This document shows positions 1-64,000 of a DNA stretch of 64,000 nucleotides, one piece after another. Location: NCBI RefSeq assembly GCF_014653945.1, contig NZ_BNAU01000009.1, positions 186,001 through 250,000 of the forward strand, read 5' to 3'. The DNA comes from Amycolatopsis deserti. GTDB lineage: Bacteria > Actinomycetota > Actinomycetes > Mycobacteriales > Pseudonocardiaceae. Positions within the stretch are counted from its first letter, which is position 1. Each line of letters begins with the position of its first letter. The notes beneath the pieces are model-generated. The model did not search any database. It was not told the DNA's origin and saw only the letters and a program-made list of their open reading frames with translations. Both the position numbers and the translations under genes were made by a program.

Positions 1-641
1 TAGCCGGCGCCGGTGACGGTCTCCACGACCGGCGGTTCGCCGAGCTTGCGGCGCAACGTGCCCACGGTGATGCGCACGGCGTTGGTGAACGGGTCGGCGT
101 GCTCGTCCCACACCTTGTCCAGCAACGTCTCCGCGCTCACCACGTCCCCGCGCGCGGCCAAGAGCTGTTCGAGCACGCCGAACTCCTTGGGCGTGAGCTG
201 CAACAGCAGGCCGCCGCGTTCCGCGGTGCGGCGCGCGGGGTCGAGGACGACGTCGGCGGCCCGCAGCACCGGCGGGCGGGCCGGGGCGGTGCGCCGGGCC
301 AGTGCCTGGACGCGGGCGACCAGCTCGGAGAACGCGAACGGCTTGCCCAGGTAGTCGTCGGCGCCGAGGCCGAGCCCCTCGACCCGGTCGGCGACCGACC
401 CGGAGGCGGTGAGCATCAGGATCCGGGCCGTGCCGTCCTCGGCCAGGCGGCGGCACACCGTGTCGCCGTGCACCACCGGCAGGTCGCGGTCCAGCACGAC
501 CACGTCGTAGGGCGTGACCGCGCACTTCTCCAGCGCGGCGGCGCCGTCGGCGGCGACGTCCACCGCGAAGCCGTGCCGGCGCAGGCCGGCGACGAGGTAC
601 TTGACCAGGGCCGCCTCGTCCTCGACCACCAGAACCCGCAC
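1..641 (-). CDS. OmpR/PhoB-family response regulator (3' end cut by window edge)
   Basis: DNA-binding response regulator that would act with a sensor kinase lying outside the window. The N-terminal receiver domain (about residues 1-115) shows the acidic pair VEDE near residue 7, the phospho-acceptor Asp51 in VVVLDRDLP and the conserved Lys in LGKPF. A winged-helix output domain follows, with the FTNAVRVTVGTLRRKLG signature. The GTG start at 641 fits VRVLVVEDE, the usual beginning of the family; the nearby ATG at 649 is in another frame. About 213 residues are visible and only the last few are missing. It resembles the regulator at 49977-50633 closely, so the two may be paralogues. Family certain, target unknown. 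Confidence 0.9.
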   Translation of the reverse strand, partial: MRVLVVEDEAALVKYLVAGLRRHGFAVDVAADGAAALEKCAVTPYDVVVLDRDLPVVHGDTVCRRLAEDGTARILMLTASGSVADRVEGLGLGADDYLGKPFAFSELVARVQALARRTAPARPPVLRAADVVLDPARRTAERGGLLLQLTPKEFGVLEQLLAARGDVVSAETLLDKVWDEHADPFTNAVRITVGTLRRKLGEPPVVETVTGAG

Positions 642-663
642 CCGGCCATCTTGGCGGCGCGCG

Positions 664-690
664 GATATGGATCGCGTATGGACCGGGTAT
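664..690 (-). promoter_or_regulatory. 11-bp direct repeats upstream of the response regulator
   Basis: Read on the minus strand, ATACCCGGTCC is followed directly by ATACGCGATCC (9 of 11 identical), then by a further ATAT half. Tandem repeats with an 11-bp period just upstream of the GTG at 641 are typical of OmpR/PhoB-type autoregulatory sites. The assignment is inference. Confidence 0.35.
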
Positions 691-717
691 CGGATGACCA
701 TCGGTGCCGCTCGGTAG

Positions 718-940
718 GTGTCGATGGGCAGCCTGAACGACTACGGGCCCAAGATCGTCACGCTGGACACCGGCGGCATCGCCCACGGCCTGGACACCAC
801 GGTCGAGATCGCCGAGCGCGCGGGCATCGCGGTGGACTACGCCAACCCCGGCGAGATCAACGGCAGGCCGGTCTACCCCGTCGTCGCCGACCGGGTCTCG
901 ATGGGCCGTGCCGTCGGTCACGACGTGCGCGGGTCGGCGA
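718..940 (+). pseudogene. Unrecognised short coding-like fragment
   Basis: A stretch with good third-position GC bias starts at GTG 718 or ATG 724 and encodes about 70 plausible residues (including PKIVTLDTGGIAHGLDTTV and GEINGRPVYPVV). After about position 940 the codon bias fades, although the frame stays open to 1107 and would overlap the LacI gene. I recognise no family. It may be a truncated gene remnant or a small hypothetical protein lying between divergent genes. Confidence 0.25.
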
Positions 941-988
941 GCGCCGGTCCCGTCGAGGGCGCGCCAGGGCCCGGGCAGTCGGCGATGG

Positions 989-1018
989 TTGACACACCGC
1001 CGCCCGGTGGTGTGAAAT
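989..1018 (+). promoter_or_regulatory. Promoter with palindromic operator for the LacI operon
   Basis: A TTGACA box (989-994) stands 18 bases before a TGAAAT-like -10 (1013-1018). Between and overlapping them is an inverted repeat with arms CACACCGCC and GGTGGTGTG (993-1014, 8 of 9 paired). The ATG at 1028 lies about where transcription would begin, so the mRNA may be leaderless. An operator over its own promoter fits autoregulation by the LacI-type protein. Confidence 0.5.
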
Positions 1019-1027
1019 CCACCCGCT

Positions 1028-2059
1028 ATGACAACGTTGTCGTCGGGTCCGGGCAAGGCGTCGCGGCGCGCCACGATGAACGATGTCGCCCGCCTGGCCG
1101 GCGTTAGCATCAAGACGGTCTCGCGGGTCGTCAACGACGAGCCCGCGGTGCACCCGGAGACCGCCGAGCGGGTCCTGGCGGCCATCGACGAGCTGGGCTT
1201 CCGGCGCAACCTCGGCGCCCGCAACCTGCGCCGCGGCTCGACCACCGGCACGATCGGCCTGGTCGTGGAGGACGTCGGCAACCCGTTCTACTCCGAGCTC
1301 ACCCGCGCGGCCGAGAAGGTCGCCACCGCGTTCGGCCGGCACGTGCTGTCCGGCTCGTCGGAGGAGGACTCCGACCGGGAACGCGAGCTGGCTCTGGAGT
1401 TCTGCTCCCGTCGCGTCGACGGCCTGCTCATCGTCCCGGCCGGCACCCAGCACGGCTACCTGCTGCCGGAGATGCGCGCCGGCACCCCGGTGGTGTTCGT
1501 GGACCGCCCGGCCGGGGACATCGCGGCCGACACCGTCCTGGTCGACAACCGGGGCGGCACCGTCGAGGCGGTCGCCCACCTGGCCCGGCACGGGCACCGG
1601 CGGATCGCCTTCGTCGGGGACCGGCCGGACATCTACACCGCCGCCGAGCGCCTGCGCGGCTACCGCGAGGGGTGCGTCCGCGCCGGGCTGCGCTTCGACG
1701 AGCGGCTGGCCATCCTGCGCCCGCCGACCAGGCAGAGCGTCGCCGACGCGGTCGCGCGCCTGCTCGCCGACCCCGACCCGGCCACCGCGATCATCGCCGG
1801 CAACAACCGCGTCACCGTCCACCTGCTGCGGGCGCTGGCCCACGTCACGCCGCGCCCGGCCGTCGTCGGTTTCGACGACTTCGAACTCGCCGACCTGCTC
1901 GACCCGCCGGTGACCGTCGTCGCGCACGACGTGAGCCGTCTCGGGTCGGCGGCGGCCGAGCTGTTGTTCGCCCGCATCAACGGCGATGCCTCCGCACCGA
2001 GAAAGGTTGTCCTGCCCGTGCACCTCGTTCCCCGCGGCTCCGGTGAGGTGGCCCCGTGA
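1028..2059 (+). CDS. LacI-family transcriptional regulator
   Basis: Repressor that probably controls the sugar-uptake operon it heads. The N-terminal helix-turn-helix is clear (MNDVARLAGVSIKTVSRVVN, residues 17-36), followed by the hinge and a periplasmic-binding-protein-like effector domain to residue 343 (GLVVEDVGNPFYSEL, HRRIAFVGDR). ATG 1028 gives a 16-residue lead; ATG 1076 directly before MNDVA is an alternative start. The stop overlaps the next gene by 4 bases (GTGA), so regulator, isomerase and ABC genes form one operon. The effector is presumably the sugar carried by the transporter or its phosphate; the sequence does not say which. Confidence 0.92.
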   Translation: MTTLSSGPGKASRRATMNDVARLAGVSIKTVSRVVNDEPAVHPETAERVLAAIDELGFRRNLGARNLRRGSTTGTIGLVVEDVGNPFYSELTRAAEKVATAFGRHVLSGSSEEDSDRERELALEFCSRRVDGLLIVPAGTQHGYLLPEMRAGTPVVFVDRPAGDIAADTVLVDNRGGTVEAVAHLARHGHRRIAFVGDRPDIYTAAERLRGYREGCVRAGLRFDERLAILRPPTRQSVADAVARLLADPDPATAIIAGNNRVTVHLLRALAHVTPRPAVVGFDDFELADLLDPPVTVVAHDVSRLGSAAAELLFARINGDASAPRKVVLPVHLVPRGSGEVAP

Positions 2060-3081
2060 CCGCCCCGATCAAGCTCCCGGCCAACCAGCCGGCCCAGTTC
2101 TACCGCGGCGGCGCGGCCATCGCCGCGCTGCGCGGAGTGTCCGAACAGGACTCCGCGTTCGGCCCGGAGGACTGGGTCGCCTCGACCACGACCCGCTTCG
2201 GCCAGGAGGAGGCCGGGCTGACCCGGCTGCCGGACGGCCGCTGGCTGCGCGACGCGGTCCGCGACGACCCGGAGTCCTGGCTCGGCGCCGAGCACGTGGC
2301 CGCCTTCCACGACTCCACCGCGCTGCTGGTCAAGCTGCTCGACGCCGGCCAGCGGCTGCCGGTGCACTTCCACCCCACCGACGCCTTCGCGCGCGAGCAC
2401 TTCGACTCGCACTTCGGCAAGACCGAGGCCTGGATCGTGGTCGGCACCAGCGGCGACGACCCGCGCGTCTACCCCGGGTTCCGGGAGACGGTCAGCCCAG
2501 CCACGGTGAACCAATGGGTGCGCGAGCAAGACACCGACGCGATGCTCGGCGCGCTGAACAGCGTCGCGGTCCGCCCCGGCGACACGGTCTACATCCCGGC
2601 CGGTCTGCCGCACGCGATCGGCGCGGGCGTGTTCGTGGTCGAACTCCAGCAGCCGACCGACTTCTCGCTCACCATCGAGTGGCGGAACTTCCTGGACGAC
2701 CCGGACCAGGGGCACCTCGGACTCGGGTTCGACACCGCGCTGCGGGCCCTGGACACCTCCGGCTGGGACGACGACCGGCTGGCGAGCATCGTCAAGCACA
2801 CGGCTGAGGAGGAAGGGTCCACTGTGGACCTGCTGGCCGCCGGGTCGGCCGGGTTCTTCCGCGCCGACCAGCTGCGCCCGTCCCCCGCGCTCGCGCTCGA
2901 CCCGTCCTTCGCCGTGCTGGTGGCGCTCGACGGCGAGGGCACGCTGCGCACCGAGCACGGCGGCGAGATCGCCGTGGCGAAGGGCGAGACGCTGGTCGTG
3001 CCGCACGCCGCCGGGCAGCTCGAACTGGCCGGCGAGGTGACCGTCATCCGCTGCCGTCCCCCGGCTCCCGGAGCGCACTGA
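2056..3081 (+). CDS. Class I mannose-6-phosphate isomerase-like cupin protein
   Basis: Cytoplasmic sugar-phosphate isomerase of the type I phosphomannose isomerase fold (341 residues). The metal-site motif HFHPTD (residues 104-109), a downstream Glu at about 124 and YIPAGLPHAIG (179-189) are the zinc-binding and active-site elements of this cupin family; a second cupin region follows near the C-terminus. GTG 2056 overlaps the lacI stop, and the stop at 3081 shares a base with the next ATG. Being embedded in a sugar ABC operon suggests it converts the imported sugar after phosphorylation. Mannose is the family default; the real substrate is not proven. Confidence 0.8.
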   Translation: MTAPIKLPANQPAQFYRGGAAIAALRGVSEQDSAFGPEDWVASTTTRFGQEEAGLTRLPDGRWLRDAVRDDPESWLGAEHVAAFHDSTALLVKLLDAGQRLPVHFHPTDAFAREHFDSHFGKTEAWIVVGTSGDDPRVYPGFRETVSPATVNQWVREQDTDAMLGALNSVAVRPGDTVYIPAGLPHAIGAGVFVVELQQPTDFSLTIEWRNFLDDPDQGHLGLGFDTALRALDTSGWDDDRLASIVKHTAEEEGSTVDLLAAGSAGFFRADQLRPSPALALDPSFAVLVALDGEGTLRTEHGGEIAVAKGETLVVPHAAGQLELAGEVTVIRCRPPAPGAH

Positions 3082-3848
3082 TGACCGACACCGTCCTGCT
3101 CGACGCGCGGAACCTGGTCAAGCACTACGGTTCGGTGGAGGCCCTGCGCGGCGCCTCCTTCCAGGCCCGCGCGGGTGAGGTGACCGCACTGATCGGCGAC
3201 AACGGCGCGGGGAAGTCCACCCTCGTCAAGTGCCTGTCCGGCGCGGAACAACCGACCAGCGGCGAGATCCGGCTGGACGGCAGGACGGTGTCGCTCGACT
3301 CGCCGGTGACCGCGCGGCGCCTGGGCATCGAGACGGTGTACCAGGACCTCGCCGTCGCCCCGGAACTCGATCCGGCGGCGAACCTGTTCCTCGGCCGGGA
3401 GATCCGCCGGAAGGGCGTCCTCGGCAGGCTCGGCATGCTCGACAAGGCCGAGATGCGGCGGCGCGCGATCGAGGAGTTCCAGCGGCTCGGGGTGACGCTG
3501 CAGAGCACCGACGTGCCGATCGGCTCGCTGTCCGGCGGGCAGCGGCAGAGCGTCGCGGTGGCGCGGTCGGTGGTGTGGGCGTCGAAGGTCGTGTTCATGG
3601 ACGAGCCGACCGCCGCGCTCGGCGTGGTGCAGCGGGAACGGGTGCTGGACGTGATCCGCCGGGTCCGCGACGAGGGCATCGCGGTGGTGCTGATCAGCCA
3701 CAACATGCCCGAGGTGCTGTCGGTGGCCGACCGGGTGGAGGTGCTGCGGCTGGGCACCCGGGTGGCCCGGTTCGTGGCGGCCGAGACCAAGCTCGAGGAC
3801 CTGGTGGCGGCGATGACCGGCGCACTGACCCACGAGGAGGCGGCGTGA
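3081..3848 (+). CDS. Sugar ABC transporter ATP-binding protein
   Basis: Single-ABC-domain ATPase (255 residues) that energises import by the adjacent permease. Walker A is GDNGAGKST (39-47), the signature is LSGGQRQ, and Walker B ends in FMDEPTAALG. It resembles the FrcA group, which carries one nucleotide-binding domain instead of the tandem pair found in RbsA/XylG, so it should act as a homodimer. The ATG shares its A with the preceding TGA; the 3' end overlaps the permease start by 4 bases. Both arrangements indicate translational coupling. Confidence 0.92.
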   Translation: MTDTVLLDARNLVKHYGSVEALRGASFQARAGEVTALIGDNGAGKSTLVKCLSGAEQPTSGEIRLDGRTVSLDSPVTARRLGIETVYQDLAVAPELDPAANLFLGREIRRKGVLGRLGMLDKAEMRRRAIEEFQRLGVTLQSTDVPIGSLSGGQRQSVAVARSVVWASKVVFMDEPTAALGVVQRERVLDVIRRVRDEGIAVVLISHNMPEVLSVADRVEVLRLGTRVARFVAAETKLEDLVAAMTGALTHEEAA

Positions 3849-4879
3849 GCACGGCGGTCCAGACCGAGGTGAGCGGCGGGATCGGCAAGCGGTCCCTGGG
3901 GCAGCGGCTGATCGGCGCCAACACGTTCTGGATCGCCCTGGCGCTGCTCGCGCTGATCGCGGTGTTCACCGTGCTCGCGCCGAACGAGTTCGCCACCGTG
4001 TTCACATTCCAGACGCTGCTGATCGAGACGTCGGTGCTGCTGGTGCTGTCGGTCGGGATGACGTTCGCGATCATCACCTCCGGCATCGACCTGTCCGTCG
4101 GCTCGGTGCTGATCTTCTCCGGCATGGTGTGCGGCAAGACGATGGAGGCCCTGTCCGGCGGCAACGCGAGCGCCGCCGGCTGGGGCGTGATCACCGTCGG
4201 GCTGATCGCCGCGGTGCTGGCCGGTACGGCGTGGGGTCTGATCAACGGGTTCCTCATCGCGGTGGCGAAGATCCCGCCGCTGATCGTGACGCTCGGCTCG
4301 ATGGGCGCCGCGCTCGGGGCGGCGTACCTGCTCAACGGCGGCTCCGACGTGCGCAGCGTGCCGACCACGCTGAACCGCACGCTCGGCTACGGCACGTCGT
4401 TCGGCGGCGTCCCGAACCTGGTGCTGGTGGCCGCGGTGATCACCCTGATCGGCGCGTGGCTGCTGCACACGACCCGCTTCGGCCGCTACACCTACGCCGT
4501 CGGGTCGAACGCCGAGGCCGCGCGCCGGGCCGGGATCGGGGTGACCGCGCACCTGCTCAAGGTGTACCTGCTGACCGGGTTCCTGGCCGGGGTGGCGGGT
4601 TTCCTGTCGCTGGCCTACTACGCCTCGACCACGATCACCGCGCACACCAACGACAACCTCAACGCGATCGCGGCGACCGTGATGGGCGGGACGAGCCTGT
4701 TCGGTGGGGTCGGATCGGTGCTGGGCACGGTGATCGGGGTGTTCATCCCGGCCGTGCTGAAGAAGGGCTTCAACATCACGCACGTGCAGGACTTCTGGCA
4801 GATGATCGCGGTCGGCGCGGTGCTGGTGGCCGCGGTGTGGTTCGACCAGCGGCGCCGTCGGGCACGCAGTTCCCGCTGA
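3845..4879 (+). CDS. Sugar ABC transporter permease (BPD_transp_2 type)
   Basis: Integral membrane permease (344 residues) of the ribose/fructose-type ABC importers. It has an N-terminal cytoplasmic stretch and then about eight to ten hydrophobic helices. The family motif is visible in GMTFAIITSGIDLSVGSV (about residues 72-89), and MGGTSLFGGVGSVLGTVIG lies near the C-terminus. The GTG start overlaps the ATPase stop. Partner of the lipoprotein encoded 33 bp downstream. Confidence 0.92.
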   Translation: MSTAVQTEVSGGIGKRSLGQRLIGANTFWIALALLALIAVFTVLAPNEFATVFTFQTLLIETSVLLVLSVGMTFAIITSGIDLSVGSVLIFSGMVCGKTMEALSGGNASAAGWGVITVGLIAAVLAGTAWGLINGFLIAVAKIPPLIVTLGSMGAALGAAYLLNGGSDVRSVPTTLNRTLGYGTSFGGVPNLVLVAAVITLIGAWLLHTTRFGRYTYAVGSNAEAARRAGIGVTAHLLKVYLLTGFLAGVAGFLSLAYYASTTITAHTNDNLNAIAATVMGGTSLFGGVGSVLGTVIGVFIPAVLKKGFNITHVQDFWQMIAVGAVLVAAVWFDQRRRRARSSR

Positions 4880-4911
4880 GATCCGTACAACGAGGTAGGG
4901 AGAGGGATCGG

Positions 4912-5886
4912 ATGAAGTTGGTGCAGATCGCCGGACTGGCGGCGACCGCGGTGCTGCTGGCTGCTTGCGGATCGGGTCAGGTCGGCGGCTCCGGCGGCGC
5001 GCCGGTGGAGAACAACAAGCGGCTGACGCTCATCCCGGGGGTGCAGGCGGAGCCGTTCTACATTTCGATGCAGTGCGGCGCGCAGGCCGAGGCGCAGAAG
5101 CTGGGCTACACGCTGGACACCTCGGCGCCGCAGAAGTTCGACGCCGCGCTGCAGACGGAGAAGGTCAACGCGCTGGGGTCGAACCCGCCGGCCGCGCTGC
5201 TCATCGCGCCGACCGACGACACGGCGATGCTCGCGCCGATCCAGCAGGTCGCCTCGCGCGGGGTCAAGATCATCGAGGTGGACACCTCGCTGAAGGACAC
5301 CAGTGTGGCGCGGTCGTCGATCTCGTCGGACAACACGCAGGGCGGGCAGCTCGCCGCGGACACGCTGGCGCAGCTGACCGCCGGGAAGTCCGGCTCGGTG
5401 CTGGTGCTGGACACGATCGCGGGCACCTCGACGACGAACGCGCGCGCGGCCGGGTTCGAGGAGCAGCTCAAGAAGTACCCGAACCTGAAGTCGGTGGGCA
5501 TCCAGTTCACGCAGAACGAGCCGGAGCAGGCCGCGTCGAAGGTGACCGCGGCGCTGGCGTCCACACCGGACCTGGTGGGGATCTTCGCGACCAACCTCAA
5601 CACCGGTGAGGGCACGGCGACGGGTCTGCGCAACGCCGGCAAGGTGGGCCAGGTGCAGCTGGTCGGGTTCGACGCCAGTCCGTCCGAAGTGGAGGGTCTG
5701 CGCAACGGCGAGTACCAGGCGCTGATCGCGCAGGACCCGGCGATGATCGGGCAGCGGGGCGTGCAGCAGGCGGTCGCCGCGCTGGAGGGCAAGCCGGTGG
5801 AGCGCAACCTGACCGCGCCGCTGCACTCCATCACGAAGGCGAACATGGACGCCAACAGCCAGTACTTCTACAAGCAGTCCTGCTGA
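4912..5886 (+). CDS. Sugar ABC transporter substrate-binding lipoprotein
   Basis: Extracytoplasmic solute receptor (324 residues). The N-terminus is a lipoprotein signal with the lipobox LLAAC, lipidated Cys19. A type I periplasmic-binding fold follows (peripla_BP_4 style), with GQLAADTLAQL and LVGFDASPSEVEGLRNG typical of ribose/fructose-type receptors. ATG 4912 follows GGGAGAGGGATCG, a good ribosome binding site. It is the last gene of the operon and is followed at once by a strong terminator. The ligand cannot be deduced. Confidence 0.92.
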   Translation: MKLVQIAGLAATAVLLAACGSGQVGGSGGAPVENNKRLTLIPGVQAEPFYISMQCGAQAEAQKLGYTLDTSAPQKFDAALQTEKVNALGSNPPAALLIAPTDDTAMLAPIQQVASRGVKIIEVDTSLKDTSVARSSISSDNTQGGQLAADTLAQLTAGKSGSVLVLDTIAGTSTTNARAAGFEEQLKKYPNLKSVGIQFTQNEPEQAASKVTAALASTPDLVGIFATNLNTGEGTATGLRNAGKVGQVQLVGFDASPSEVEGLRNGEYQALIAQDPAMIGQRGVQQAVAALEGKPVERNLTAPLHSITKANMDANSQYFYKQSC

Positions 5887-5891
5887 GGGGG

Positions 5892-5933
5892 CCGGGGAGG
5901 TGCGCCCCTGGGGGTACGCACCTCCCCGGTTTT
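5892..5933 (+). terminator. Rho-independent terminator of the sugar operon
   Basis: Perfect 13-bp stem, CCGGGGAGGTGCG (5892-5904) with CGCACCTCCCCGG (5917-5929), followed by TTTT. It sits six bases after the operon stop and separates it from the convergent gene. Confidence 0.9.
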
Positions 5934-6643
5934 CACCGCAGGGTCTTCAGGTGCTCGGCCAGCCACCCGCGGGCGGCCCGCCACAGCCCGGCGCCGAGCG
6001 AGATCCGCGCGACGCCCAGCTCGGCCAGTTCGGCGACGGGACCGTTGGCGTTGACCGCGGCCGGGCTCACCGCCCGCACGAACTCGCCCAGGACCTCGCG
6101 GTCCCGCAGCAGGATCGGGTACACGCAGTCCGCCCCGGCCTCGAGGTAGGCCCGGGCCCGCTCGATCGCCTCCGGCAGCACCGCGCGCGGGTCGGTGGCG
6201 CGCAGGAACACGTCGATCCGCGCGTTGATCACCAGGTCCCGGCCCGCGGCCGCGCGCACCGCCGCCAGCCGGGCCGCCTGCTCGTCCACCGGCCGCAGGG
6301 CGCCGCGCGCGTGGTCGGTGTCCTCGTAGTTGCACCCGACCGCGCCGGTCGCCAGCAGTCGTTCGGCGAACTCGGCCCCGGACAGCCCGTAGCCGCTCTC
6401 GGCGTCCACCGTCACCGGCACCGACACCGCACGAGCGATGCGGGCCGCGGCGGCGAACATCTCCTCGGCCGGCGCGGCCTCGCCGTCCGGGTAGCCGAGC
6501 GCGGCGGCGACCGCGACCGAGGACGTGGCCACCACCGGGAACCCGGCCTCCTCGACCAGGCGCGCGGTGTCGGCGTCCCACGCGTTCGGCAGGATCAGCG
6601 GGTCGCCCGGGACGTGCAGCGCCCGCAGCGCCTCGGCGGTCAC
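5933..6643 (-). CDS. Isocitrate lyase/PEP mutase superfamily protein
   Basis: Predicted C-C or P-C bond lyase with the PEP-mutase TIM-barrel fold (236 residues). Typical elements are ILPNAWDADTARLVEEAGF near the N-terminus, VPVTVDAESGYG with metal-binding acids, GCNYEDTD, and LVINARIDVFLR. The true substrate of this subgroup (small oxaloacetate or methylisocitrate-like acids) is not known from sequence. GTG 6643 overlaps the upstream AhpD-like gene by 4 bases, so the two are cotranscribed and translationally coupled. The divergent MocR regulator is the likely controller. Confidence 0.82.
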   Translation of the reverse strand: MTAEALRALHVPGDPLILPNAWDADTARLVEEAGFPVVATSSVAVAAALGYPDGEAAPAEEMFAAAARIARAVSVPVTVDAESGYGLSGAEFAERLLATGAVGCNYEDTDHARGALRPVDEQAARLAAVRAAAGRDLVINARIDVFLRATDPRAVLPEAIERARAYLEAGADCVYPILLRDREVLGEFVRAVSPAAVNANGPVAELAELGVARISLGAGLWRAARGWLAEHLKTLR

Positions 6644-7104
6644 TTCGGGTTCACCGGGAGCGGCTTGTGGCTGGTGACGCCGAGCCGGTTGAAGGCGTTG
6701 ATCACCGTGGCCGCCCAGGCGACCGCGACGTACTGCTCTTCGGTGAAGACGCTGGTCGCCTGTTGGTAGACGTCGTCGGGCACGTCCTGGTGCTGCGGCA
6801 GCCGGGTCATCGCGTCGGTCAGCGCGAGCGCGGCCCGCTCCTGCTCGGTGTAGAGGTCGGTCTCCCACCACGCGCTGAGCATGATGATCCGCCGCTCGCT
6901 CTCCCCCAGCTTGCGGGCGTCGCGCGAGTGCAGGTCGAGGCAGTAGGCGCACCCGTTGAGCATCGACGCGCGGATCTTCACCAGCTCGATCAGCCGCTGG
7001 TCCAGTCCCGCGTTGGCGGCCGCCTTCTCGACGACGGTGTGCAGCTGGATGATCGACTGGTAGGCCTCGGGCAGCGCGGCGGACAACTGGATTCGCTTGG
7101 TCAT
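6640..7104 (-). CDS. AhpD-like carboxymuconolactone decarboxylase family protein
   Basis: Small all-helical peroxidase-type protein (154 residues). The redox motif CAYCLDLHSRDARKLG (about residues 57-72) gives the CxxC...H pattern of alkylhydroperoxidase AhpD-like proteins, which reduce peroxides or act as thiol-linked antioxidants. The ATG at 7104 is the first in frame. It overlaps the following PEP-mutase-like gene and is divergent from a MocR-type regulator only 45 bp away. Confidence 0.88.
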   Translation of the reverse strand: MTKRIQLSAALPEAYQSIIQLHTVVEKAAANAGLDQRLIELVKIRASMLNGCAYCLDLHSRDARKLGESERRIIMLSAWWETDLYTEQERAALALTDAMTRLPQHQDVPDDVYQQATSVFTEEQYVAVAWAATVINAFNRLGVTSHKPLPVNPK

Positions 7105-7137
7105 GCGACCACGCTATCCGCCGCTGGCCCACGAGTA

Positions 7138-7173
7138 TGGTCCAGTTTCGTGACAGGTTCCTGGTCCAGTTCC
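7138..7173 (+). promoter_or_regulatory. Direct-repeat operator for the MocR-type regulator
   Basis: Two near-identical 12-mers, TGGTCCAGTTTC (7138-7149) and TGGTCCAGTTCC (7162-7173), lie in the same orientation 24 bp apart. The second is inside the first codons of the regulator. Direct repeats over the shared divergent promoter are the usual architecture of MocR/PdxR binding sites. Position and repetition are seen; the function is inferred. Confidence 0.55.
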
Positions 7174-8505
7174 GATCTGCATCTCGACTGGTCGCCCTCG
7201 GATGGCAGGCGCGGGCTCGCCGACGCGTTGCGGCGCGCCGTTCGTGAAGGGCGGCTCGCTCCCGGCACGGCGTTGCCGTCCACGCGCGCGCTCGCCGCCG
7301 ATCTCGGCATCGCGCGCGGCACCGTCACGCGCGTCTACAGCGACCTGACCGCCGAGGGGTACCTGCGCACCAGGCAGGGCGCGCCCACGCGCGTCGCCGC
7401 GGACACCCACACGCCGGCCGAACCGCGCGAGAAGTCCGGGCCGCCGACGTCCGCCTGGTTCCGGGACGCGCGGTGGGACCTGTTCCCCGGGCGGCCGGAT
7501 CTGTCGGCGTTCCCGCGGGCGGCGTGGGCGTCCGCCACGCGCCGGGTGCTGCAGTCGATGCCCGCCGGCGCGTTCGACTACGGCGATCCGGCCGGGCCGG
7601 CCGCGCTGCGCGAAGCCCTGGCCCGGTACCTCGCGCGCAGCCGCGGCGTGCTCGCGGAGCCGGACCGGATCGTGGTGTGCGGCGGCTACTCGCACGCGAT
7701 CGGTGTGCTGGGGCACCTGTTCGACGAGATCGCCTTCGAGGATCCGTCGCTGCCGGAGTTCCGCGAGGGCGCGGCTCGTGGCGGCGCGGAGGTCGTGCCG
7801 GTGCCGGTGGACGAGCGCGGGATCCGGGTGTCCGAACTGGACAGTCCAGTGGTGGTCGTGACGGCGGCGCACCAGTACCCGCTCGGGGTCACGCTCGCGC
7901 CGGAACGCCGCTCCGCGCTGGCCGGCTGGGCGGCGGCGGGTGGCCTGGTGATCGAGGACGACTACGACGGCGAGTTCCGCTTCGACCGACAGCCGGTCGG
8001 GGCGGTGCAGTCGCTGGCGCCGGAGCGGATCATCTACGCCGGCGGGGTCAGCAAGACACTGGCGCCGGCGCTGCGGATCGGGTGGCTGGTCCTGCCGCGG
8101 CGGCTGGTCGGCCCGGTGCGCGACACGATGGCGGCGCTGGGCTGGCGCGCGCCGGTGGTGGACCACCTGGTCCTCGCCGAGCTGCTGAACTCCGGCGCCT
8201 ACGACCGGCACGTCCGGCAGCGCCGGGTCGCCTACCGCCGCCGCCGCGACCGGCTGCTCGCCGCGCTGCCGCGGGAGTTCGTGCCGGAAGGCATCTCCGC
8301 GGGGCTGCACCTGGTGCTGCGCGTGCCCGACGAGGGTGCGGTGCTGAGGGCACTGCGCCGCCGCTCGGTGTCGGTGGACCACCTGAGCCGCTACTGGGTG
8401 CGCTCGGGCCCCGGCGGACTGGTGATCGGATACGCGACCCCGGCGGAGCACGCGTTCGGCCCAGCGGTGGAAGCCCTGGTGGACGGCCTACGAGCGGTCG
8501 CGTAG
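7150..8505 (+). CDS. MocR/PdxR-type GntR regulator with aminotransferase domain
   Basis: Chimeric regulator (451 residues): an N-terminal GntR winged helix (about 15-80; ALPSTRALAADLGIARGTVT) is linked to a fold-type I aminotransferase-like domain. The PLP region is intact, with VIEDDYDGEFRF and the Schiff-base lysine in YAGGVSKTLAPALRIGW. Such proteins sense PLP or amino compounds. The GTG start is placed just before the GntR domain; the transcript may be almost leaderless. It is divergent from the ahpD-like/PEP-mutase pair, its probable target. The effector is unknown. Confidence 0.88.
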   Translation: MTGSWSSSDLHLDWSPSDGRRGLADALRRAVREGRLAPGTALPSTRALAADLGIARGTVTRVYSDLTAEGYLRTRQGAPTRVAADTHTPAEPREKSGPPTSAWFRDARWDLFPGRPDLSAFPRAAWASATRRVLQSMPAGAFDYGDPAGPAALREALARYLARSRGVLAEPDRIVVCGGYSHAIGVLGHLFDEIAFEDPSLPEFREGAARGGAEVVPVPVDERGIRVSELDSPVVVVTAAHQYPLGVTLAPERRSALAGWAAAGGLVIEDDYDGEFRFDRQPVGAVQSLAPERIIYAGGVSKTLAPALRIGWLVLPRRLVGPVRDTMAALGWRAPVVDHLVLAELLNSGAYDRHVRQRRVAYRRRRDRLLAALPREFVPEGISAGLHLVLRVPDEGAVLRALRRRSVSVDHLSRYWVRSGPGGLVIGYATPAEHAFGPAVEALVDGLRAVA

Positions 8506-8692
8506 GGAGCCAGCAGCTCGCCGGCCGCGGTGCGTGGAGCAACGCCCCACCGTGCGCGGCGAGGTGAGCGGCCCGCGCCAGCCGACCGCCCGACCCCGGA
8601 CGGGACCACCGGCGATGGCCCACGAGCCGCCGCGTGGCGCGGCCAGCAGCTCGTCAGTCGGCGCGTAGGGCGGCCAGCAGCTCGTCGGCCGC
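8500..8692. repeat. Partial duplication of the meaB 3' end
   Basis: A 29-base segment at 8500-8528 (beginning GCGTAGGGAGCCAGCAGC) recurs at 8663-8692 as a 30-base segment with about 26 matches. The second copy lies inside the C-terminal codons of meaB. A third, shorter copy (GGCCAGCAGCTCGTC) is at 8641-8655. The spacer between the two convergent genes therefore contains copies of the gene end. Confidence 0.6.
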
Positions 8693-9616
8693 TGCGTACG
8701 GGTCCAGCTCGCGGTCCACGACCTTCTTCGCCACCGCCGGCAGGTGCCCGCCGCCGTGCAGGTCCGTCAGCCGCGCCTGCAGCTCGCGCAGCGCGATGGC
8801 CGCCACCTCGCTCGCGGCTCGCTCGGCTCGGCGGCGGGCCAGTTCCCCGTGCGATTCCAGCCAGTCGTGGTGCTCGGACAGCGCCTTCACCAGGTCCGGC
8901 ACGCCCTCGCCGCGGGCGGCGACCGTCCGCACGATCGGCTGCCGCCAGCTCTCGCCGCGGATTTCCCGTCGCGCGAACGCGATCATCTGCTTCAGGTCGC
9001 GCACCACGGTCTCCGCGCCGTCGCGGTCGGCCTTGTTCACCACGAACACGTCGGCGATCTCGAGCACCCCGGCCTTGGCCGCCTGGATGCCGTCGCCGAG
9101 CCCGGGCGCCAGCAGGACCACCGTGGTGTCGGCCAGCTTCACGACGTCCACTTCGGACTGTCCGACCCCGACGGTCTCGATCAGGATCACGTCGAACCCG
9201 GCGGCGTCGAGTACCCGCACCGCCTGCGGCGTCGCCCAGGACAGCCCGCCCAGGTGCCCCCGCGTGGCCATCGAGCGGATGAACACGCCCGGATCGGTCG
9301 CGTGCTCGGTCATCCGGATCCGGTCGCCGAGCAGCGCCCCGCCGGAGAACGGCGACGACGGGTCGATCGCCAGCACCCCGACCCGCTTGCCCTCCGCCCG
9401 CAACGCGGACAACAGCATGGACGTCGAAGTCGACTTGCCGACCCCGGGCGGCCCGGTCAGGCCGATCACCCGCGCCCGCCCGGTGTGCGGCGTGAGCGCC
9501 GCGGCCACCTCACGCAGGCGCGGGTGCGCGTCCTCGACCAGCGAGATCAGCCTGGCGACCGCGCGCGGCTGTCCCTCCCGCGCGCGGTCGACGAGTTCCC
9601 CGACGTCCAGTGGCAC
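8654..9616 (-). CDS. meaB: Methylmalonyl-CoA mutase-associated GTPase MeaB
   Basis: G3E-family GTPase (320 residues) that protects and reactivates B12-dependent methylmalonyl-CoA mutase. Walker A GPPGVGKST is at 55-63; DPSSPFSGGALLGDRIRM and ETVGVGQSEVDV are the switch elements, and VVNKAD is the guanine-specificity motif. GTG 9616 shares a base with the thiolase stop (TAGTG), so it is translationally coupled. Thiolase, epimerase and ccr nearby form a propionate/ethylmalonyl-CoA neighbourhood. The mutase itself is not in the window. Confidence 0.93.
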   Translation of the reverse strand: MPLDVGELVDRAREGQPRAVARLISLVEDAHPRLREVAAALTPHTGRARVIGLTGPPGVGKSTSTSMLLSALRAEGKRVGVLAIDPSSPFSGGALLGDRIRMTEHATDPGVFIRSMATRGHLGGLSWATPQAVRVLDAAGFDVILIETVGVGQSEVDVVKLADTTVVLLAPGLGDGIQAAKAGVLEIADVFVVNKADRDGAETVVRDLKQMIAFARREIRGESWRQPIVRTVAARGEGVPDLVKALSEHHDWLESHGELARRRAERAASEVAAIALRELQARLTDLHGGGHLPAVAKKVVDRELDPYAAADELLAALRAD

Positions 9617-10803
9617 TACAGCGCGGGCACCTTGATCAGCAGCGCGTCGCCCTGCCCACCGCCACCGCACAGCCCGGCCGCGCCGAGACCGCCACCGCGG
9701 CGGCGCAGCTCGTGCACCAGGTGCACGGCCAGCCGGGCGCCGGACGCGCCGATCGGGTGGCCGAGGGCGATGGCGCCGCCGTCGACGTTCACGATCTCCG
9801 GGTCGATGCCCAGCGCCTTCGTCGACACCAGGCCGACCGCGGCGAACGCCTCGTTGATCTCCACCAGGTCCAGCGCGCTCGCGTCCAGCTTCGCCTTCGC
9901 CAGCGCGGCCTTGATCGCGTTGGACGGCTGCTCGTGCAGGCTCGCGTCCGGCCCGGCGACCACGCCGTGCGCACCGATCTCGGCCAGCGGCTCCAGGCCC
10001 AGCTCCTCGGCCTTGGCGCGGCTGGCGACGATCACCGCGGCCGCGCCGTCGGAGATCTGCGACGCCGAACCCGCGGTGATGGTGCCGTCGGCGGCGAAGG
10101 CCGGGCGCAGCTTGGCCAGGCTCTCGGCGGTGGTGTCGGCGCGCACGCCCTCGTCGGTGTCGAATACGACCGGGTCGCCCTTGCGCTGCGGGATCGACAC
10201 CGGCGCCAGCTCGGCCTTGAACCGTCCGGCCTCGGCCGCGGCGACCGCGCGCTGGTGCGAGCGGGCGGCGAAGGTGTCCTGGTCCTCGCGCGTGATGCCG
10301 TAGCGGGAGTTGTACTTCTCCGTCGACGCGCCCATCGCGCACTGGTCGAAGGCGCAGAACAGGCCGTCGTAGGCCATGTGGTCGAGCAGCGTCGTGTCGC
10401 CGTACTTGAAGCCGGACCGCGACTTGGGCAGCAGGTGCGGCGCCTGGGTCATCGACTCCTGGCCGCCCGCGACCACCAGGTCGAACTCGCCGGCCCGGAT
10501 GAGCTGGTCGGCCAGCGCGATCGCGTCCAGGCCGGACAGGCACACCTTGTTGATGGTCAGCGCGGGCACGTCCATCGGGATGCCGGCGGCGACCGCGGCC
10601 TGCCGCGCCGGGATCTGGCCGGCGCCCGCGGTGAGCACCTGGCCCATGATCGTGTACTGCACCTGGTCCGGGGACACCCCGGCCTGCTCGAGCGCGGCCT
10701 TGATGGCGATACCGCCCAGCTGCGCCCCGGTGAAGTCCTTCAGTGAACCGAGCAGACGCCCGATCGGGGTACGCGCGGCACCCAGGATGACGGAACCGGA
10801 CAC
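9616..10803 (-). CDS. Acetyl-CoA acetyltransferase (thiolase)
   Basis: Thiolase II (395 residues) catalysing acetyl-CoA condensation to acetoacetyl-CoA or the reverse cleavage. The nucleophilic Cys88 is in [10 protein letters not shown]. The second catalytic pair is in [10 protein letters not shown] and in [15 protein letters not shown] near the C-terminus. GTG 10803 was chosen because [16 protein letters not shown] matches the family N-terminus; longer in-frame starts run into the promoter. It supplies acetoacetyl-CoA towards crotonyl-CoA and ccr, and is coupled to meaB. Confidence 0.93.
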
Positions 10804-10921
10804 AACAGCCTCCAACAGACGAACGACGGCGGTCGATCCGACGATACCCGGAGCGGCCGTCCAGTACAGGTGTGAGCCGTAGCACCCACTCACCGCGGTG
10901 CCAAGCCTTATCCTCACCACT

Positions 10922-11365
10922 ATGAATGACGCGCTGAAGCCGTTCGTGACGACCATCGACCACGTCGGCATCGCCGTCGCCGATCTCGACGCCGCGATCG
11001 ACTTCTACGCGGAGAACTTCGGCATGATCGCCACGCACTCCGAGGTCAACGAGGAGCAGGGCGTGCGCGAGGCGATGCTGCACGCGCCGGGCGACGAGTC
11101 CGGCCCCGCCATCCAGCTGCTCGCGCCACTGCGGCCGGACTCGACGATCGGGAAGTTCCTCGACACCAAGGGCCCCGGCCTGCAGCAGGTCGCCTACCGC
11201 GTCACCGACGTCGAGGCCGCCGCCGAGGCGCTGCGGGCCAAGGGGTTGCGCCTGCTGTACGACCAGGCCAAGCGCGGCACCGCGAACAGCAAGGTGAACT
11301 TCGTGCACCCGAAGGACGCCGGCGGCGTCCTGGTCGAGCTGGTCGAGCCCGCCCCGTCGCACTAG
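10922..11365 (+). CDS. mce: Methylmalonyl-CoA epimerase
   Basis: Glyoxalase-fold enzyme (147 residues) interconverting the two methylmalonyl-CoA epimers on the way to succinyl-CoA. [15 protein letters not shown] carries the first metal His (residue 14). [19 protein letters not shown] and the late VLVELVEP Glu supply the others. ATG 10922 has almost no upstream leader space, so the mRNA may be leaderless. Divergent from the thiolase. Its stop overlaps the convergent TetR stop by four bases. Confidence 0.93.
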
Positions 11366-11949
11366 CCCGGCGCGGGCCGGGCCATCAGCGCGTCGGCGAT
11401 GAAGTTCAGCTCCCGCTCCATCAGGTCCGGCGGATCGTCGCCGCCGTGCCGCGCCACGGAGTGCCGGTAGCTGACCGCGAGGGCCAGCAGTCCGGCCGCG
11501 CTGTCCACGTCGGCCACCGGCAGTGCGCCGTCACCGGCGGCGATGATCACCGTGCGCACCTGGCGGACCAGCTGCTGGAACCGGTCGTGCAGCGCGTCCC
11601 GCACCGCGCGGTGGGTGTCCGCCTCCCGCCACAGCAGGTGCGACAGCATCCGGGACCGGGCCAGGCGCGCGTCGAGCTCGGACACCAGCCGCCGCAGGCT
11701 CTCCGCGATGTCCCCGGGCACCACGATCCGCGCGGCGTCGATCTGCTCGTCGGGCAACCGCTTGATCAGCGCGGTCAGCAGGTCGGACTTGCGGCGGAAG
11801 TAGTAGTGCACCAGGCCCTTCGGCACGCCGGCGCGCTCGGCGATCCGGGAGGTCGGAGTGGCGTCGAAACCGCTTTCCGCGAAGAGGTCCTCGGCCGCGC
11901 GGAGGATCCGCTCCTTGGCCGGGAGGTCGTCGTGTTCGGTCCGCGCCAC
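11362..11949 (-). CDS. TetR-family transcriptional regulator
   Basis: Repressor-type regulator (195 residues). The N-terminal helix-turn-helix is clear (RILRAAEDLFAESGFDATP, then TSRIAERAGVPKGLVHYYF), followed by a helical ligand-binding domain. GTG 11949 is the only reasonable start. It lies 83 bp downstream of the SPW-repeat gene on the same strand, probably in one transcript. Fatty-acyl-CoA or related ligands would suit the neighbourhood, but this is inference. Candidate operators are at 12477-12498 and 12567-12588. Confidence 0.88.
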   Translation of the reverse strand: MARTEHDDLPAKERILRAAEDLFAESGFDATPTSRIAERAGVPKGLVHYYFRRKSDLLTALIKRLPDEQIDAARIVVPGDIAESLRRLVSELDARLARSRMLSHLLWREADTHRAVRDALHDRFQQLVRQVRTVIIAAGDGALPVADVDSAAGLLALAVSYRHSVARHGGDDPPDLMERELNFIADALMARPAPG

Positions 11950-12032
11950 TCCGCCCGCCTCTCGTACAGCTCGCCGGCCCACCACGCTAACCGAAAACCG
12001 GCTCGTCGTGGGCCGACCGGATGGCGACCTGC

Positions 12033-12407
12033 TCAGTGCGCCGCCGTGATCCCGCCGCGATGCACCGAGTTCGCCACCGGCAGGGCCGCCAGCCCGGCGA
12101 TCGCGGTCAGGGCGCCGATGATCCACGAGGACCACGCGGCCACGTCCAGTGCCGTGTACGTCATCACCCACGGCGCGATGAACAGCAGCGCCCCGAGGAT
12201 GACCTGGACCCCCTCGCCGTAGACGAGACCCGGCATGGACAGCGACAGCAGGCCGTCCAGCGCGATGAGGGCACCCAGCACGATCATCGTCCACATGGTG
12301 GTGGTGTCGGTGTCGGCCCACAGTGGCGTCAGTACCGCCACCACCCCGAGCACGACCTCGGCCCAGTCGTGCGGACGGGTCCACGCCCGCTTCGAACGAT
12401 CAGCCAT
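12033..12407 (-). CDS. SPW-repeat integral membrane protein
   Basis: Small membrane protein (124 residues) with four predicted helices arranged as two related halves. LTPLWADTDTTTMWTMIVLG and FIAPWVMTYTALDVAAWSSW are the paired SPW-type motifs, here PLW and PWV. Members occur widely in actinobacteria with no proven function. It heads an apparent operon with the TetR regulator and shares its upstream region with the divergent ccr gene. Confidence 0.75.
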   Translation of the reverse strand: MADRSKRAWTRPHDWAEVVLGVVAVLTPLWADTDTTTMWTMIVLGALIALDGLLSLSMPGLVYGEGVQVILGALLFIAPWVMTYTALDVAAWSSWIIGALTAIAGLAALPVANSVHRGGITAAH

Positions 12408-12476
12408 TCGTGATCACCTCCGAACCCGATCCGGGAGACCACGCGGCGCGGTCTCCGCACCTGCCATGGTGCGCCT

Positions 12477-12498
12477 TGATTGGCCGGCCGGTCAATCA
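12477..12498. promoter_or_regulatory. 22-bp palindrome between the SPW gene and ccr
   Basis: An inverted repeat centred on GGCCGGCC, with arms TGATTG and CAATCA (20 of 22 positions symmetric). It lies 70-90 bp upstream of the SPW gene. Shape and length suit a TetR-type operator. Binding by the neighbouring TetR protein is inference. Confidence 0.45.
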
Positions 12499-12566
12499 CG
12501 CGCCGATTACGGCAGACCGGACGGATCAGGCAGGTGACCCAGCCCTCCTTCCGGGCAGTGGCGGAT

Positions 12567-12588
12567 GACGTTACTGGCCAGTAATGTC
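12567..12588. promoter_or_regulatory. Palindrome in the ccr promoter
   Basis: A perfect 14-bp core TTACTGGCCAGTAA (12571-12584) is extended by GAC/GTC to 20 of 22 symmetric positions. It lies 32 bp before the ccr start and overlaps a TAATGT-like -10, so a bound protein would block transcription. Confidence 0.5.
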
Positions 12589-12619
12589 ATCTCCTCCAAC
12601 CCAGCGCAGGGAGGCGGAC

Positions 12620-13957
12620 ATGACGATCACGGACATCCGGGATGCGATCCTCACCGGCGAGACCGCCGAAGTGGGCGCCCTGCCGGTGCCCGAGGCCTAC
12701 CGCGGCGTGACCGTGCACGCGGACGAGGTCGCCATGTTCGACGGGATCCCCTCCCGCGACAAGGACCCGCGCAAGTCGTTGCACGTGGACGAGGTGCCCA
12801 CGCCCGAGCCGGGGCCGGGCGAGGCGCTGATCGCCGTGATGGCCAGCGCCATCAACTACAACACCGTGTGGACGTCGATCTTCGAGCCGATCCCGACGTT
12901 CAAGTTCCTGCAGCGCTACGGCAAGCTCTCGCCGCTGGCCAAGCGCCACGACCAGCCCTACCACGTGGTCGGCTCGGACGCGGCCGGCGTCGTACTGCGC
13001 ACCGGGCCCGGCGTGCACCGGTGGAAGCCGGGCGATCAGGTCGTGGCGCACTGCCTCAACGTCGAGCTGGAGGGCCCGGACGGGCACAACGACACCATGC
13101 TCGACTCCGACCAGCGGATCTGGGGCTTCGAGACGAACTTCGGCGGGCTGGCCGAGCTCGCGCTGGTCAAGGCCAACCAGCTGATGCCCAAGCCGGACCA
13201 CCTGACCTGGGAGGAGGCCGCCTGTCCCGGGCTGGTCAACTCCACCGCCTACCGGCAGCTGGTGACCACCAACGGCGCGAACATGAAGCAGGGCGACGTC
13301 GTGCTCATCTGGGGCGCCTCCGGCGGGCTCGGGTCGTACGCGACGCAGTTCGCGCTCAACGGTGGCGCGATCCCGGTGTGCGTGGTGTCCAGCCCGGAGA
13401 AGGCGGAGATCGTCCGCCGGATGGGTGCCGAACTGGTGATCGACCGGAATGCGGAGGGTTACCGGTTCTGGAAAGACGAGAACACGCAGGACCCGAAGGA
13501 GTGGCAGCGCTTCGGCGCACGCATCCGTGAGTTGACCGGCGGTGAGGACCCGGACATCGTGTTCGAGCACCCGGGCCGCGAAACGTTCGGCGCGTCGGTC
13601 TACGCGGCGCGCAAGGGCGGCACGATCGTGACGTGCGCGTCCACCTCGGGCTATCTGCACCAGTACGACAACCGGTACCTGTGGATGAACCTGAAACGGA
13701 TCATCGGCTCGCATTTCGCGAATTACCGCGAGTCGTGGGAGGCCAACCGGTTGATCGCGAAAGGTCTGATCCACCCGACGCTGTCGAAGACGTATCCGAT
13801 GACCGAGACCGGGCAGGCCGCGCTGGACGTGCACCGCAACGCCCACCAGGGCAAGGTCGGCGTGTTGTGTCTCGCCCCCGAGGAGGGTTTGGGCGTGCGT
13901 GATGCGGAGAAGCGGTCCAAGCACATCGACCGGATCAATTTGTTCCGCGGCGCCTAA
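12620..13957 (+). CDS. ccr: Crotonyl-CoA carboxylase/reductase
   Basis: NADPH-dependent enzyme (445 residues) that reductively carboxylates crotonyl-CoA to ethylmalonyl-CoA, the key step of the ethylmalonyl-CoA pathway and a source of polyketide extender units. It is a medium-chain dehydrogenase with the nucleotide motif WGASGGLGSYATQF. Positions I recall as the CO2-binding set are present (Asn in SAINYNTVW, Phe-Glu in WGFETNFGG, His in TSGYLHQY), which supports carboxylase rather than plain reductase activity. GGAGG precedes ATG 12620. It fits with the thiolase upstream and with epimerase and MeaB downstream in the pathway. Confidence 0.95.
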   Translation: MTITDIRDAILTGETAEVGALPVPEAYRGVTVHADEVAMFDGIPSRDKDPRKSLHVDEVPTPEPGPGEALIAVMASAINYNTVWTSIFEPIPTFKFLQRYGKLSPLAKRHDQPYHVVGSDAAGVVLRTGPGVHRWKPGDQVVAHCLNVELEGPDGHNDTMLDSDQRIWGFETNFGGLAELALVKANQLMPKPDHLTWEEAACPGLVNSTAYRQLVTTNGANMKQGDVVLIWGASGGLGSYATQFALNGGAIPVCVVSSPEKAEIVRRMGAELVIDRNAEGYRFWKDENTQDPKEWQRFGARIRELTGGEDPDIVFEHPGRETFGASVYAARKGGTIVTCASTSGYLHQYDNRYLWMNLKRIIGSHFANYRESWEANRLIAKGLIHPTLSKTYPMTETGQAALDVHRNAHQGKVGVLCLAPEEGLGVRDAEKRSKHIDRINLFRGA

Positions 13958-13971
13958 GTAGTCTGGGCCGT

Positions 13972-15033
13972 ATGAGCCTTGGCGACGAACGAGAGCTTGT
14001 ACCGCTCGGCGCGGGTTTCGACCTGGCCAAGCGCGGTTACGACCGCCACCAGGTCGACGAGCACCTCGAACGGCTGGACAGCGACCTGAAAATGCTCGCC
14101 GCCGACCGGGATGCCGCCATCTCGCAGGCCGGCGACCTGGCCCGGCAGCTCGAGCAGGCTCGCGGGGAGATCGAGAACCTGCGCGGCCAGGTCGAGCGGC
14201 TGGGCCAGCCGCCGACGACGGTCGAGGGCCTGTCCGAGCGGTTGCAGCGCATGCTGCGGCTGGCGCAGGAGGAGGCGGCCGACACGCGGGCCCGCGCGGA
14301 GGCCGAGGCCGGGCACATCCGGGCAAAGGCCGAATCGGACGCCAGCGCCATGCGCGCCCGGTACGAGCAGCTGCTGTCCGAGCTGGACGCGCGGCGCAAG
14401 GAGATGGAGGCCGAGCACCGCAAGGTCCTGGAGACCGCGCGCGCCGAGGCCGAGTCGATCACGACCAAGGCCAAGGAGGAGCGCGACCGGCTGGACCGCG
14501 AGGCCGAGCAGCGCCGCACGCAGGTCGAAGAGGACTTCGAGATCGCGATGGCGGCGCGGCGCACCGAGGCGATGCGCGTGCTGGCCGAGCAGGAGGCGAC
14601 GAGCAAGGCGGAAGCCGAGCGCCGCGTCCGCGAAGCGACGGAGGAGGCCGCGGCGATCCGCAAGAAGGTCGCCGAGGAGGAGGCCGCCGCGAAGGCCGAG
14701 ATCGAGCGCCGCCGCCGCGAGTCCATCGAGGACGCCAACCGGCGCAAGACGGAGTCGATCACCGAGGCGAACGCCCGCCTGGCGGAGGCCTCGGACGAGG
14801 CGGCGCGCCGCGTCCGCGAGGCGACGGAGGAGTCGAACCGGAGGATCAACGCGGCCGCGGACCGGGTCGAGGCGTTGCGCAAGCTGCGCGCCGGAATCGC
14901 CGAACAGGTCAAGGCAGCGCGCGAAGTGCTGGTAGAGGCCAACTCGGTCCTCGGCGAGGCCGAACCGGTGATCGAGCCACTCCCGGAGGAACGCGAGGCC
15001 GCGCCGGCGGGGAAGCCCTCCGGACGGCAGTGA
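13972..15033 (+). CDS. FilP/DivIVA-like coiled-coil cytoskeletal protein
   Basis: Almost wholly coiled-coil protein (353 residues). It opens with a DivIVA-like motif, GFDLAKRGYDRHQVDEHLER (about 15-34). A long Glu/Arg/Ala-rich heptad region (about 40-320) and a proline-rich tail follow. Length and composition match the FilP-type intermediate-filament-like proteins of actinomycetes, which support polar growth. From memory, Streptomyces filP and scy also lie beside the methylmalonyl-CoA epimerase and thiolase genes, so the synteny supports the call. It starts 14 bp after ccr and may be cotranscribed. The large Scy partner is not in the window. Confidence 0.75.
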   Translation: MSLGDERELVPLGAGFDLAKRGYDRHQVDEHLERLDSDLKMLAADRDAAISQAGDLARQLEQARGEIENLRGQVERLGQPPTTVEGLSERLQRMLRLAQEEAADTRARAEAEAGHIRAKAESDASAMRARYEQLLSELDARRKEMEAEHRKVLETARAEAESITTKAKEERDRLDREAEQRRTQVEEDFEIAMAARRTEAMRVLAEQEATSKAEAERRVREATEEAAAIRKKVAEEEAAAKAEIERRRRESIEDANRRKTESITEANARLAEASDEAARRVREATEESNRRINAAADRVEALRKLRAGIAEQVKAAREVLVEANSVLGEAEPVIEPLPEEREAAPAGKPSGRQ

Positions 15034-15050
15034 ACCCCGGGCGGGGCTTC

Positions 15051-15330
15051 CTGGACAGAGTGGCTTCTCGCCCCGGGGGGTGACACGTCGGGGGTTTGCC
15101 GCCCCGTTGGAAGTGACCCCCGGGGAGGGGCCCGCCGGGCGCGAGTGACCCTCGGGGGCCTCCCGAGTGGGGGTGGCACCTCGGGATTTGCCGCCCCGCT
15201 GAAAGTGACCCCGGAAGGGGCCCGCCGGGCGCGAGTGACCCTCGGGGGCCTCCCGAGTGGGGGTGGCACCTCGGGATTTGCCGCCCCGTTGGAAGTGACC
15301 CCTCGGGGCCGCCAGGCTGAGGTAACGCCT
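15051..15330. repeat. 90-bp-period tandem repeat downstream of the filP-like gene
   Basis: A unit with GAGTGACCCTCGGGGGCC and GGCACCTCGGGATTTGCCG occurs at about 15141-15230 and again from 15231. A degenerate earlier copy lies around 15075-15140 and the last copy decays after 15305. The period of 90 keeps every frame open, which produces long spurious ORFs on both strands. No product is expected. Confidence 0.8.
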
Positions 15331-15696
15331 GGCGGAGAGGGCTGAGCCACTTCGGCCAGCCGTGCCCTCAGGCGGGCCGCATCCCGCTGGGAATACACCA
15401 CCGAGCCGGGAGCTGAACCACCTCAGCAGGCCGCGCCGCCGGTCGAGCTGCGCCCGCTCGGGGCAGTTCCGGCCGAGGAGAGCTGCTTCGCGGCCGGCGG
15501 ATGGATCGGCTTCCCCAGAACACGCGACCTGGGCGGTTGTCCCCATCAGACGAGGTGCTTCTGGCGCGTTGTCACGCGGTGCCGAAGATCGGGAAACCCT
15601 CCCCGGTGGTGGGGCTGCGCCGAAACCGACTGGCGAGTAACCTAGGGCGCCACTTGCGAAAGCGCACAGGCGCGCACCCTTGCCGGAGGTATTGGG
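15331..15696. other. Intergenic region before the universal stress gene
   Basis: No convincing gene. The only recognisable element is the ribosome binding site GGAGG at about 15684-15688 ahead of ATG 15697. The remainder is GC-rich and lacks codon bias in all frames. Confidence 0.5.
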
Positions 15697-16146
15697 ATGG
15701 CTGCATACCGGACCGTGGTTGTCGGTACGGACGGGTCTGATTCATCGTTCCGCGCGGTCGACCGGGCGGCGGCTGTGGCCGCGGACTCCGGCGCCACGCT
15801 CGTCATCGTGTGCGCCTACTACCCGGCGAGCAGGCAGGACGTGGAAAAGGCCCAGGACGTCCTGGGCGAGGAGGCCTACCAGGTGGTCGGCTCGGCACCG
15901 GCCGAGGACACCCTCCGCAGCGCCCGCGACCGCGCCCTCAAGGCCGGCGCTGGCTCGACCGAGACCATCGCCGTGGTCGGCGAGCCGGTCGAGGCGCTGC
16001 GCAAGGTCGTCTCCGACAGGTCCGCCGACCTGCTGGTCGTCGGCAACCGCGGGCTGAACACGCTCACCGGGCGCCTGCTCGGGTCGGTGCCGTCCGAAGC
16101 CGCGCGCAAGTCGGGGGTCGACGTCCTGATCGTGCACACCACGTAG
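15697..16146 (+). CDS. Universal stress protein (UspA family)
   Basis: Single-domain ATP-binding stress protein (149 residues). The N-terminus YRTVVVGTDGSDSS and the C-terminal nucleotide loop VVGNRGLNTLTGRLLGSVP match the family pattern GxxG-9x-G(S/T). It ends six bases before the cyclase gene, so the two are probably cotranscribed. A link between cyclic-nucleotide signalling and the Usp protein is plausible but inferred. Confidence 0.93.
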   Translation: MAAYRTVVVGTDGSDSSFRAVDRAAAVAADSGATLVIVCAYYPASRQDVEKAQDVLGEEAYQVVGSAPAEDTLRSARDRALKAGAGSTETIAVVGEPVEALRKVVSDRSADLLVVGNRGLNTLTGRLLGSVPSEAARKSGVDVLIVHTT

Positions 16147-16152
16147 GCCGGC

Positions 16153-17106
16153 ATGGACTCCGAGCGCCTCGAGAGCATCCTGCTCGGCGGCAAGCGCCGC
16201 TACACACGGCTCGAGGTGGCCGACAAGGCGGGTGTGCCCATCGAGCGGGCCACCCGCCTGTGGCGTGCGCTCGGGTTCGCCACGGTCGGCGACGACGAGG
16301 TGGTCTTCACCGACGCCGACATCGAGGCCGTCCGCACCGCCGACCAGCTGATCTCCTCCGGGCTGCTCGACCAGGGCCTGGAGGCGCCGGTGGCCCGCAC
16401 GCTCGGCCTCCACCTGTCGCGGCTGGCGGAGTGGCAGGTGCGGATGCTGTGGACGCTGATCACCGAGAACGAGCACCTGGGCCAGGACGACTCGCAGGTC
16501 GTCACGCTCGTGGAGCGTCTGCTGCCGGAGTTGCAGCGCGTGCAGGACTTCGTGTGGCGGCGGCACCTGGCGGCCTTCGCCGGGCGGGCGCTGGCCTCGC
16601 CCGAGGAGGACATGGAGGCGCGGACGGAGGTCGTCGGGTTCGTCGACATGGTCGGCTACACGCGGCTGACCCGCCGCCTCGCCGAAAGCGAGCTCAGCGC
16701 CGTGCTGGAGAGCTTCGAACTGCTCGCGACCGAGGTGATCGCCGACCACCACGGCCGCGTGGTGAAGATGATCGGCGACGAGGTGCTGTTCGTGGCCGAC
16801 GCACCCGCCGACGCGGCCGGGATCGCCCTGACGCTGACCGAGCGCACCGCGGCCGACGCCGAACTGCCGGAAGTCCGGGCGGGCCTGGCGGCCGGCCGGA
16901 TCCTGAGCCGCTTCGGCGACGTGTACGGGTCGGTGGTGAACATGGCCGCGCGGCTCACGTCGGTGGCGCGCCCCGGGACGGTGCTGATCGACCGCGAACT
17001 GGCGAACCAGCTGGCCGAGCTTCCGGGTTTCGCCGTGCGTTCTCGCCGCCCGGTGACGGTGCGCGGCTACACGCGGCTGCACCCGTACGTGCTCCGGCGC
17101 GGCTAG
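16153..17106 (+). CDS. Class III adenylate cyclase with Rv1264-like regulatory domain
   Basis: Cytosolic nucleotide cyclase (317 residues). The N-terminal half (YTRLEVADKAGVPIERATRL, then LWRALGF and FTDADIEAV) resembles the autoinhibitory regulatory domain of mycobacterial Rv1264, known as a pH sensor. The catalytic domain starts near 158. GFVDMVGYTRLTRRL has the first metal Asp, VVKMIGDEVLFVAD the substrate Lys and second Asp, and FGDVYGSVVNMAARL the purine-binding Asp and the transition-state Asn and Arg. All catalytic residues appear present, so activity is likely. cAMP is the probable product. It lies in an operon with the Usp gene. Confidence 0.85.
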   Translation: MDSERLESILLGGKRRYTRLEVADKAGVPIERATRLWRALGFATVGDDEVVFTDADIEAVRTADQLISSGLLDQGLEAPVARTLGLHLSRLAEWQVRMLWTLITENEHLGQDDSQVVTLVERLLPELQRVQDFVWRRHLAAFAGRALASPEEDMEARTEVVGFVDMVGYTRLTRRLAESELSAVLESFELLATEVIADHHGRVVKMIGDEVLFVADAPADAAGIALTLTERTAADAELPEVRAGLAAGRILSRFGDVYGSVVNMAARLTSVARPGTVLIDRELANQLAELPGFAVRSRRPVTVRGYTRLHPYVLRRG

Positions 17107-17115
17107 CGGACCTGC

Positions 17116-17155
17116 GCGTCCGCACCACGTCAGGGCGCTGACGCAGTGCGGACGC
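17116..17155. terminator. Hairpin between convergent cyclase and proA genes
   Basis: Perfect 10-bp stem GCGTCCGCAC (17116-17125) with GTGCGGACGC (17146-17155), containing a nested CGTCAG/CTGACG hairpin. No T-run follows on either strand, so it may be a weak bidirectional terminator. Confidence 0.55.
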
Positions 17156-17167
17156 GGCGGGTCCGGC

Positions 17168-18409
17168 TCAGTTGTCCGCGGGCAGGACCGCGTACTGGCG
17201 CACGTACAGGTCGGTGTAGGTGACCGGCCCGCGGGGGCCCGGCACCTTGTCCAGGTTGATGCCGGTCTCTGGCACGGCGAGCAGCTTGAAGCCGTCGAGC
17301 AGGCGCGTCGGGGCGTTCCAGAACACGCCGGTTCCGGTGTAGCCGTCGAGGAAGGCCGTCGCGGTCTCCGCGTCCTCGGTGGCGATGCCCGCCGCCAGGC
17401 CGGACGTCTGCTCGTTGGCGATCGAGACCGCCTCGGTCACGCCGCTGACCTGCGCGACGGTCACGGTGGCCTCGTGGTCGGAGTCGAGCGCCCACTCGTA
17501 GCCGATGGCGTGCTCGTGCGGCGGCAGGGACGGCGTCACCTGCCGCTCGGCCAGTGCCTCGGAGATGACCGGCCACAACTGGTCGTGCACCGCGGAGTGG
17601 ATGAGCAGCAGGTTGAGCCGGTTGCACACGCCCAGCCGGTCCAGGCTGTTGAACACCAGGTCGCGGACCTTGCCGGCGTCGGCGGCCTCGTCGACGTACA
17701 GCACGCCACCGCCGTCGGCGTGGGCGAGCGTGCGGACGCCGTGCTGGGCGGCCTCCAGCGCGAGCGCGCGGGTGCTCTCACCGCTGCCGCGCAGGATGAC
17801 CAGCGGCACCAGGTCCGGGAACCGGACCAGGGCCGCGGCGGCCTCCCGCTCGACGCGCGGCACCAGCTGCACGACGGCGGGGTCGATGCCCGCGTCGGAC
17901 AGCGCCGGGGCGATGACCACCTCGAGCAGCCGCTGCGCCGAGCCCAGCGCGGCCGAGCCGGTGCGCAGCACGCCACCGTTGCGCGACTTGACCAGCTGCG
18001 ACGCGACGTCGACCGTCACGTTGGGCCGGGCCTCGTAGTTCGCGCCGATGACACCCACCGGACGGCGCCGCTCGACCAGCCGCAGCCCGCCGGACAGCGC
18101 CTTCACCGGGATCGCCCGCTCCTGGTGGGGCGAGCCGGCCAGCAGGCGCAGCTGCTCGGCCATGCCGGTGAGCCGCTCCTCGGTGATCGTGAGGCGGTCG
18201 AGCAGGCCGGCGCTCATGCCGTCCTGCTCCGCCCGCGCCACGTCGGCCCGGTTGGCCTCCAGAACGCTCTCGCGCGCGTCGAGGAGACGGTCCGCCATGG
18301 CGGTCAGCGCCGCGTCGATGGCCTCGTCGGACGCGGTGGCCAACGACGGGGCCGCCGCCTTGGCCGCCCGTGCGCACTCCTCAACAGCCTTCGCCACCTC
18401 GTCGGACAC
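17168..18409 (-). CDS. proA: Glutamate-5-semialdehyde dehydrogenase (gamma-glutamyl phosphate reductase)
   Basis: Second enzyme of proline synthesis (413 residues), reducing gamma-glutamyl phosphate with NADPH. Family landmarks are RRPVGVIGANYEARPNVTVD, LRTGSAALGSAQRL, the catalytic Cys in DRLGVCNRLN, and LPPHEHAIGYEWA. The internal GTG at 18409 is preferred over GTG 18421 because GGAGGT stands five bases before it. proB is not adjacent. Stands alone on the minus strand. Confidence 0.95.
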   Translation of the reverse strand: MSDEVAKAVEECARAAKAAAPSLATASDEAIDAALTAMADRLLDARESVLEANRADVARAEQDGMSAGLLDRLTITEERLTGMAEQLRLLAGSPHQERAIPVKALSGGLRLVERRRPVGVIGANYEARPNVTVDVASQLVKSRNGGVLRTGSAALGSAQRLLEVVIAPALSDAGIDPAVVQLVPRVEREAAAALVRFPDLVPLVILRGSGESTRALALEAAQHGVRTLAHADGGGVLYVDEAADAGKVRDLVFNSLDRLGVCNRLNLLLIHSAVHDQLWPVISEALAERQVTPSLPPHEHAIGYEWALDSDHEATVTVAQVSGVTEAVSIANEQTSGLAAGIATEDAETATAFLDGYTGTGVFWNAPTRLLDGFKLLAVPETGINLDKVPGPRGPVTYTDLYVRQYAVLPADN

Positions 18410-18460
18410 CGCTACCTCCACGCTGGAAACTGGGAGCCTCCAGTGTGCCGCACCGGCAGG

Positions 18461-19189
18461 TCAGGGCTGCAGTGCGGGTTCGAGCAGCCAGGCGCCGCCG
18501 ACGAACAGGCACGTGACTGCGATCACGCCGAGCATGAGCATCCACAGCGCCGCCGGCACCCCGGTCAGCCGGGCGAGCTGGTCGGCGTCGGAGTCCCGCG
18601 CCGCACCGCGCCGCCGTTTCATCTGCAGCTCGATGACCGGCCGGAGCCCGCCCAGCAGCAGGAACCACGTGATCAGGTAGATGAACCACGCCTGCACCTG
18701 CGGCCCGGCGACGAGGGCGACCACCGCGAGCCCGGCCGCGGTGAGGACCACGGACAGCACGCCGTAGGCGTTGCGGACCATGACCAGCACGCCGAGCAGC
18801 AGCAACGCGGCGAGCGCGAGCAGCACCGTGATGCGGCCCGCGGCCAGCAGGCTCGCGAAGGCCAGGCCGAGGATCCCGGGCGCCGGATAGCCCGCGAGAG
18901 CGGTCAGCACCATGCCCGGGCCCTCGGGCTTGCCCCGGGACACCGTGACGCCCGAGGTGTCCGAGTGCAGCTTGATCCCCTGCAGCCGACGCCCGGCCAG
19001 CACCGCGACCAGCGCGTGACCCGCCTCGTGCACGATCGTCACCACGTTGCGGGCCATCCGCCAGGGCGCGCCGGACAGCACCAGCAGGAGCGCCACACCG
19101 CCGGTCACCAGCGGTACCGGAATGGACGGATCCGGCTGCGCCCCGAAGAGACCCGCCAGCACGTCGATCTCTGCCGTCGCCTCGTTCAC
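18461..19189 (-). CDS. M50-type membrane metallopeptidase-like protein
   Basis: Polytopic membrane protein (242 residues) with about six hydrophobic segments. The zinc-protease motif VHEAGHALVA (HEAGH 54-58) follows the first helix, as in M50B site-2-protease relatives. RNAYGVLSVV further on may hold the third ligand region. The conserved LDG motif of classical S2P enzymes is not obvious, so the activity is uncertain. It lies upstream of proA on the same strand with a 51-bp gap. Confidence 0.75.
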   Translation of the reverse strand: MNEATAEIDVLAGLFGAQPDPSIPVPLVTGGVALLLVLSGAPWRMARNVVTIVHEAGHALVAVLAGRRLQGIKLHSDTSGVTVSRGKPEGPGMVLTALAGYPAPGILGLAFASLLAAGRITVLLALAALLLLGVLVMVRNAYGVLSVVLTAAGLAVVALVAGPQVQAWFIYLITWFLLLGGLRPVIELQMKRRRGAARDSDADQLARLTGVPAALWMLMLGVIAVTCLFVGGAWLLEPALQP

Positions 19190-19795
19190 GCGCGAAGCTC
19201 ACCACATGTGGGGTGCACTCCCTGTTATCACCCCCATCGCGTTCACAGCTCCTTCACTGGTAGTCGGGTTGGCGCGGCTGGCAGCGCCGACCGGGATGTT
19301 TCGGGGAGGTGGCCGTTGCTGGCCGTCCAGACGGTCGTGTTCGCGATCGGCGCGTTCATCGGGCTCAAGCCGGTGACCTCCTTGGCCGTGGAGGTGCGCA
19401 CGACCGCGTCGGTGCCCAGCTCCCAGGACGTCTGGGTGCGCGGGGACGTCGTGCCGTGCTGAGTCGGCGGCGGCGGGGCGCCGTGCTTGCTCGCGGCGCG
19501 ACGCTGGCCGACCAGCGGGGCATCCTGGGTGCCACGGTGGATCGGTCGCCGGGCATGCCTGATCGCGCCACATCCGCACGCGGGCGTTGGCCTACTCGGA
19601 CACGGGTCCGGGCACCGCCCGGCACCCGACCGCCGACCGCGACGGTTGTGGCTGCCGTCGACGGGTTTCGGTTTCGGTGACCGGACAGTCCTTGTGAGCA
19701 GACGAGTCTCGGGCGCTCGCGGTGGTGCCTCCTTTCCTGAAGCGGTCGCGGGGCGTGCGGTGGCCCTCCTGACCGAGGTGATGGGCAGGCTGTGG
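19190..19795. other. Gene-poor interval
   Basis: The only coding-like piece is the short hydrophobic ORF listed at 19316-19462. The remainder shows no consistent codon bias, RNA signature or repeat. Confidence 0.4.
19316..19462 (+). CDS. Possible small membrane peptide (48 residues)
   Basis: A TTG at 19316 is preceded by GGGGAGGTGGCCG and opens a 48-residue frame. It starts with a hydrophobic helix (LLAVQTVVFAIGAFIGL) and ends in a charged tail. Codon bias in the frame is good. No family recognised; it could also be a remnant of a longer gene. Confidence 0.3.
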   Translation: MLAVQTVVFAIGAFIGLKPVTSLAVEVRTTASVPSSQDVWVRGDVVPC

Positions 19796-20731
19796 TCAGG
19801 CGGCCTGCCCCGTCGCCGGTGGGCGGTCCGGCTTCGCGTGGTGGGTGCGGTCCACGCGGAACAGCAGGGCCGCCCAGCTGCGGTACGGGGCCCAGGCGTC
19901 GGCGATGGTGGCGAGTTCCGCCGTCGACGCGGCGGGGCGGTCGTAGGCTCGGCGCATCTCTTCGAGCAGGTAGCGCTCGTCCGTGGGGAAGACGTCCGGG
20001 TGGCCGGCGCCGCGGATCAGGATCAGCTGCGCCGAGAACGCCCCGACCCCGGGCAGGGCGCGCAGCGCCTCCAGGGCGTCCGCGGGGTCCGCCGCGCGCA
20101 GGGCGTCCGGGTCGAGAACCCCGGTCAGCGCGGCTTCGGCGACCACACGCAGACGGTCCACTTTGATCTCCGGCAGCCACGACGGCGCCGGCATCTCCAG
20201 CAACTGCGCCGGCGTCGGGAACGACCACAACGGACGCCCGTCGACATCGAGCTTCTCACCGTGCCGCTCGGCGATGCGTTGTTTGAACAGCGCCGCCTGC
20301 GTGAACCGGATCCGCTGGCCGATGATCGCCCAGCAGGCGGCCTCGTACGGCGACGTGAACAGGACCGGCCGCAGCCCCGGATACCGCGCCTGCAACGCAC
20401 CCACCACCGGATCGCGCTCACCGACCGCGGGGAAACCGGAGCCGTCCACGTCGAGCGACAGGATCCGCGCCACGTGCCGCGCCGCCTCCGCGGCATCGGC
20501 TTCACCCGCCACCACCGACACTTCCACGGACCCCGGCGCTCGCTGCCGCACCCGCACGCCGGTGTGCACCCACCCGCCCGGCAACGGGAAAGCCAACCGG
20601 AGCGTGCCCGGCTCCTCCGCGGCGTCCGGGCGCGACGCCGGCGCGAACCCCTCAAGGAAACCGGCCGACGCCGCCAGATCGAACGGCCCCGGCACGGCGA
20701 TCTCGACCGTGCCCGTCACAGTGCTCGTCAT
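19796..20731 (-). CDS. DNA-3-methyladenine glycosylase II (AlkA-like)
   Basis: Base-excision DNA repair glycosylase (311 residues) of the HhH-GPD superfamily. An N-terminal AlkA-type domain is followed by SPYEAACWAIIGQRI, the hairpin LPGVGAFSAQLILIRGAG and the catalytic Asp in HPDVFPTDERYL. ATG 20731 has GAAGGAGAGCAAC before it; the longer frame to 20788 lacks a site. Divergent from the erm leader. Confidence 0.88.
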   Translation of the reverse strand: MTSTVTGTVEIAVPGPFDLAASAGFLEGFAPASRPDAAEEPGTLRLAFPLPGGWVHTGVRVRQRAPGSVEVSVVAGEADAAEAARHVARILSLDVDGSGFPAVGERDPVVGALQARYPGLRPVLFTSPYEAACWAIIGQRIRFTQAALFKQRIAERHGEKLDVDGRPLWSFPTPAQLLEMPAPSWLPEIKVDRLRVVAEAALTGVLDPDALRAADPADALEALRALPGVGAFSAQLILIRGAGHPDVFPTDERYLLEEMRRAYDRPAASTAELATIADAWAPYRSWAALLFRVDRTHHAKPDRPPATGQAA

Positions 20732-20828
20732 CGTTGCTCTCCTTCGGTTCGACGATGATGGGACGACGGTAGCGGGACCCACCGACAATTCCGGGAAAAC
20801 CGGTTGCCCGCCCCGCTACCGTGGGGCC

Positions 20829-20882
20829 ATGGGTACCTTGTCGCAGTCCTGCACGGTGTTCGCCCGTTTGCGGCGCGCCTGA
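20829..20882 (+). CDS. Erm leader peptide (17 residues) with RLR arrest motif
   Basis: ATG GGT ACC ... GCC TGA encodes MGTLSQSCTVFARLRRA. It lies 89 bp before the erm start and immediately before a strong hairpin. The Arg-Leu-Arg at codons 13-15 is the +X(+) pattern established as a macrolide-dependent ribosome arrest motif in ErmDL-type leaders. A TACCGT box at 20817-20822 would start transcription at or next to the ATG, so the leader is probably leaderless. Too short for standard gene finders. Function is inferred from position and motif. Confidence 0.6.
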   Translation: MGTLSQSCTVFARLRRA

Positions 20883-20966
20883 ACGCAGCGGCTGCCCTTT
20901 TCACACCAAGCGTCCCCACGCCGGCCGCTGCGTCATGAGCTTCCTGCCCGCTCTCATGACGTGGAG
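20883..20966 (+). promoter_or_regulatory. Candidate erm attenuator hairpins
   Basis: Hairpin A: ACGCAGCGGC (20883-20892) pairs perfectly with GCCGCTGCGT (20924-20933). Hairpin B: CGTCATGAG (20931-20939) pairs with CTCATGACG (20953-20961) and can extend into the GTGGAG ribosome binding site of erm. The arms of A and B overlap at 20931-20933, so the two hairpins compete. The left arm of A begins right after the leader stop, where a ribosome stalled at RLR would reach it. The exact switch is not resolved by eye. Confidence 0.5.
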
Positions 20967-20971
20967 TTCCC

Positions 20972-21751
20972 ATGCCCTCGGCACCCCGTGCCGGGCGGTC
21001 CGCCGGCGCGCATTTCCTTGCCACGCCGGCGATCGCCGCACAACTCGTCCAGTCCTGCGCCATCGGTGGTGACGATCTCGTCCTGGAGATCGGCGCCGGA
21101 CAGGGCGCCCTCACCCGGCACCTCGCCGTCACCGGCGCGCGCGTTCTCGCTGTCGAGCGAGATGACCATTTCGTGCGCCGCCTGACCACCCGATTCGGTG
21201 ATCAGCCGAACGTCCGCGTCGTGCACGCCGACGCCCGCGACATTCCGCTGCCCCGAAGGCGGTTCCTGCTGGTGGCCAACCTCCCGTACGCGCTGTCGAC
21301 CACGATCCTCCGCCGCGTGCTCACCGCCCGCACCGCACTCCACCGCGCCGCGGTGATCGTCGAATGGGGCTTCGCCAAACGGATCTGCGCCACCGTGCCC
21401 CGGCAGCTCGAACAGGCGTGGTGGGCCGCCCGCTTCGACCTCGACCTGGTGACCCGGATCGGCGCGCACCACTTCTCCCCGCCACCACGCGTCGACTCCG
21501 CGCACCTGACGATCCGCCGCAACTCCTTCCCGCGCTCGGCCGAACGAGCACTGTGGACAGTCCTGTCCACCGCCTACCGCCACCCCGCCGCACCGGCGGT
21601 CCAGCTGTTCGACCGGCGAGCCCTGCGCCGCACCGGAATCCGCCCGGACGAACCCGCCGGCACCGTCCCGCCCCACGCCTGGGCACGGCTCGCGCGCGAC
21701 CTGTCCCCCGGCCGCACCTGGCCGGCCCTGCCGAAACGGCTCCGGAACTGA
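20972..21751 (+). CDS. erm: Erm-family 23S rRNA adenine N6-methyltransferase
   Basis: Predicted methylase of A2058 in 23S rRNA, giving macrolide-lincosamide-streptogramin B resistance (259 residues). The SAM motif is LVLEIGAGQGALTRHL, the catalytic motif IV is VANLPYALSTTILRR, and the C-terminal region has HHFSPPPRVDSAHLTIRRN. Length and the NLPY form favour Erm over the housekeeping KsgA/RsmA, though the families are related. ATG 20972 follows GTGGAG. The upstream leader and hairpins point to inducible expression. Confidence 0.82.
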   Translation: MPSAPRAGRSAGAHFLATPAIAAQLVQSCAIGGDDLVLEIGAGQGALTRHLAVTGARVLAVERDDHFVRRLTTRFGDQPNVRVVHADARDIPLPRRRFLLVANLPYALSTTILRRVLTARTALHRAAVIVEWGFAKRICATVPRQLEQAWWAARFDLDLVTRIGAHHFSPPPRVDSAHLTIRRNSFPRSAERALWTVLSTAYRHPAAPAVQLFDRRALRRTGIRPDEPAGTVPPHAWARLARDLSPGRTWPALPKRLRN

Positions 21752-21755
21752 GAGC

Positions 21756-21777
21756 TCTCAGGAAATTCTTCTCAGGA
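21756..21777 (+). promoter_or_regulatory. TCTCAGGA direct repeats upstream of the HtrA-like gene
   Basis: Exact repeats TCTCAGGA at 21756-21763 and 21770-21777, next to a 14-bp palindrome CTGAGAGCTCTCAG (21748-21761). From memory, mycobacterial MprA binds two 8-bp direct repeats of this kind upstream of pepD, an HtrA-like gene. The match is suggestive only. Confidence 0.45.
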
Positions 21778-21826
21778 GATTTCCGGGTCGTCCCACAGGA
21801 TTCTCACAAGAAAGCGGACCAACCTC

Positions 21827-22750
21827 GTGAACATGAACGAGAACGAGTTCCGGGCGAGCCAGGCCGGCGGGCTCCCGCCGACCTACAGCCACCCCTACAA
21901 CCAGCAGCCGGTCGCGGCCGCGCCGGTGCTCACGCCCCCGCGGCCCAAGAAGAAGCGCGTCGCCGCACTCGTCACCGCCGGCACCCTCGCCGCGGCCGTG
22001 ATCGGCGGCGCCAGCGGAGCCGCCATCGCGGGCCTCGACAGCGGCTCCGCCACGGGCCCGGCCACCTCCGCGACCACGGTGTCCAGCACCACGAACACCG
22101 ACGTCAGCGCCGTCGCCGCCAAGGTCCTGCCGAGCGTCGTGCAGGTCAACGTCACCACCCGCCAAGGCGAGGCCATCGGCTCCGGGGTGATCCTGACCGC
22201 CGACGGCAAGATCCTCACCAACGCGCACGTCGTGTCCGGCGCCGTCGGCGACGTCACCATCACCCTGTCCGACGGCACCGAGTACCAGGCCACCGTCCTC
22301 GGGGCGGACACCAAGGCCGACATCGCCGTCCTGCAGGCCAAGGGCGCCAGCGGCCTCACCCCCGCCGCCCTCGGCGACTCCGGCAAGGTGCAGGTCGGCG
22401 AGCAGGTCGTCGCCATCGGCTCCCCCGGCGGCCTGCAGAACACCGTCACCTCCGGCATCGTCAGCGCCCTCGACCGCGACCTCTCCGACATCTCCAGCGG
22501 CGAACCGGACACCCCGTTCGGACAGACCGCCAACACCAGCGGCGGCCCCAGCTACACCGCCATCCAGACCGACGCCTCCATCAACCAGGGCAACTCCGGC
22601 GGACCACTCGTCAACATGAACGGCGAGGTCATCGGCATCAACTCCGCCCTCTACAGCCCCTCGGCCAGCTCCACCGGATCCGTCGGCATCGGCTTCGCCA
22701 TCCCCATCAACGACGCCAAAACGATCATCGAGCAGATCGAGAACAGCTGA
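21827..22750 (+). CDS. Membrane-anchored trypsin-like serine protease (PepD/HtrA-like, no PDZ)
   Basis: Protein quality-control protease (307 residues). A proline-rich cytoplasmic N-terminus ends in PRPKKKR, followed by one membrane helix (about 45-70) and a chymotrypsin-fold domain outside. The catalytic triad is visible: His in ILTNAHVV, Asp in TKADIAVL, Ser in INQGNSGGPLVN. It stops soon after the protease domain (IPINDAKTIIEQIENS), so the usual C-terminal PDZ domain is missing. GTG 21827 or ATG 21833 may be the start. Preceded by an MprA-like box and followed by a hairpin terminator. Confidence 0.9.
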   Translation: MNMNENEFRASQAGGLPPTYSHPYNQQPVAAAPVLTPPRPKKKRVAALVTAGTLAAAVIGGASGAAIAGLDSGSATGPATSATTVSSTTNTDVSAVAAKVLPSVVQVNVTTRQGEAIGSGVILTADGKILTNAHVVSGAVGDVTITLSDGTEYQATVLGADTKADIAVLQAKGASGLTPAALGDSGKVQVGEQVVAIGSPGGLQNTVTSGIVSALDRDLSDISSGEPDTPFGQTANTSGGPSYTAIQTDASINQGNSGGPLVNMNGEVIGINSALYSPSASSTGSVGIGFAIPINDAKTIIEQIENS

Positions 22751-22757
22751 CCCACCC

Positions 22758-22788
22758 GGAACGGGCCGCGGTCGGGGCGGCCCGTTCC
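22758..22788 (+). terminator. Hairpin after the HtrA-like gene
   Basis: 11-bp perfect stem GGAACGGGCCG (22758-22768) and CGGCCCGTTCC (22778-22788), eight bases after the stop. No clear T-run, as is common in GC-rich actinomycetes. Confidence 0.7.
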
Positions 22789-22834
22789 GCTGTGCCGGAC
22801 GGTCCCCGCGCGCGGCCCGCGTTAGGGTTTCCCG

Positions 22835-23443
22835 GTGACCGACCGTCTTGTCTGGATCGACTGCGAGATGACAGGGCTGGACCTCGCGAAGGACGCCCTG
22901 ATCGAAATCGCCGCCCTGGTGACCGACGCCGACCTCAACATCCTCGGCGACGGCCTCGACCTCGTCATCCACGCCGATGACGACGTACTCGCCGGCATGC
23001 CCGACGTCGTGCGCGAAATGCACGCCAAATCCGGGCTCACCGACGAAGTCCGCCGCTCCGTCACCACCCTCGAGGAAGCCGAACAACGCGTCCTCGACTA
23101 CATCCGGACCCACGTCCCCGAACCCAACAGCGCCCCACTCGCCGGCAACTCCATCGCCACCGACCGCGGATTCATCGCCCGCGACATGCCGGCCCTCGAC
23201 GCCCACCTGCACTACCGCATGGTCGACGTGTCCTCGGTCAAAGAACTCGTCCGGCGCTGGTACCCCCGCATCTACTACGCCAAGCCCGAGAAGGGCCTCG
23301 CGCACCGGGCACTCGCCGACATCAAGGAATCCATCAGCGAACTCGACTACTACCGGCGCACCGCGTTTGTGCCCCTGCCCGGCCCCACCACCGACGAAGC
23401 CCGCGCCGCGGCCGCCGAAGTGCAGCTCAAACACACCAAGTGA
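22835..23443 (+). CDS. orn: Oligoribonuclease
   Basis: 3'-5' exonuclease (202 residues) that degrades short RNAs and pGpG. DEDDh residues are seen: Asp and Glu in [12 protein letters not shown], the Asp in [14 protein letters not shown], and His and Asp in [16 protein letters not shown] 22835 begins the canonical N-terminus ([13 protein letters not shown]). Length matches the family. A tRNA-His gene follows 73 bp downstream. Confidence 0.96.
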
Positions 23444-23516
23444 CCCCCCGCGAGCCCCCGCCCACGGGCACGCTACGATATCCCGGCTGGTGGCGATCGC
23501 AAGACGCCCCAACGTG

Positions 23517-23592
23517 GTGGGTGTAGCTCAGCTGGTAGAGCACCTGGTTGTGGTCCAGGAAGTCGCGGGTTCAAGTCCCGTCACTCACCCCA
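23517..23592 (+). tRNA. tRNA-His(GTG)
   Basis: Cloverleaf with acceptor GTGGGTG/CACTCAC, D-arm GTAGCTCAGCTGGTAGAGC, anticodon stem CCTGG/CCAGG around TTGTGGT (anticodon GTG), T-arm GCGGG-TTCAAGT-CCCGT and an encoded CCA. The base before position 1 (23516) is G and faces discriminator C23589, the G-1:C73 pair unique to tRNA-His. A TACGAT-like -10 lies about 40 bp upstream. Confidence 0.97.
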
Positions 23593-23611
23593 TGGCCCCA
23601 CCCTGCTCGGT

Positions 23612-23971
23612 CGCTTCGCGGCCTCGCCGGGTGGGGTTCGTCATTTCGTCCGGGGGCCGAGCCCCCGGGCCCCCACGGTGCGAGCTCCTCACCCTGGCGA
23701 GCGCTGGGCACGTCACGGGGGACCAGCATCGCCCGGACGAGGTCGCTGGGCGACCTCGTCGGGCCGGGTGAGCGTGGGTGCTTGAGCCATCGGCACCGCC
23801 CCAGGGCCCCACCCCATCTCCCTCGCTTCGCGGCCTCGCCGGGTGGGGTTCGTCATTTCCTCCGGGGGCCGAGCCCCCGGGCCCCCACGGTGCGAGCTCC
23901 TCACCCTGGCGAGCGCTGGGCACGTCACGTGGCGACCAGCATCGCCCGGACGAGGTCGCTGGGCGACCTTG
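23612..23971. repeat. Direct duplication of about 150 bp with 212-bp period after tRNA-His
   Basis: The block from about 23612 to 23760 recurs at about 23824-23971 with only a few differences. Each copy contains GGGGGCCGAGCCCCC and a perfect 11-bp hairpin, GACGAGGTCGC-tgg-GCGACCTCGTC (one mismatch in copy 2). A third partial copy of the second hairpin is at about 23992-24015. No ORF in the interval has a family signature. The region 23593-24044 is otherwise empty. Confidence 0.8.
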
Positions 23972-24044
23972 TCGGGCGTGGCGGGGCCCCTACTCGGTCG
24001 CTGGGCGACCTCGTGGGGCGGTGGGTGGGCGCCGGCGGGGCCGC

Positions 24045-25244
24045 TTAGCTGGTTGTGGGGGTTGTCCAGGTTTGCCAGGGGAGTTGCCAGACTGACCAGC
24101 CGTCGGTGGCTTCCAAGGGCTGGCCGCCGCTGTTCGTGACTGTGAACAGGTCGCCCTTCTTCGAGAGGTCCATCAGCCACTTCGCGTTCGCGTCCGACAG
24201 GTTGATGCAGCCGTGCGACACGTTCCGCCGCCCCTGCGAACCCACCGACCACGGCGCCGAGTGGTAGAAGATCCCGCTGTTCGACAACCGCACCGCGTAC
24301 CTCACGAACGTCCGGTAACCACCCGGAGTGTCCGCCGGGACACCGTACGTGCCGGAATCCATCGTGTAGCCGTTGTGCTCACTCATCACCGTGTACGTCC
24401 CCACCGGCGTGGTGTGCCCGGACTTGCCCATCGAGATCGGCAACGTCCGCACCTCGGCGTCGTTCACCATCACCTTCGCCTGGTGCGACGCACCGTCGGC
24501 GACCACGACCACCTTGTCACCCACTGTGATCTTCGCCGCACGATCCTCCAGCCCGTACGCACCACCGCCCAACGGCTTGCCGTAGATCGCGGCCTCCACG
24601 GAGATCTTCGTGCCCGGCTGCCAGTAGTCCTTCGGCCGCCAGATCACCATGCTGTCGCTCATCCAGCGGAACGCGCCCTCGGTGACCGGCTCCGTCACCA
24701 CCTTCAGCGCCCGCTCAGCCGCCGCCCGGTCGGCGACCTTCGAACCGAACGTGAAGATCAACGGCATCCCGACGCCGACCGTCTCCCCGTCCTGCATGTT
24801 CAACGACACCGAGATCGTCTTCCGCGGCTTCGCCACCGTGGTGAACGTCGAGGTCGAGGTGACCTGCCTGCCGTCCCCGCCCACCGCGACCGCCGTCAGC
24901 GTGTACTGCTTGCCGTAGCCGAGACCGTCCGCGAACTCCCACGACGTGCCGTCGGCCGACAAGACGCCCGCGACGGCCTCACCCTCGGGATTGCGCAGCG
25001 TGACCTCGGTCAACCTGCCGTCCGTGGCCCTCACCGAAACGGGTTCACCCGGCGCGACGTCCGCGGCACCCGACGGCGGCACCACGGCGAGCGACGCCGG
25101 CCGCGCGGCTTCCGCCGACGCCGAGCCCGGTGACCCTTCCCCGCTGGTACCGCCGTTGCCCGACTCCGCCGTGCAGCCGGCCAGCAACCCGGCCGCCAGC
25201 ACCAGGCAAGCCCATCTGCCCGCAACCACCGAACGCCGCATCAT
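24045..25244 (-). CDS. L,D-transpeptidase lipoprotein (LdtMt2-like)
   Basis: Cell-wall crosslinking enzyme making 3-3 peptidoglycan bonds (399 residues). The lipoprotein signal ends in LLAGC (Cys24). Two Ig-like domains follow (about 60-260), then a YkuD catalytic domain with FYHSAPW and SHGCINLSDANAKW (active Cys about 355) and the C-terminal tail characteristic of the mycobacterial enzymes. Start at ATG 25244, with a second ATG immediately after. These enzymes resist most beta-lactams except carbapenems. Monocistronic. Confidence 0.94.
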   Translation of the reverse strand: MMRRSVVAGRWACLVLAAGLLAGCTAESGNGGTSGEGSPGSASAEAARPASLAVVPPSGAADVAPGEPVSVRATDGRLTEVTLRNPEGEAVAGVLSADGTSWEFADGLGYGKQYTLTAVAVGGDGRQVTSTSTFTTVAKPRKTISVSLNMQDGETVGVGMPLIFTFGSKVADRAAAERALKVVTEPVTEGAFRWMSDSMVIWRPKDYWQPGTKISVEAAIYGKPLGGGAYGLEDRAAKITVGDKVVVVADGASHQAKVMVNDAEVRTLPISMGKSGHTTPVGTYTVMSEHNGYTMDSGTYGVPADTPGGYRTFVRYAVRLSNSGIFYHSAPWSVGSQGRRNVSHGCINLSDANAKWLMDLSKKGDLFTVTNSGGQPLEATDGWSVWQLPWQTWTTPTTS

Positions 25245-25416
25245 GCCCCCAATCCGGTGAAGATCGCCCGCTTCGTTCTCCTCCGCCCAGTCTGCCCGAT
25301 CTCGCCGCGGCGAGGGGCGAGACCTGCCGAAACGCGAGAGGGGACCCCCGTGAAGGGCCTCCCGCGGGCGTGCTAATCTTTTCCACGTCGCCAGGGAGAC
25401 CAGGCGGCCAAGGCCA

Positions 25417-25489
<73 letters not shown>

Positions 25490-25495
25490 CAGTCA

Positions 25496-25522
25496 CCCCA
25501 GGTCCACGGGCCTGGGGTTTTT
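25496..25522 (+). terminator. Terminator of tRNA-Lys
   Basis: Stem CCCCAGG (25496-25502) with CCTGGGG (25511-25517), followed by TTTTT, seven bases after the tRNA. Confidence 0.9.
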
Positions 25523-25645
25523 GCTTTTCGATCTTGCCGCCGACTTTTGGACGCCGAGCGGGCGACGCAGGTCCTGAGGTTGCCGCGCTCGCGGCGCCCG
25601 CTGCAGGGGGTGCGGAGGCCCAGCTGCGCATGAACCGCACCGGCG

Positions 25646-26857
25646 CTACACAGGCCACGTGACGGGAAGCGCTTTCACGCCGCGGATCACGCCGTACGTG
25701 CGTTCCGGCACGAAGCCCTCCGGCAGCGTGAACTCCGGGATCGCCGAGAGGAACTCCTCGCAGATGACCCGTAGTTCGACGCGCGCGACGTGCAGGCCGA
25801 GGCAGCGGTGCGCGCCCGCGCCCCAGCCGAGGTGCGGCCGGCGCGGGCGGCCCAGCCGGAACTCGTCGCCGTCCGGGAAGTGGTCCTCGTCGCGATTGCC
25901 CGAGCCCCAGGTCAGCAGCATCCGGTCGCCGGGGCGGAGCGGGACGCCGGCCAGCTCCGTCTCCCGCACCACCGTGCGGCCGGTCGCCGCGACCGCGGAC
26001 TCGTGCCGCACGCTTTCCTCGACCAGCTGCGGGATCAGCCCGGGATCGGCGACCACGCGCCGCCGCAGGTCCGGGCGCTGGGCGAGCTCCAGCAGGATGC
26101 TGGCGAGCTGGTCGGTGGTGGTCAGGTTGCCCGCCGCGATGAGCAGGAACGCGAACTTGAGCAACTCGTGGTCGCTGGCCAGCCTGCCGTTGATCTCGCT
26201 GTTGACCACCGAGGTGAGCACGTCGGAACCGGTCTTCCCGCGGCGGGACCGGATGTGGGCCAGCAGGAACTCGGTGTACTCGCGGCCGATCGCCTCCGCC
26301 GTCCGCGCGTTGCCGGCCGCGGCCAGGCCGTGCACGAGCGCGGCCAGCGTCGGGCGCTGCTCCTCCGGCAGGCCCAGCAGGGACGCGATCACCAGGGGCG
26401 GGATCTTCGCGCACAGCTCCGGCACCAGGTCCGCCTGCCCGCGCGGAGCCAGCACGGCCACGACTTGCCGTGCCACGCGGCGGATGTAGTCCTCGTGGGC
26501 GGCCGCGGCGGGCGGGGTGAAGAACGGCTGCAGGTGGCGCCGCCAGCCGGCGTGCTCGTCCAGGTCCTGCTCGAACAGCGGGGCGATCACCTCGCCAGTC
26601 TCCGGCGCCACGACGACCGCACCGACCTCCGCCGCGGAGGAGAACGTCTCCCCGTGCTTGGCCACGTGCCGGAGGTCGTCGAACCGGGTGACCACGAACA
26701 TGCCGCCGTGCGCCTCGCTGTGCGCCACCGGACAGGACTTCCGGAACCGCGCCAGGGTTTCGTGGATGGTCGCGGCCTGGGCCGGGTCGAGGTGGTCGAA
26801 GGTCCGGGCCCGCTCCCGCACCGGATCGGCGACGGCCGGATCACTGGTCTGGCTCAC
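25646..26857 (-). CDS. Cytochrome P450
   Basis: Bacterial class I P450 monooxygenase (403 residues from GTG 26857; ATG 26908 adds 17). The heme loop LGWGAGAHRCLGLHVAR carries the axial Cys, with Leu in place of the first Phe. ExxR is in EESVRHESAV. The I-helix reads LLIAAGNLTTTDQ, so the acidic residue of the usual (A/G)Gx(D/E)T motif is Asn/Leu, which is atypical for proton delivery. No ferredoxin or reductase is adjacent. It is divergent from a methionine aminopeptidase with twin palindromes between them. Substrate unknown. Confidence 0.9.
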   Translation of the reverse strand: MSQTSDPAVADPVRERARTFDHLDPAQAATIHETLARFRKSCPVAHSEAHGGMFVVTRFDDLRHVAKHGETFSSAAEVGAVVVAPETGEVIAPLFEQDLDEHAGWRRHLQPFFTPPAAAAHEDYIRRVARQVVAVLAPRGQADLVPELCAKIPPLVIASLLGLPEEQRPTLAALVHGLAAAGNARTAEAIGREYTEFLLAHIRSRRGKTGSDVLTSVVNSEINGRLASDHELLKFAFLLIAAGNLTTTDQLASILLELAQRPDLRRRVVADPGLIPQLVEESVRHESAVAATGRTVVRETELAGVPLRPGDRMLLTWGSGNRDEDHFPDGDEFRLGRPRRPHLGWGAGAHRCLGLHVARVELRVICEEFLSAIPEFTLPEGFVPERTYGVIRGVKALPVTWPV

Positions 26858-26956
26858 GTCGGTCAACACTCCACACTCGCCCAGCTCGGGGCAAGGAAAA
26901 GCCTCCATCCGGCCTAGTGTGATCCACCACTGCGCACGGAGCGTCACACCCGAAGT

Positions 26957-27002
26957 GGTATTACTATACCGGGCCATGCTACGGTGGCGGTATAATAATA
27001 CC
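26957..27002. promoter_or_regulatory. Twin GGTATnnnnATACC operators
   Basis: Two 14-bp sites of identical design, GGTATTACTATACC (26957-26970) and GGTATAATAATACC (26989-27002), lie 32 bp apart in the P450/aminopeptidase divergent region. They are strikingly AT-rich for this genome and contain the likely -10 boxes of both genes. No regulator gene is adjacent. Confidence 0.6.
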
Positions 27003-27026
27003 AAACCCTGTGACGTGAGGTTTTTC

Positions 27027-27806
27027 GTGATCGAGCTGAAGACGCCTGCGGAGATCGACCGCATGCACGTGGCCGGGCGGTTCGTCGCCGAGGTGCTGAC
27101 CGAGGTCGGCCGGCTCGCCGACGTGGGCGTCAACCTGATGGACCTCGAGCACCACGTGCGCGGCATGATCAAGCGGCGCGGGGCGGAGTCGTGCTACTGG
27201 GACTACGCGCCGTCCTTCGGCAAGGGCCCGTTCCGCAACGTCATCTGCCTGTCGGTCAACGACGCCGTCCTGCACGGCCTGCCCCACGACTACACGCTGC
27301 GCGACGGGGACGTGCTCACCGCGGACATCGCGGTCGGCATCGACGGCTGGGTCGCCGACTCGGCGCGCACCATCGTCGTCGGGACCGCCGCCGAGGAGGA
27401 CCTGCGGCTGATCCGCGCCACCGAGGAAGCACTGGAGGCGGCGATCGAGGCGGCCCGTCCGGGCAACCGCCTCGGCGACATCTCGGCGGCCATCTACGCG
27501 GTGGCGTCCGGCTACGGTTATCCGGTCAACACCGAGTTCGGCGGGCACGGCATCGGGCGCACCATGCACGAGGACCTGCACGTGCCCAACAAGGGCCGGG
27601 CCGGCCGCGGACTGAAGCTGCAGCCGGGCCTCACGCTGGCGCTCGAACCCTGGTTCGCCCGCACCACCGACCGGATCGTCTACGACCCCGACGGCTGGAC
27701 GATCCGCTCGGCCGACGGCTCCCGCACGGCCCACTCCGAGCACACGGTCGCCATCACCGAGGACGGCCCGCTGGTGCTCACCAGGCGGGAATCGAAAGGC
27801 GCCTGA
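27027..27806 (+). CDS. map: Type I methionine aminopeptidase
   Basis: Removes the initiator methionine from nascent proteins (259 residues). The five metal ligands of the pita-bread fold can be placed: Asp and Asp in LTADIAVGIDGWVADSA, His in GGHGIGRTMHED, Glu in LALEPWF and Glu in SEHTVAIT. GTG 27027 matches the usual start (IELKTPAEIDRMHVAG). Being divergent from a P450 and under an unusual operator pair, it is probably an accessory copy, not the ribosomal-operon copy. That is inference. Confidence 0.92.
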   Translation: MIELKTPAEIDRMHVAGRFVAEVLTEVGRLADVGVNLMDLEHHVRGMIKRRGAESCYWDYAPSFGKGPFRNVICLSVNDAVLHGLPHDYTLRDGDVLTADIAVGIDGWVADSARTIVVGTAAEEDLRLIRATEEALEAAIEAARPGNRLGDISAAIYAVASGYGYPVNTEFGGHGIGRTMHEDLHVPNKGRAGRGLKLQPGLTLALEPWFARTTDRIVYDPDGWTIRSADGSRTAHSEHTVAITEDGPLVLTRRESKGA

Positions 27807-27849
27807 CCGCAGCGGGAAAACCGGTTCGGGATCCGGGGGTTCCGGTCGT

Positions 27850-27855
27850 ATCCTG
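27850..27855 (+). promoter_or_regulatory. Candidate -10 box of the Y RNA
   Basis: TATCCT would place the transcript start near 27862, just ahead of the long stem. No convincing -35 was seen. Confidence 0.35.
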
Positions 27856-27866
27856 ATCTCCGCACG

Positions 27867-27997
27867 CCGGCCACTTCGGACAGGCCCGGTGCGCAGGCGA
27901 GGGTTACTTCCGGCACCTCAGGTTCGACTCCTGCCCTTCCTTCGGGAGGTGGAAACCTTCACCGACTCCTTCTCGGGCCTGTCCGAGGTCGCCGGCT
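27867..27997 (+). ncRNA. Candidate bacterial Y RNA (YrlA-like) next to the Ro gene
   Basis: The 5' segment 27867-27889 and the 3' segment 27975-27997 form a 23-bp stem with 22 pairs (one G-U) and a single C.C mismatch. This resembles the long Ro-binding stem closed by the two RNA ends in Y RNAs. Inside is a tRNA-like module: GAGGG (27900-27904) faces CCCTT (27935-27939) as a short acceptor, and CAGG-TTCGACT-CCTG (27920-27934) is a canonical T-arm. A CTTCC-TTCG-GGAGG hairpin (27938-27951) follows. The Ro/TROVE gene starts 27 bp downstream. From memory, YrlA RNAs combine exactly these parts and are encoded beside rsr genes. Confidence 0.75.
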
Positions 27998-28023
27998 TCC
28001 CCGTTTCCCCTTGCGAGGCCGGC

Positions 28024-29550
28024 ATGTCCAAGTTCAACCTGCTCCGCCGAAGACCGGCGAACCGATCCCCGATCGTCACGGCCGCGGTGCCCGATGCCGT
28101 CAACCACCAGGGCGGCACCGGGTACGCCCGCGACGCCAAGTCCGAGCTGTTCCTGCTCGCGGTGGCGAACATGGTCGGCGAGGACACCTTCTACGAGTCG
28201 GCGCACGACCGGGACAACCGCTACGCCGAGCTGGTCCGGCGGGCCGCGCTCAGCGATCCACAGTGGACGGCGCGGTTCCTGAGCTGGCTGCGCACCGAGG
28301 CGCACATGCGGTCCGCGTCGCTCGTCGGCGCGGCCGAGTTCGTCAAGGCGCGGCTCGAGGGCGGCGCCGACGACGGGCCGTCCAACCGCGCCGTCGTGGC
28401 GAGTGTGCTGCGGCGGGCGGACGAGCCAGGCGAGTTGATCGCGTACTGGGTCGGCCGCTACGGCCGCCGCCTGCCCAAGCCGGTCAAGCGCGGTGTCGCC
28501 GACGCGGTCGCCGCGCTGTACGACGAGCGGTCGTTCCTGAAGTGGGACAGCGGCAGCCGCGGGGTGCGGTTCGCCGACGTGCTGCGCCTGGTGCACCCGT
28601 CGCCGCGGGACGCCGTGCAGGACGCGCTCTTCGCACACATCCTGCGGGGCGGCACGGCGCCGGAGCTGACCGTGCTGTCCCGGCGACGGGCGCTCATGAC
28701 GCTCCCGGACGACCAGCGGCGCGCCGCCCTGGACCCCGCCGAGCTGCGGGCCGCCGGCATGACGTGGGAGGCGCTGGCCGGATGGCTGCAGGGCCCGCTG
28801 GACGCGGCGGCGTGGCAGGCCGTGATCCCGGGCATGGGTTACATGGCTCTGCTGCGCAACCTGCGCAACTTCGACGAGGCCGGGGTGCCGGACGAGGTGG
28901 CCGACCGCGTCGCGGCTCGGCTCGGCGATCCGGCCGAGGTGGCGCGCTCGCGGCAGTTTCCGTTCCGGTTCCTGTCCGCCTACCGCGCGGCGCCGTCGCT
29001 GCGGTGGGGTCCGGCGCTGGAGCGTGCCCTGCACGCGTCGCTGGCCCACGTGCCCGCTCTGCCGGGGCGGACGCTGATCCTGATCGACCGGTCCGCCTCG
29101 ATGTGGACGCGGGACCGGCGGTCGGCCGCCACGTTCGCCGATCAGGCGGCGGTCTTCGGGTGCGCGCTGGCGGTGCGGGCGCAGAAGCCGACGGTCGTGG
29201 TGTACGGCTGGGACAGCCGGGAGGTCGAGGTTCCGCGCGGCGGCTCGCTGCTGCCGTTCGTGGAGAGCCTGGACAAGTTCTCGGCCACCAACACCGCGGC
29301 GGCGGTGCGCAGGCACTACCGCCGCCACGACCGGGTCGTCATCGTGACCGACGAGCAGTCGGCCACGACGGACGCGTCGGCCGGCGTGCCGGACCAGGTT
29401 CCGCTGTACGTGTGGAACGTCGCCGGGTACGCCGCCGGCAACACGCCGTCCGGGCTGGGCACGCGGCACACGTTCGGCGGGCTGACCGACGCGGCCTTCC
29501 GGATGATCCCGCTGCTGGAGGCCGGCCGCGACGCGCACTGGCCGTTCTGA
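28024..29550 (+). CDS. rsr: Ro60/TROVE-domain RNA-binding protein (Rsr)
   Basis: Bacterial Ro orthologue (508 residues): a ring of HEAT-like repeats (about 30-360) that binds Y RNA outside and misfolded RNA ends inside, followed by a von Willebrand A-like domain with the MIDAS motif LILIDRSASMW (DxSxS). DAKSELFLLAVANMVGEDTF and RFLSWLRTEAHMRSASL are typical TROVE segments. ATG 28024 is chosen; an open frame runs further upstream but crosses the candidate Y RNA and lacks codon bias. In other bacteria Rsr works with PNPase in RNA decay and stress recovery. Confidence 0.92.
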   Translation: MSKFNLLRRRPANRSPIVTAAVPDAVNHQGGTGYARDAKSELFLLAVANMVGEDTFYESAHDRDNRYAELVRRAALSDPQWTARFLSWLRTEAHMRSASLVGAAEFVKARLEGGADDGPSNRAVVASVLRRADEPGELIAYWVGRYGRRLPKPVKRGVADAVAALYDERSFLKWDSGSRGVRFADVLRLVHPSPRDAVQDALFAHILRGGTAPELTVLSRRRALMTLPDDQRRAALDPAELRAAGMTWEALAGWLQGPLDAAAWQAVIPGMGYMALLRNLRNFDEAGVPDEVADRVAARLGDPAEVARSRQFPFRFLSAYRAAPSLRWGPALERALHASLAHVPALPGRTLILIDRSASMWTRDRRSAATFADQAAVFGCALAVRAQKPTVVVYGWDSREVEVPRGGSLLPFVESLDKFSATNTAAAVRRHYRRHDRVVIVTDEQSATTDASAGVPDQVPLYVWNVAGYAAGNTPSGLGTRHTFGGLTDAAFRMIPLLEAGRDAHWPF

Positions 29551-29565
29551 CCCCGGGGCCGCCGT

Positions 29566-30633
29566 TCACTCGGCGGCCTCGGGCGCCCAGCGCTGCTCCG
29601 CCCGGCCGGCGCGCCACACCACGAGCGCGACCAGCCAGGTCACCGCGAACAGCCCGACCAGCAGGTAGCCGACGTCGGCCAGGTCCAGGCTGGCCGCCCA
29701 GGCCAGCGGGCCCGCGGTCACGTTCAGCCGCTCCCCGAGCAGGCCGAGCAGTTCGATACCGCCGATGACCAGGGCGACCGCGACCGACAGCGCGGTCACC
29801 GTCAGGTTGTAGAACACCTTCCGCACCGGCGTGACCAGCGCCCAGCCGTAGGCGAAGTTCATGAACACCCCGTCCGCGGTGTCCAGGAGGCTCATCCCGG
29901 CCGCGAACAGCACCGGCAGCGTGAGCAGCGCGTACCAGGGCAGGTCGAACGCCGCCGCGCCACCGGCCAGGACCAGCAACGACACCTCGGTCGCGGTGTC
30001 GAACCCCAGCCCGAACAGCAGGCCCAGCGGGTACATGTGCCACGGCTTGCGCACCGAGCGCGCCACCCGGCCCAGGATCCGGTTCAGGAACCCGCGCTCG
30101 TCCAGCCGCCGCTCCAGTTCGGCCTCGTCGTAGTCGCCGGTGCGCATCCGCCGGAACACCGCCGCGATGTGCCGCAGCGCCACCAGGTTCAGCACCCCGA
30201 TCAGCAGCAGGAACCCGCCGGACACGAGCGTGCCGATCAAACCCGTCACGGCGTGCAGCGTCGAGGAGTCCGAGGTGACCTGCCCGGCCAGCGCCCGCAC
30301 CCCGAGCCCGAGCAGCAGGCACAGTCCGAACACGACGCTGGAGTGGCCGAGGGAGAACCAGAACCCGACCGACAGCGGCCGCCTGCCGTCCATCATCAGC
30401 TTGCGCGTGGTGTTGTCGATCGCGGCGATGTGGTCGGCGTCGAACGCGTGCCGCATGCCCAGCGTGTACGCCGTGACGCCGAGCCCCACGCCGAAGACCC
30501 CGGCCTGCCCGATCGCGTAGTGGCCGGGCACCACCAGCAGCACCAGCGTGCCCCAGCCGATCACGTGCAACAGGCCCACCGTCACGGCCATCCCGGTGAT
30601 GCTCCGCCTGCCCTGCCGGTCGAGGACCGCCAT
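29566..30633 (-). CDS. NiCoT-family nickel/cobalt permease
   Basis: HoxN/NixA-type transporter (355 residues, about eight helices) for Ni2+ or Co2+ uptake. The signature GMRHAFDADHIAAIDN in the second helix and LGFDTATEVSLL are diagnostic. ATG 30633 is preceded by GGAGGGAGC, so it is preferred over the longer frame to 30678. No urease or hydrogenase genes are here. Cobalt for the B12-dependent mutase pathway is one possible use. It is divergent from the iron alcohol dehydrogenase and shares its upstream region. Confidence 0.92.
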   Translation of the reverse strand: MAVLDRQGRRSITGMAVTVGLLHVIGWGTLVLLVVPGHYAIGQAGVFGVGLGVTAYTLGMRHAFDADHIAAIDNTTRKLMMDGRRPLSVGFWFSLGHSSVVFGLCLLLGLGVRALAGQVTSDSSTLHAVTGLIGTLVSGGFLLLIGVLNLVALRHIAAVFRRMRTGDYDEAELERRLDERGFLNRILGRVARSVRKPWHMYPLGLLFGLGFDTATEVSLLVLAGGAAAFDLPWYALLTLPVLFAAGMSLLDTADGVFMNFAYGWALVTPVRKVFYNLTVTALSVAVALVIGGIELLGLLGERLNVTAGPLAWAASLDLADVGYLLVGLFAVTWLVALVVWRAGRAEQRWAPEAAE

Positions 30634-30745
30634 GTTCTGCTCCCTCCGCCGCTCCGGCCTCGTCGCCGGTACCAGCACTGTCGCATCCGCGCGCGGCGCA
30701 CGGCACTGCCCGGACGGAGGGGCGGGCGCCGGTCAACGGGTGGGA

Positions 30746-30765
30746 ACCTATCCGATCGGGTAGGT
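30746..30765. promoter_or_regulatory. 20-bp palindrome upstream of the first iron alcohol dehydrogenase
   Basis: ACCTATCCGATCGGGTAGGT, symmetric at 18 of 20 positions. The same design (ACCT-nn-CCGATCGG-nn-AGGT) occurs upstream of the methanol dehydrogenase at 39790-39809. It lies in the 343-bp gap 30634-30976, which contains no other gene. Probable site for the NarL-type regulator at 33532. Confidence 0.6.
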
Positions 30766-30976
30766 ACCGGCAGCCGACCGGAGGGTGTGTCCGCCGTCAC
30801 CTCAGGGGGTAGCGTCGAGGCGGTCGAAGGACGAGGAGCACCCCATGCCACGACTGTCCGACCTGCCGAAACTGCCCGGCGCCGTCGTCGGTGGTGTTCT
30901 CGCGGACGGCCACCGTGACGTACCGTGGAGCCGGTCGCCGCACCGTCGCGGGGATCCTCGACCGCGGGAGGTAGCC

Positions 30977-32197
30977 GTGCCGGGCGGAGTCCTCGACCAG
31001 GCCGAACCGCTGACCGGGCCGTGCGTGGCGCAGACCCGCACCGAGCCCGCCGAACTCGCCAAGTTCCACGTGCCGGAGGTCGTGTTCGGCCCCGGCTCGC
31101 TCGCCGAACTCGGGCACGCCGCGCTGCGGGTGGGCGCCCGCCGTCCGTTCGTGGTGACCGACCCGGGCCTGATCGAGGCCGGCTGGGTGGACGAGGCGGA
31201 GAGCCACCTGCGGCTGGCCGGGCTGCGGCCGGTCGTGTTCTCCGGCGTCACCCCGAACCCGAAGGACCACGAGATCGAAGCCGCCTACCAGCAGTACGCC
31301 TCGGTCGGCGCGGACGTGATCATCGCGGTCGGCGGTGGCTCGTGCATCGACGCGGCGAAGGGCGTGGCGATCCTGTCCGGCAACGGCGGCACGATCCTCG
31401 GCTACGCGGGCGTCGACAAGGTGGTGCAGCCCATCCCGCCGCTGGTGATGGCGCCGTCCACGTCCGGCACCGGCGCGGACGTGTCGCAGTTCGCGGTCAT
31501 CACCGACACCACGCAGCACACCAAGATCACGATCATCAGCCGCACGCTGGTGCCGGACATCTCGATCGTCGACCCGCGCCTGCTCATCACCATGCCCGAC
31601 GAGCTGAACGCGGCGACCGGGCTGGACGCGCTCACCCACGCGGTCGAGTCGTTCGTCTCCCGCGCGCACAACCCGCTGACCGACCAGCACGCGCTCCACG
31701 CGGCCACGCTCATCACCCGCAACCTGCTGCACACGATGGTCCACCCGCGCGCCGCGGACCCGCGCATCGCGATGGCGCAGGGCGCGCTGGAGGCCGGGAT
31801 GGCCTTCACCAACGCCATCCTGGGCATCACGCACGCGATGAGCCACCAGGTCGGCGGCCTGCTGGACGCGCCGCACGGGGTGCTCAACGGGGTGCTGCTG
31901 CCGCACGCGATCCGGTTCAACGCGGCCACCGCGCCGGAGCGGTTCGTCCCGCTGGCGGCGGCCACCGGGATCGACGTGACCGGCAAGCCCGCGGCCGAGG
32001 TGGCCGAGCTGTTCGCCTGCCGGGTGCGCGAGCTGGCCGACGCCGTGGGCGTGCCACGGGGGCTGGCCGCGCTCGGCGTCACCGAGGCCGACATCGACAC
32101 GCTGACCCGCACCACGCTGCAGGACGCCTGCCTGGCGACCAACCCACGCGAGGCGAGCGCCGCGGACGTGGCGGGCCTGTTCCGGCAGGCGCTGTAG
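30977..32197 (+). CDS. Iron-containing (group III) alcohol dehydrogenase
   Basis: NAD(P)- or cofactor-linked alcohol oxidoreductase (406 residues). The nucleotide motif is AVGGGSCIDAAKG; metal ligands are in GLDALTHAVESF (Asp, His) and HAMSHQVGGLLDAPHGVLNG (His, His). GTG 30977 has GGGAGGTAG just upstream. ATG 30845, also with a fair site, would add 44 poorly conserved-looking residues. In mycobacteria a similar gene beside the MnoSR-type kinase is annotated as 1,3-propanediol dehydrogenase (from memory). It ends 3 bp before the kinase gene. Confidence 0.9.
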   Translation: MPGGVLDQAEPLTGPCVAQTRTEPAELAKFHVPEVVFGPGSLAELGHAALRVGARRPFVVTDPGLIEAGWVDEAESHLRLAGLRPVVFSGVTPNPKDHEIEAAYQQYASVGADVIIAVGGGSCIDAAKGVAILSGNGGTILGYAGVDKVVQPIPPLVMAPSTSGTGADVSQFAVITDTTQHTKITIISRTLVPDISIVDPRLLITMPDELNAATGLDALTHAVESFVSRAHNPLTDQHALHAATLITRNLLHTMVHPRAADPRIAMAQGALEAGMAFTNAILGITHAMSHQVGGLLDAPHGVLNGVLLPHAIRFNAATAPERFVPLAAATGIDVTGKPAAEVAELFACRVRELADAVGVPRGLAALGVTEADIDTLTRTTLQDACLATNPREASAADVAGLFRQAL

Positions 32198-32200
32198 GCC

Positions 32201-33532
32201 ATGACGACGGAGAACTACCTCGGCGCGCTGACCGGTGTGCGGTCGGGCAAGCGGTCCTTCTACCCCGAGTACGTGCGCACGGCGGAGCGGCTGGAACGCG
32301 CGGTCGGCGCCCTCGACCGCATCTCCCGGGCGCTCGTGCGCACCGGTGAGGGCCCGCGCGCGCTGGTCGAGGCGGTGGTGCGGGCCGCGGCGGAACACGT
32401 GCAGGCGGACTGGCTGCTGTTCGCGGTCGCCGACGGCGCGCTGCGGGCGGCGCGGCCCCGGTTCCTGCTGCTGACCGGTGGCACGCTGGTCGAGGACGAG
32501 CGGCTGTTCCCAGCGGACGCGCTCGCGCACCTGCGGGTCCTGCGCACCAGGCCGTGGGAGGCCGGCGAGCCCGCCGACACCGGTGTGCGGGTGCCGATGA
32601 CGCTGGACTGCGAGCCCGTCGGCGGTATCGCCGCGCGGCCGGCGCCGGGCATGGACATCGCGGCGACCGACCTCGCGGTGCTGCGGGTGCTGGCGAACCA
32701 GGCCGCGGTCGCGCTGCACAACTCCTACCTGGTGCACGCCACGATGCAGTTGCGCGGGCGGACCGAGGCGCTGTCCGAGGCGGCCGAGCAGCAGGCGCGG
32801 GACCTGGCCGCGCGCAACGCCGAACTGCAGGAGACGCAGCGCCGGCTGATCGAGGTGATGCAGCGGCAGGCGCTCGACGACGAGCGGCACCGGATCGCGC
32901 GCGAGCTGCACGACAGCGTCACGCAGGACGTCCTGTCGGCCGGGATGATGATCGAGATCTGCCGCGCCGAGCTGACCGAACCGGGCGCGGACCTCGGGGC
33001 GCTGCGGGAGAAGCTCACCGGCGCCAAGGACCTGACCCGGCACGCGGTGGAACGGCTGCGCGCGGCGATCTACGCGCTGCACCACTCCGAGTCCGAGCCG
33101 TCGGGGTCGCTGCCGGTGCTGCTCGAACGACTGTCCACAGTGCACCTGCCGACCGACCTCACGGTGAGCGTGTCGGTGCACGGTGAGCCGGTTCCGCTGC
33201 CCGGCGAGGCCGAGCACTCGCTGCTGCGAATCACCGGCGAGGCGCTGTTCAACACCGTGATGCACACGAACGCGGCCCGGGCGCGGATCCGGCTGGACTA
33301 CCGCGCCGACCGCATCCGGCTGTCCATCGCCGACGACGGCGACGGTGATCCGGCTCAGCTGCGGCGGATGCTGCGGCTGTCGTCGGCGACGGACCTGGCC
33401 GGTGCGCACCGGGGTCTGGCGAACATGCGGGCCCGGACCGAGGAACTGGGTGGGACGCTGTCGATCCGGCGCTCCCGGATCGGGGGGATCCTGTTGCTGC
33501 TGGAGATACCGCTGCCGCGGGAGGCGGCGTGA
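32201..33532 (+). CDS. GAF-domain NarL-type sensor histidine kinase
   Basis: Cytosolic sensor (443 residues, no membrane helix): a GAF-like domain (about 45-180), a short coiled coil, a HisKA_3 domain with phospho-acceptor His in RHRIARELHDSVTQDVLS, and an ATPase domain ending in HRGLANMRARTEELGG. It is sandwiched between the alcohol dehydrogenase and its response regulator and resembles the MnoS/MadS-type kinases of mycobacterial alcohol utilisation. The GAF domain presumably senses an alcohol, aldehyde or redox state. The stop overlaps the regulator ATG (TGATG). Confidence 0.88.
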   Translation: MTTENYLGALTGVRSGKRSFYPEYVRTAERLERAVGALDRISRALVRTGEGPRALVEAVVRAAAEHVQADWLLFAVADGALRAARPRFLLLTGGTLVEDERLFPADALAHLRVLRTRPWEAGEPADTGVRVPMTLDCEPVGGIAARPAPGMDIAATDLAVLRVLANQAAVALHNSYLVHATMQLRGRTEALSEAAEQQARDLAARNAELQETQRRLIEVMQRQALDDERHRIARELHDSVTQDVLSAGMMIEICRAELTEPGADLGALREKLTGAKDLTRHAVERLRAAIYALHHSESEPSGSLPVLLERLSTVHLPTDLTVSVSVHGEPVPLPGEAEHSLLRITGEALFNTVMHTNAARARIRLDYRADRIRLSIADDGDGDPAQLRRMLRLSSATDLAGAHRGLANMRARTEELGGTLSIRRSRIGGILLLLEIPLPREAA

Positions 33533-34179
33533 TGATCACGGGTGAGCGGACGTTGAAGATCGTGCTGGTGGACGACCACGCCATCGTCCGGCAGGGGCTG
33601 CGGTCCATCCTGGAGCGCGAGGACGACATCACGGTCATCGGCGAGGCGGCCACCGCGGCCGAGGCGCGAGCGGTGGTGGAGCGGACGCGGCCGGACATCG
33701 TGCTGCTCGACCTCAAGCTGTCGACCGGGTCCAACACCGAGGGCCTGGACATCTGCTCGGAGCTGACCTCGCGGTACCCGGAGCTGGGGGTGCTGGTGCT
33801 GACCACGTTCCTCGACGACGCCCTGGTGGTGGAGGCGATCCACCGCGGCGCGCGCGGGTACGTGATCAAGGACGTGGACACGACCGGGCTGGTGTCCTCG
33901 ATCCGGGCGGTGGCGCGCAACGAGAGCGCGTTCGACTCGCGGTCGGCCTCGGCGATGGTGCGCTCGATCCGCACCGCGCCGGAGGAGCCGGTGCTGACCA
34001 GCCGCGAGCAGGGCGTGCTGGAGCTGCTGGCGCGCGGGCTGAGCAACCGGGAGATCGGATCGCGGCTGTTCATCTCGGAGACGACGGTGAAGTTCCACGT
34101 CCGCAACATCATGCGCAAGATCGACGCCTCGAGCCGTGCGGAAGTGGTGTACGAGGCGAGCAAGCGCGGCCTGATCTGA
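33532..34179 (+). CDS. NarL/LuxR-family response regulator
   Basis: Output regulator for the adjacent kinase (215 residues). The receiver domain has LVDDH, the acceptor Asp in IVLLDLKLS and the Lys in GYVIKDVD. The LuxR helix-turn-helix is VLTSREQGVLELLARGLSN, then EIGSRLFISETTVKFHVRN. ATG 33532 shares a base with the kinase stop. The 20-bp palindromes before the two iron alcohol dehydrogenases are its probable targets, as expected for a dimeric NarL-type activator. Confidence 0.92.
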   Translation: MITGERTLKIVLVDDHAIVRQGLRSILEREDDITVIGEAATAAEARAVVERTRPDIVLLDLKLSTGSNTEGLDICSELTSRYPELGVLVLTTFLDDALVVEAIHRGARGYVIKDVDTTGLVSSIRAVARNESAFDSRSASAMVRSIRTAPEEPVLTSREQGVLELLARGLSNREIGSRLFISETTVKFHVRNIMRKIDASSRAEVVYEASKRGLI

Positions 34180-34209
34180 GCCGCCGGGCGAGCGGACCCG
34201 CCCGGCGGC
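34180..34209. terminator. Bidirectional hairpin between regulator and acetate transporter genes
   Basis: Perfect 10-bp stem GCCGCCGGGC (34180-34189) and GCCCGGCGGC (34200-34209) directly after the regulator stop, between convergent genes. Confidence 0.75.
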
Positions 34210-34211
34210 CA

Positions 34212-34246
34212 GGACTCAGCGCAGGACCGGACTCAGCGCAGGACCG
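34212..34246. repeat. 17-bp tandem duplication of the transporter gene's 3' end
   Basis: GGACTCAGCGCAGGACCG occurs at 34212-34229 and again at 34229-34246. The second copy holds the last codons and stop of the transporter; the first lies just beyond the stop. Confidence 0.8.
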
Positions 34247-34847
34247 GACGGCCCAGCGGCAGGCCACGGCCACCGGTCGCGGCCGACAGCGCACCGGCGA
34301 ACAGGTAGACGCCGACCGCGGTGAACGCGAAGACGACGTACCCGCCGGCGGTGGTCGCGGCCGTGGAGCCGCTCACCGTGCCGTAGAGCACCAGGGCGAG
34401 CGCGACGTCGATCAGCGCGAACAGCAACGTGAACGCGGCGGGCAGGCGCAGGGTGCCCAGCGTCAGCAGCACCACCGTGACGAGCCAGGCGATCAGGAAC
34501 AGGCCCTGCGTGGCGACGGCGGCGTCGGCGGCGATGCCGAACCAGCCGTGGATCAGGCCCAGCACCAGCGCGGCGTAGCTGAGCCAGAAGCCGGTGAACA
34601 CTCCGAACACGGCGGCGACCGCGTTCTGGCCCAGGGACGCCGCCCAGAGCGCGGCGACGAGCTGGCCCAGGCCGGTGGCGGGCAGGATGATCGCGATCGA
34701 CGCGCCGACCGCGCCGGCCGGGACGTACCCGGTCAGCACCAGGCCGAGCGCGATCGCGCCGACGATGAAGGTGGGCACCCCGATCAGGGCTGGATCGCCG
34801 GTGATCTCGGTGCGGACGGGGGCTTCGGGGGCAACGGCAGTGGTCAT
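34233..34847 (-). CDS. GPR1/FUN34/YaaH-family acetate transporter (SatP-like)
   Basis: Six-helix acetate/succinate-proton symporter (204 residues). The N-terminal family motif is present in variant form (GDPALIGVPTFIVGAIALG, for NPAPLGL), followed by GQLVAALWAASLGQNAVAAVFG. In this locus it could export or recapture acetate formed from ethanol through the aldehyde dehydrogenase. Same strand as, and 30 bp after, the methyltransferase gene, so it is the last gene of the mno-moxR-VWA-methyltransferase series. Confidence 0.85.
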   Translation of the reverse strand: MTTAVAPEAPVRTEITGDPALIGVPTFIVGAIALGLVLTGYVPAGAVGASIAIILPATGLGQLVAALWAASLGQNAVAAVFGVFTGFWLSYAALVLGLIHGWFGIAADAAVATQGLFLIAWLVTVVLLTLGTLRLPAAFTLLFALIDVALALVLYGTVSGSTAATTAGGYVVFAFTAVGVYLFAGALSAATGGRGLPLGRPVLR

Positions 34848-34877
34848 GGTGTGCTCCTCGTTGAGCGGGACGAGCGG

Positions 34878-35753
34878 TCAGGCGGGGCGGCGGTCCAGGA
34901 TCAGCCAGCCGCCGTGGAAACCGGACACGCGGTGGCGCCATCCGCTTCCCACACCGAGCTCGGTCAGCGTCGCCAGGTCGAAGCTGCGTACGTGGCCGTA
35001 GTCGGCGTTGGGGACGTCCTCGAAGGGGACCGCGACGATCACCCGCGAGCGGGCCAGGCGCTGGGCCTCGGCCAGAACCGCGGCACCGGTGCCCGGGTCG
35101 AGGTGCTCCAGCAGGTGCACCACGGTCACCGTGTCCACGCACGCGTCCGGCAGCGGCACCCGCGCCGCGTCGCACACCATCGTGCGCAGCGGTGTGTCCC
35201 AGGCGGCGGCGACCGTCGCCAGCACGCGCATCGAACCGGCGACGATGTCGGAGGCGATCACCGTGGTGCGCGGGCGCTGCGCCAGCATCAGCGGGAGGAA
35301 CCCGAAGCACGAACCCAGGTCCAGCACGCTGCCGGGCGGCACGAGCCGCAGCACCCGCGCGTACACCGGCGCGATCCCCGCGATCAGTCCGGGCGCGGTG
35401 CGCGGATCGCGCAGGTGCTCCAGGGTGTTGGCGTAGAAGGTTTCCCAGGCCCGGGCCGGTTCGGGCACCGTGCTGCGGACGACCCCGCAGAACACGCGCT
35501 CGAAGACGTCCTGCCCGCACAGCCAGCCGGGCGTGAACAGCTCGTCGATCAGCAGCCCGGTGAGGCCGTTGTGCAGCTGGTCCGGCCGCAGGCAGTGGCT
35601 CACCTCGATGCGCCGCCCGGCGCGGTGCAGGCGGAAGTGCTCGGTGCGGACGACCGCCGGCCGCCCGTCGTCCTCGGCCCGCACCACGCGCACCAGGTCG
35701 TCGAGGTACTCCGCGACCGGGAACGGCGCGAGCGGGTCCAGCGCGGCGGTCAT
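34878..35753 (-). CDS. mftM: SAM-dependent methyltransferase, probably MftM (mycofactocin)
   Basis: Class I methyltransferase (291 residues). The SAM-binding motif is SVLDLGSCFGFLPLMLA, followed by VIASDIVAGSM and a TVTVVHLLEHLDPG motif. The long N-terminal extension (about 140 residues: EVSHCLRPDQLHNGLTG, LIDELFTPGWLCGQDVFER) fits MftM, which methylates the glucan chain of the redox cofactor mycofactocin. From memory, mycobacterial mftM also sits outside the mft cluster, near the NDMA-methanol dehydrogenase and its two-component system. That shared context is the main support. The ATG overlaps the VWA stop by 4 bases. Confidence 0.7.
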   Translation of the reverse strand: MTAALDPLAPFPVAEYLDDLVRVVRAEDDGRPAVVRTEHFRLHRAGRRIEVSHCLRPDQLHNGLTGLLIDELFTPGWLCGQDVFERVFCGVVRSTVPEPARAWETFYANTLEHLRDPRTAPGLIAGIAPVYARVLRLVPPGSVLDLGSCFGFLPLMLAQRPRTTVIASDIVAGSMRVLATVAAAWDTPLRTMVCDAARVPLPDACVDTVTVVHLLEHLDPGTGAAVLAEAQRLARSRVIVAVPFEDVPNADYGHVRSFDLATLTELGVGSGWRHRVSGFHGGWLILDRRPA

Positions 35754-37252
35754 CGGGCCACCAGGTCCAGCGCCACGCGGTCCAAACCGGACAGATCGCG
35801 GACCACGCGGACCTTGCCGCAGTGTTCCGCGTAGGCCGGCAGATCGCAGCCGCCGAGGCCCCACGAGTAGCGCGGCTCGGGGGTGAGCCAGATCGTTTCG
35901 CGGGAGCGACGGGCGATCTCGGCGAACGCCGTCAGATTGGGGTCGTTGCCGTTGCCCCGCCCGTCGCCCAGCACCAGCACGGTGGTCCGGCGGGTGACGG
36001 CCGACGAGTGTTCGGCCAGGAACTCGCCGAACGCGGCGCCGTAGTTCGAGTTCGCGTCCACGTCGAGCACGTCACCACCGAAGATCAGGCCGAGCGCGCG
36101 CTCGACCGGGTGCTCGGCGAACAGTTCGGTGGTCTCGGCGATGCCGTCGACGAACGCGAAGGACCGGACCTGCGCGAACAGGTTCTGCAGGCCGTGCACC
36201 AGGTGCAGGGTGAACCGCGCGGTCGCGCGCACCGACAGGCTGACGTCGGCGAGCACCACCAGCCGCGGCCGGTCCTCCGCGCGCCGGACGGTGACCGGGC
36301 TGAACGGGATGCCGTCGAAGCGCATGTTGCGCCGCATGGTCCGGCCCGGATCGACGCGGCCCGCACTGGCGATGCGCCTGCGGTGCGTCAGCGCGCCACG
36401 CAGCGACGACGCCAGCCGCCGCAGCGACTCCTCCAGCTCGGCCCGCTCGCTCTCCCCGGCCTGCTCCACCTGGGCCGCGTGCTTCTCCCGGGTCTCGACG
36501 ACGGCGTTCTCCAGCTCCAGCAACGCCTCCAGGTGCCGTTTCAAGGCTTCTGGGAGGTTCTCCAGCACCCCGGCGAGACGGCGGCGCAACTGCGCGGCGT
36601 CGTCCTCGTCGCCGTCCGCGGCCTGCTCGAGCCAGCCCAGCAACGCGTCCTGCTCGGCGATGCTCAGCTCGGCGTCGACCTTGGTACCGGTCTCCTGGGA
36701 CAGCCGGCCGGGTACACCCGCGCCGTGCAGGCGGTCGGTGTCCAGCTGCACCCGGTACCCGGCGTCGCCGGTGACCGTGTTGTCCTTCGAGAACACGATC
36801 TCGTCGGTCATCGAGGCGAGGTCGATCTTGTTGGCCTCCTGGTGCAGGTTGTACTGCTGGGCCAGGTCCTCGGAATCGAAGTAATCCCGGATGTCGCTGG
36901 GTTTGCCGTGCTCGTGCCCCTGCTGCGGCGTCTCGCTCGGCTCCTCGGACAGGGTGAAGCTCTCCAGCTCGCCGGTGTCGGACAGGTCGTCGTGGCTGTG
37001 CCCGTGACCGTGGCCGTGCTCGGCCGGCCCGACCCGGACCAGGGCGAAGAAGGCGTCGAAGATCTCGTCGAACGCCGGGTCGTCGCGGTGGTCCTTGACC
37101 AGCGCGAGCCGCAGGGCCTCCTTGAGCACGGCCCGGTCGGCGAGGATGCCGGGCTCGGCCGCGCAGCGCAGGGCGTCGATCGTCTCGGGCACCGAGATCC
37201 GGACGTCGCGCAGCCGCAGCAGCCGCACGAACCGGTGCAGACTGGCCTCCAT
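35750..37252 (-). CDS. CoxE-like VWA-domain protein with His-rich segment
   Basis: Probable partner of the MoxR ATPase (500 residues). The C-terminal VWA domain carries a MIDAS-like DVSLS in RLVVLADVSLSVRATARF and the second element in VLVLGDGRGNGNDP. The N-terminal third contains a histidine stretch, HGHGHGHSHDD (about 80-90), suited to binding metal ions. A charged coiled-coil-like middle follows. MoxR/VWA pairs act as chaperones that insert metals or mature oxidoreductases. Lying between mno and mftM, this one probably matures the iron alcohol dehydrogenase. Start at ATG 37252. Confidence 0.85.
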   Translation of the reverse strand: MEASLHRFVRLLRLRDVRISVPETIDALRCAAEPGILADRAVLKEALRLALVKDHRDDPAFDEIFDAFFALVRVGPAEHGHGHGHSHDDLSDTGELESFTLSEEPSETPQQGHEHGKPSDIRDYFDSEDLAQQYNLHQEANKIDLASMTDEIVFSKDNTVTGDAGYRVQLDTDRLHGAGVPGRLSQETGTKVDAELSIAEQDALLGWLEQAADGDEDDAAQLRRRLAGVLENLPEALKRHLEALLELENAVVETREKHAAQVEQAGESERAELEESLRRLASSLRGALTHRRRIASAGRVDPGRTMRRNMRFDGIPFSPVTVRRAEDRPRLVVLADVSLSVRATARFTLHLVHGLQNLFAQVRSFAFVDGIAETTELFAEHPVERALGLIFGGDVLDVDANSNYGAAFGEFLAEHSSAVTRRTTVLVLGDGRGNGNDPNLTAFAEIARRSRETIWLTPEPRYSWGLGGCDLPAYAEHCGKVRVVRDLSGLDRVALDLVAR

Positions 37253-37261
37253 CGCGTGTCC

Positions 37262-38293
37262 CTAGGACCGGCGGCCGAACGACCGGCTGCCGCGGTCGGC
37301 GCTGACCTTCGGCGCCTCGTGGGTGTGGGTGTGCGCGTGCCCATGACCGTGTCCGTGCAGGGTTTCCGGGACCTCGGCGTTCGGGTCGACCAGCCGGGGC
37401 AGCGCCGCCAGTGCCTTGCGCACGTCCTTGTCGTACTTGACGACCACCGACACGGTGTCCGACAGCACCGGCGCGGTCAGTTCGTCGACCCCCAGCACGG
37501 CGAGTGTGCGCGCCCAGTCGATGGTCTCCGAGATGCTGGGCGACTTGCGCAGCTCCAGCTCGCGCAGGCCGCGCACGATCTCCACGAGCTGGCGGGCCAG
37601 CGCCTCCGGCAGGCCGGTGTCCTTGCTGCGCACGATGTCCAGTTCGCGCTCAGCCGATGGGTAGTCGAGGAAGAGGTGCAGGCACCGGCGTTTCAGCGCG
37701 GCCGCGAGGTCGCGGGTGTTGTTCGAGGTGAGGATGACGTACGGCCGGTTGCGGGCGGTGAACGTGCCGATCTCCGGCACCGAGATCTGGTACTCCCCCA
37801 GCATCTCCAGCAGCACCGCCTCCAGTGCTTCGTCGGCGCGGTCGATCTCGTCGATCAGCAGCACCACCGGTTCCTCGGAGCGGACCGCTTCCAGCAGCGG
37901 GCGTGCGGCGAGGAAGCGCTCGGAGAAGAACACGCTCTCCTGCGCGCCGATGCGGTCGACCGCGTCGTGCAGGTCCGGCGCGTCGGCCACGAGCTGGCCG
38001 ATCTTCTCGCGGAGGATCTGGGTGTAGAGCAGCTGCTTGCCGTAGTCCCACTCGTACAGCGCGCTGGCCTCGTCCTGCCCTTCGTAGCACTGCAGGCGAA
38101 GCAGCCGGCGCCCGGTGGCCGCGGCGAGCGACTTCGCCAGTTCCGTCTTGCCGACCCCGGCCGGGCCCTCCAGCAGCACCGGCTTCTCCAGCCGGGTCAT
38201 CAGGAACACCATCGTCGCGAGCCGGTCGTCGGTGAGGTAGCCCTGTGCGGCCAGTGCCTTGCCGGCTTCCTCGACGGAGTCGAATGCGGTCAC
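37262..38293 (-). CDS. MoxR-family AAA+ ATPase with His-rich tail
   Basis: AAA+ chaperone ATPase (343 residues): Walker A LLEGPAGVGKTELAKSL, Walker B VVLLIDEIDRAD, sensor in LTSNNTRDLAAALKRRC. The C-terminus is a histidine-rich tail, HGHGHGHAHTHTH (about 315-327), matching the His stretch in the VWA partner. Such a tail is unusual for MoxR proteins and points to metal handling. GTG 38293 follows GAGGAGGG. Only 9 bp separate it from the VWA gene and 63 bp from mno upstream. Confidence 0.9.
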   Translation of the reverse strand: MTAFDSVEEAGKALAAQGYLTDDRLATMVFLMTRLEKPVLLEGPAGVGKTELAKSLAAATGRRLLRLQCYEGQDEASALYEWDYGKQLLYTQILREKIGQLVADAPDLHDAVDRIGAQESVFFSERFLAARPLLEAVRSEEPVVLLIDEIDRADEALEAVLLEMLGEYQISVPEIGTFTARNRPYVILTSNNTRDLAAALKRRCLHLFLDYPSAERELDIVRSKDTGLPEALARQLVEIVRGLRELELRKSPSISETIDWARTLAVLGVDELTAPVLSDTVSVVVKYDKDVRKALAALPRLVDPNAEVPETLHGHGHGHAHTHTHEAPKVSADRGSRSFGRRS

Positions 38294-38356
38294 GCCAAAC
38301 CCTCCTCGGTAGGGGTGCCGGGGGCGGCCCCGTCCGAACCGCCCCCGGCCGTTGAT

Positions 38357-39649
38357 TCAGCTGAGCAGGTCGTCCAGGTCGCCGTTCATGCAGTGATCGA
38401 CGACGGGGCGCACCGTTTCGAAGGTGCATTCCTTGGCGTTGCCGGGCGTGCAGGCGTCGCCGAGGACGTGGTTGGTGATGCGGTCCACGTCCTCGTCGTC
38501 GCCCTTGATGACGCTCGCCTGCTCGTAGAACTTCGTCGGGCCCTGGCCGAGCCGGTTCTTCGAGTAGCTGTCCTGCGTGACGTCGGTGAACTTCTCCGGG
38601 ATGCCCACGTCGCGCAGCAGCCGGATCGCGGCCGCCAGCGCCGCGTCCGCGGCCTGCACGTCGGTCATGCCGTGGGTGTCCACACCCATCACCTCGGCGA
38701 TGTCGGCGAACCGCTTGTACGCCACCGGCATGTTGAACGCCCACACGCGCGGCAGGGCGATCGCGTTGTTGAGGCCGTGGTGGGTGTCGTAGAACGCGCT
38801 GACGGCGTGCGAGATCGAGTGGATGATCCCGAGGCCGCCGGAGTTGAACGCCTGCGCGGCGATGTACTGCGCGTACATCATGCCCTCGCGGCCGGACAGC
38901 TCGCTCGGGTTCCAGGTGGCCTGGCGCAGGTTCTCCGCGGTGAGCTTGATGGCCCGCAACGCGTTGCCCAGCGACGGCTCGAAGTTCAGCCGCGACACGT
39001 ACGGCTCGGAAGCGTGGGCCAGCACGTCGAAACCGCACTGAGCGGTGTAGTCGATCGGGCAGCTGTAGTACAGCACCGGGTCGTCGATCGCGAGCGTCGC
39101 GACCGAGGCGTCGTCGAACGCCACGTACTTGTGCGGGTTGTCCGGGTCGGTGGTGGTGTCGGTGATGACGTAGGCCCAGGACGTCTCCGAGCCGGTGCCG
39201 GCCGTGGTGGACACCGCGATGTGCGGCGGGTTACGGGGGTTCTCGGACTTGTTGAAGCCCTCGAAGTCGTTGACGTTGCGGCCGTCGTGGGCGACCGAGA
39301 TGCGCGCGCCCTTGCAGGCGTCGTGCGAGGACCCGCCGCCGATGGAGACGAAGCTGTCACACTTGTTCTCCTGGTACAGCTTGACCGCGTCCATGACGTT
39401 GTAGTCCTTGGGGTTGGACTCGACCTTGTCGTAGAGCACGACCTCGAGCCCGTGGTACTTCATCGACTCGGTGATCTTGTGGACGATGTCGGACCCGCGC
39501 AGCCCGCTCGTCATCACCAGGGTCTTCTTGAAGCCCAGCTTCAGCGCCTCCGGGCCGATCATCTCGTGGGCCCCGGGGCCGAGCAACGCCCGCGGGAACG
39601 GGTGGAACTCCTTGATGGGGAACGGCTTCAGCAATTCGTCGACCTGCAT
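38357..39649 (-). CDS. mno: NDMA-dependent methanol dehydrogenase (nicotinoprotein)
   Basis: Group III metal-dependent alcohol dehydrogenase (430 residues) with tightly bound NAD(P), assayed with NDMA in Amycolatopsis and Mycobacterium; mycofactocin is its likely electron acceptor. The N-terminus ELLKPFPIKEFHPFPRALLG is highly characteristic. Cofactor motif SIGGGSSHDACKG; metal ligands in CGFDVLAHASEP and HSISHAVSAFYDTHHGLNNA. ATG 39649 has GAAGGAAAAG upstream. It oxidises methanol and other short alcohols to aldehydes for the downstream pathway. Its promoter region holds the 20-bp palindrome. Confidence 0.95.
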   Translation of the reverse strand: MQVDELLKPFPIKEFHPFPRALLGPGAHEMIGPEALKLGFKKTLVMTSGLRGSDIVHKITESMKYHGLEVVLYDKVESNPKDYNVMDAVKLYQENKCDSFVSIGGGSSHDACKGARISVAHDGRNVNDFEGFNKSENPRNPPHIAVSTTAGTGSETSWAYVITDTTTDPDNPHKYVAFDDASVATLAIDDPVLYYSCPIDYTAQCGFDVLAHASEPYVSRLNFEPSLGNALRAIKLTAENLRQATWNPSELSGREGMMYAQYIAAQAFNSGGLGIIHSISHAVSAFYDTHHGLNNAIALPRVWAFNMPVAYKRFADIAEVMGVDTHGMTDVQAADAALAAAIRLLRDVGIPEKFTDVTQDSYSKNRLGQGPTKFYEQASVIKGDDEDVDRITNHVLGDACTPGNAKECTFETVRPVVDHCMNGDLDDLLS

Positions 39650-39789
39650 GACGCACTTTTCCTTCCTGCGCGACGAGCGACTGTGGTGACGCGCACACCG
39701 AAGCTAGCCCGCCCGGAGCAGCGCGGAAACGCTTGTGGCGCAATACTCCTCGCCCGGGAGCGCGACTCCGCACGACCGGCGGGGGCCGT

Positions 39790-39809
39790 ACCTGCCCGAT
39801 CGGTCAGGT
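39790..39809. promoter_or_regulatory. 20-bp palindrome upstream of mno
   Basis: ACCTGCCCGATCGGTCAGGT, 18 of 20 symmetric, 140 bp before the mno start and next to the DUF779 terminator. Its core CCGATCGG and ACCT/AGGT ends match the element at 30746-30765. Confidence 0.6.
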
Positions 39810-39820
39810 GCCCCTGGACG

Positions 39821-39857
39821 CGAAAAAGGCCCGGACGCGGGGTCCGGGCCTTTTTCG
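39821..39857 (-). terminator. Strong terminator after the aldehyde dehydrogenase-DUF779 operon
   Basis: 16-bp perfect stem, CGAAAAAGGCCCGGAC (39821-39836) and GTCCGGGCCTTTTTCG (39842-39857), with a 5-base loop. It carries T-runs on both strands, so it is bidirectional. It isolates mno as a separate transcription unit. Confidence 0.92.
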
Positions 39858-39864
39858 CGGTTCT

Positions 39865-40223
39865 TCAGTTGTCCAGCAGGGCCAGTTCTTCGTCGGTGAG
39901 CAGGCGGGACCGGATCAGGAAGCGCACGCCTTCGGGCGCCTCCAGCGAGAACCCGCTGCCCCGGCCGGCCACGACGTCCACCGTCAGGTGCGTGTGCCGC
40001 CAGTAGGCGTACTGGTCGGCGCTCATCCAGAACGGCGTGCCGTCGCCGACGTGGCCGAGCAGCACGTCCGACTCGCCCACCCGGAACTCGCCGTCCGGGT
40101 AGCACATCGGGGCGCTGCCATCACAGCATCCGCCGGACTGGTGGAACATCACCGGTCCGTGCTGCTCGATCAGCCGGCGCAGCAGGGCCAGCGCGGCCCC
40201 GGTCATCGCGACCCGTTGCGCCA

Positions 40224-40224
<1 letters not shown>
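39865..40224 (-). CDS. DUF779 family protein
   Basis: Small protein (119 residues) of the DUF779 family, regularly found next to acetaldehyde-type dehydrogenases. The Cys-rich motif FHQSGGCCDGSAPMC and the core YWRHTHLTVDVVAGRGSGFS are diagnostic. Function is not established; the conserved Cys/His suggest metal or thiol chemistry related to the aldehyde dehydrogenase. ATG 40224 shares a base with the dehydrogenase stop, so translation is coupled. Confidence 0.88.
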
Positions 40225-41741
<1,517 letters not shown>

Positions 41742-41800
41742 GGATGCACTCCATTCACTCGATCACATCGGTGTGATGGGTGCCACCGTGCCGAACCCGG

Positions 41801-41818
41801 GTTGGCGAAACGTTGGCG
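41801..41818 (-). promoter_or_regulatory. Candidate operator CGCCAACGTTTCGCCAAC upstream of the aldehyde dehydrogenase
   Basis: Read on the minus strand, the 18-mer is a direct repeat of CGCCAAC. A closely similar 14-mer, CGCCAACGTTCGCC, lies at 43125-43138 upstream of acetyl-CoA synthetase, so the two sites flank the GAF regulator gene. Confidence 0.45.
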
Positions 41819-41819
41819 C

Positions 41820-43025
41820 TCAGTCGCGCAGGGCCTCGTGCAGCCGGGCCGCCGCGATGCCGCGCCGCCCGTCGCCGGGCGCGAGCAGGCGGTGCGCGTG
41901 CTCGTGAACCTGCAGGTCGAACGGGTGCCGCTCGCCGTAGGTCAACGCCAGGTCCGGCTCACGCGAGGCCAGCACCGCCTCCCGCACGGCGACCTCCAGG
42001 TGGTCGCGCCACCGGGTGATGCCGGGCGCCTCGGACGCGGGCAGCAGCGGCCCGCTGTAGCGGCGCACCGCCGTCGCGGTGTCCCCGGCCTTGAGCGCGT
42101 TCAGCACGTCGAGGGCATCGCAGTCGATCGGTGTGGTGAGGGCGTAGCGGCGGTTGGCGAGCGCGCCGCCCAGCATCCGCCGCAGGTGGGAGGCCTCGGC
42201 GCGCAGGGTCGTGCTGGTGACCGGCAGGTCCCCGTACAGCGCTTCGCGCAGCCCGTCCGGCGAGAACCCGCCGGGTTCGAGCGCGAGCAGCGTGAGCACC
42301 TCCAGCTGCCGCGGCGACAACCTCAGCGGGGTGCCGTCGAACGTGGCGCTCCCGGAGCCGAGGCAGGACAGCCGGATGCCCGGCGCCGCGGGCGGGGTGG
42401 CCTGCAGGCGCGACTCGATGGCGGTGACCAGCGTGCGGACCGTCGACATCGCCAGCGGGTGCGACCGGTCCCAGGTGGTCGACAGGTCGAGAACGCCCAG
42501 GTGACGGCCGCGCGGATCGCGGATCGGGGCGCAGTAGCAGACCCAGCCGTGCAGGGCCGCGACCAGGTGCTCGGCGGAGAAGACGCTGCTCGGACGGCCG
42601 GTGCGCAGCGCCAGCGACAAGGCGTTGGTGCCCATGTCCGGTTCGTCCCAGCGGCCGCCGGGCGCGAAATTCACCCGCTCCGCCCGCCGCCGCATGACGC
42701 GCCCGCCACACGTCCATAGGATCGTGCCGGACTCGTCGGTGACGGCGCCGACGAACCCGGCGTCGTCGGCGATGCTGCGCAGCTCGTCGGCCAGTTCGGT
42801 GACCGGGGCGCGCAGCGGCGATTCGCGCCAGCGGGAGCGCACCTCGTCCCCGGCGGCGGGGGCGCTGTCCCGCGCGGGATCCACGATGGACAGCGAGCGC
42901 GCCCAGGACTCGGCGACCTCGCTGCGCAGTTCCAGGGTTTCCGGACGCGCCTGTGCCGGCACCCAGCGGGCCCATTCCCGTTCCAGGGCCGCCCGGCGCT
43001 GGTGGAGCGCACTACGCTCTGCCAT
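41820..43025 (-). CDS. GAF-domain transcriptional regulator
   Basis: Regulator (401 residues) with an N-terminal AcoR/GAF-like sensor part (about 35-225: AVTDESGTILWTCGGRVM, WDEPDMGTNALSLAL, GWVCYCAPIRDPRGRHLGV) and a C-terminal winged-helix/BTAD-like region (GTPLRLSPRQLEVLTLLAL, TLRAEASHLRRMLGG). It lacks the sigma-54 AAA+ domain of true AcoR. ATG 43025 has GAGGTCGCGGAA before it. Placed between the aldehyde dehydrogenase and acetyl-CoA synthetase genes, it probably controls both in response to an alcohol or aldehyde. The ligand is unknown. Confidence 0.82.
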   Translation of the reverse strand: MAERSALHQRRAALEREWARWVPAQARPETLELRSEVAESWARSLSIVDPARDSAPAAGDEVRSRWRESPLRAPVTELADELRSIADDAGFVGAVTDESGTILWTCGGRVMRRRAERVNFAPGGRWDEPDMGTNALSLALRTGRPSSVFSAEHLVAALHGWVCYCAPIRDPRGRHLGVLDLSTTWDRSHPLAMSTVRTLVTAIESRLQATPPAAPGIRLSCLGSGSATFDGTPLRLSPRQLEVLTLLALEPGGFSPDGLREALYGDLPVTSTTLRAEASHLRRMLGGALANRRYALTTPIDCDALDVLNALKAGDTATAVRRYSGPLLPASEAPGITRWRDHLEVAVREAVLASREPDLALTYGERHPFDLQVHEHAHRLLAPGDGRRGIAAARLHEALRD

Positions 43026-43095
43026 TTCCGCGACCTCATCGTCCTCATGCCCGGCGCAATGGTGCTCCATGATGCCTGACGAACCGCGCGGGCGC

Positions 43096-43115
43096 ACCTA
43101 CCCGCCCGGAGGGTT
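43096..43115. promoter_or_regulatory. Degenerate third copy of the alcohol-dehydrogenase palindrome
   Basis: ACCTACCCGCCCGGAGGGTT matches the palindrome ACCTAYCCGATCGGRTAGGT at 15 of 20 positions, with a perfect left half. It lies between the GAF regulator and acetyl-CoA synthetase. Weak evidence. Confidence 0.25.
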
Positions 43116-43124
43116 CCAACCTCC

Positions 43125-43138
43125 CGCCAACGTTCGCC
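43125..43138 (+). promoter_or_regulatory. CGCCAACGTTCGCC site upstream of acetyl-CoA synthetase
   Basis: It matches the site at 41801-41818 (CGCCAACGTT plus CGCC) and lies 17 bp before the ATG of the synthetase. Candidate site of the GAF regulator. Confidence 0.4.
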
Positions 43139-43154
43139 GGTCAGGCTCTGCGGC

Positions 43155-44963
43155 ATGGACTTCTGGGCTGAGCAGGCGGAACGGTTGCACTGGGACGTGC
43201 GGTGGTCGGAGGTTCTGGACTGGTCCGGCGCCCCGTACGCGAAGTGGTTCACCGGCGGCCGGCTGAACGCCGCCCACAACTGCGTGGACCGGCACGTCGA
43301 GGCCGGTTTCGGGGACCAGGTGGCGATCCACTGGGTGGGCGAGCCGGGTGACTCGCGGGACATCACGTACGCCCAGCTGCGGGACGAGGTGTGCCGGGCC
43401 GCCAACGCGCTGGCCTCGCTCGGGGTGCGGGCCGGGGACCGGGTAGCGATCCAGCTGCCGATGATCCCCGAGGCGATCGTGGCGATGCTCGCGTGCGCGC
43501 GGCTGGGTGCTCCCCACTCGGTGGTGTTCGGCGGGTTCTCGCCGTCGGCATTGCGGTCGCGTGTCGAAGACGCCGAGGCCAAGGTCGTGATCACCGCGGA
43601 CGGGCAGTTCCGGCGGGGCCAGGCCGTGCCGATGAAGGCGAACGTCGACGAGGCCCTGGCCGGATCGGCGGTGGAGAAGGTCGTCGTCGTGCGCCGCACC
43701 GGCGAGGACGTTCCGATGGGCGAACGCGATGTGTGGTGGCACGAGCTGGTGGACGGCCAGTCCACCGAGCACTTCGCGGAGGCGTTCGATTCCGAGCACC
43801 CGCTGTTCATCCTCTACACCAGCGGCACGACCGGGAAGCCGAAGGGGATCCTGCACACCACGGGCGGCTACCTGACGCAGGTGGCGTACACGCACCAGGT
43901 GGTGTTCGACCACCGGCCGGGCGAGGACGTCTACTGGTGCACCGCGGACATCGGCTGGATCACCGGGCACTCCTACATCGTGTACGGGCCGCTGGCGAAC
44001 CGCGCCACCCAGGTGGTCTACGAGGGCACACCGAACACGCCGCACGAAGGCAGGCACTGGGAAATCGTGCAGAAGTACGGGGTGTCCATCTACTACACCG
44101 CGCCCACGTTGATCCGGACGTTCATGAAGTGGGGCGAGGACATCCCGGCGCGCTACGACCTGTCTTCGTTGCGGGTGCTGGGATCGGTGGGCGAGCCGAT
44201 CAACCCCGAGGCGTGGCGGTGGTACCGCGAGCACATCGGGGCGGGCACGGCGCCGATCGTGGACACCTGGTGGCAGACCGAAACCGGGGCCATCATGATC
44301 GCCCCGCCGCCCGGATCGCCGGAGTTCAAGCCGGGCTCCGCGCAGACGCCGGTGCCCGGGATCTCCGCGATGGTGGTGGACGACGCGGGCAAGGAGGTGG
44401 CGCCGGGCGAGAGCGGATACCTGGTGCTGGACCAGCCGTGGCCGTCGATGCTGCGCGGCGTGTGGGGCGACGACGCGCGGTTCCGGGAAACGTACTGGTC
44501 CCGTTTCACCGGCGCGTACTTCGCGGGTGACGGCGCGCGGTACGACGCCGACGGGGACATCTGGCTGCTGGGCCGGGTGGACGACGTCATGAACGTCTCC
44601 GGGCACCGCATCTCCACGGCCGAGGTCGAGTCGGCGCTGGTGTCCCACCCGGCGGTCGCCGAGGCCGCGGTGGTGGGCGCGGCCGACCCGACGACCGGCC
44701 AGGGCATCGTGGCGTTCGTGATCCCGCGCGACGCCGCCGAGGTGTCCGTCCAGGAGCTGCGGGACCACGTGGCGCGGGAGATCGGGCCGATCGCCAAGCC
44801 CCGGCAGATCATGGTGGTGCCCGAGCTGCCGAAGACCCGCTCCGGCAAGATCATGCGCCGCCTGCTGCGGGACGTGGCGGAGAACCGGGAGATCGGCGAC
44901 GTCACCACGCTGGCGGATTCCGGTGTGATGGCGCAGATCGCGGGTCAGAAGTCGGCCACGTGA
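43155..44963 (+). CDS. acs: Acetyl-CoA synthetase (AMP-forming)
   Basis: Activates acetate, or another short acid, to acyl-CoA with ATP (602 residues, slightly shorter than the usual 640-650). Adenylation motifs: [46 protein letters not shown] and the catalytic Lys in [30 protein letters not shown] is typical of acetyl/propionyl-CoA synthetases. It completes the alcohol -> aldehyde -> acetate -> acetyl-CoA route of the island. Divergent from its likely regulator. Confidence 0.94.
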
Positions 44964-45120
44964 TCGGCCGCCAACCACGACTTGTACAGTGAACAACGGC
45001 CAAATACCGGCGTAATCGGGAAAACAATTTCCGGAATTGCGCCGGTAACGTTCGTGCATTCCGGAACGACAAAGCGGCTGAATCTCCCCTAGATCGTTTT
45101 CCCGGAAAAGGACGTCCCCA

Positions 45121-45720
45121 ATGCGCATGATCAGTCGCGTCCTCGGCACGGCCGCCGTGGCGGGTATCGCACTGCTGGGCCCAGCGCCCGCGGTTTTCGC
45201 GGTCGAGCAACAGGACTACAACTGCTCCGACTTCGAATACCAGGAGGACGCGCAGGCCATTCTCGACCAGGACCGCTCGGATCCCCACGATCTGGACCGG
45301 GACAACGACGGGATCGCCTGCGAAGACCTGCCGCACAAGCCGGCCGGGCAGCCGTCCACGCCCGCGAGCACCGCCACCCAGGCGCCGCCGGTCGCCACCA
45401 GCACCAAGACCACCCCGGCTGACCTGGACTGCGCCGACTTCGCCACCCAGGCGCAGGCCCAGGCCGTCCTCGACGCGGACCGCAGCGACCCGCACCGCCT
45501 GGACGCCGACCACGACGGCATCGCGTGCGAGACCAAGTTCGGTGAGAAGAACACCACCGGCGGCGGCTCGCAGGTGAAGGTCAAGCCGGTCGGTGGCGTG
45601 GACACCGGTGGCGGTGACGAGGGCACCGACGCGGGCCCGGCCGTCGCGGTGGGTGCGCTCGTGCTCGTCGGCGGTGGCGCCGGCACCATGCTGCTCCTCC
45701 GGCGGCGCGCCGGACGATGA
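45121..45720 (+). CDS. Secreted protein with two Excalibur calcium-binding domains
   Basis: Exported protein (199 residues): a signal peptide (about 1-27, ending AVFA), two Excalibur domains (about 30-65 and 100-138) with the calcium loops DRDNDGIACE and DADHDGIACE, a Pro/Thr-rich linker between them, then a Gly-rich stretch and a C-terminal membrane helix (VAVGALVLVGGGAGTMLLL) with RRRAGR. The tail looks like a wall- or membrane-anchoring signal but lacks a clear LPxTG. It overlaps the sortase gene by 4 bases. Role unknown; calcium-dependent surface function is likely. Confidence 0.88.
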   Translation: MRMISRVLGTAAVAGIALLGPAPAVFAVEQQDYNCSDFEYQEDAQAILDQDRSDPHDLDRDNDGIACEDLPHKPAGQPSTPASTATQAPPVATSTKTTPADLDCADFATQAQAQAVLDADRSDPHRLDADHDGIACETKFGEKNTTGGGSQVKVKPVGGVDTGGGDEGTDAGPAVAVGALVLVGGGAGTMLLLRRRAGR

Positions 45721-46352
45721 GCACCGTGCGATGGCGTCGATGGCTCGCGTTCGCGGCCATCGGCGCCACCCTCACCGCCTGCGGCTCCCCGGCCGAGCCG
45801 CAGCCCGCGCCGGCAGCGCCCCCGGCGTCGTCGGTGCCGGCGCAGACCTCCAGCGCCGCCCCGGTGACCACCCCGGTCGACGGGCCCCTGCCGCGGTCCC
45901 GGCCGGTCCGGCTCGATGTGCCGTCGATCGGGGTCAGCACCGGCCCGATCATCGACCTCGGCCTGACCGACGACGGTGAACTCGAGGTCCCCGGCGACGC
46001 GGTCACCACCGGCTGGTTCACCGGAAGCCCGTCCCCGGGCGAGACCGGGCCCGCGGTGCTCGCCGCGCACGTCGACTACAACCACGTGCCCGGCGCGTTC
46101 CACCGGCTCAAGGACACCAAGCCGGGCGACCAGGCGATCGTGCGCCGGGCGGATGGCACCACCGCCGTGTTCACGGTCTACCGCGTCGAGCGGTACCCGA
46201 AGTCGCGTTTCCCGACCGACGAGGTCTACGGCGACACCGCGGGCCCGGAGCTGCGGATGATCACCTGCGGCGGCGACTTCGACCGGTCGACCCGCAACTA
46301 CGCCGACAACGTGGTCGCCTACGCGCGCTTGTCGCAGTCCTACCGAGGCTGA
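45717..46352 (+). CDS. Class F-type sortase
   Basis: Membrane or lipid-anchored transpeptidase (211 residues). An N-terminal hydrophobic segment ends in LTAC, a possible lipobox, and a Pro/Ala-rich linker follows. The sortase domain has catalytic His in VLAAHVDYN, Cys in LRMITCGGDF and Arg in FDRSTRNYADN. The overlap with the Excalibur gene (ATGA) shows coexpression. The Excalibur protein or an unlinked protein may be the substrate; class F sortases often lack an obvious partner. Confidence 0.87.
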   Translation: MSTVRWRRWLAFAAIGATLTACGSPAEPQPAPAAPPASSVPAQTSSAAPVTTPVDGPLPRSRPVRLDVPSIGVSTGPIIDLGLTDDGELEVPGDAVTTGWFTGSPSPGETGPAVLAAHVDYNHVPGAFHRLKDTKPGDQAIVRRADGTTAVFTVYRVERYPKSRFPTDEVYGDTAGPELRMITCGGDFDRSTRNYADNVVAYARLSQSYRG

Positions 46353-47576
46353 TCACGCCAACGCCTCCGTCGGCGTGAGCCGGGCGGCGCGCATCGCCGG
46401 GTACGCGCCGGCGATCGCTCCGACGAGGGCCGCCACCCCGGCGCCGCCGAACAGCGCGAGCGGCGGCAGCACCGCGGGCCAGTCCTGGGTGAGCGCGTAC
46501 CCGGCGGTCACCGCGACCCCGGCCAGCACCCCCACCACCCCGCCGAGCAGGGACAACAGGACCGATTCGGCGAGGAACTGGCCCCGCACCTGCCGACGCG
46601 TCGCGCCCAGCGCCCGCCGCAGCCCGATCTCGCGTCGCCGTTCCAGCACCGAGATCACCATCGTGTTCGCCACGCCGACCCCGCCGACCAGCAGCGCGAC
46701 CCCGCCCAGCGCCAGGAACAACGCGCTGAACGACGACTCGGACAGCCGCTTCGCCGCCAGCGCCTCCGACGGCCGGGTCACCTGCACCTCGCCGGGCCGC
46801 TGCGGGCTCAGCGTGGCGCCGAGAACCGACCGGACGTTCTCCACTTCGGACTCTTCCGCCCGCACGTGCACCGTCGTCGGATGACCGGTGAACCCGAGGC
46901 GCGCCTGCGCCACGTCCCAGCCGACGAGCACCGCGCGTTCGATCTCCGGTGCGAGCGGCATCGCGTCGAGGATTCCGGCGACGGTGAACCACTGGCCGTC
47001 GATCCACACCTGGCGACCGGGTTCCAGCACGCCGAGCCGGGTCGCGGCGACCGACCCGAGCACGACGGCGGGGAACCGCGAGTTCGCCGCGTCCAGGAAA
47101 GACCCGGCGTGCAGGTGCCCACCGAGGACCGGCAGGAGGTCCGGGGTGGCGGCGAGCACGCTCAACCCCGAGGTCTCCTCGGCGTCGATCCAGCCGGTCC
47201 GGCGGACGGTCGCGGACGTGCGCCCGGTCGCGGCCGCCGCGGTGACCGGGCCGATGCGGCGCACGAGGGCGACCGAGGCGGCGGGCAGTTCGGCGACGCC
47301 GTCGCCGAGCATCCGCTGGCCGGGCTCGGCGTGCAGGAGGTTGGTGCCGAGCGCGGCGAGCTGGTCCTGCAGCGCGCGGGAACCGGATGCCGGGATGCTG
47401 ACCACGGCCACGATCGCGGCGATCCCGATCGCGATGCCGAGCGCCGACAGCGCGGCCCGCAACGGCCTGGTGCGCATGCCGTGCATGCCGTGGCCGAGCA
47501 CGTCCCGCGGCCCGAGCCGCGTCGGCCTGGGCAACGGCTCCGGCGTCGGCGCCGGGACGAGGGTGCGCGCAGTCAT
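46353..47576 (-). CDS. MacB/FtsX-type ABC transporter permease
   Basis: Export permease (407 residues): one N-terminal helix ([20 protein letters not shown]), a large extracytoplasmic MacB-like domain (about 60-270) and three C-terminal helices with the FtsX motif [20 protein letters not shown]. It forms a tripartite set with the ATPase and the adaptor upstream. The ATG overlaps the ATPase stop. Cargo unknown; antibiotic or peptide efflux is usual for the family. Confidence 0.9.
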
Positions 47577-48250
47577 GCCGCCACCCCGCTGTCCGATCGC
47601 AACTCGCCATCACGAACCTCCACGCGCCGGGGCATTCCCGCGGCGATCTCGGCCGAGTGCGTGATGACCACGATGGTCGTGCCGGCGGCGTTCAGATCGC
47701 CCAGCAGCGCGAGGATCCCGTCGCCCGTGGTGGTGTCGAGGTTCCCGGTCGGCTCGTCGGCGAGGAGGATCGGCGGCCGGGTCACCACGGCGCGGGCGAT
47801 CGCGACCCGCTGCTGCTCGCCGCCGGACAGCTCGCCCGGCAGGTGCGCCGCCCGGTGCGCCAGCCCGACCCGCTCCAGCGCGTCCCTCGCCAGTCCGGCC
47901 CGCCGGCGCCGCGGCACGCCCGCGTAGGCGAGCCCGCTCGCCACGTTGTCCAGCGCGGTCAGCCCCTCGGTGAGGAAGAACCGCTGGAACACGAACCCGA
48001 TCCACGCCGCCCGCAGGGCCGACAGCTGCCGGTCCGGCAGGGCCGCCACGTCGTGGCCGCGCACCGAGACCGTGCCGGAGCTCGGCCGGTCGAGCGTGCC
48101 CATCAGCTGCAGCAACGTGGACTTCCCGGAACCGGACGGCCCGACGATCGCGAGCATCTCGCCGTCGCGCACCCGCAGCGACACGCCCCGCAGAGCCCGC
48201 ACCCCGCCGGGGTAGGTCTTGCCGACATCGGCCAGTTCGAGCACCGTCAC
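47573..48250 (-). CDS. MacB-type ABC transporter ATP-binding protein
   Basis: ATPase (225 residues) of the LolD/MacB class: Walker [16 protein letters not shown]-loop in [17 protein letters not shown], signature [14 protein letters not shown], Walker [14 protein letters not shown]-loop [11 protein letters not shown] 48250 overlaps the adaptor stop and the stop overlaps the permease ATG, so the three genes are translationally coupled. Confidence 0.93.
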
Positions 48251-49326
48251 GACGTCGTCACCACCCGCTGACCCTCGCGCAGATCCCCGCGCACCTCGAC
48301 CAGCCCGCGCGCGAACAGTCCGGTTTGGACGCCGACCAGGCGCGTGCCGTCGCCTTCCACGACCTCCACCGCCAGCCCGCCCTCGGCGAGCGCGAGCAGC
48401 GCGCCCACCGGCACCGCCAGCACCGACGGGCGGCTGCCGGTGGTGAACGTGACGTCCACCGGCGCGGAGTCGAGTTGCCCGGCCGCGGCGGGGTCGTCGA
48501 GCGTCACGACGACGTCGACGGTCGCCTCCTCGCCCTCCTCGCCGGGCGTCGCGGTGCTGCCCACCGAGCTGACGGTGCCCCGCGTCGCGCCACCTCCGGT
48601 GATGTTCAGTTCCACCTTGTCGCCCTGCTTGGCGATGCCGCGCCTGCTGATCACGAGCTGCACGGTCACCACCCGCTGGGTCCCGGTCAGCTTCGCGATC
48701 TCGCCGCCGGCCGGGTCGCCGATCTGCGCGGTCACCGACGCGACGCGCACCGCGCCGGGCCGCACCACGACCGCGTCCGGCGACAGCCGTCCGGTCTGCT
48801 CCAGCCCCAGCGCCTTCTGCCACCGCTTCAGCGCCGTCGCGGTCGCGTCGGTGAAGCTCGTGTCCGGCGTGCCGAACCCGGTGTAGCCGAGCGCGCGCAG
48901 GTTCTCCTCCAGCACCTGCACGTCCGGGCCCTTCGTCATACCCGCCGCCAGTTCCCGGTAGAACGGGATGCTCCCGTACAACAGGGGAACCGGCTTCGCG
49001 TCCACTGCGTACACGCTCTCCCCACGTTCGATGACGTCGTTCGCCGCGGGCAGACCGGTGATCGTGCCCGGCAGCTTGCCGGTCAGTGACCGCTCGACGC
49101 CGTAGCCGAGCGTGCCGTCCTCGGTGTCCTGTTCGGCCAGGTCGGTGCGCACGACCTCGGCGGTCGCCGGTGCGGCGGGCCCCTCCGGCATCGCCGTGGC
49201 CGGGCTCGCCCCCACCCGGGCGACGATCACCGCGGTGCCGGCCCCGAGCAACGCCACGGCCACCGCGCCCGCGCCGATCCAGCGCAGGCGGCGTCGGCGG
49301 CGCACCTGCTGCGGCCCGGTGCTCAC
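48247..49326 (-). CDS. HlyD/MacA-like adaptor with peptidoglycan-binding domain
   Basis: Membrane-fusion-type adaptor (359 residues). One N-terminal helix ([18 protein letters not shown]), then a PG_binding_1 domain (about 140-190: [35 protein letters not shown]), then barrel/lipoyl-type regions ([22 protein letters not shown]). A peptidoglycan-binding insert is common in adaptors of Gram-positive exporters that span the wall. GTG 49326 overlaps the lipoprotein stop. Confidence 0.85.
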
Positions 49327-49856
49327 CGCCCGCCCTCCTCGTTGTTCTGCGTCTCCCCGCCCTTCCCCGCGTACTGCTGGCACGCCTCCATCGCCGCGAC
49401 ATACCTGGGGTCGTCCGGCCCACTGCCCTGGATCTTGATGCCGGGGTCGTCGGCCGTCGGGTCCGGCACGTTCACGCCGTGTTCCCGCAGGCACTTGGCC
49501 AGCTGGCGCTGCCTGTCCAGGTCCTCGGGACTGATCGCCTTCGGCGCGCCCGCGTTGGGCAGCAGGCCCTTGCACGCCTCGGTGGCCTCCTCGGCCTTCT
49601 GCCGGTCGACGCCCTCCGGGACGGTGACGTTGATGCCGCCGCCGTCGGTCTTCGGGTCCGGCATGTCGACGCCGTGTTCCCGCATGCACTTGGCGAAGGC
49701 CCGGGCCTGGTCCTCTTCGGTTCCCGCGGCCGGGGCGGACTTCGTCGTCGAAGCCGGCGACGACAGGGACGCCACCCCGCTGCCGCCTCCGTCCGAACCG
49801 CACGCGGTCAGCACCGCCAGCAGGCCGGCGGCCGCCAGCACCAGTCGAACTCGCAT
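49323..49856 (-). CDS. Lipoprotein with duplicated CxREHG motif
   Basis: Secreted lipoprotein (177 residues): signal peptide with LTAC (Cys19), a Ser/Thr-rich spacer, then two related halves. Each half has the pattern AKC(M/L)REHGV(D/N)(M/V)PDP followed by a Gly-Ile strand (about 55-80 and 119-143) and a second Cys (EACKG, EACQQ). Possibly each half forms one disulfide. No function known. It is the first gene of the exporter operon, so it may be an accessory or sensor component. Confidence 0.75.
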
Positions 49857-49911
49857 CGTTTTCCTCCTTCGTCGGAGCCACAGGTCTAGCGAACGGGCGC
49901 GCTGGCGGCGT

Positions 49912-49938
49912 TAAGCGAATTCGCTTATCCCCCGCTTA
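49912..49938. promoter_or_regulatory. TAAGCG/CGCTTA operator cluster
   Basis: A perfect 16-bp palindrome, TAAGCGAATTCGCTTA (49912-49927), is followed by another CGCTTA at 49933-49938, 11 bp after the previous one. It lies between the divergent exporter operon and the two-component operon. The 11-bp spacing suits an OmpR-type regulator. Confidence 0.55.
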
Positions 49939-49976
49939 CCCCGACGCGGGCAGACTGGCCGTGGGAAGGGGACGGG

Positions 49977-50633
49977 ATGCGAGTACTCGTCGTGGAGGAC
50001 GAGCGGCTGCTGGCGGACACGATCGCCGACGGGCTGCGGCGGTTGTCGATGGCCGTCGACGTCTGTTACGACGGCGACGCGGCGATGGAACGCGTGGGCG
50101 TGCACGGCTACGACGTGGTGGTGCTGGACCGCGACCTGCCGGGCACGCCGGGCGACGCGGTGTGCCGGGCGCTGCTGGACGGCGGTGGCGAGGCGCGGGT
50201 GCTGATGCTCACAGCGGCCGCCGGGATCGACGACCGGATCAGCGGGCTGGACACCGGCGCCGACGACTACCTGACCAAGCCGTTCGCGTTCGGCGAGCTC
50301 GTCGCGCGGCTGCGGGCGCTCGCCCGGCGGGCGCGGCCCGCGTTGCCGCCGGTCCTGTCGCGGGCGGGTGTGGTGCTGGACCTGCCCCGGCACCAGGCGT
50401 CGCGGGACGGGCGGCACCTGTCGTTGTCCCGCAAGGAGTTCGCGGTACTGGAAGTGCTGATGCGGGCGGAGGGCGCCGTGGTCAGCGTCGAGGACCTGCT
50501 GGAGAAGGCATGGGACGAACACGCAGACCCGTTCACCAACGCCGTCCGCGTCGCGATCGGCACGCTGCGGCGCAAGCTCGGCGACCCGCCGGTGATCGAG
50601 ACGGTGCCCGGCGCCGGTTACCGGATCGGCTGA
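49977..50633 (+). CDS. OmpR/PhoB-family response regulator
   Basis: Response regulator (218 residues): VLVVEDERLL, acceptor Asp in VVVLDRDLPGTPGD, Lys in YLTKPFAF, winged helix with DPFTNAVRVAIGTLRRKLG. ATG 49977 is 50 bp after the palindrome. It shares a base with the kinase ATG downstream (TGATG). Divergent from the MacB-type exporter, which it probably controls. Close in sequence to the regulator at the left edge of the window. Confidence 0.94.
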   Translation: MRVLVVEDERLLADTIADGLRRLSMAVDVCYDGDAAMERVGVHGYDVVVLDRDLPGTPGDAVCRALLDGGGEARVLMLTAAAGIDDRISGLDTGADDYLTKPFAFGELVARLRALARRARPALPPVLSRAGVVLDLPRHQASRDGRHLSLSRKEFAVLEVLMRAEGAVVSVEDLLEKAWDEHADPFTNAVRVAIGTLRRKLGDPPVIETVPGAGYRIG

Positions 50634-51748
50634 TGCGGAACCTGTCGCTGCGCACCCGCTTCTCGCTCATGTTCGGCGCGCTGTTCCTGCTCGCCGGGGC
50701 GATCCTGCTGCTGGTCAACTACGTGCTGGTGGCGCGGTACCTGCCGGAGGCGTCCGCGTTCGCCAGCAGTGAGAACACCCCGCCTGCGGGGTCGGCGCCG
50801 CTGCACGTGAAGGGCCCGGACCTGACCCAGTCCATTTCGGACTACCGGGATTCCGCGGTGCGCACGTTGATCGTGGTGTCCGGTTTCGCGTTGCTGCTGA
50901 CCGGGGCGCTGGCCGTGCTGCTCGGGTGGCTGATGGCCGGCCGGGTGTTGCAGCCGGTGCACGCGATCACGGCGACCGCGCGGCGGCTCGAGGCGGGCAA
51001 CCTGGACCGGCGGATCAACCTGGACGGCCCGCCCGGCGAGCTGAAGGAACTGGCCGACACCTTCGACAGCATGCTCGACCGGCTCGCCGCGTCGTTCGAC
51101 AGCCAGCGCCGGTTCGTCGCGAACGCCTCGCACGAGCTTCGCACGCCGCTGGCGGTGCAGCGCACGCTGGTGGACGTCGCGATGGCCGAAGAGGATGCGA
51201 GCCCGGATCTGCGACGGCTGGGCAGGCACCTGCTGGTGACCAACGAGCGCAGTGAGCGGATCATCGAGGGCCTGCTGGTGCTCGCGCGCAGTGATCAGGG
51301 GCTGGCCGGCAGCGCGCCGGTGCGGCTGGACGAGGTCGCCGAGCACGTGCTGGACTCGATGAGCGGCCTGGCCGACTCGCGCGGGGTGACGCTGCACCGG
51401 TCACTGCGGCCGAAAACCGTGCTGGGCGAACAGGTTCTGCTGGAGCGGTTGGTCACGAACCTGGTGCACAACGCCATCCTCTACAACGAGCCGGGTGGTT
51501 CGGTACGCACGGAGGTGGACGGCGCGCTCGTCGTGGAGAACACGGGTCCGCCGGTGCCCGCCGAGGCGCTGCCCGGGCTGTTCGAGCCGTTCCGCCGCCT
51601 GACCGGGGACCGCACGTCCCACGCGAACGGCGCCGGCCTGGGGCTGTCGATAGTCCGCTCGATAGCCACCGCGCACGACGGCTCGGTACGAGCGGAGCCG
51701 GGACCGGCGGGCGGGCTGCGGGTCACGGTGGATCTGCCGGAGGCGTGA
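50633..51748 (+). CDS. Sensor histidine kinase (HAMP-HisKA-HATPase)
   Basis: Membrane sensor (371 residues): a helix at about 12-33, a short extracytoplasmic loop (about 34-82), a second helix (about 83-103), HAMP (LMAGRVLQPVHAITATARRL), HisKA with RRFVANASHELRTPLAV, N-box LVTNLVHNAILYNEPGG and G-box NGAGLGLSIVRS. The small outer loop is typical of kinases that sense envelope stress or antimicrobial peptides with a cognate ABC exporter. Coupled to the regulator upstream. Confidence 0.93.
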   Translation: MRNLSLRTRFSLMFGALFLLAGAILLLVNYVLVARYLPEASAFASSENTPPAGSAPLHVKGPDLTQSISDYRDSAVRTLIVVSGFALLLTGALAVLLGWLMAGRVLQPVHAITATARRLEAGNLDRRINLDGPPGELKELADTFDSMLDRLAASFDSQRRFVANASHELRTPLAVQRTLVDVAMAEEDASPDLRRLGRHLLVTNERSERIIEGLLVLARSDQGLAGSAPVRLDEVAEHVLDSMSGLADSRGVTLHRSLRPKTVLGEQVLLERLVTNLVHNAILYNEPGGSVRTEVDGALVVENTGPPVPAEALPGLFEPFRRLTGDRTSHANGAGLGLSIVRSIATAHDGSVRAEPGPAGGLRVTVDLPEA

Positions 51749-51895
51749 CCAGCGGAACCGTTGCCCCTCTCCTGGCCGGAAGTGCAGCCGCCACCGAGCG
51801 CCGTCCGGTGCGCCGCCCGGGCTCGGCGGCGCGGCCGCGGGCCTGCCGGAGACGCGTCCGCCGCGGCTTCCGTGGCGGGCCACCCCCGCCGCGGG

Positions 51896-52395
51896 GCCGA
51901 TCCCGAACCGCCGGGCAAGCTGCCGAGTTACCCGGCCACGGCGGTACCCCCGCGGCTCGCGGGCTCGCCCCGTCGCTGAGCGGCCCCGCCCCCGCCCCAG
52001 GGCTGGTTTCGAACCGCCGGCCGTGCTGCCCGGCAGCGGTGGCACCCCAGCGGCTCCCGGCCTCGCCCTCTGGCTGAGCAGCCCCGCCCCCGCCCCGGGG
52101 GGCGATTCCGAACCGCCGGGCCGCCCTGCCCGGCCACCGCGGCACCCCCACGACTCCCGGCCTCGCCCCGTCGCTGAGCAGCCCCGTCCCCTCCCGCTGG
52201 CCGCGCGGGCCCGGCCCACGGGCCGATTACGAACCGCCGGCCGTCCTGCCCGGCCGCGGCGGCACCCCCGCGACTCCCGGCCTCGCCCCTGGCTGAGCAG
52301 CCCTGGCCCTCCCGCTGGCCGCGCGACCCCGGCCCGGGGGCCGATCACGAACCGCCGGGCCGTCCTGCCCGGCCGCGGGGGTACCCCCGCGAGGG
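51896..52395. repeat. Degenerate tandem array of about 100-120-bp units
   Basis: Five copies of a unit begin near CGAACCGCCGG at 51904, 52010, 52109, 52230 and 52346 (spacings 106, 99, 121, 116). They share CCCGGCCTCGCCC and GCTGAGCAGCCCC. Very high GC. The whole 51749-52558 interval lacks any gene with coherent codon bias. Confidence 0.75.
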
Positions 52396-52558
52396 GGATG
52401 GACCAAGCGGGCAACCAACCGGTCCCGATGAACCCGCCGGGCCCCCTGCCCCGCACGAACCCCAGCCCCGAAAACCCCCGGGCAAGTTGCCCGGCCACGG
52501 CGGCACCACCGCGACCCCCAGCCCCTCCCCTGGCCGCGCGGCCCCGGCCCCGCGAGCC

Positions 52559-53179
52559 CTACCGCCGCGCCCGCACCACCGCGTCGTGGATCGTCACCGC
52601 GTTGCCGTCCGGGTCGGTGGCCTCCCGGGGCCGCGCCTCGGCGACCTCCACCGTCCACCCGGCGGGCAGCCAGCTCGCCACCTCCTCCGCGCTGCTGAAC
52701 CGCTCGGGCAGGTTCGGCCGCCCCATCGTGGTCTCCAGGTCGCGCGCGTCGTGGTGCACCAGCAGCAGCGTGCCGCCCGGGGTGACCCACCCGGTGAGCC
52801 GCCCGACCAGCTCACGCAGCTCCGTGTTCCGCAGGTGCAGGAACTGCGCCGAGATCAGGTCGAAGCGCCGGTCACCCGGGTCCCAGGTCCGCACGTCGGC
52901 CCGCACCCACTCGATCCGCTCCCCGACCCCGGCCCGCTCGGCGTGCTCCGCCCCGCGGCGCAGCGCGGTCTCGGACAGGTCCAGCGCCGTCACCCGCCAG
53001 CCGCGCCCGGCGAGCCAGCAGCTGTCGGCTCCCTCGCCGGCCCCGATGTCCAGCGCCGCGCCCGGCGGGAGCTCCCCGGCCTCGGCGACCAGCTGCGGGT
53101 TCGGCCGTCCACTCCAGACGGTCGTGCGCGAGCGGTACCGCTCCTCCCAGAACTCCTCGCCGTACTCCTCAGATCCCAT
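52559..53179 (-). CDS. Class I SAM-dependent methyltransferase
   Basis: Small-molecule methyltransferase-like protein (206 residues). Motif I is ALDIGAGEGADSCWLAGRGW, motif II VTALDLSETAL, and motif IV FDLISAQFLHLRN. The N-terminus FWEERYRSRTTVWSGRPN is shared with the thiopurine/tellurite (TehB/UbiE-like) group. ATG 53179 overlaps the flavoprotein stop by 11 bp, so the genes are likely cotranscribed. Substrate unknown. Confidence 0.85.
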   Translation of the reverse strand: MGSEEYGEEFWEERYRSRTTVWSGRPNPQLVAEAGELPPGAALDIGAGEGADSCWLAGRGWRVTALDLSETALRRGAEHAERAGVGERIEWVRADVRTWDPGDRRFDLISAQFLHLRNTELRELVGRLTGWVTPGGTLLLVHHDARDLETTMGRPNLPERFSSAEEVASWLPAGWTVEVAEARPREATDPDGNAVTIHDAVVRARR

Positions 53180-54182
53180 GGCGCCGCGCACCTCCCACGA
53201 GTTCGCCGACCTCGCCCTCGCGCGCGAACACCCCGGCCCGGTGCGCGGCGACCGCCTGGCGGGTGTCCTCCGCGACGAGGTCGGCGTTGATCGCCGCGCC
53301 CGCCGTCATCCCGCCGGACGCCGACACGATCACCTGCGCGGTCACGTTCGCGACGTTCCCGGCGACCCACACGCCGGGCACCGCGGTGGCCCCGGTCGGG
53401 TCCGCGGCCACGTACGTGCCGATGACGTGGCCCTGCACGACCTGTTCGGTCACTTCGAGCCCGAGCGCGGTGAGCAGCCCGGCGCGGGCGGTGAACCGGG
53501 GCGCGACCACGACCACCTCCCGCGGCACCACCTCCCCGGAGGCCATCCGGACACCGGTCAGCCGGTCGTCGGTCACCTCGACGGCCGCGACCTCGCCCTC
53601 GACCACGCGGATCCCGCGGGCGGCCAGCTCTTCGCGCTGCTCGTCGGTCAGCTCGGGCGCCTGGTGCCGGAACAACGTCACGTCCGCGCTGAGCTGCCGC
53701 CACAACAGCACCGCGTGCACCGCGAGCGGGTTGCTGCCGATCACGCCGATCGCCTGGTCGCGCGCCTCCCAGCCGTGGCAGTACGGGCAGTGCAGCACGT
53801 CGCGCCCGAACCGCTCGGCGACCCCGTCGATGTCCGGCAGCTCGTCGACCAGTCCGGTCGTCACGAGCAGGCGGCGCGCGCGGACCGACCGGCCGTCGTC
53901 CAGGGTCACCTCGAACCCGTCCTCGGTGCGGGCGGCCGCGGTCACCGTTCCCGCCACGACCTCGCCCCCGTAGCCGGTCACCTCGTCGCGACCGATGGCG
54001 ACCAGTTCGGCCGGCGGGGTGCTCTCCCGGCCCAGGTAGTTGTGCACGTGCCCGGCCGGGGCGTTGCGCGGGTGGCCCGCGTCGACCACCAGCACCGACC
54101 GGCGCGCCCGAGCCAGCGCGAGCGCCCCGGCCAGACCTGCCGCGCCGCCACCCACCACCACAACGTCGTACTTCTCGTTCAT
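53169..54182 (-). CDS. Thioredoxin-reductase-like FAD/NAD(P)-binding oxidoreductase
   Basis: Flavoprotein (337 residues) with the FAD motif VVVVGGGAAGLAGALALARA, a redox CxxC in VLHCPYCHGWEA, the NAD motif IGVIGSNPLAVHA and the C-terminal FAD motif VPGVWVAGNVANV. Size and CPYC fit the thioredoxin reductase-like subgroup found without a dedicated thioredoxin. The C-terminal 25 residues are an extension. ATG 54182 begins the conserved fold. Confidence 0.9.
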   Translation of the reverse strand: MNEKYDVVVVGGGAAGLAGALALARARRSVLVVDAGHPRNAPAGHVHNYLGRESTPPAELVAIGRDEVTGYGGEVVAGTVTAAARTEDGFEVTLDDGRSVRARRLLVTTGLVDELPDIDGVAERFGRDVLHCPYCHGWEARDQAIGVIGSNPLAVHAVLLWRQLSADVTLFRHQAPELTDEQREELAARGIRVVEGEVAAVEVTDDRLTGVRMASGEVVPREVVVVAPRFTARAGLLTALGLEVTEQVVQGHVIGTYVAADPTGATAVPGVWVAGNVANVTAQVIVSASGGMTAGAAINADLVAEDTRQAVAAHRAGVFAREGEVGELVGGARRHGI

Positions 54183-54300
54183 GTCCGCGACTATCCGCGC
54201 GGCCGGGACGAGGTGACAAGAAATTTTGCCGGGATGGCAAACCGGGCTTGAAGAGCCGGGGAGCGGGTAAACAGCGGCCACCGAGTGGAGAGGGCGAGGC

Positions 54301-55377
54301 TTGGACCAGATACCGACGTTCGGCGTCGAAGAAGAGTTCCTGCTCGTCGACGAGCGGGGGCACCTGTCGGACCGCGGCCCGGAGATCGTCGAGGCTTTCG
54401 AGCGGCCCGACGGCGACGTGCAGCGCGAACTCGCGCGCTGCCAGGTCGAGCTCGCGACGGAAGTGTGCCACGGCGCGGAGGAGCTGCTCGACCAGCTCAC
54501 GCACTTCCGCTCGCGGCTGGCGGGCGAGGCCGCGAAACGGCAGCTGCGCCTGATCGCCACCGGGACGCCGCTGCTGGCCGAGGAGCACCCGCCGAGCCTC
54601 ACCCCGACCCCGCGCTACCGGCGGATGGGCGAGCACTTCGGCCTGATCGCGCGCACCGGCACCACCTGCGGGTGCCACGTGCACGTGAAGATCCCGGACC
54701 GGGGCACCGGGGTGCGGATCAGCAACCACGTCCGGCCGTGGCTGCCGGTGTTGCTCGCGCTCACCGCGAATTCCCCGTTCGACAGCGGCCACGACACCCG
54801 GTACAGCAGCTGGCGGCACGTGTTGTGGTCACGCTGGCCGTCCGCGGGACCGCCGCCCCTGTTCGGCTCGCTCGGCGAGTACGAGTCCCGCGTCGCCGCG
54901 ATGCTCGAATCCGGCGCGATGATGGACCGGGGCATGATCTACTGGGACATCCGGCTGTCGGAGAAGCGTCCCACGCTGGAATTCCGCATCAGCGACGTGG
55001 CGGCGACCGCGCGCGAGGCGACCACGCTGGCCGTGCTGGTGCGCGGTCTCGTCCTCACCGCACTGTCCGAACTGGACTACGCACCGCCCCCGGTGCCCGT
55101 CGAGGTGCTGCGGGCCAATCTGTGGCGCGCGGCCCGGGACGGCCTGGACGGCTCCGCGCTGCACCCCGAGACCGGTCGCCTCACGCCGACGCCCGCGCTG
55201 GTCGGCCAGCTCGTCGAACGGGTTCGCGGCGCCCTCACCGAAACCGGCGACATCGGCTTCGTGGTGGAGTCGCTGGCCTGGGTGCGCGAGCACGGCAACG
55301 GCGCCCAGCGCCAGCGGCGCGCCTACGCCGCCAACGAGTCGCTCACCGACGTGGTGGACCTGCTCAGCCTGCGATAG
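54301..55377 (+). CDS. YbdK-type carboxylate-amine ligase (GCS2 family)
   Basis: Glutamate-cysteine-ligase-2-like enzyme (358 residues) joining a carboxylate and an amine with ATP. FGVEEEFLLVD at the N-terminus supplies metal and ATP acids; CGCHVHVKIPD and TLEFRISDVAATA are family motifs. TTG 54301 with GAGAGGGCGAGGC upstream is the best start. True substrate unknown; weak gamma-glutamylcysteine activity is recorded for E. coli YbdK. The 3' end overlaps the convergent aldolase by 14 bp. Confidence 0.9.
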   Translation: MDQIPTFGVEEEFLLVDERGHLSDRGPEIVEAFERPDGDVQRELARCQVELATEVCHGAEELLDQLTHFRSRLAGEAAKRQLRLIATGTPLLAEEHPPSLTPTPRYRRMGEHFGLIARTGTTCGCHVHVKIPDRGTGVRISNHVRPWLPVLLALTANSPFDSGHDTRYSSWRHVLWSRWPSAGPPPLFGSLGEYESRVAAMLESGAMMDRGMIYWDIRLSEKRPTLEFRISDVAATAREATTLAVLVRGLVLTALSELDYAPPPVPVEVLRANLWRAARDGLDGSALHPETGRLTPTPALVGQLVERVRGALTETGDIGFVVESLAWVREHGNGAQRQRRAYAANESLTDVVDLLSLR

Positions 55378-55969
55378 CTCGCTTCAGCGCGGCCAAGGCT
55401 TCCGGATCCGCCAGGGCCGAGCCGACCGCGACGGCCCGGCACCCGGCGGCGAGGAAGTCCGCGGCGTTGCCGGCGTCGATGCCGCCGGTGGCCACGAACC
55501 GCACCGAGGGGAACGGCGCGAGCTGGGCGGTGATCCAGTCCGCGCCCAGCTGGCGGGCGGGAAACGCTTTCAGCCAGGTGTTCCCCAGGGCCAGAGCGTT
55601 CGCGATCTCGGTCGCCGTCGCCACGCCGGGCAGGTGCGGCAGGCCGAGCCGCTGCGACTCGGCGACCACGTCCGGGTGCAGTCCGGGCGCCACGGTGAAC
55701 TCGGCGCCGGCCTCCCGCACCGCGGCCAGCTGGTCCACTGTGGTCACCGTGCCCGCGCCGACGCTCTTGCCCCGCTCGGCCGCCGCCTCGACGGCCGCCT
55801 GCAGCGAGGGCATCGCGTCCGGCGTCTGCACCGGGATCTCCACCAGTTCGACCCCGAACTCCCAAGCACGCGTGCACATGTCCACAGTCGTTTGTGGATC
55901 GAGGCCGCGGAAGATGCCCAGCACGGGGTTGCGGTCGAGGTGCGCGGCGAAGAAGTCAGCGGCGTCCAT
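55364..55969 (-). CDS. eda: KDPG/KHG aldolase
   Basis: Class I aldolase (201 residues) that splits 2-keto-3-deoxy-6-phosphogluconate to pyruvate and glyceraldehyde 3-phosphate. VLGIFRGLDPQTT, VELVEIPVQTPDA (catalytic Glu), VGAGTVTTVDQ and the Schiff-base Lys in GNTWLKAFPAR, with FVATGGIDAGNAADFL. Position 4 of VLGIFRG has Phe-Arg as in active enzymes. It is the last gene of the kdgK-iclR-eda operon; the start overlaps the iclR end by 14 bp. Confidence 0.93.
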   Translation of the reverse strand: MDAADFFAAHLDRNPVLGIFRGLDPQTTVDMCTRAWEFGVELVEIPVQTPDAMPSLQAAVEAAAERGKSVGAGTVTTVDQLAAVREAGAEFTVAPGLHPDVVAESQRLGLPHLPGVATATEIANALALGNTWLKAFPARQLGADWITAQLAPFPSVRFVATGGIDAGNAADFLAAGCRAVAVGSALADPEALAALKRAIAG

Positions 55970-56711
55970 GGTCGTCTCCTCCCCAGCCCAGTGCCCGGGA
56001 GATCCGGTGGGCGGCGGTCCGGTATTCGTCGAGGTGGGCACGCAGCTCGGCCAGCGGGGCGACGACCTTGAGCGCGGTGACGGACAGGCTGTGCGTCACC
56101 TGGCCGCGCGCGTCGTACACCGGCAGTGCCACGCAGTTCAGGAAGTCCTCGTGTTCGCCGTCGTCCTCGGCCCAGCCGCGTTCGCGGACGCGGTCCAGCT
56201 CGGCGGACAGTTCCTCGGGGCCGGTGAGCGTGGTCGGCGTGAAGCGTTCGTAGTCGCAAATGGACAGCCAGCGCGCGCGATCCGGCTGGTGGGCGAGGAT
56301 CGCCTTGGCGACGCCGGCGGTGTGCAGGATGGCCGGCAACCCGATGCGCGAGCCCATCGCGACGCTGCCGCGGCCGTCGATCTTGTCCACGTACACCACG
56401 CGGTCGCCAGCGAGTTCCGCGAAGTGGACGGTGTGGCCGGATCGGTCGCTCAGCTCCTGCAGGATCGGCCGGGCCAGCGCGCGGGCCTCGACCTGGTCCA
56501 GGGCGAGCTGGCCGTAGGCGATGAGCTGGAAGCCCATGGCGTAGCGGTGGTCCGGGACGCGCCGGACGAACCCGCCGTCCTCGAGGGTCTGCAGGATCCG
56601 CAACGCGGTCGACTTGTGGACGCCGAGGTGGTCGGCGATCTCGCCGAGCGTACGGTGGCGGCGGGAGACGAACGCGACGATGTCGATCGCGCGGGCGACG
56701 GTCTGGGACAT
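55956..56711 (-). CDS. IclR-family transcriptional regulator (KdgR-like)
   Basis: Regulator (251 residues) with an N-terminal winged helix (TLGEIADHLGVHKSTALRIL, residues 21-40) and the IclR effector domain (VVYVDKIDGRGSVAMGSRIG, LHTAGVAKAILA, CVALPVYDARGQ). It lies between KDG kinase and KDPG aldolase, so it probably responds to keto-deoxy-gluconate and controls this operon, perhaps through the TTGCAA sites before kdgK. Its ATG shares a base with the stop of mini-ORF 2. Confidence 0.92.
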   Translation of the reverse strand: MSQTVARAIDIVAFVSRRHRTLGEIADHLGVHKSTALRILQTLEDGGFVRRVPDHRYAMGFQLIAYGQLALDQVEARALARPILQELSDRSGHTVHFAELAGDRVVYVDKIDGRGSVAMGSRIGLPAILHTAGVAKAILAHQPDRARWLSICDYERFTPTTLTGPEELSAELDRVRERGWAEDDGEHEDFLNCVALPVYDARGQVTHSLSVTALKVVAPLAELRAHLDEYRTAAHRISRALGWGGDDHGRR

Positions 56712-56800
56712 CAGGCCGGCTCCGAGATGATTTCGGACGTGGGCGGCAACTCGGCGAAGTCCGAGGGTCCTGCGAGCACCCGTGCGGCGATCTGGGACAT
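56711..56800 (-). CDS. Mini-ORF 2: duplicated KdgK tail (29 residues)
   Basis: ATG 56800 opens MSQIAARVLAGPSDFAELPP..., ending at a stop whose A starts the iclR ATG. Residues 5-29 copy the C-terminus of KdgK (ARVLEEPSDFAELPSAAEI), while the first three (MSQ) copy the start of IclR. No separate ribosome binding site is obvious; translation would occur by stop-start coupling (TGATG). It may be only a link in the chain that carries ribosomes to iclR. Confidence 0.55.
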   Translation of the reverse strand: MSQIAARVLAGPSDFAELPPTSEIISEPA

Positions 56801-56886
56801 CAGGCCAGCCCCGGGATGATCTGGGCGGCGGGCGGCAACTCGGCGCAGTCCGACGGTTCCTCGAGTACCCGAGCGATCTGGGACAT
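56800..56886 (-). CDS. Mini-ORF 1: duplicated KdgK tail (28 residues)
   Basis: ATG 56886 lies inside the kdgK stop (TGATG) and opens MSQIARVLEEPSDCAELPPA..., ending at 56800 with the same overlap to mini-ORF 2. Nearly identical to the KdgK C-terminus from RVLEEPSD on. The tandem unit is 87 bp here and 90 bp in mini-ORF 2. Confidence 0.55.
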   Translation of the reverse strand: MSQIARVLEEPSDCAELPPAAQIIPGLA

Positions 56887-57785
56887 CAGGCCAACTCCGC
56901 GATGATCTCGGCAGCCGACGGCAACTCGGCGAAATCCGACGGCTCCTCGAGCACCCGAGCGGCGGCGTAGTGCCCCAGCTTCAGTCGGGTGATTTCGTCG
57001 CGGTCGTCGAGGAAACCGCTGAGCCACCCCGCGGCGAACGCGTCCCCGGCGCCGACGGCGTCCACCACATCGACCTTTGTGGACGGTGCACGGTGGACTC
57101 CGCTCGGCGTGAAGCTGACCGCCTCGACCGCCGCGTCCTTGACCACCAGGTAGCGGGGCCGGTCGAGGAGGGCGCGCACGCTCTCCGCGTCGGTCGTACC
57201 CCACAGGGCCTCGGCCTCATCCCGGCCGACGAAGACGATGTCGCTGTCCTGGGCCAGATCGCGCAGGACCTCGGGCGCGTCCCCGTGCCAGAGCTGGGGG
57301 CGGTGGTTGACGTCGAAGCTGACGAGGCCGGGACCGCGGACGAGGGCGCGGGTGGCTTCGCGGGCCTGGCCGGAGAGGGCGGCGGTGATGCCGGAGACGT
57401 GCACGAGCCGCGCCGGGTGGGCGGTCCAGCGGGCGATGTCGGCGGTCGTGATGGCGGAGGCGGCCGAGCCGGCGCGGTAGTAGTAGACGCGGGTGCCGGC
57501 CGGGGTGGGGTCCTTGAAGTAGACCGCGGTGGGGCGGTGCTCGTCGCGGCGGACCAGGGAGGTGTCGACGCCGTGGCGCTGGAGGTCGTCGAGGACGAGG
57601 TCACCGAGCGGGTCGGCACCGAGCGCACTCGCCCAAGCCGCCTTGTGCCCGAGGCGAGCCAACAACGCCGCGACGTTCGACTCCGCCCCGCCCGGCCGCA
57701 GCAGGAAGCGGCTTCCGGAGACCAGACGACCGCCCGCCTCGGGCGTGACCATGACCATGGTCTCGCCGACCGTCAGCACATCCAT
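56886..57785 (-). CDS. kdgK: 2-keto-3-deoxygluconate kinase (PfkB family)
   Basis: Phosphorylates 2-keto-3-deoxygluconate to KDPG, the substrate of the aldolase in the same operon (299 residues). Ribokinase-type motifs: FLLRPGGAESNVAALLARLG near the N-terminus and VVDAVGAGDAFAAGWLSGF with the catalytic Asp. ATG 57785 follows AACGGAGG. The last 25 residues are duplicated twice in the two mini-ORFs that follow. Confidence 0.92.
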   Translation of the reverse strand: MDVLTVGETMVMVTPEAGGRLVSGSRFLLRPGGAESNVAALLARLGHKAAWASALGADPLGDLVLDDLQRHGVDTSLVRRDEHRPTAVYFKDPTPAGTRVYYYRAGSAASAITTADIARWTAHPARLVHVSGITAALSGQAREATRALVRGPGLVSFDVNHRPQLWHGDAPEVLRDLAQDSDIVFVGRDEAEALWGTTDAESVRALLDRPRYLVVKDAAVEAVSFTPSGVHRAPSTKVDVVDAVGAGDAFAAGWLSGFLDDRDEITRLKLGHYAAARVLEEPSDFAELPSAAEIIAELA

Positions 57786-57804
57786 TCGGCCTCCGTTGCA
57801 GATG

Positions 57805-57830
57805 TTGCAATGCAGTTGTTCTTATTGCAA
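57805..57830. promoter_or_regulatory. TTGCAAT/ATTGCAA operator before kdgK
   Basis: Inverted heptamers TTGCAAT (57805-57811) and ATTGCAA (57824-57830), plus an extra TTGCA at 57796-57800, between the kdgK start and a TATATT-like -10. AT-rich compared with its surroundings. Probable site of the IclR-type regulator. Confidence 0.5.
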
Positions 57831-57963
57831 TATATCAGCGGTAGTGAGGTGCTTCTGACGAGGGCTCGCTGCGCCGAGTTCCGGACCCAGGGATCAGCGG
57901 ATCAGCGGCCACCGGCACCCCGCGGCTGTGACCAGCAGGTCTCAGATCAGAACTCGGTCGGCT

Positions 57964-58434
57964 AAGTGGCTGAGCCACTTAGCCAGGAGGCCAGCCGACC
58001 ACAGCTAGCCCGCTAGCCAGTGGCCGAGCCACTCCGCCACGCGGCCAAGTGGCTGAGCCACTGAGCCACTCACCGCCTCCAGGCTGAGCCACCCGTTCGG
58101 TGCAGTGGCTGAGCCACTGCACCACTTGCTATCTAGGCGGCCAGCCCGCCGCCCAGCTACCCCGCGGCCAGCTACCCCCGCCAGGCAGTGGTCAAGCCAC
58201 TCCCGCCACTCGGCCAAATCCCGACCTCCACCTGCCTGCCCAGCCGCCCGCGCGGCCCAGTGGGCGAGCCACTCCACCGGCCCAGTGGTCGAGCCACTCC
58301 ACCCACTCACCTTTCGCAGCCGCCCTCCCGGCCAGTTGCCGAGCCACTCCGCCACTCGGCCGAAACGTGGCCGAACCACCCGACTTGCACCCACTTGCCC
58401 AGCGGCCCGCGCGGGGCCAAGTGGTCGAGCCACT
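57964..58434. repeat. Array of AGTGGYYGAGCCACT hairpin repeats
   Basis: At least nine copies of a 15-bp imperfect palindrome start at 57965, 58019, 58048, 58104, 58187, 58259, 58284, 58334 and 58420, with further half-copies between (58082, 58366). Most are followed by CCrCC. The region between kdgK and the AraC gene has no credible ORF; all long frames are by-products of the repeat. Confidence 0.85.
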
Positions 58435-58565
58435 CTGCCACTTGGCCATCCATGCGGCCGTCCGGCCGCCCACCCGCTCGGCCGCGTAAAGCGCCGCGCC
58501 CCCGGCAATCCCGCACGAGCCACCCTCCCGGGGCCGCCGTAGCCTGCCGGTCGCGCCGAGCGCCG

Positions 58566-59366
58566 TCAGGAGTGGCGCGCGTACCGGCCCGGCGGCTCCC
58601 CCACCACGGCGGTGAACTCGCGCGTCAGGTGGGCCTGGTCGGCGTACCCGAGGTCCGCCGCGAGCGCCGCCCAGTCCACTGACTCCGCCCGCGCCGCGCG
58701 CTCGGCCGCGTCGTAGATCCGGTAGCGGCGCAGCACCCACTTCGGGCTCACGCCGACGTGGTCGGCGAACGCCCGCTGCAACTGCCGCACGCTCAACCCG
58801 CCCCGGGCGGCCAGGTCCTCGACGCGCCGCAGATTCCGGTCGCGCGCCGCGAGTTCGGCGAGGGCTGTCGTGTCCTCCGACGGCTGACGCTCGTCCGGCA
58901 CCAGCGGGGCGAGGGCCGCGTCGACCAGCTTCGCGATCTCGGCGCCGTCGGTGTCGTCCTTCAGCGCCGCGATCACCGCGGGCTCGGCCGGGTGCAGCGC
59001 CGGGAACTCCTCGGCGACCGGGCGCACCGTGTCGGTGATCGTGGACAGCGGCCGGCCCAGGAACGGCCGGAACCCGCCGGGCCGGAACATCACGCCCAGC
59101 GCCCGCCCGCGCCCGGACAGCCGCCGGGTGAAGCGCTCGGTCCGCACACCGGTGACCGTGCCCACGTCGTCGAACACGACGTTGACCACCGGGTGCACGA
59201 GGACGTGCTGCTCGTAGACGTCGGGCAAGTCCCACGAAACGAGCCAGTAGCGGTCGACGAACCGATCCACCCCTGGCGAGGGCGGGAACCGGGTCAGCTC
59301 GAACCGCCGCAGCCCCGCCTTCGGGTGCAGGATGCCGCGGCTGTCCCGCTCGACCGGCTCGACCAC
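58566..59366 (-). CDS. AraC-family transcriptional regulator
   Basis: Regulator (266 residues) with an N-terminal DUF6597-like sensor part (RYWLVSWDLPD, HPVVNVVFDD, GVMFRPGGFRPFLGRPLS) and a C-terminal double helix-turn-helix (GLSVRQLQRAFADHVGVSPK, LGYADQAHLTREFTAVVGEP). GTG 59366 is the start. Divergent from the DUF3224 gene 61 bp away, its most likely target. Confidence 0.9.
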   Translation of the reverse strand: MVEPVERDSRGILHPKAGLRRFELTRFPPSPGVDRFVDRYWLVSWDLPDVYEQHVLVHPVVNVVFDDVGTVTGVRTERFTRRLSGRGRALGVMFRPGGFRPFLGRPLSTITDTVRPVAEEFPALHPAEPAVIAALKDDTDGAEIAKLVDAALAPLVPDERQPSEDTTALAELAARDRNLRRVEDLAARGGLSVRQLQRAFADHVGVSPKWVLRRYRIYDAAERAARAESVDWAALAADLGYADQAHLTREFTAVVGEPPGRYARHS

Positions 59367-59427
59367 GCCTGCGAGGGTAGTCGCGTTTCTTCAAGACCGG
59401 CCGCCGGAGGGCGCCTAGCGTGCGGTG

Positions 59428-59823
59428 ATGACGACACGCGCGGAATGCACCTTCACCAGCCGAAGCAGCGAAACCACCCCGCGCGAGTGGGCCGGCGGAT
59501 CGATGGCTCGGACGCGGTGGCTCAAGGAATTCACCGGCGATCTCGAGGGCACGAGCGTCGTCGAAGCCATCATGCTTCAGGTGGAGCCCCCACCGGGCGG
59601 CGAGGCGAGCGCGATCTACGTCGGCATCGAGCGGTTCGAGTGCAGCGTCCACGGGCGCAAGGGCAGCTTCCTGCTGACCCACAACGCCACCGCGCATGGC
59701 GACGACTCCGGCGGCGAGTGGACCATCGTGCCCGGCTCCGGCGGCGATGAGCTGACGGGAATCACCGGTCGCGGCGAAATCCTTCCGGACCACCACTTCG
59801 TGCTGGACTACAGGCTGCCCTGA
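59428..59823 (+). CDS. DUF3224 family protein
   Basis: Small cytosolic beta-barrel-type protein (131 residues) of the DUF3224 (allene-oxide-cyclase-barrel-like) family: RWLKEFTGDLEGTSVVEAIM, AIYVGIERFECSVHGRKGSF, GSGGDELTGITGRGEI. Function unknown; members are often regulated by a linked AraC or TetR gene. ATG 59428 preferred over the GTG three bases upstream. Confidence 0.85.
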   Translation: MTTRAECTFTSRSSETTPREWAGGSMARTRWLKEFTGDLEGTSVVEAIMLQVEPPPGGEASAIYVGIERFECSVHGRKGSFLLTHNATAHGDDSGGEWTIVPGSGGDELTGITGRGEILPDHHFVLDYRLP

Positions 59824-59976
59824 TTCGGCGGGGTGCCGCGGCTGCCAACGCAAGCCGGACGACCACGCCCCACCCTTCCGGCAGCCGGCAACGTCAGTGG
59901 GGTCCGCGGGTCGGCCCGCCGCGCGGCAGCCCTGCGATCCGGCGACCGGCAACGGAAGTGGGCCGACTACGCCCCA

Positions 59977-60103
59977 GACCTCCCCGCCCCCGATCCACAG
60001 CCGATCTTTGGTCGCCGACCAGGGTTGTCAAGGTACTCTTTCCCGCCTTGACACGCCTGCTCGGCGACCGAAACACAATCAGGAATCGGGGGCGGGGGAG
60101 GTC
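59977..60103. repeat. Long imperfect inverted repeat (about 57-bp arms)
   Basis: The left arm 59977-60033 and right arm 60046-60103 pair along most of their length: GACCTCCC and GCCCCCGAT at the outer ends, GGTCGCCGA in the middle, TGTCAAGG/CCTTGACA at the centre with a 12-base loop. Small indels. No ORF. MITE-like or a structured transcript. Confidence 0.65.
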
Positions 60104-60262
60104 GCCCAAGGTGACCGTTCGGCGCCGTAAGGCGCCCTCCGCCCGCAGGGCGGACTCCCCGCCAACAGAAGGCGCGGGTTTAAAGATCAAGAGATGTCCT
60201 CGCCGGACGGGCAGGCTCCGGGATGACGGGGACCGTTGTCGTCTCACCTCGGGTGGGTGGGC

Positions 60263-60416
60263 AGCTGGGTGGTCATCCCGTCGCCTTCCGGTTTGTGCAT
60301 ATCACCTTGAGCCAGCGCCGCAAGGTTGCGTAGCTCGGCCGCCGGTGAGCATGCAGGTTGCGGCCCTGGCTCAAGGTGATCGTTCCGGTGTCAGGCGACG
60401 GGATGACCACCCAGCT
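60263..60416. repeat. Second long inverted repeat (about 61-bp arms)
   Basis: 24-bp perfect outer arms (60263-60286 against 60393-60416; the right arm reads AGGCGACGGGATGACC from its left end). Inner 15-bp arms ATCACCTTGAGCCAG (60301-60315) and CTGGCTCAAGGTGAT (60366-60380), then GCCGCAA/TTGCGGC. It ends 24 bp before the stop of the large sensor gene and may serve as its terminator. Confidence 0.7.
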
Positions 60417-60439
60417 CCGCCTCGGTCGGCAGACCGGCG

Positions 60440-63400
60440 TCAGTTCTTCCAGTTGCGCCGCATGCGGACTTCGCTGCCCTGCTCGCCGGGGGTGATGTCC
60501 ACCTCCGTCATCAGCGCGCGCATCAAGCCGACCCCGCGGCCGCGGATTCCCGGGTCCGCGGGCGGCGGCCGCCAGGTGCCGTCGTCCGTGATCACTACCT
60601 CCACGGTCCCCTCGGCGGCCGTGGCGGTCAGCGTCAGGGTGCCCTCGCCGCTTCCGGAGTACCCGTGTTCGATCGAGTTGGTGCACGCCTCGTCCACGGC
60701 GAGGATCACGTCCTGCGCCGGCTCGTCCGGAACGTCGGACTCGGCCAGCCACTGCCGCAGCTCCCACCGCATGTCGACCAGGCTCCGCGGCACCGCGGGC
60801 AGGTTCAGGCGCAACGGCCCGGGCGGGTGCACGTACACCAGCACCGCCACGTCGTCGTTGTGCCCCGACGGCGGCAGCAGCCGGTCCAGCAGGTGCTCGG
60901 TGATCTCGGCCGACTGCCGCCGCGGCACCTCCCGCAGCGCCACCCGCGCGCCCTCGATCGCCTCGTCGATCGGCTGCCCGTGCCGCTCCACCAGGCCATC
61001 CGTGTACAGCAACAACACCGAACCCGGCCGCAGCGGCACTGTCGCGCGCGGGCGGTCCTTCGACCGGCGCACCGCCAGCGGCACCGACAACGCCTGGTCC
61101 AGCAGCTGATCGCTGCCGTCCGCGTGGCTCAGCACCGCCGACGGGTGCCCGGCACTGGAATACGTCACGATCCCGGCCACCGGATCCACCACCGCGCAGA
61201 ACACCGTCGTGCACAACGCGCCCGGGATCTGCCGCGCGAACCCGTCCAGCTGGTCCAGCGCACGCGCCGGATCGCCGTAGCTGAGCAACAACGCACTGCA
61301 CGCACTGCGCAACTGCCCCATCACCGACGCCGCCGCCAGCCCACGCCCCACGCAATCCCCGACGACCACCGCGATCCGGCCGTCCGGCAACCGCGCCACG
61401 TCGTACCAGTCGCCGCCGACCTCCAGCGGCCGCACCGCCGGCTCGTACCGCACCGCGAACCCGCCCGGCAGATCCGTCGGGCCCAGGATGGCGTGCTGCA
61501 ACGTCAGGGCGACCGCGCGCGCCTCGTCGTAGCTGCGGGCCCGGCCGAGCGCCTGCGCGAGCTGCGCCACCAGCATCCCGAACAGCGCCCGGTCCTCGGC
61601 GCCCAGCACCTGGTCCACCCGCTCGGCCCACACCACCGAATCACCACTACCGAGCGCGGCGCCGAGTTCGCGCCCCGCGGCGCCCGGCCAGATCTGCCCG
61701 GGCGGCTGACGGCGCGCCCGGTCCAGCCGCTCGTACAGCTCCGGGTCCAGCTCGTCGAACGAGCCGGCCTCCGGATCTCCGGCGAGCAGCCCGCCGCTTT
61801 CCACCGTCGGCCACACCGCCGCCACCACGCGCGTCGCACCGAGGATCGCCCGCAACGCGGACACCCCGGCGTGCAGCACCTCCGACACGTCGGTCGCGGC
61901 CGCCAGGTCCGCGGCGAACGCGGCCAGCACCGCCTCCCGGTCCGCCGCCTTCTTCTCGACCGTGACGTCCCGCAACGTCCCCAGCAGCCAAGCGCGCCCG
62001 TCGCCCTCGGCGACGCGCGTGAGGGTCAGCGCCGCCCACGCCTCACCGCCGTCGGGACGCCGGACCACGACTGACACCTCGTGACCGTCGCCGAGGTAGC
62101 CCACCAGATCGTCAGCAGGCACGCGGGCCGCGTCCTCGCCCAGCCACGGGTACGGCCACGCCATCGGCAGGCTTTCCGCGCCGTGGCCGGTGATCGCGGT
62201 GAACGCGGCGTTGACCTCGACCACCTCGCCACCGCTCTCGGCGACGAACACGCCTTCCCGCAACGACTCGAACAACGCGCGCCGGAACTCCGACTCGCGC
62301 CGCCGCAGACCGGACAGCGCCAGGTTCGCCCGCACCCGCGCGAGCAGTTCCGCACCGGAAAACGGTTTCGGCAGGTAGTCGTCGGCGCCGGCCTCCAGTC
62401 CCGACACCGCCGCCTCGACCCCGGCGCGCGCGGACAGGAACAGCACCGGCACCGACTTGGTGGCCGGTTCCGCGCGCAGCGCCCGGATCAGCCCGAACCC
62501 GTCCAGCCGCGGCATCATCACGTCGGACAGCACCAGGTCCGGCCGGTGCCGTCGCGCCAGCTCCAGCCCCTCGACTCCGTCGCGCGCCAGCAGGACCCGG
62601 CCCAACGGGCGCAGCAACCGCGCGATGAACCGGCTCAGATCCGTGTTGTCCTCGACCACCAGCAGCGTCGGGCCGGACCCGTCGCCGGCCACCGGCTCCG
62701 GTGCGTCTTCGCCGCCGGCACGCCACTGCAGCGCTTCGTCGCGGTAGGCGGGCGCCGCCATCAGCGCGCGGTCGGTGGGCGGTGGCGCGACCGCCGCGAG
62801 GGGCAACCGGACCGTGAACGTGCTGCCGGCCCCCTCGACCGAATCGGCCGACACCGTGCCGTCGTGCAACCGCACCAGTTCCCACACCAGCGCCAGCCCG
62901 ATCCCGGCGCCCTCGTGGGACCGGCCCTCGCGCCCGCGCGCCCGGTGGAACCGCTGGAACAGCCGGGGCAGCTCGTCGGCCGGGATGCCGACGCCGGTGT
63001 CGGCAACGGTCAGCTCGGCGTGCCCGTCCCGCTCCCGCAGCCGGACCGCGACCCCGCCCTCGCGGGTGTACTTGAGCCCGTTGGACAGCAGGTTGAGGAC
63101 GACCTTCTCCCACATGTCCGGATCCACCGTCACCGCGCGCGGCAGCGGCGGGCAGTCGATCTCGAACCGCAGCCCAGCGCGCCGCACGGCCGGGGCGAAG
63201 CTCTCCGCGATCTCCGTGGTCAGCGCGGCCAAGTCGTGTGGCGCCGCCGCCGGCTGCAGGTGCCCGGCCTCGATCTTGGCGAAGTCGAGCAGGTCGTCGA
63301 CCAGCCGCCGCAACCGCCCGGCGTTGCGGTGCACCAGCTCCAGCCGTTCGCGCTGCCCCGGCGGCAACGGCTCGCCGGTGTCGGCGAGCGCGTCCTCGGC

Positions 63401-64000
63401 CGGGCCGGCGATGAGGGTGAGCGGGGTGCGGAACTCGTGGCTGACGTTGGCGAAGAACTCGCTCTTCGCGCGGTCCAGTTCGGCCAGCGCCTCCGAGCGC
63501 CGCCGCTCGCTCTCGTAGGCGAGCGCGTCGGTGATCAGGCTCGACACCTGCCCGCCGAGCAGTTCGAGGAACGCGCGGTAGTCCGCGTCCAGCGCCTGGT
63601 AGGCCGACACGCCGAGCACCAGCGCGCCCACCGGCTCCGCGCGCCCGGCCGCGACCAGCGGCAGCACCACCGCCTGGTCCGGCGCCGCCGTGCCGACGAC
63701 CACCGGCTGCACGAAGTCCGGCCCGAACCGGTCCCGCAACCCGCCGCACACGCGGGCTTCGCCGTCCCACAACGGCCACACCTCTGCCTCACCGCGGTCC
63801 AGCACCGCGGGCGCGGCACGTTCCCCCGGGCCGACCCCGTAGGCCGCGGCCAGCGACGCCTGCCCGTCGTCGAACAGGTAGGCCAGCGCGAACGGCAGAT
63901 CGGCGCCGTGCCGGCTCAGCGCGGTGACCGCCGAGCGCGCGGTCTGCGTCACCGACCCGGCCGCGGACACCTCGCCGAGATCGTTGAGCACCGCCAGCCG
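60440..64000 (-). CDS. Hybrid sensor kinase / SpoIIE phosphatase / RsbW-like kinase (5' end beyond window)
   Basis: Giant multidomain signalling protein, at least 1186 residues visible. Order: part of a GAF-like domain (to about 150), HisKA with AKSEFFANVSHEFRTPLTL, HATPase (LLSNGLKYTREGG, GAGIGLALVW), receiver domain with VLSDVMMPRLDGFG, a PAS domain (about 565-690), a second GAF-like domain, a PP2C/SpoIIE phosphatase (VGGDWYDVARLPDGRIAVVV, DCVGRGLAAASVMGQLRSA, LLLYTDGLVER, NDDVAVLV) and a C-terminal HATPase_c_2 (AVDEACTNSIEHGYSG). It could link phosphorelay signalling with a partner-switching sigma-factor pathway. The open frame continues past position 64000, so the start is outside the window. 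Confidence 0.9.
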   Translation of the reverse strand, partial: RLAVLNDLGEVSAAGSVTQTARSAVTALSRHGADLPFALAYLFDDGQASLAAAYGVGPGERAAPAVLDRGEAEVWPLWDGEARVCGGLRDRFGPDFVQPVVVGTAAPDQAVVLPLVAAGRAEPVGALVLGVSAYQALDADYRAFLELLGGQVSSLITDALAYESERRRSEALAELDRAKSEFFANVSHEFRTPLTLIAGPAEDALADTGEPLPPGQRERLELVHRNAGRLRRLVDDLLDFAKIEAGHLQPAAAPHDLAALTTEIAESFAPAVRRAGLRFEIDCPPLPRAVTVDPDMWEKVVLNLLSNGLKYTREGGVAVRLRERDGHAELTVADTGVGIPADELPRLFQRFHRARGREGRSHEGAGIGLALVWELVRLHDGTVSADSVEGAGSTFTVRLPLAAVAPPPTDRALMAAPAYRDEALQWRAGGEDAPEPVAGDGSGPTLLVVEDNTDLSRFIARLLRPLGRVLLARDGVEGLELARRHRPDLVLSDVMMPRLDGFGLIRALRAEPATKSVPVLFLSARAGVEAAVSGLEAGADDYLPKPFSGAELLARVRANLALSGLRRRESEFRRALFESLREGVFVAESGGEVVEVNAAFTAITGHGAESLPMAWPYPWLGEDAARVPADDLVGYLGDGHEVSVVVRRPDGGEAWAALTLTRVAEGDGRAWLLGTLRDVTVEKKAADREAVLAAFAADLAAATDVSEVLHAGVSALRAILGATRVVAAVWPTVESGGLLAGDPEAGSFDELDPELYERLDRARRQPPGQIWPGAAGRELGAALGSGDSVVWAERVDQVLGAEDRALFGMLVAQLAQALGRARSYDEARAVALTLQHAILGPTDLPGGFAVRYEPAVRPLEVGGDWYDVARLPDGRIAVVVGDCVGRGLAAASVMGQLRSACSALLLSYGDPARALDQLDGFARQIPGALCTTVFCAVVDPVAGIVTYSSAGHPSAVLSHADGSDQLLDQALSVPLAVRRSKDRPRATVPLRPGSVLLLYTDGLVERHGQPIDEAIEGARVALREVPRRQSAEITEHLLDRLLPPSGHNDDVAVLVYVHPPGPLRLNLPAVPRSLVDMRWELRQWLAESDVPDEPAQDVILAVDEACTNSIEHGYSGSGEGTLTLTATAAEGTVEVVITDDGTWRPPPADPGIRGRGVGLMRALMTEVDITPGEQGSEVRMRRNWKN

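Follow-up and report, generated by a model that had tools for sequence, protein, structure and literature searches.

A probable Ro60-associated Y RNA with a half-tRNA tip and no D-arm, encoded upstream of rsr in Amycolatopsis deserti

Positions 27867–27995 of a 64-kb window from Amycolatopsis deserti (the window being the whole stretch of DNA analysed, 64,000 nt) very probably encode the Y RNA of the bacterium's own Rsr, the Ro60 orthologue, with a tip that mimics half a tRNA and has no D-arm. The features of the locus are given below, with the kind of evidence in parentheses.

27825..27854, plus strand: possible promoter, weak, TTCGGG-N18-TATCCT, its 3' end 12 nt upstream of the stem (partial conservation)
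27867..27889, plus strand: 5' strand of the basal helix P1, the putative Rsr-binding stem (22 of 23 pairs; columns covary in relatives)
27886..27896, plus strand: conserved 5' box CCGGTGCGCAG, at the inner end of P1 (sequence conservation)
27896..27904, plus strand: 5' strand of the inner helix P2, GGCGAGGGT (8 of 9 pairs with 27955–27963)
27919..27933, plus strand: T-arm CAGG-TTCGACT-CCTG, with a 4-bp stem and the loop TTCGACT (sequence)
27935..27949, plus strand: capped acceptor-like hairpin CCTTCC-TTC-GGGAGG, immediately after the T-arm (sequence, constrained fold)
27955..27963, plus strand: 3' strand of P2, ACCTTCACC, which the D-arm of relatives would precede (comparison, constrained fold)
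27964..27977, plus strand: conserved 3' box GACTCCTTCTCGGG (sequence conservation)
27973..27995, plus strand: 3' strand of P1 (22 of 23 pairs; columns covary in relatives)
28024..29550, plus strand: rsr, Ro60/TROVE protein of 508 aa (Pfam PF05731)

The TROVE/Ro60 gene, named rsr here, was recognized by Pfam PF05731 (E 3.6e-14). It is preceded by a peptidase M24 gene and followed, on the opposite strand, by a NicO gene, and the closest named match in the rsr search was Amycolatopsis thermalba, whose rsr is 91% identical. A first-pass annotation of this DNA had placed a candidate Y RNA next to a Ro60 gene. The rsr ATG lies at 28024, leaving a spacing of 26 nt from position 27997, and closeness to rsr/Ro60 is one mark of a bacterial Y RNA gene. 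The candidate promoter (TATCCT at 27849–27854) is partly kept in five Amycolatopsis genomes and absent in a sixth, G016; a consensus scan for promoters and terminators at the Y RNA–rsr locus passed none.

The ends of the segment had been described as a 23-position stem with 22 pairs and one C·C mismatch, and on re-checking this proved exact: 27867–27889 pair with 27973–27995 at 22 of 23 positions, and the single mismatch is at 27872/27990. The 131-nt segment 27867–27997 folds at −69.5 kcal/mol, compared with a mean of −52.55 for shuffled sequences (z −4.14), and none of 200 shuffles folded as well. When the 64-kb window was scanned for 23-position stems in which 22 or more positions pair (counting G-T) around a loop of 40–160 nt, two places were found, the 27867 stem and 60261–60418. 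Random sequences with the same dinucleotide steps contained no such stem in 19 of 20 cases and three matches in the remaining one; such stems are rare in sequence of the window's make-up. The second place, 60261–60418, is a long inverted repeat with 23 of 23 pairs in one register and a second repeat nested with it, located near the end of a long ORF on the minus strand (60440–63991).

In order to place the segment among its relatives, we compared 106 rsr loci with an assignable start (a place that occurs in duplicate is counted each time), reading up to ∼570 nt upstream. The T-arm motif was found upstream of rsr in 97 of them. The nine loci without it comprise one contig end (L059), the broken rsr of genome G008 (L093 and L105) and six divergent rsr. 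The latter (L101, L102, L106–L109) are divergent rsr relatives or second rsr-like genes with 36–43% identity to that of the window and no T-arm motif upstream. Upstream of rsr in L002, L012, L074 and others, short Y RNA-like stems with both boxes and without a T-arm occur beside T-arm-bearing ones. The actinobacterial Y RNAs read share a common plan: after a basal stem of changing sequence come the 5' box CCGGTGCG, an inner helix and, in the usual case, a hairpin, followed by the T-arm, a loop-closed acceptor-like stem, a D-arm and a 3' box with terminal CTCGG. In tRNA terms the order of this module, which most of the RNAs carry in full, is circularly permuted, running from the T-arm through the acceptor 3' strand, the loop and the acceptor 5' strand to the D-arm.

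The first-pass annotation had made its proposal depend on compensatory changes in the stem among relatives, and these are present in all three alignments. A mixed alignment of full and D-arm-less RNAs (A1) has compensatory changes in 17 of 28 predicted pairs, mostly in the basal stem. In the full-module alignment (A2), which comprises 31 RNAs and no Amycolatopsis sequence, both sides change in 31 of 47 pairs and 91.6% of cells are paired, a value as high in none of 500 shuffles and compared with 37–48% in slid controls; the D-arm-less alignment (A3; 21 RNAs) has both-side changes in 20 of 36 pairs with 91.7% of cells paired, again as high in none of 500 shuffles, and the A2 and A3 figures, like the models below, carry a bias in favour because the structures were predicted from the same sequences and A3 includes the window. 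The window RNA thus has the long, end-formed stem kept by compensatory change that is expected of a Y RNA. Both CCGGTGCG of the 5' box and CTCGG of the 3' box are invariant in A1 and A3 and almost invariant in A2.

Inside the stem, the T-arm CAGG-TTCGACT-CCTG reported earlier is present at 27919–27933, and its four pairs are formed in 100% of cells in A3. An acceptor-like stem and a separate TTCG-capped hairpin had also been listed; the acceptor-like part holds, and comparison supports one hairpin at 27935–27949 in place of two elements. By eye, a hairpin occupies the acceptor position in all six Amycolatopsis sequences. The inner helix P2, absent from the earlier list, was found by comparison, and eight of its nine pairs change on both sides in A2. 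Energy alone does not favour the apical fold, which therefore rests on comparison: for 27895–27962 the z value is 0.09 with 110 of 200 shuffles equally good, the conserved pairs alone give −64.8, allowing further pairs gives −69.0, and the free minimum of −69.5 has other apical pairs. An alternative hairpin at 27946–27961 competes with P2, which holds one mismatch in the window.

Since a loose pattern scan of the bacterium's own genome was not discriminating (632 matches vs 418 in a reversed control), covariance models were used instead to search for the RNA: R1, a full-module model built without Amycolatopsis, and R2, a D-arm-less model that includes the window. Among 19 genomes of the genus, seven have an rsr match. 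R2 detected the RNA at E<1e-16 in six of the 19, and R1 detected it in the identical six (E<=3.4e-10). These six are the genomes whose rsr match has no internal stop; in the seventh, G008, rsr has one. At L093 in G008 (∼2850–2920, minus strand) the broken rsr is joined near codon 50, without a gap, to the 5' half of the Y RNA, and one deletion seems, from the sequence of this junction, to have damaged both.

Across a family sample of 249 genomes (three draws with the same handles and size counted as one sample), rsr was matched in 54 and R2 in 50 (E<=1e-6), and 49 of the 50 R2-positive genomes also match rsr; only G283 does not. Five rsr genomes gave no R2 match, namely G008, G052, G160, G173 and G222, and in G160 the R1 model scores 78 bits. 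R1 matched 68 of the 249 genomes, including 18 without an rsr match; 17 of these score 40–60 bits, G283 scores 120, and some of the weak matches span only the tRNA-like middle of the model. One example, L160:1501-1595 in the rsr-less genome G001, scores 43 bits with R1 and has a T-arm, a capped acceptor-like stem and a D-arm in permuted order; it has no Y RNA boxes, and ARAGORN finds no tRNA in it. Other partial R1 matches in rsr-less genomes may be tandem tRNAs. The proposal of a Y RNA beside the Ro60 gene is thus supported by the compensatory stem changes, by the co-occurrence of R2 and rsr matches and by the T-arm found before most rsr genes.

Compared to the full plan, the six Amycolatopsis RNAs are considerably reduced. 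Their acceptor hairpin is followed by P2 within a few bases, with no counterpart of the D-arm that relatives and YrlA carry, in the window as well as in the five other genomes, and they likewise lack the hairpin that usually precedes the T-arm. They score 53–61 bits with R1, as against 78–162 bits for the best match in each of 44 other rsr genomes. No full-module copy was found in these six genomes among the best 150 of thousands of candidates per genome in the R1 and R2 genus searches; within the same limit, R1 gave no other place above 28 bits in the bacterium's own genome, from which a full-module Y RNA is likely absent. The T-loop differs as well: at position 59, a pyrimidine occupies 20 of the 22 D-arm-less RNAs, which are not independent (12 come from genus g8 and six from Amycolatopsis), as opposed to 6 of 145 RNAs with a D-arm (purine in 139 of 145), L011 and L046, which carry a D-arm, having been moved by eye from the D-arm-less list. 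Since base 59 of tRNA touches the tRNA core, this change fits the loss of the D-loop. A rough parse, with some rows cut wrongly, placed 24 RNAs in a T-noD class; inspection shows D-arms in L238, in L265 and in the first rows of L230 and L235, and the class is not used for any count.

Outside Amycolatopsis, D-arm-less RNAs adjoin a full-module RNA in L013, L063, L080, L117, twelve g8 loci and several loci of the class search, and a D-arm-less RNA outside Amycolatopsis mostly has a full form next to it in the loci read. In class samples of 384 and 374 genomes, G653, from another family, matches the models solely through its minimal form, and rsr follows downstream; the stretch separating this RNA from rsr holds another motif resembling the 5' box, in which no T-arm is evident. 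A model built from 15 D-arm-less companions without Amycolatopsis (R3) scored higher than R1 for four of the six Amycolatopsis RNAs (63.4 vs 53.5 bits for the window RNA) and lower for two. In the Rsr tree, G016 stands apart from the other five Amycolatopsis, giving two changes (AU p 0.0008), with G016 a long branch that draws a warning from the tool. On these sequence comparisons a single origin of the D-arm-less form is not cleanly supported. It may derive from one shared companion class, the full form having been lost later, or the D-arm may have been lost repeatedly.

Rfam at the gathering score reported only two tRNAs in the 64-kb window and no Y RNA family match; permissive matches to MIR918, mir-3130 and Tymo_tRNA-like were weak, belong to unrelated families and were rejected as chance. 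A tRNA identity for 27867–27997 was also rejected: neither ARAGORN nor the Rfam tRNA model matched, and a complete cloverleaf in normal order is lacking. (The Y RNA of L041, by comparison, is called a tRNA by Rfam at 29.9 bits.) The Rfam YrlA covariance search, which had been proposed as a check, did not find the window RNA: RF02553 gave no match to it at E<=10 and none in its own genome or in L159, so that it falls short of the Rfam cut-off of 69 bits. Three full-module relatives were matched over the full model length at 43.6, 41.4 and 37.2 bits (E 4e-5 to 6e-7), and at the cut-off none of 18 loci was matched, although 16 of these contain full-module RNAs. The current YrlA model, at its cut-off, therefore misses the actinobacterial Y RNAs tested. 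Of the tRNA-mimicking YrlA module claimed at first, the T-arm and capped acceptor stem (27919–27933 and 27935–27949) are retained and the D-arm is missing, so that this is not a standard YrlA module. By its place, stem and boxes the window RNA can be classed as a Y RNA, one that fails on two YrlA features.

A survey by Chen et al. in 2014 reportedly found one or more tRNA-like Y RNAs in each species, Mycobacterium smegmatis among them. Propionibacterium propionicum belongs to the actinobacteria. A review describes Y RNAs in Ro60 complexes precipitated from P. propionicum (PMC11277228), and a survey of mycobacteria lists yrlA as a predicted gene in some of them (PMC9569102), so that the occurrence of Y RNAs in actinobacteria is not in itself new. 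In a literature collection in which subscription journals are poorly covered, no paper contained Amycolatopsis together with 'Y RNA' when each was matched as a whole word.

Considering that the RNA lies 26 nt upstream of the ATG and that no terminator was found between them, the same sequence could be a cis-acting leader of the rsr mRNA, an autoregulatory site for Rsr or an attenuator with no free RNA, and Rsr bound to its own leader would provide simple feedback. We consider this very unlikely. In relatives, up to three T-arm-bearing RNAs stand in a row before rsr (L013, L063, L080), the farthest more than 300 nt away, and the RNA occurs in G283, where rsr gave no match; moreover, the stem is made from two RNA ends, as described for YrlA (PMC8394870). 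A double role, as rsr leader and as free RNA, may nevertheless apply. An N-terminal extension of Rsr is suggested by a frame that, in the window, starts with a GTG at 27889 and stays open until the stop at 29550, yet this reading is extremely improbable: the distance from 5' box to ATG is 138, 137, 137, 136, 137 and 133 nt in the six genomes, so that the frame is not kept, and in G016 it contains a stop.

It is also conceivable, but quite unlikely, that the RNA is a full YrlA in decay, with the D-arm being lost and the apical part functionless. The tRNA module is incomplete, and in G008 half of the RNA is lost and rsr is broken, both of which fit such decay. However, the six Amycolatopsis genomes and G653 keep a TTCGACT or TTCGATT T-arm together with a capped acceptor-like hairpin amid sequence that otherwise varies, and D-arm-less RNAs persist beside full forms in other genomes. 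We favour a Y RNA of Rsr that is probably transcribed as a separate molecule.

In such a Y RNA, the long stem formed by the two ends would be the expected binding site of Rsr, and P2 carries an apical mimic of the upper half of a tRNA, the T-arm next to a loop-closed acceptor stem. TruB acts on T-arm stem-loops and can therefore be expected to accept the T-arm of the window RNA; needing only a T-arm, it may modify this RNA. The lack of a D-arm would leave DusA, or another D-loop enzyme, without a target. For YrlA, both DusA and TruB are described as modifiers and PNPase as the effector (PMC8394870). In Deinococcus, a Y RNA tethers Rsr to PNPase in the RYPER complex, and the authors suggest that the YrlA tip might compete for a tRNA nuclease (PMC7790460). 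The window RNA, then, most likely holds Rsr and presents its half-tRNA tip to a partner, which by the Deinococcus precedent would be PNPase.

The window RNA offers a natural minimal case for asking which element of the tRNA mimicry matters to bacterial Y RNAs. The D-arm-less form seems to be the only Y RNA in the Amycolatopsis genomes searched, with stem, T-arm and capped acceptor kept. Should it still link Rsr to a partner, the D-arm would be dispensable for that link, and roles that need dihydrouridine or the tRNA elbow would be excluded.

The tips of related RNAs are diverse. By matches to short signature words, which we take to mark Leu, Glu, Gln, Ser and initiator Met types, the D-arms look Leu-like in L010, L015, L034, L045 and others, initiator Met-like in L020, L049 and L074, Glu-like in L013 and L041, and Ser-like in L265; some Leu-like tips have an apparent long variable arm. 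In L244 (5' boxes at ∼1106, 1199, 1353, 1514 and 1642), L246, L247 and L248, four or five Y RNA-like units per locus stand in tandem, with differing D-arm types, one unit being D-arm-less and one without a T-arm. The sequences suggest that Y RNA tips may have been exchanged with tRNAs. A doubtful extension of this idea is that actinobacterial rsr loci form a panel of decoys against tRNA-attacking enzymes or nucleases, their tips copying different tRNAs and a half-tRNA, with Amycolatopsis reduced to the half-tRNA alone. If so, the half-tRNA would be the smallest tip still serving the Rsr complex.

Three groups of known or newly read RNAs resemble the predicted window RNA. The D-arm-less companions (for example L087:1036-1150, L117, L013, L080) share with it the T-arm, the capped hairpin and the lack of a D-arm, and their T-loop is mostly TTCGACT, TTCAACT or TTCGATT (TTCGACT in the window RNA); unlike it, they stand beside a full-module Y RNA, and those of g8 have an extra hairpin at about the place of the D-arm. 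The full-module actinobacterial Y RNAs of Streptomyces, Streptosporangium and the same family have the same boxes, P1, P2, T-arm, capped acceptor and place before rsr, but differ in carrying a D-arm, mostly a hairpin before the T-arm, and a purine at T-loop position 59. YrlA (RF02553; Salmonella and others) is described as an Rsr-bound RNA (PMC8394870) with an end-formed stem and a domain resembling the D-, T- and acceptor arms of tRNA. Its end-made stem, its position beside rsr, its T-arm and its closed acceptor-like stem are all shared by the window RNA, which differs in having no D-arm, no hairpin before the T-arm and no match to the model. The Deinococcus Y RNA that acts with Rsr and PNPase in RYPER (PMC7790460) is likened to it by role only, as a functional precedent. 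The window RNA most likely works as YrlA does.
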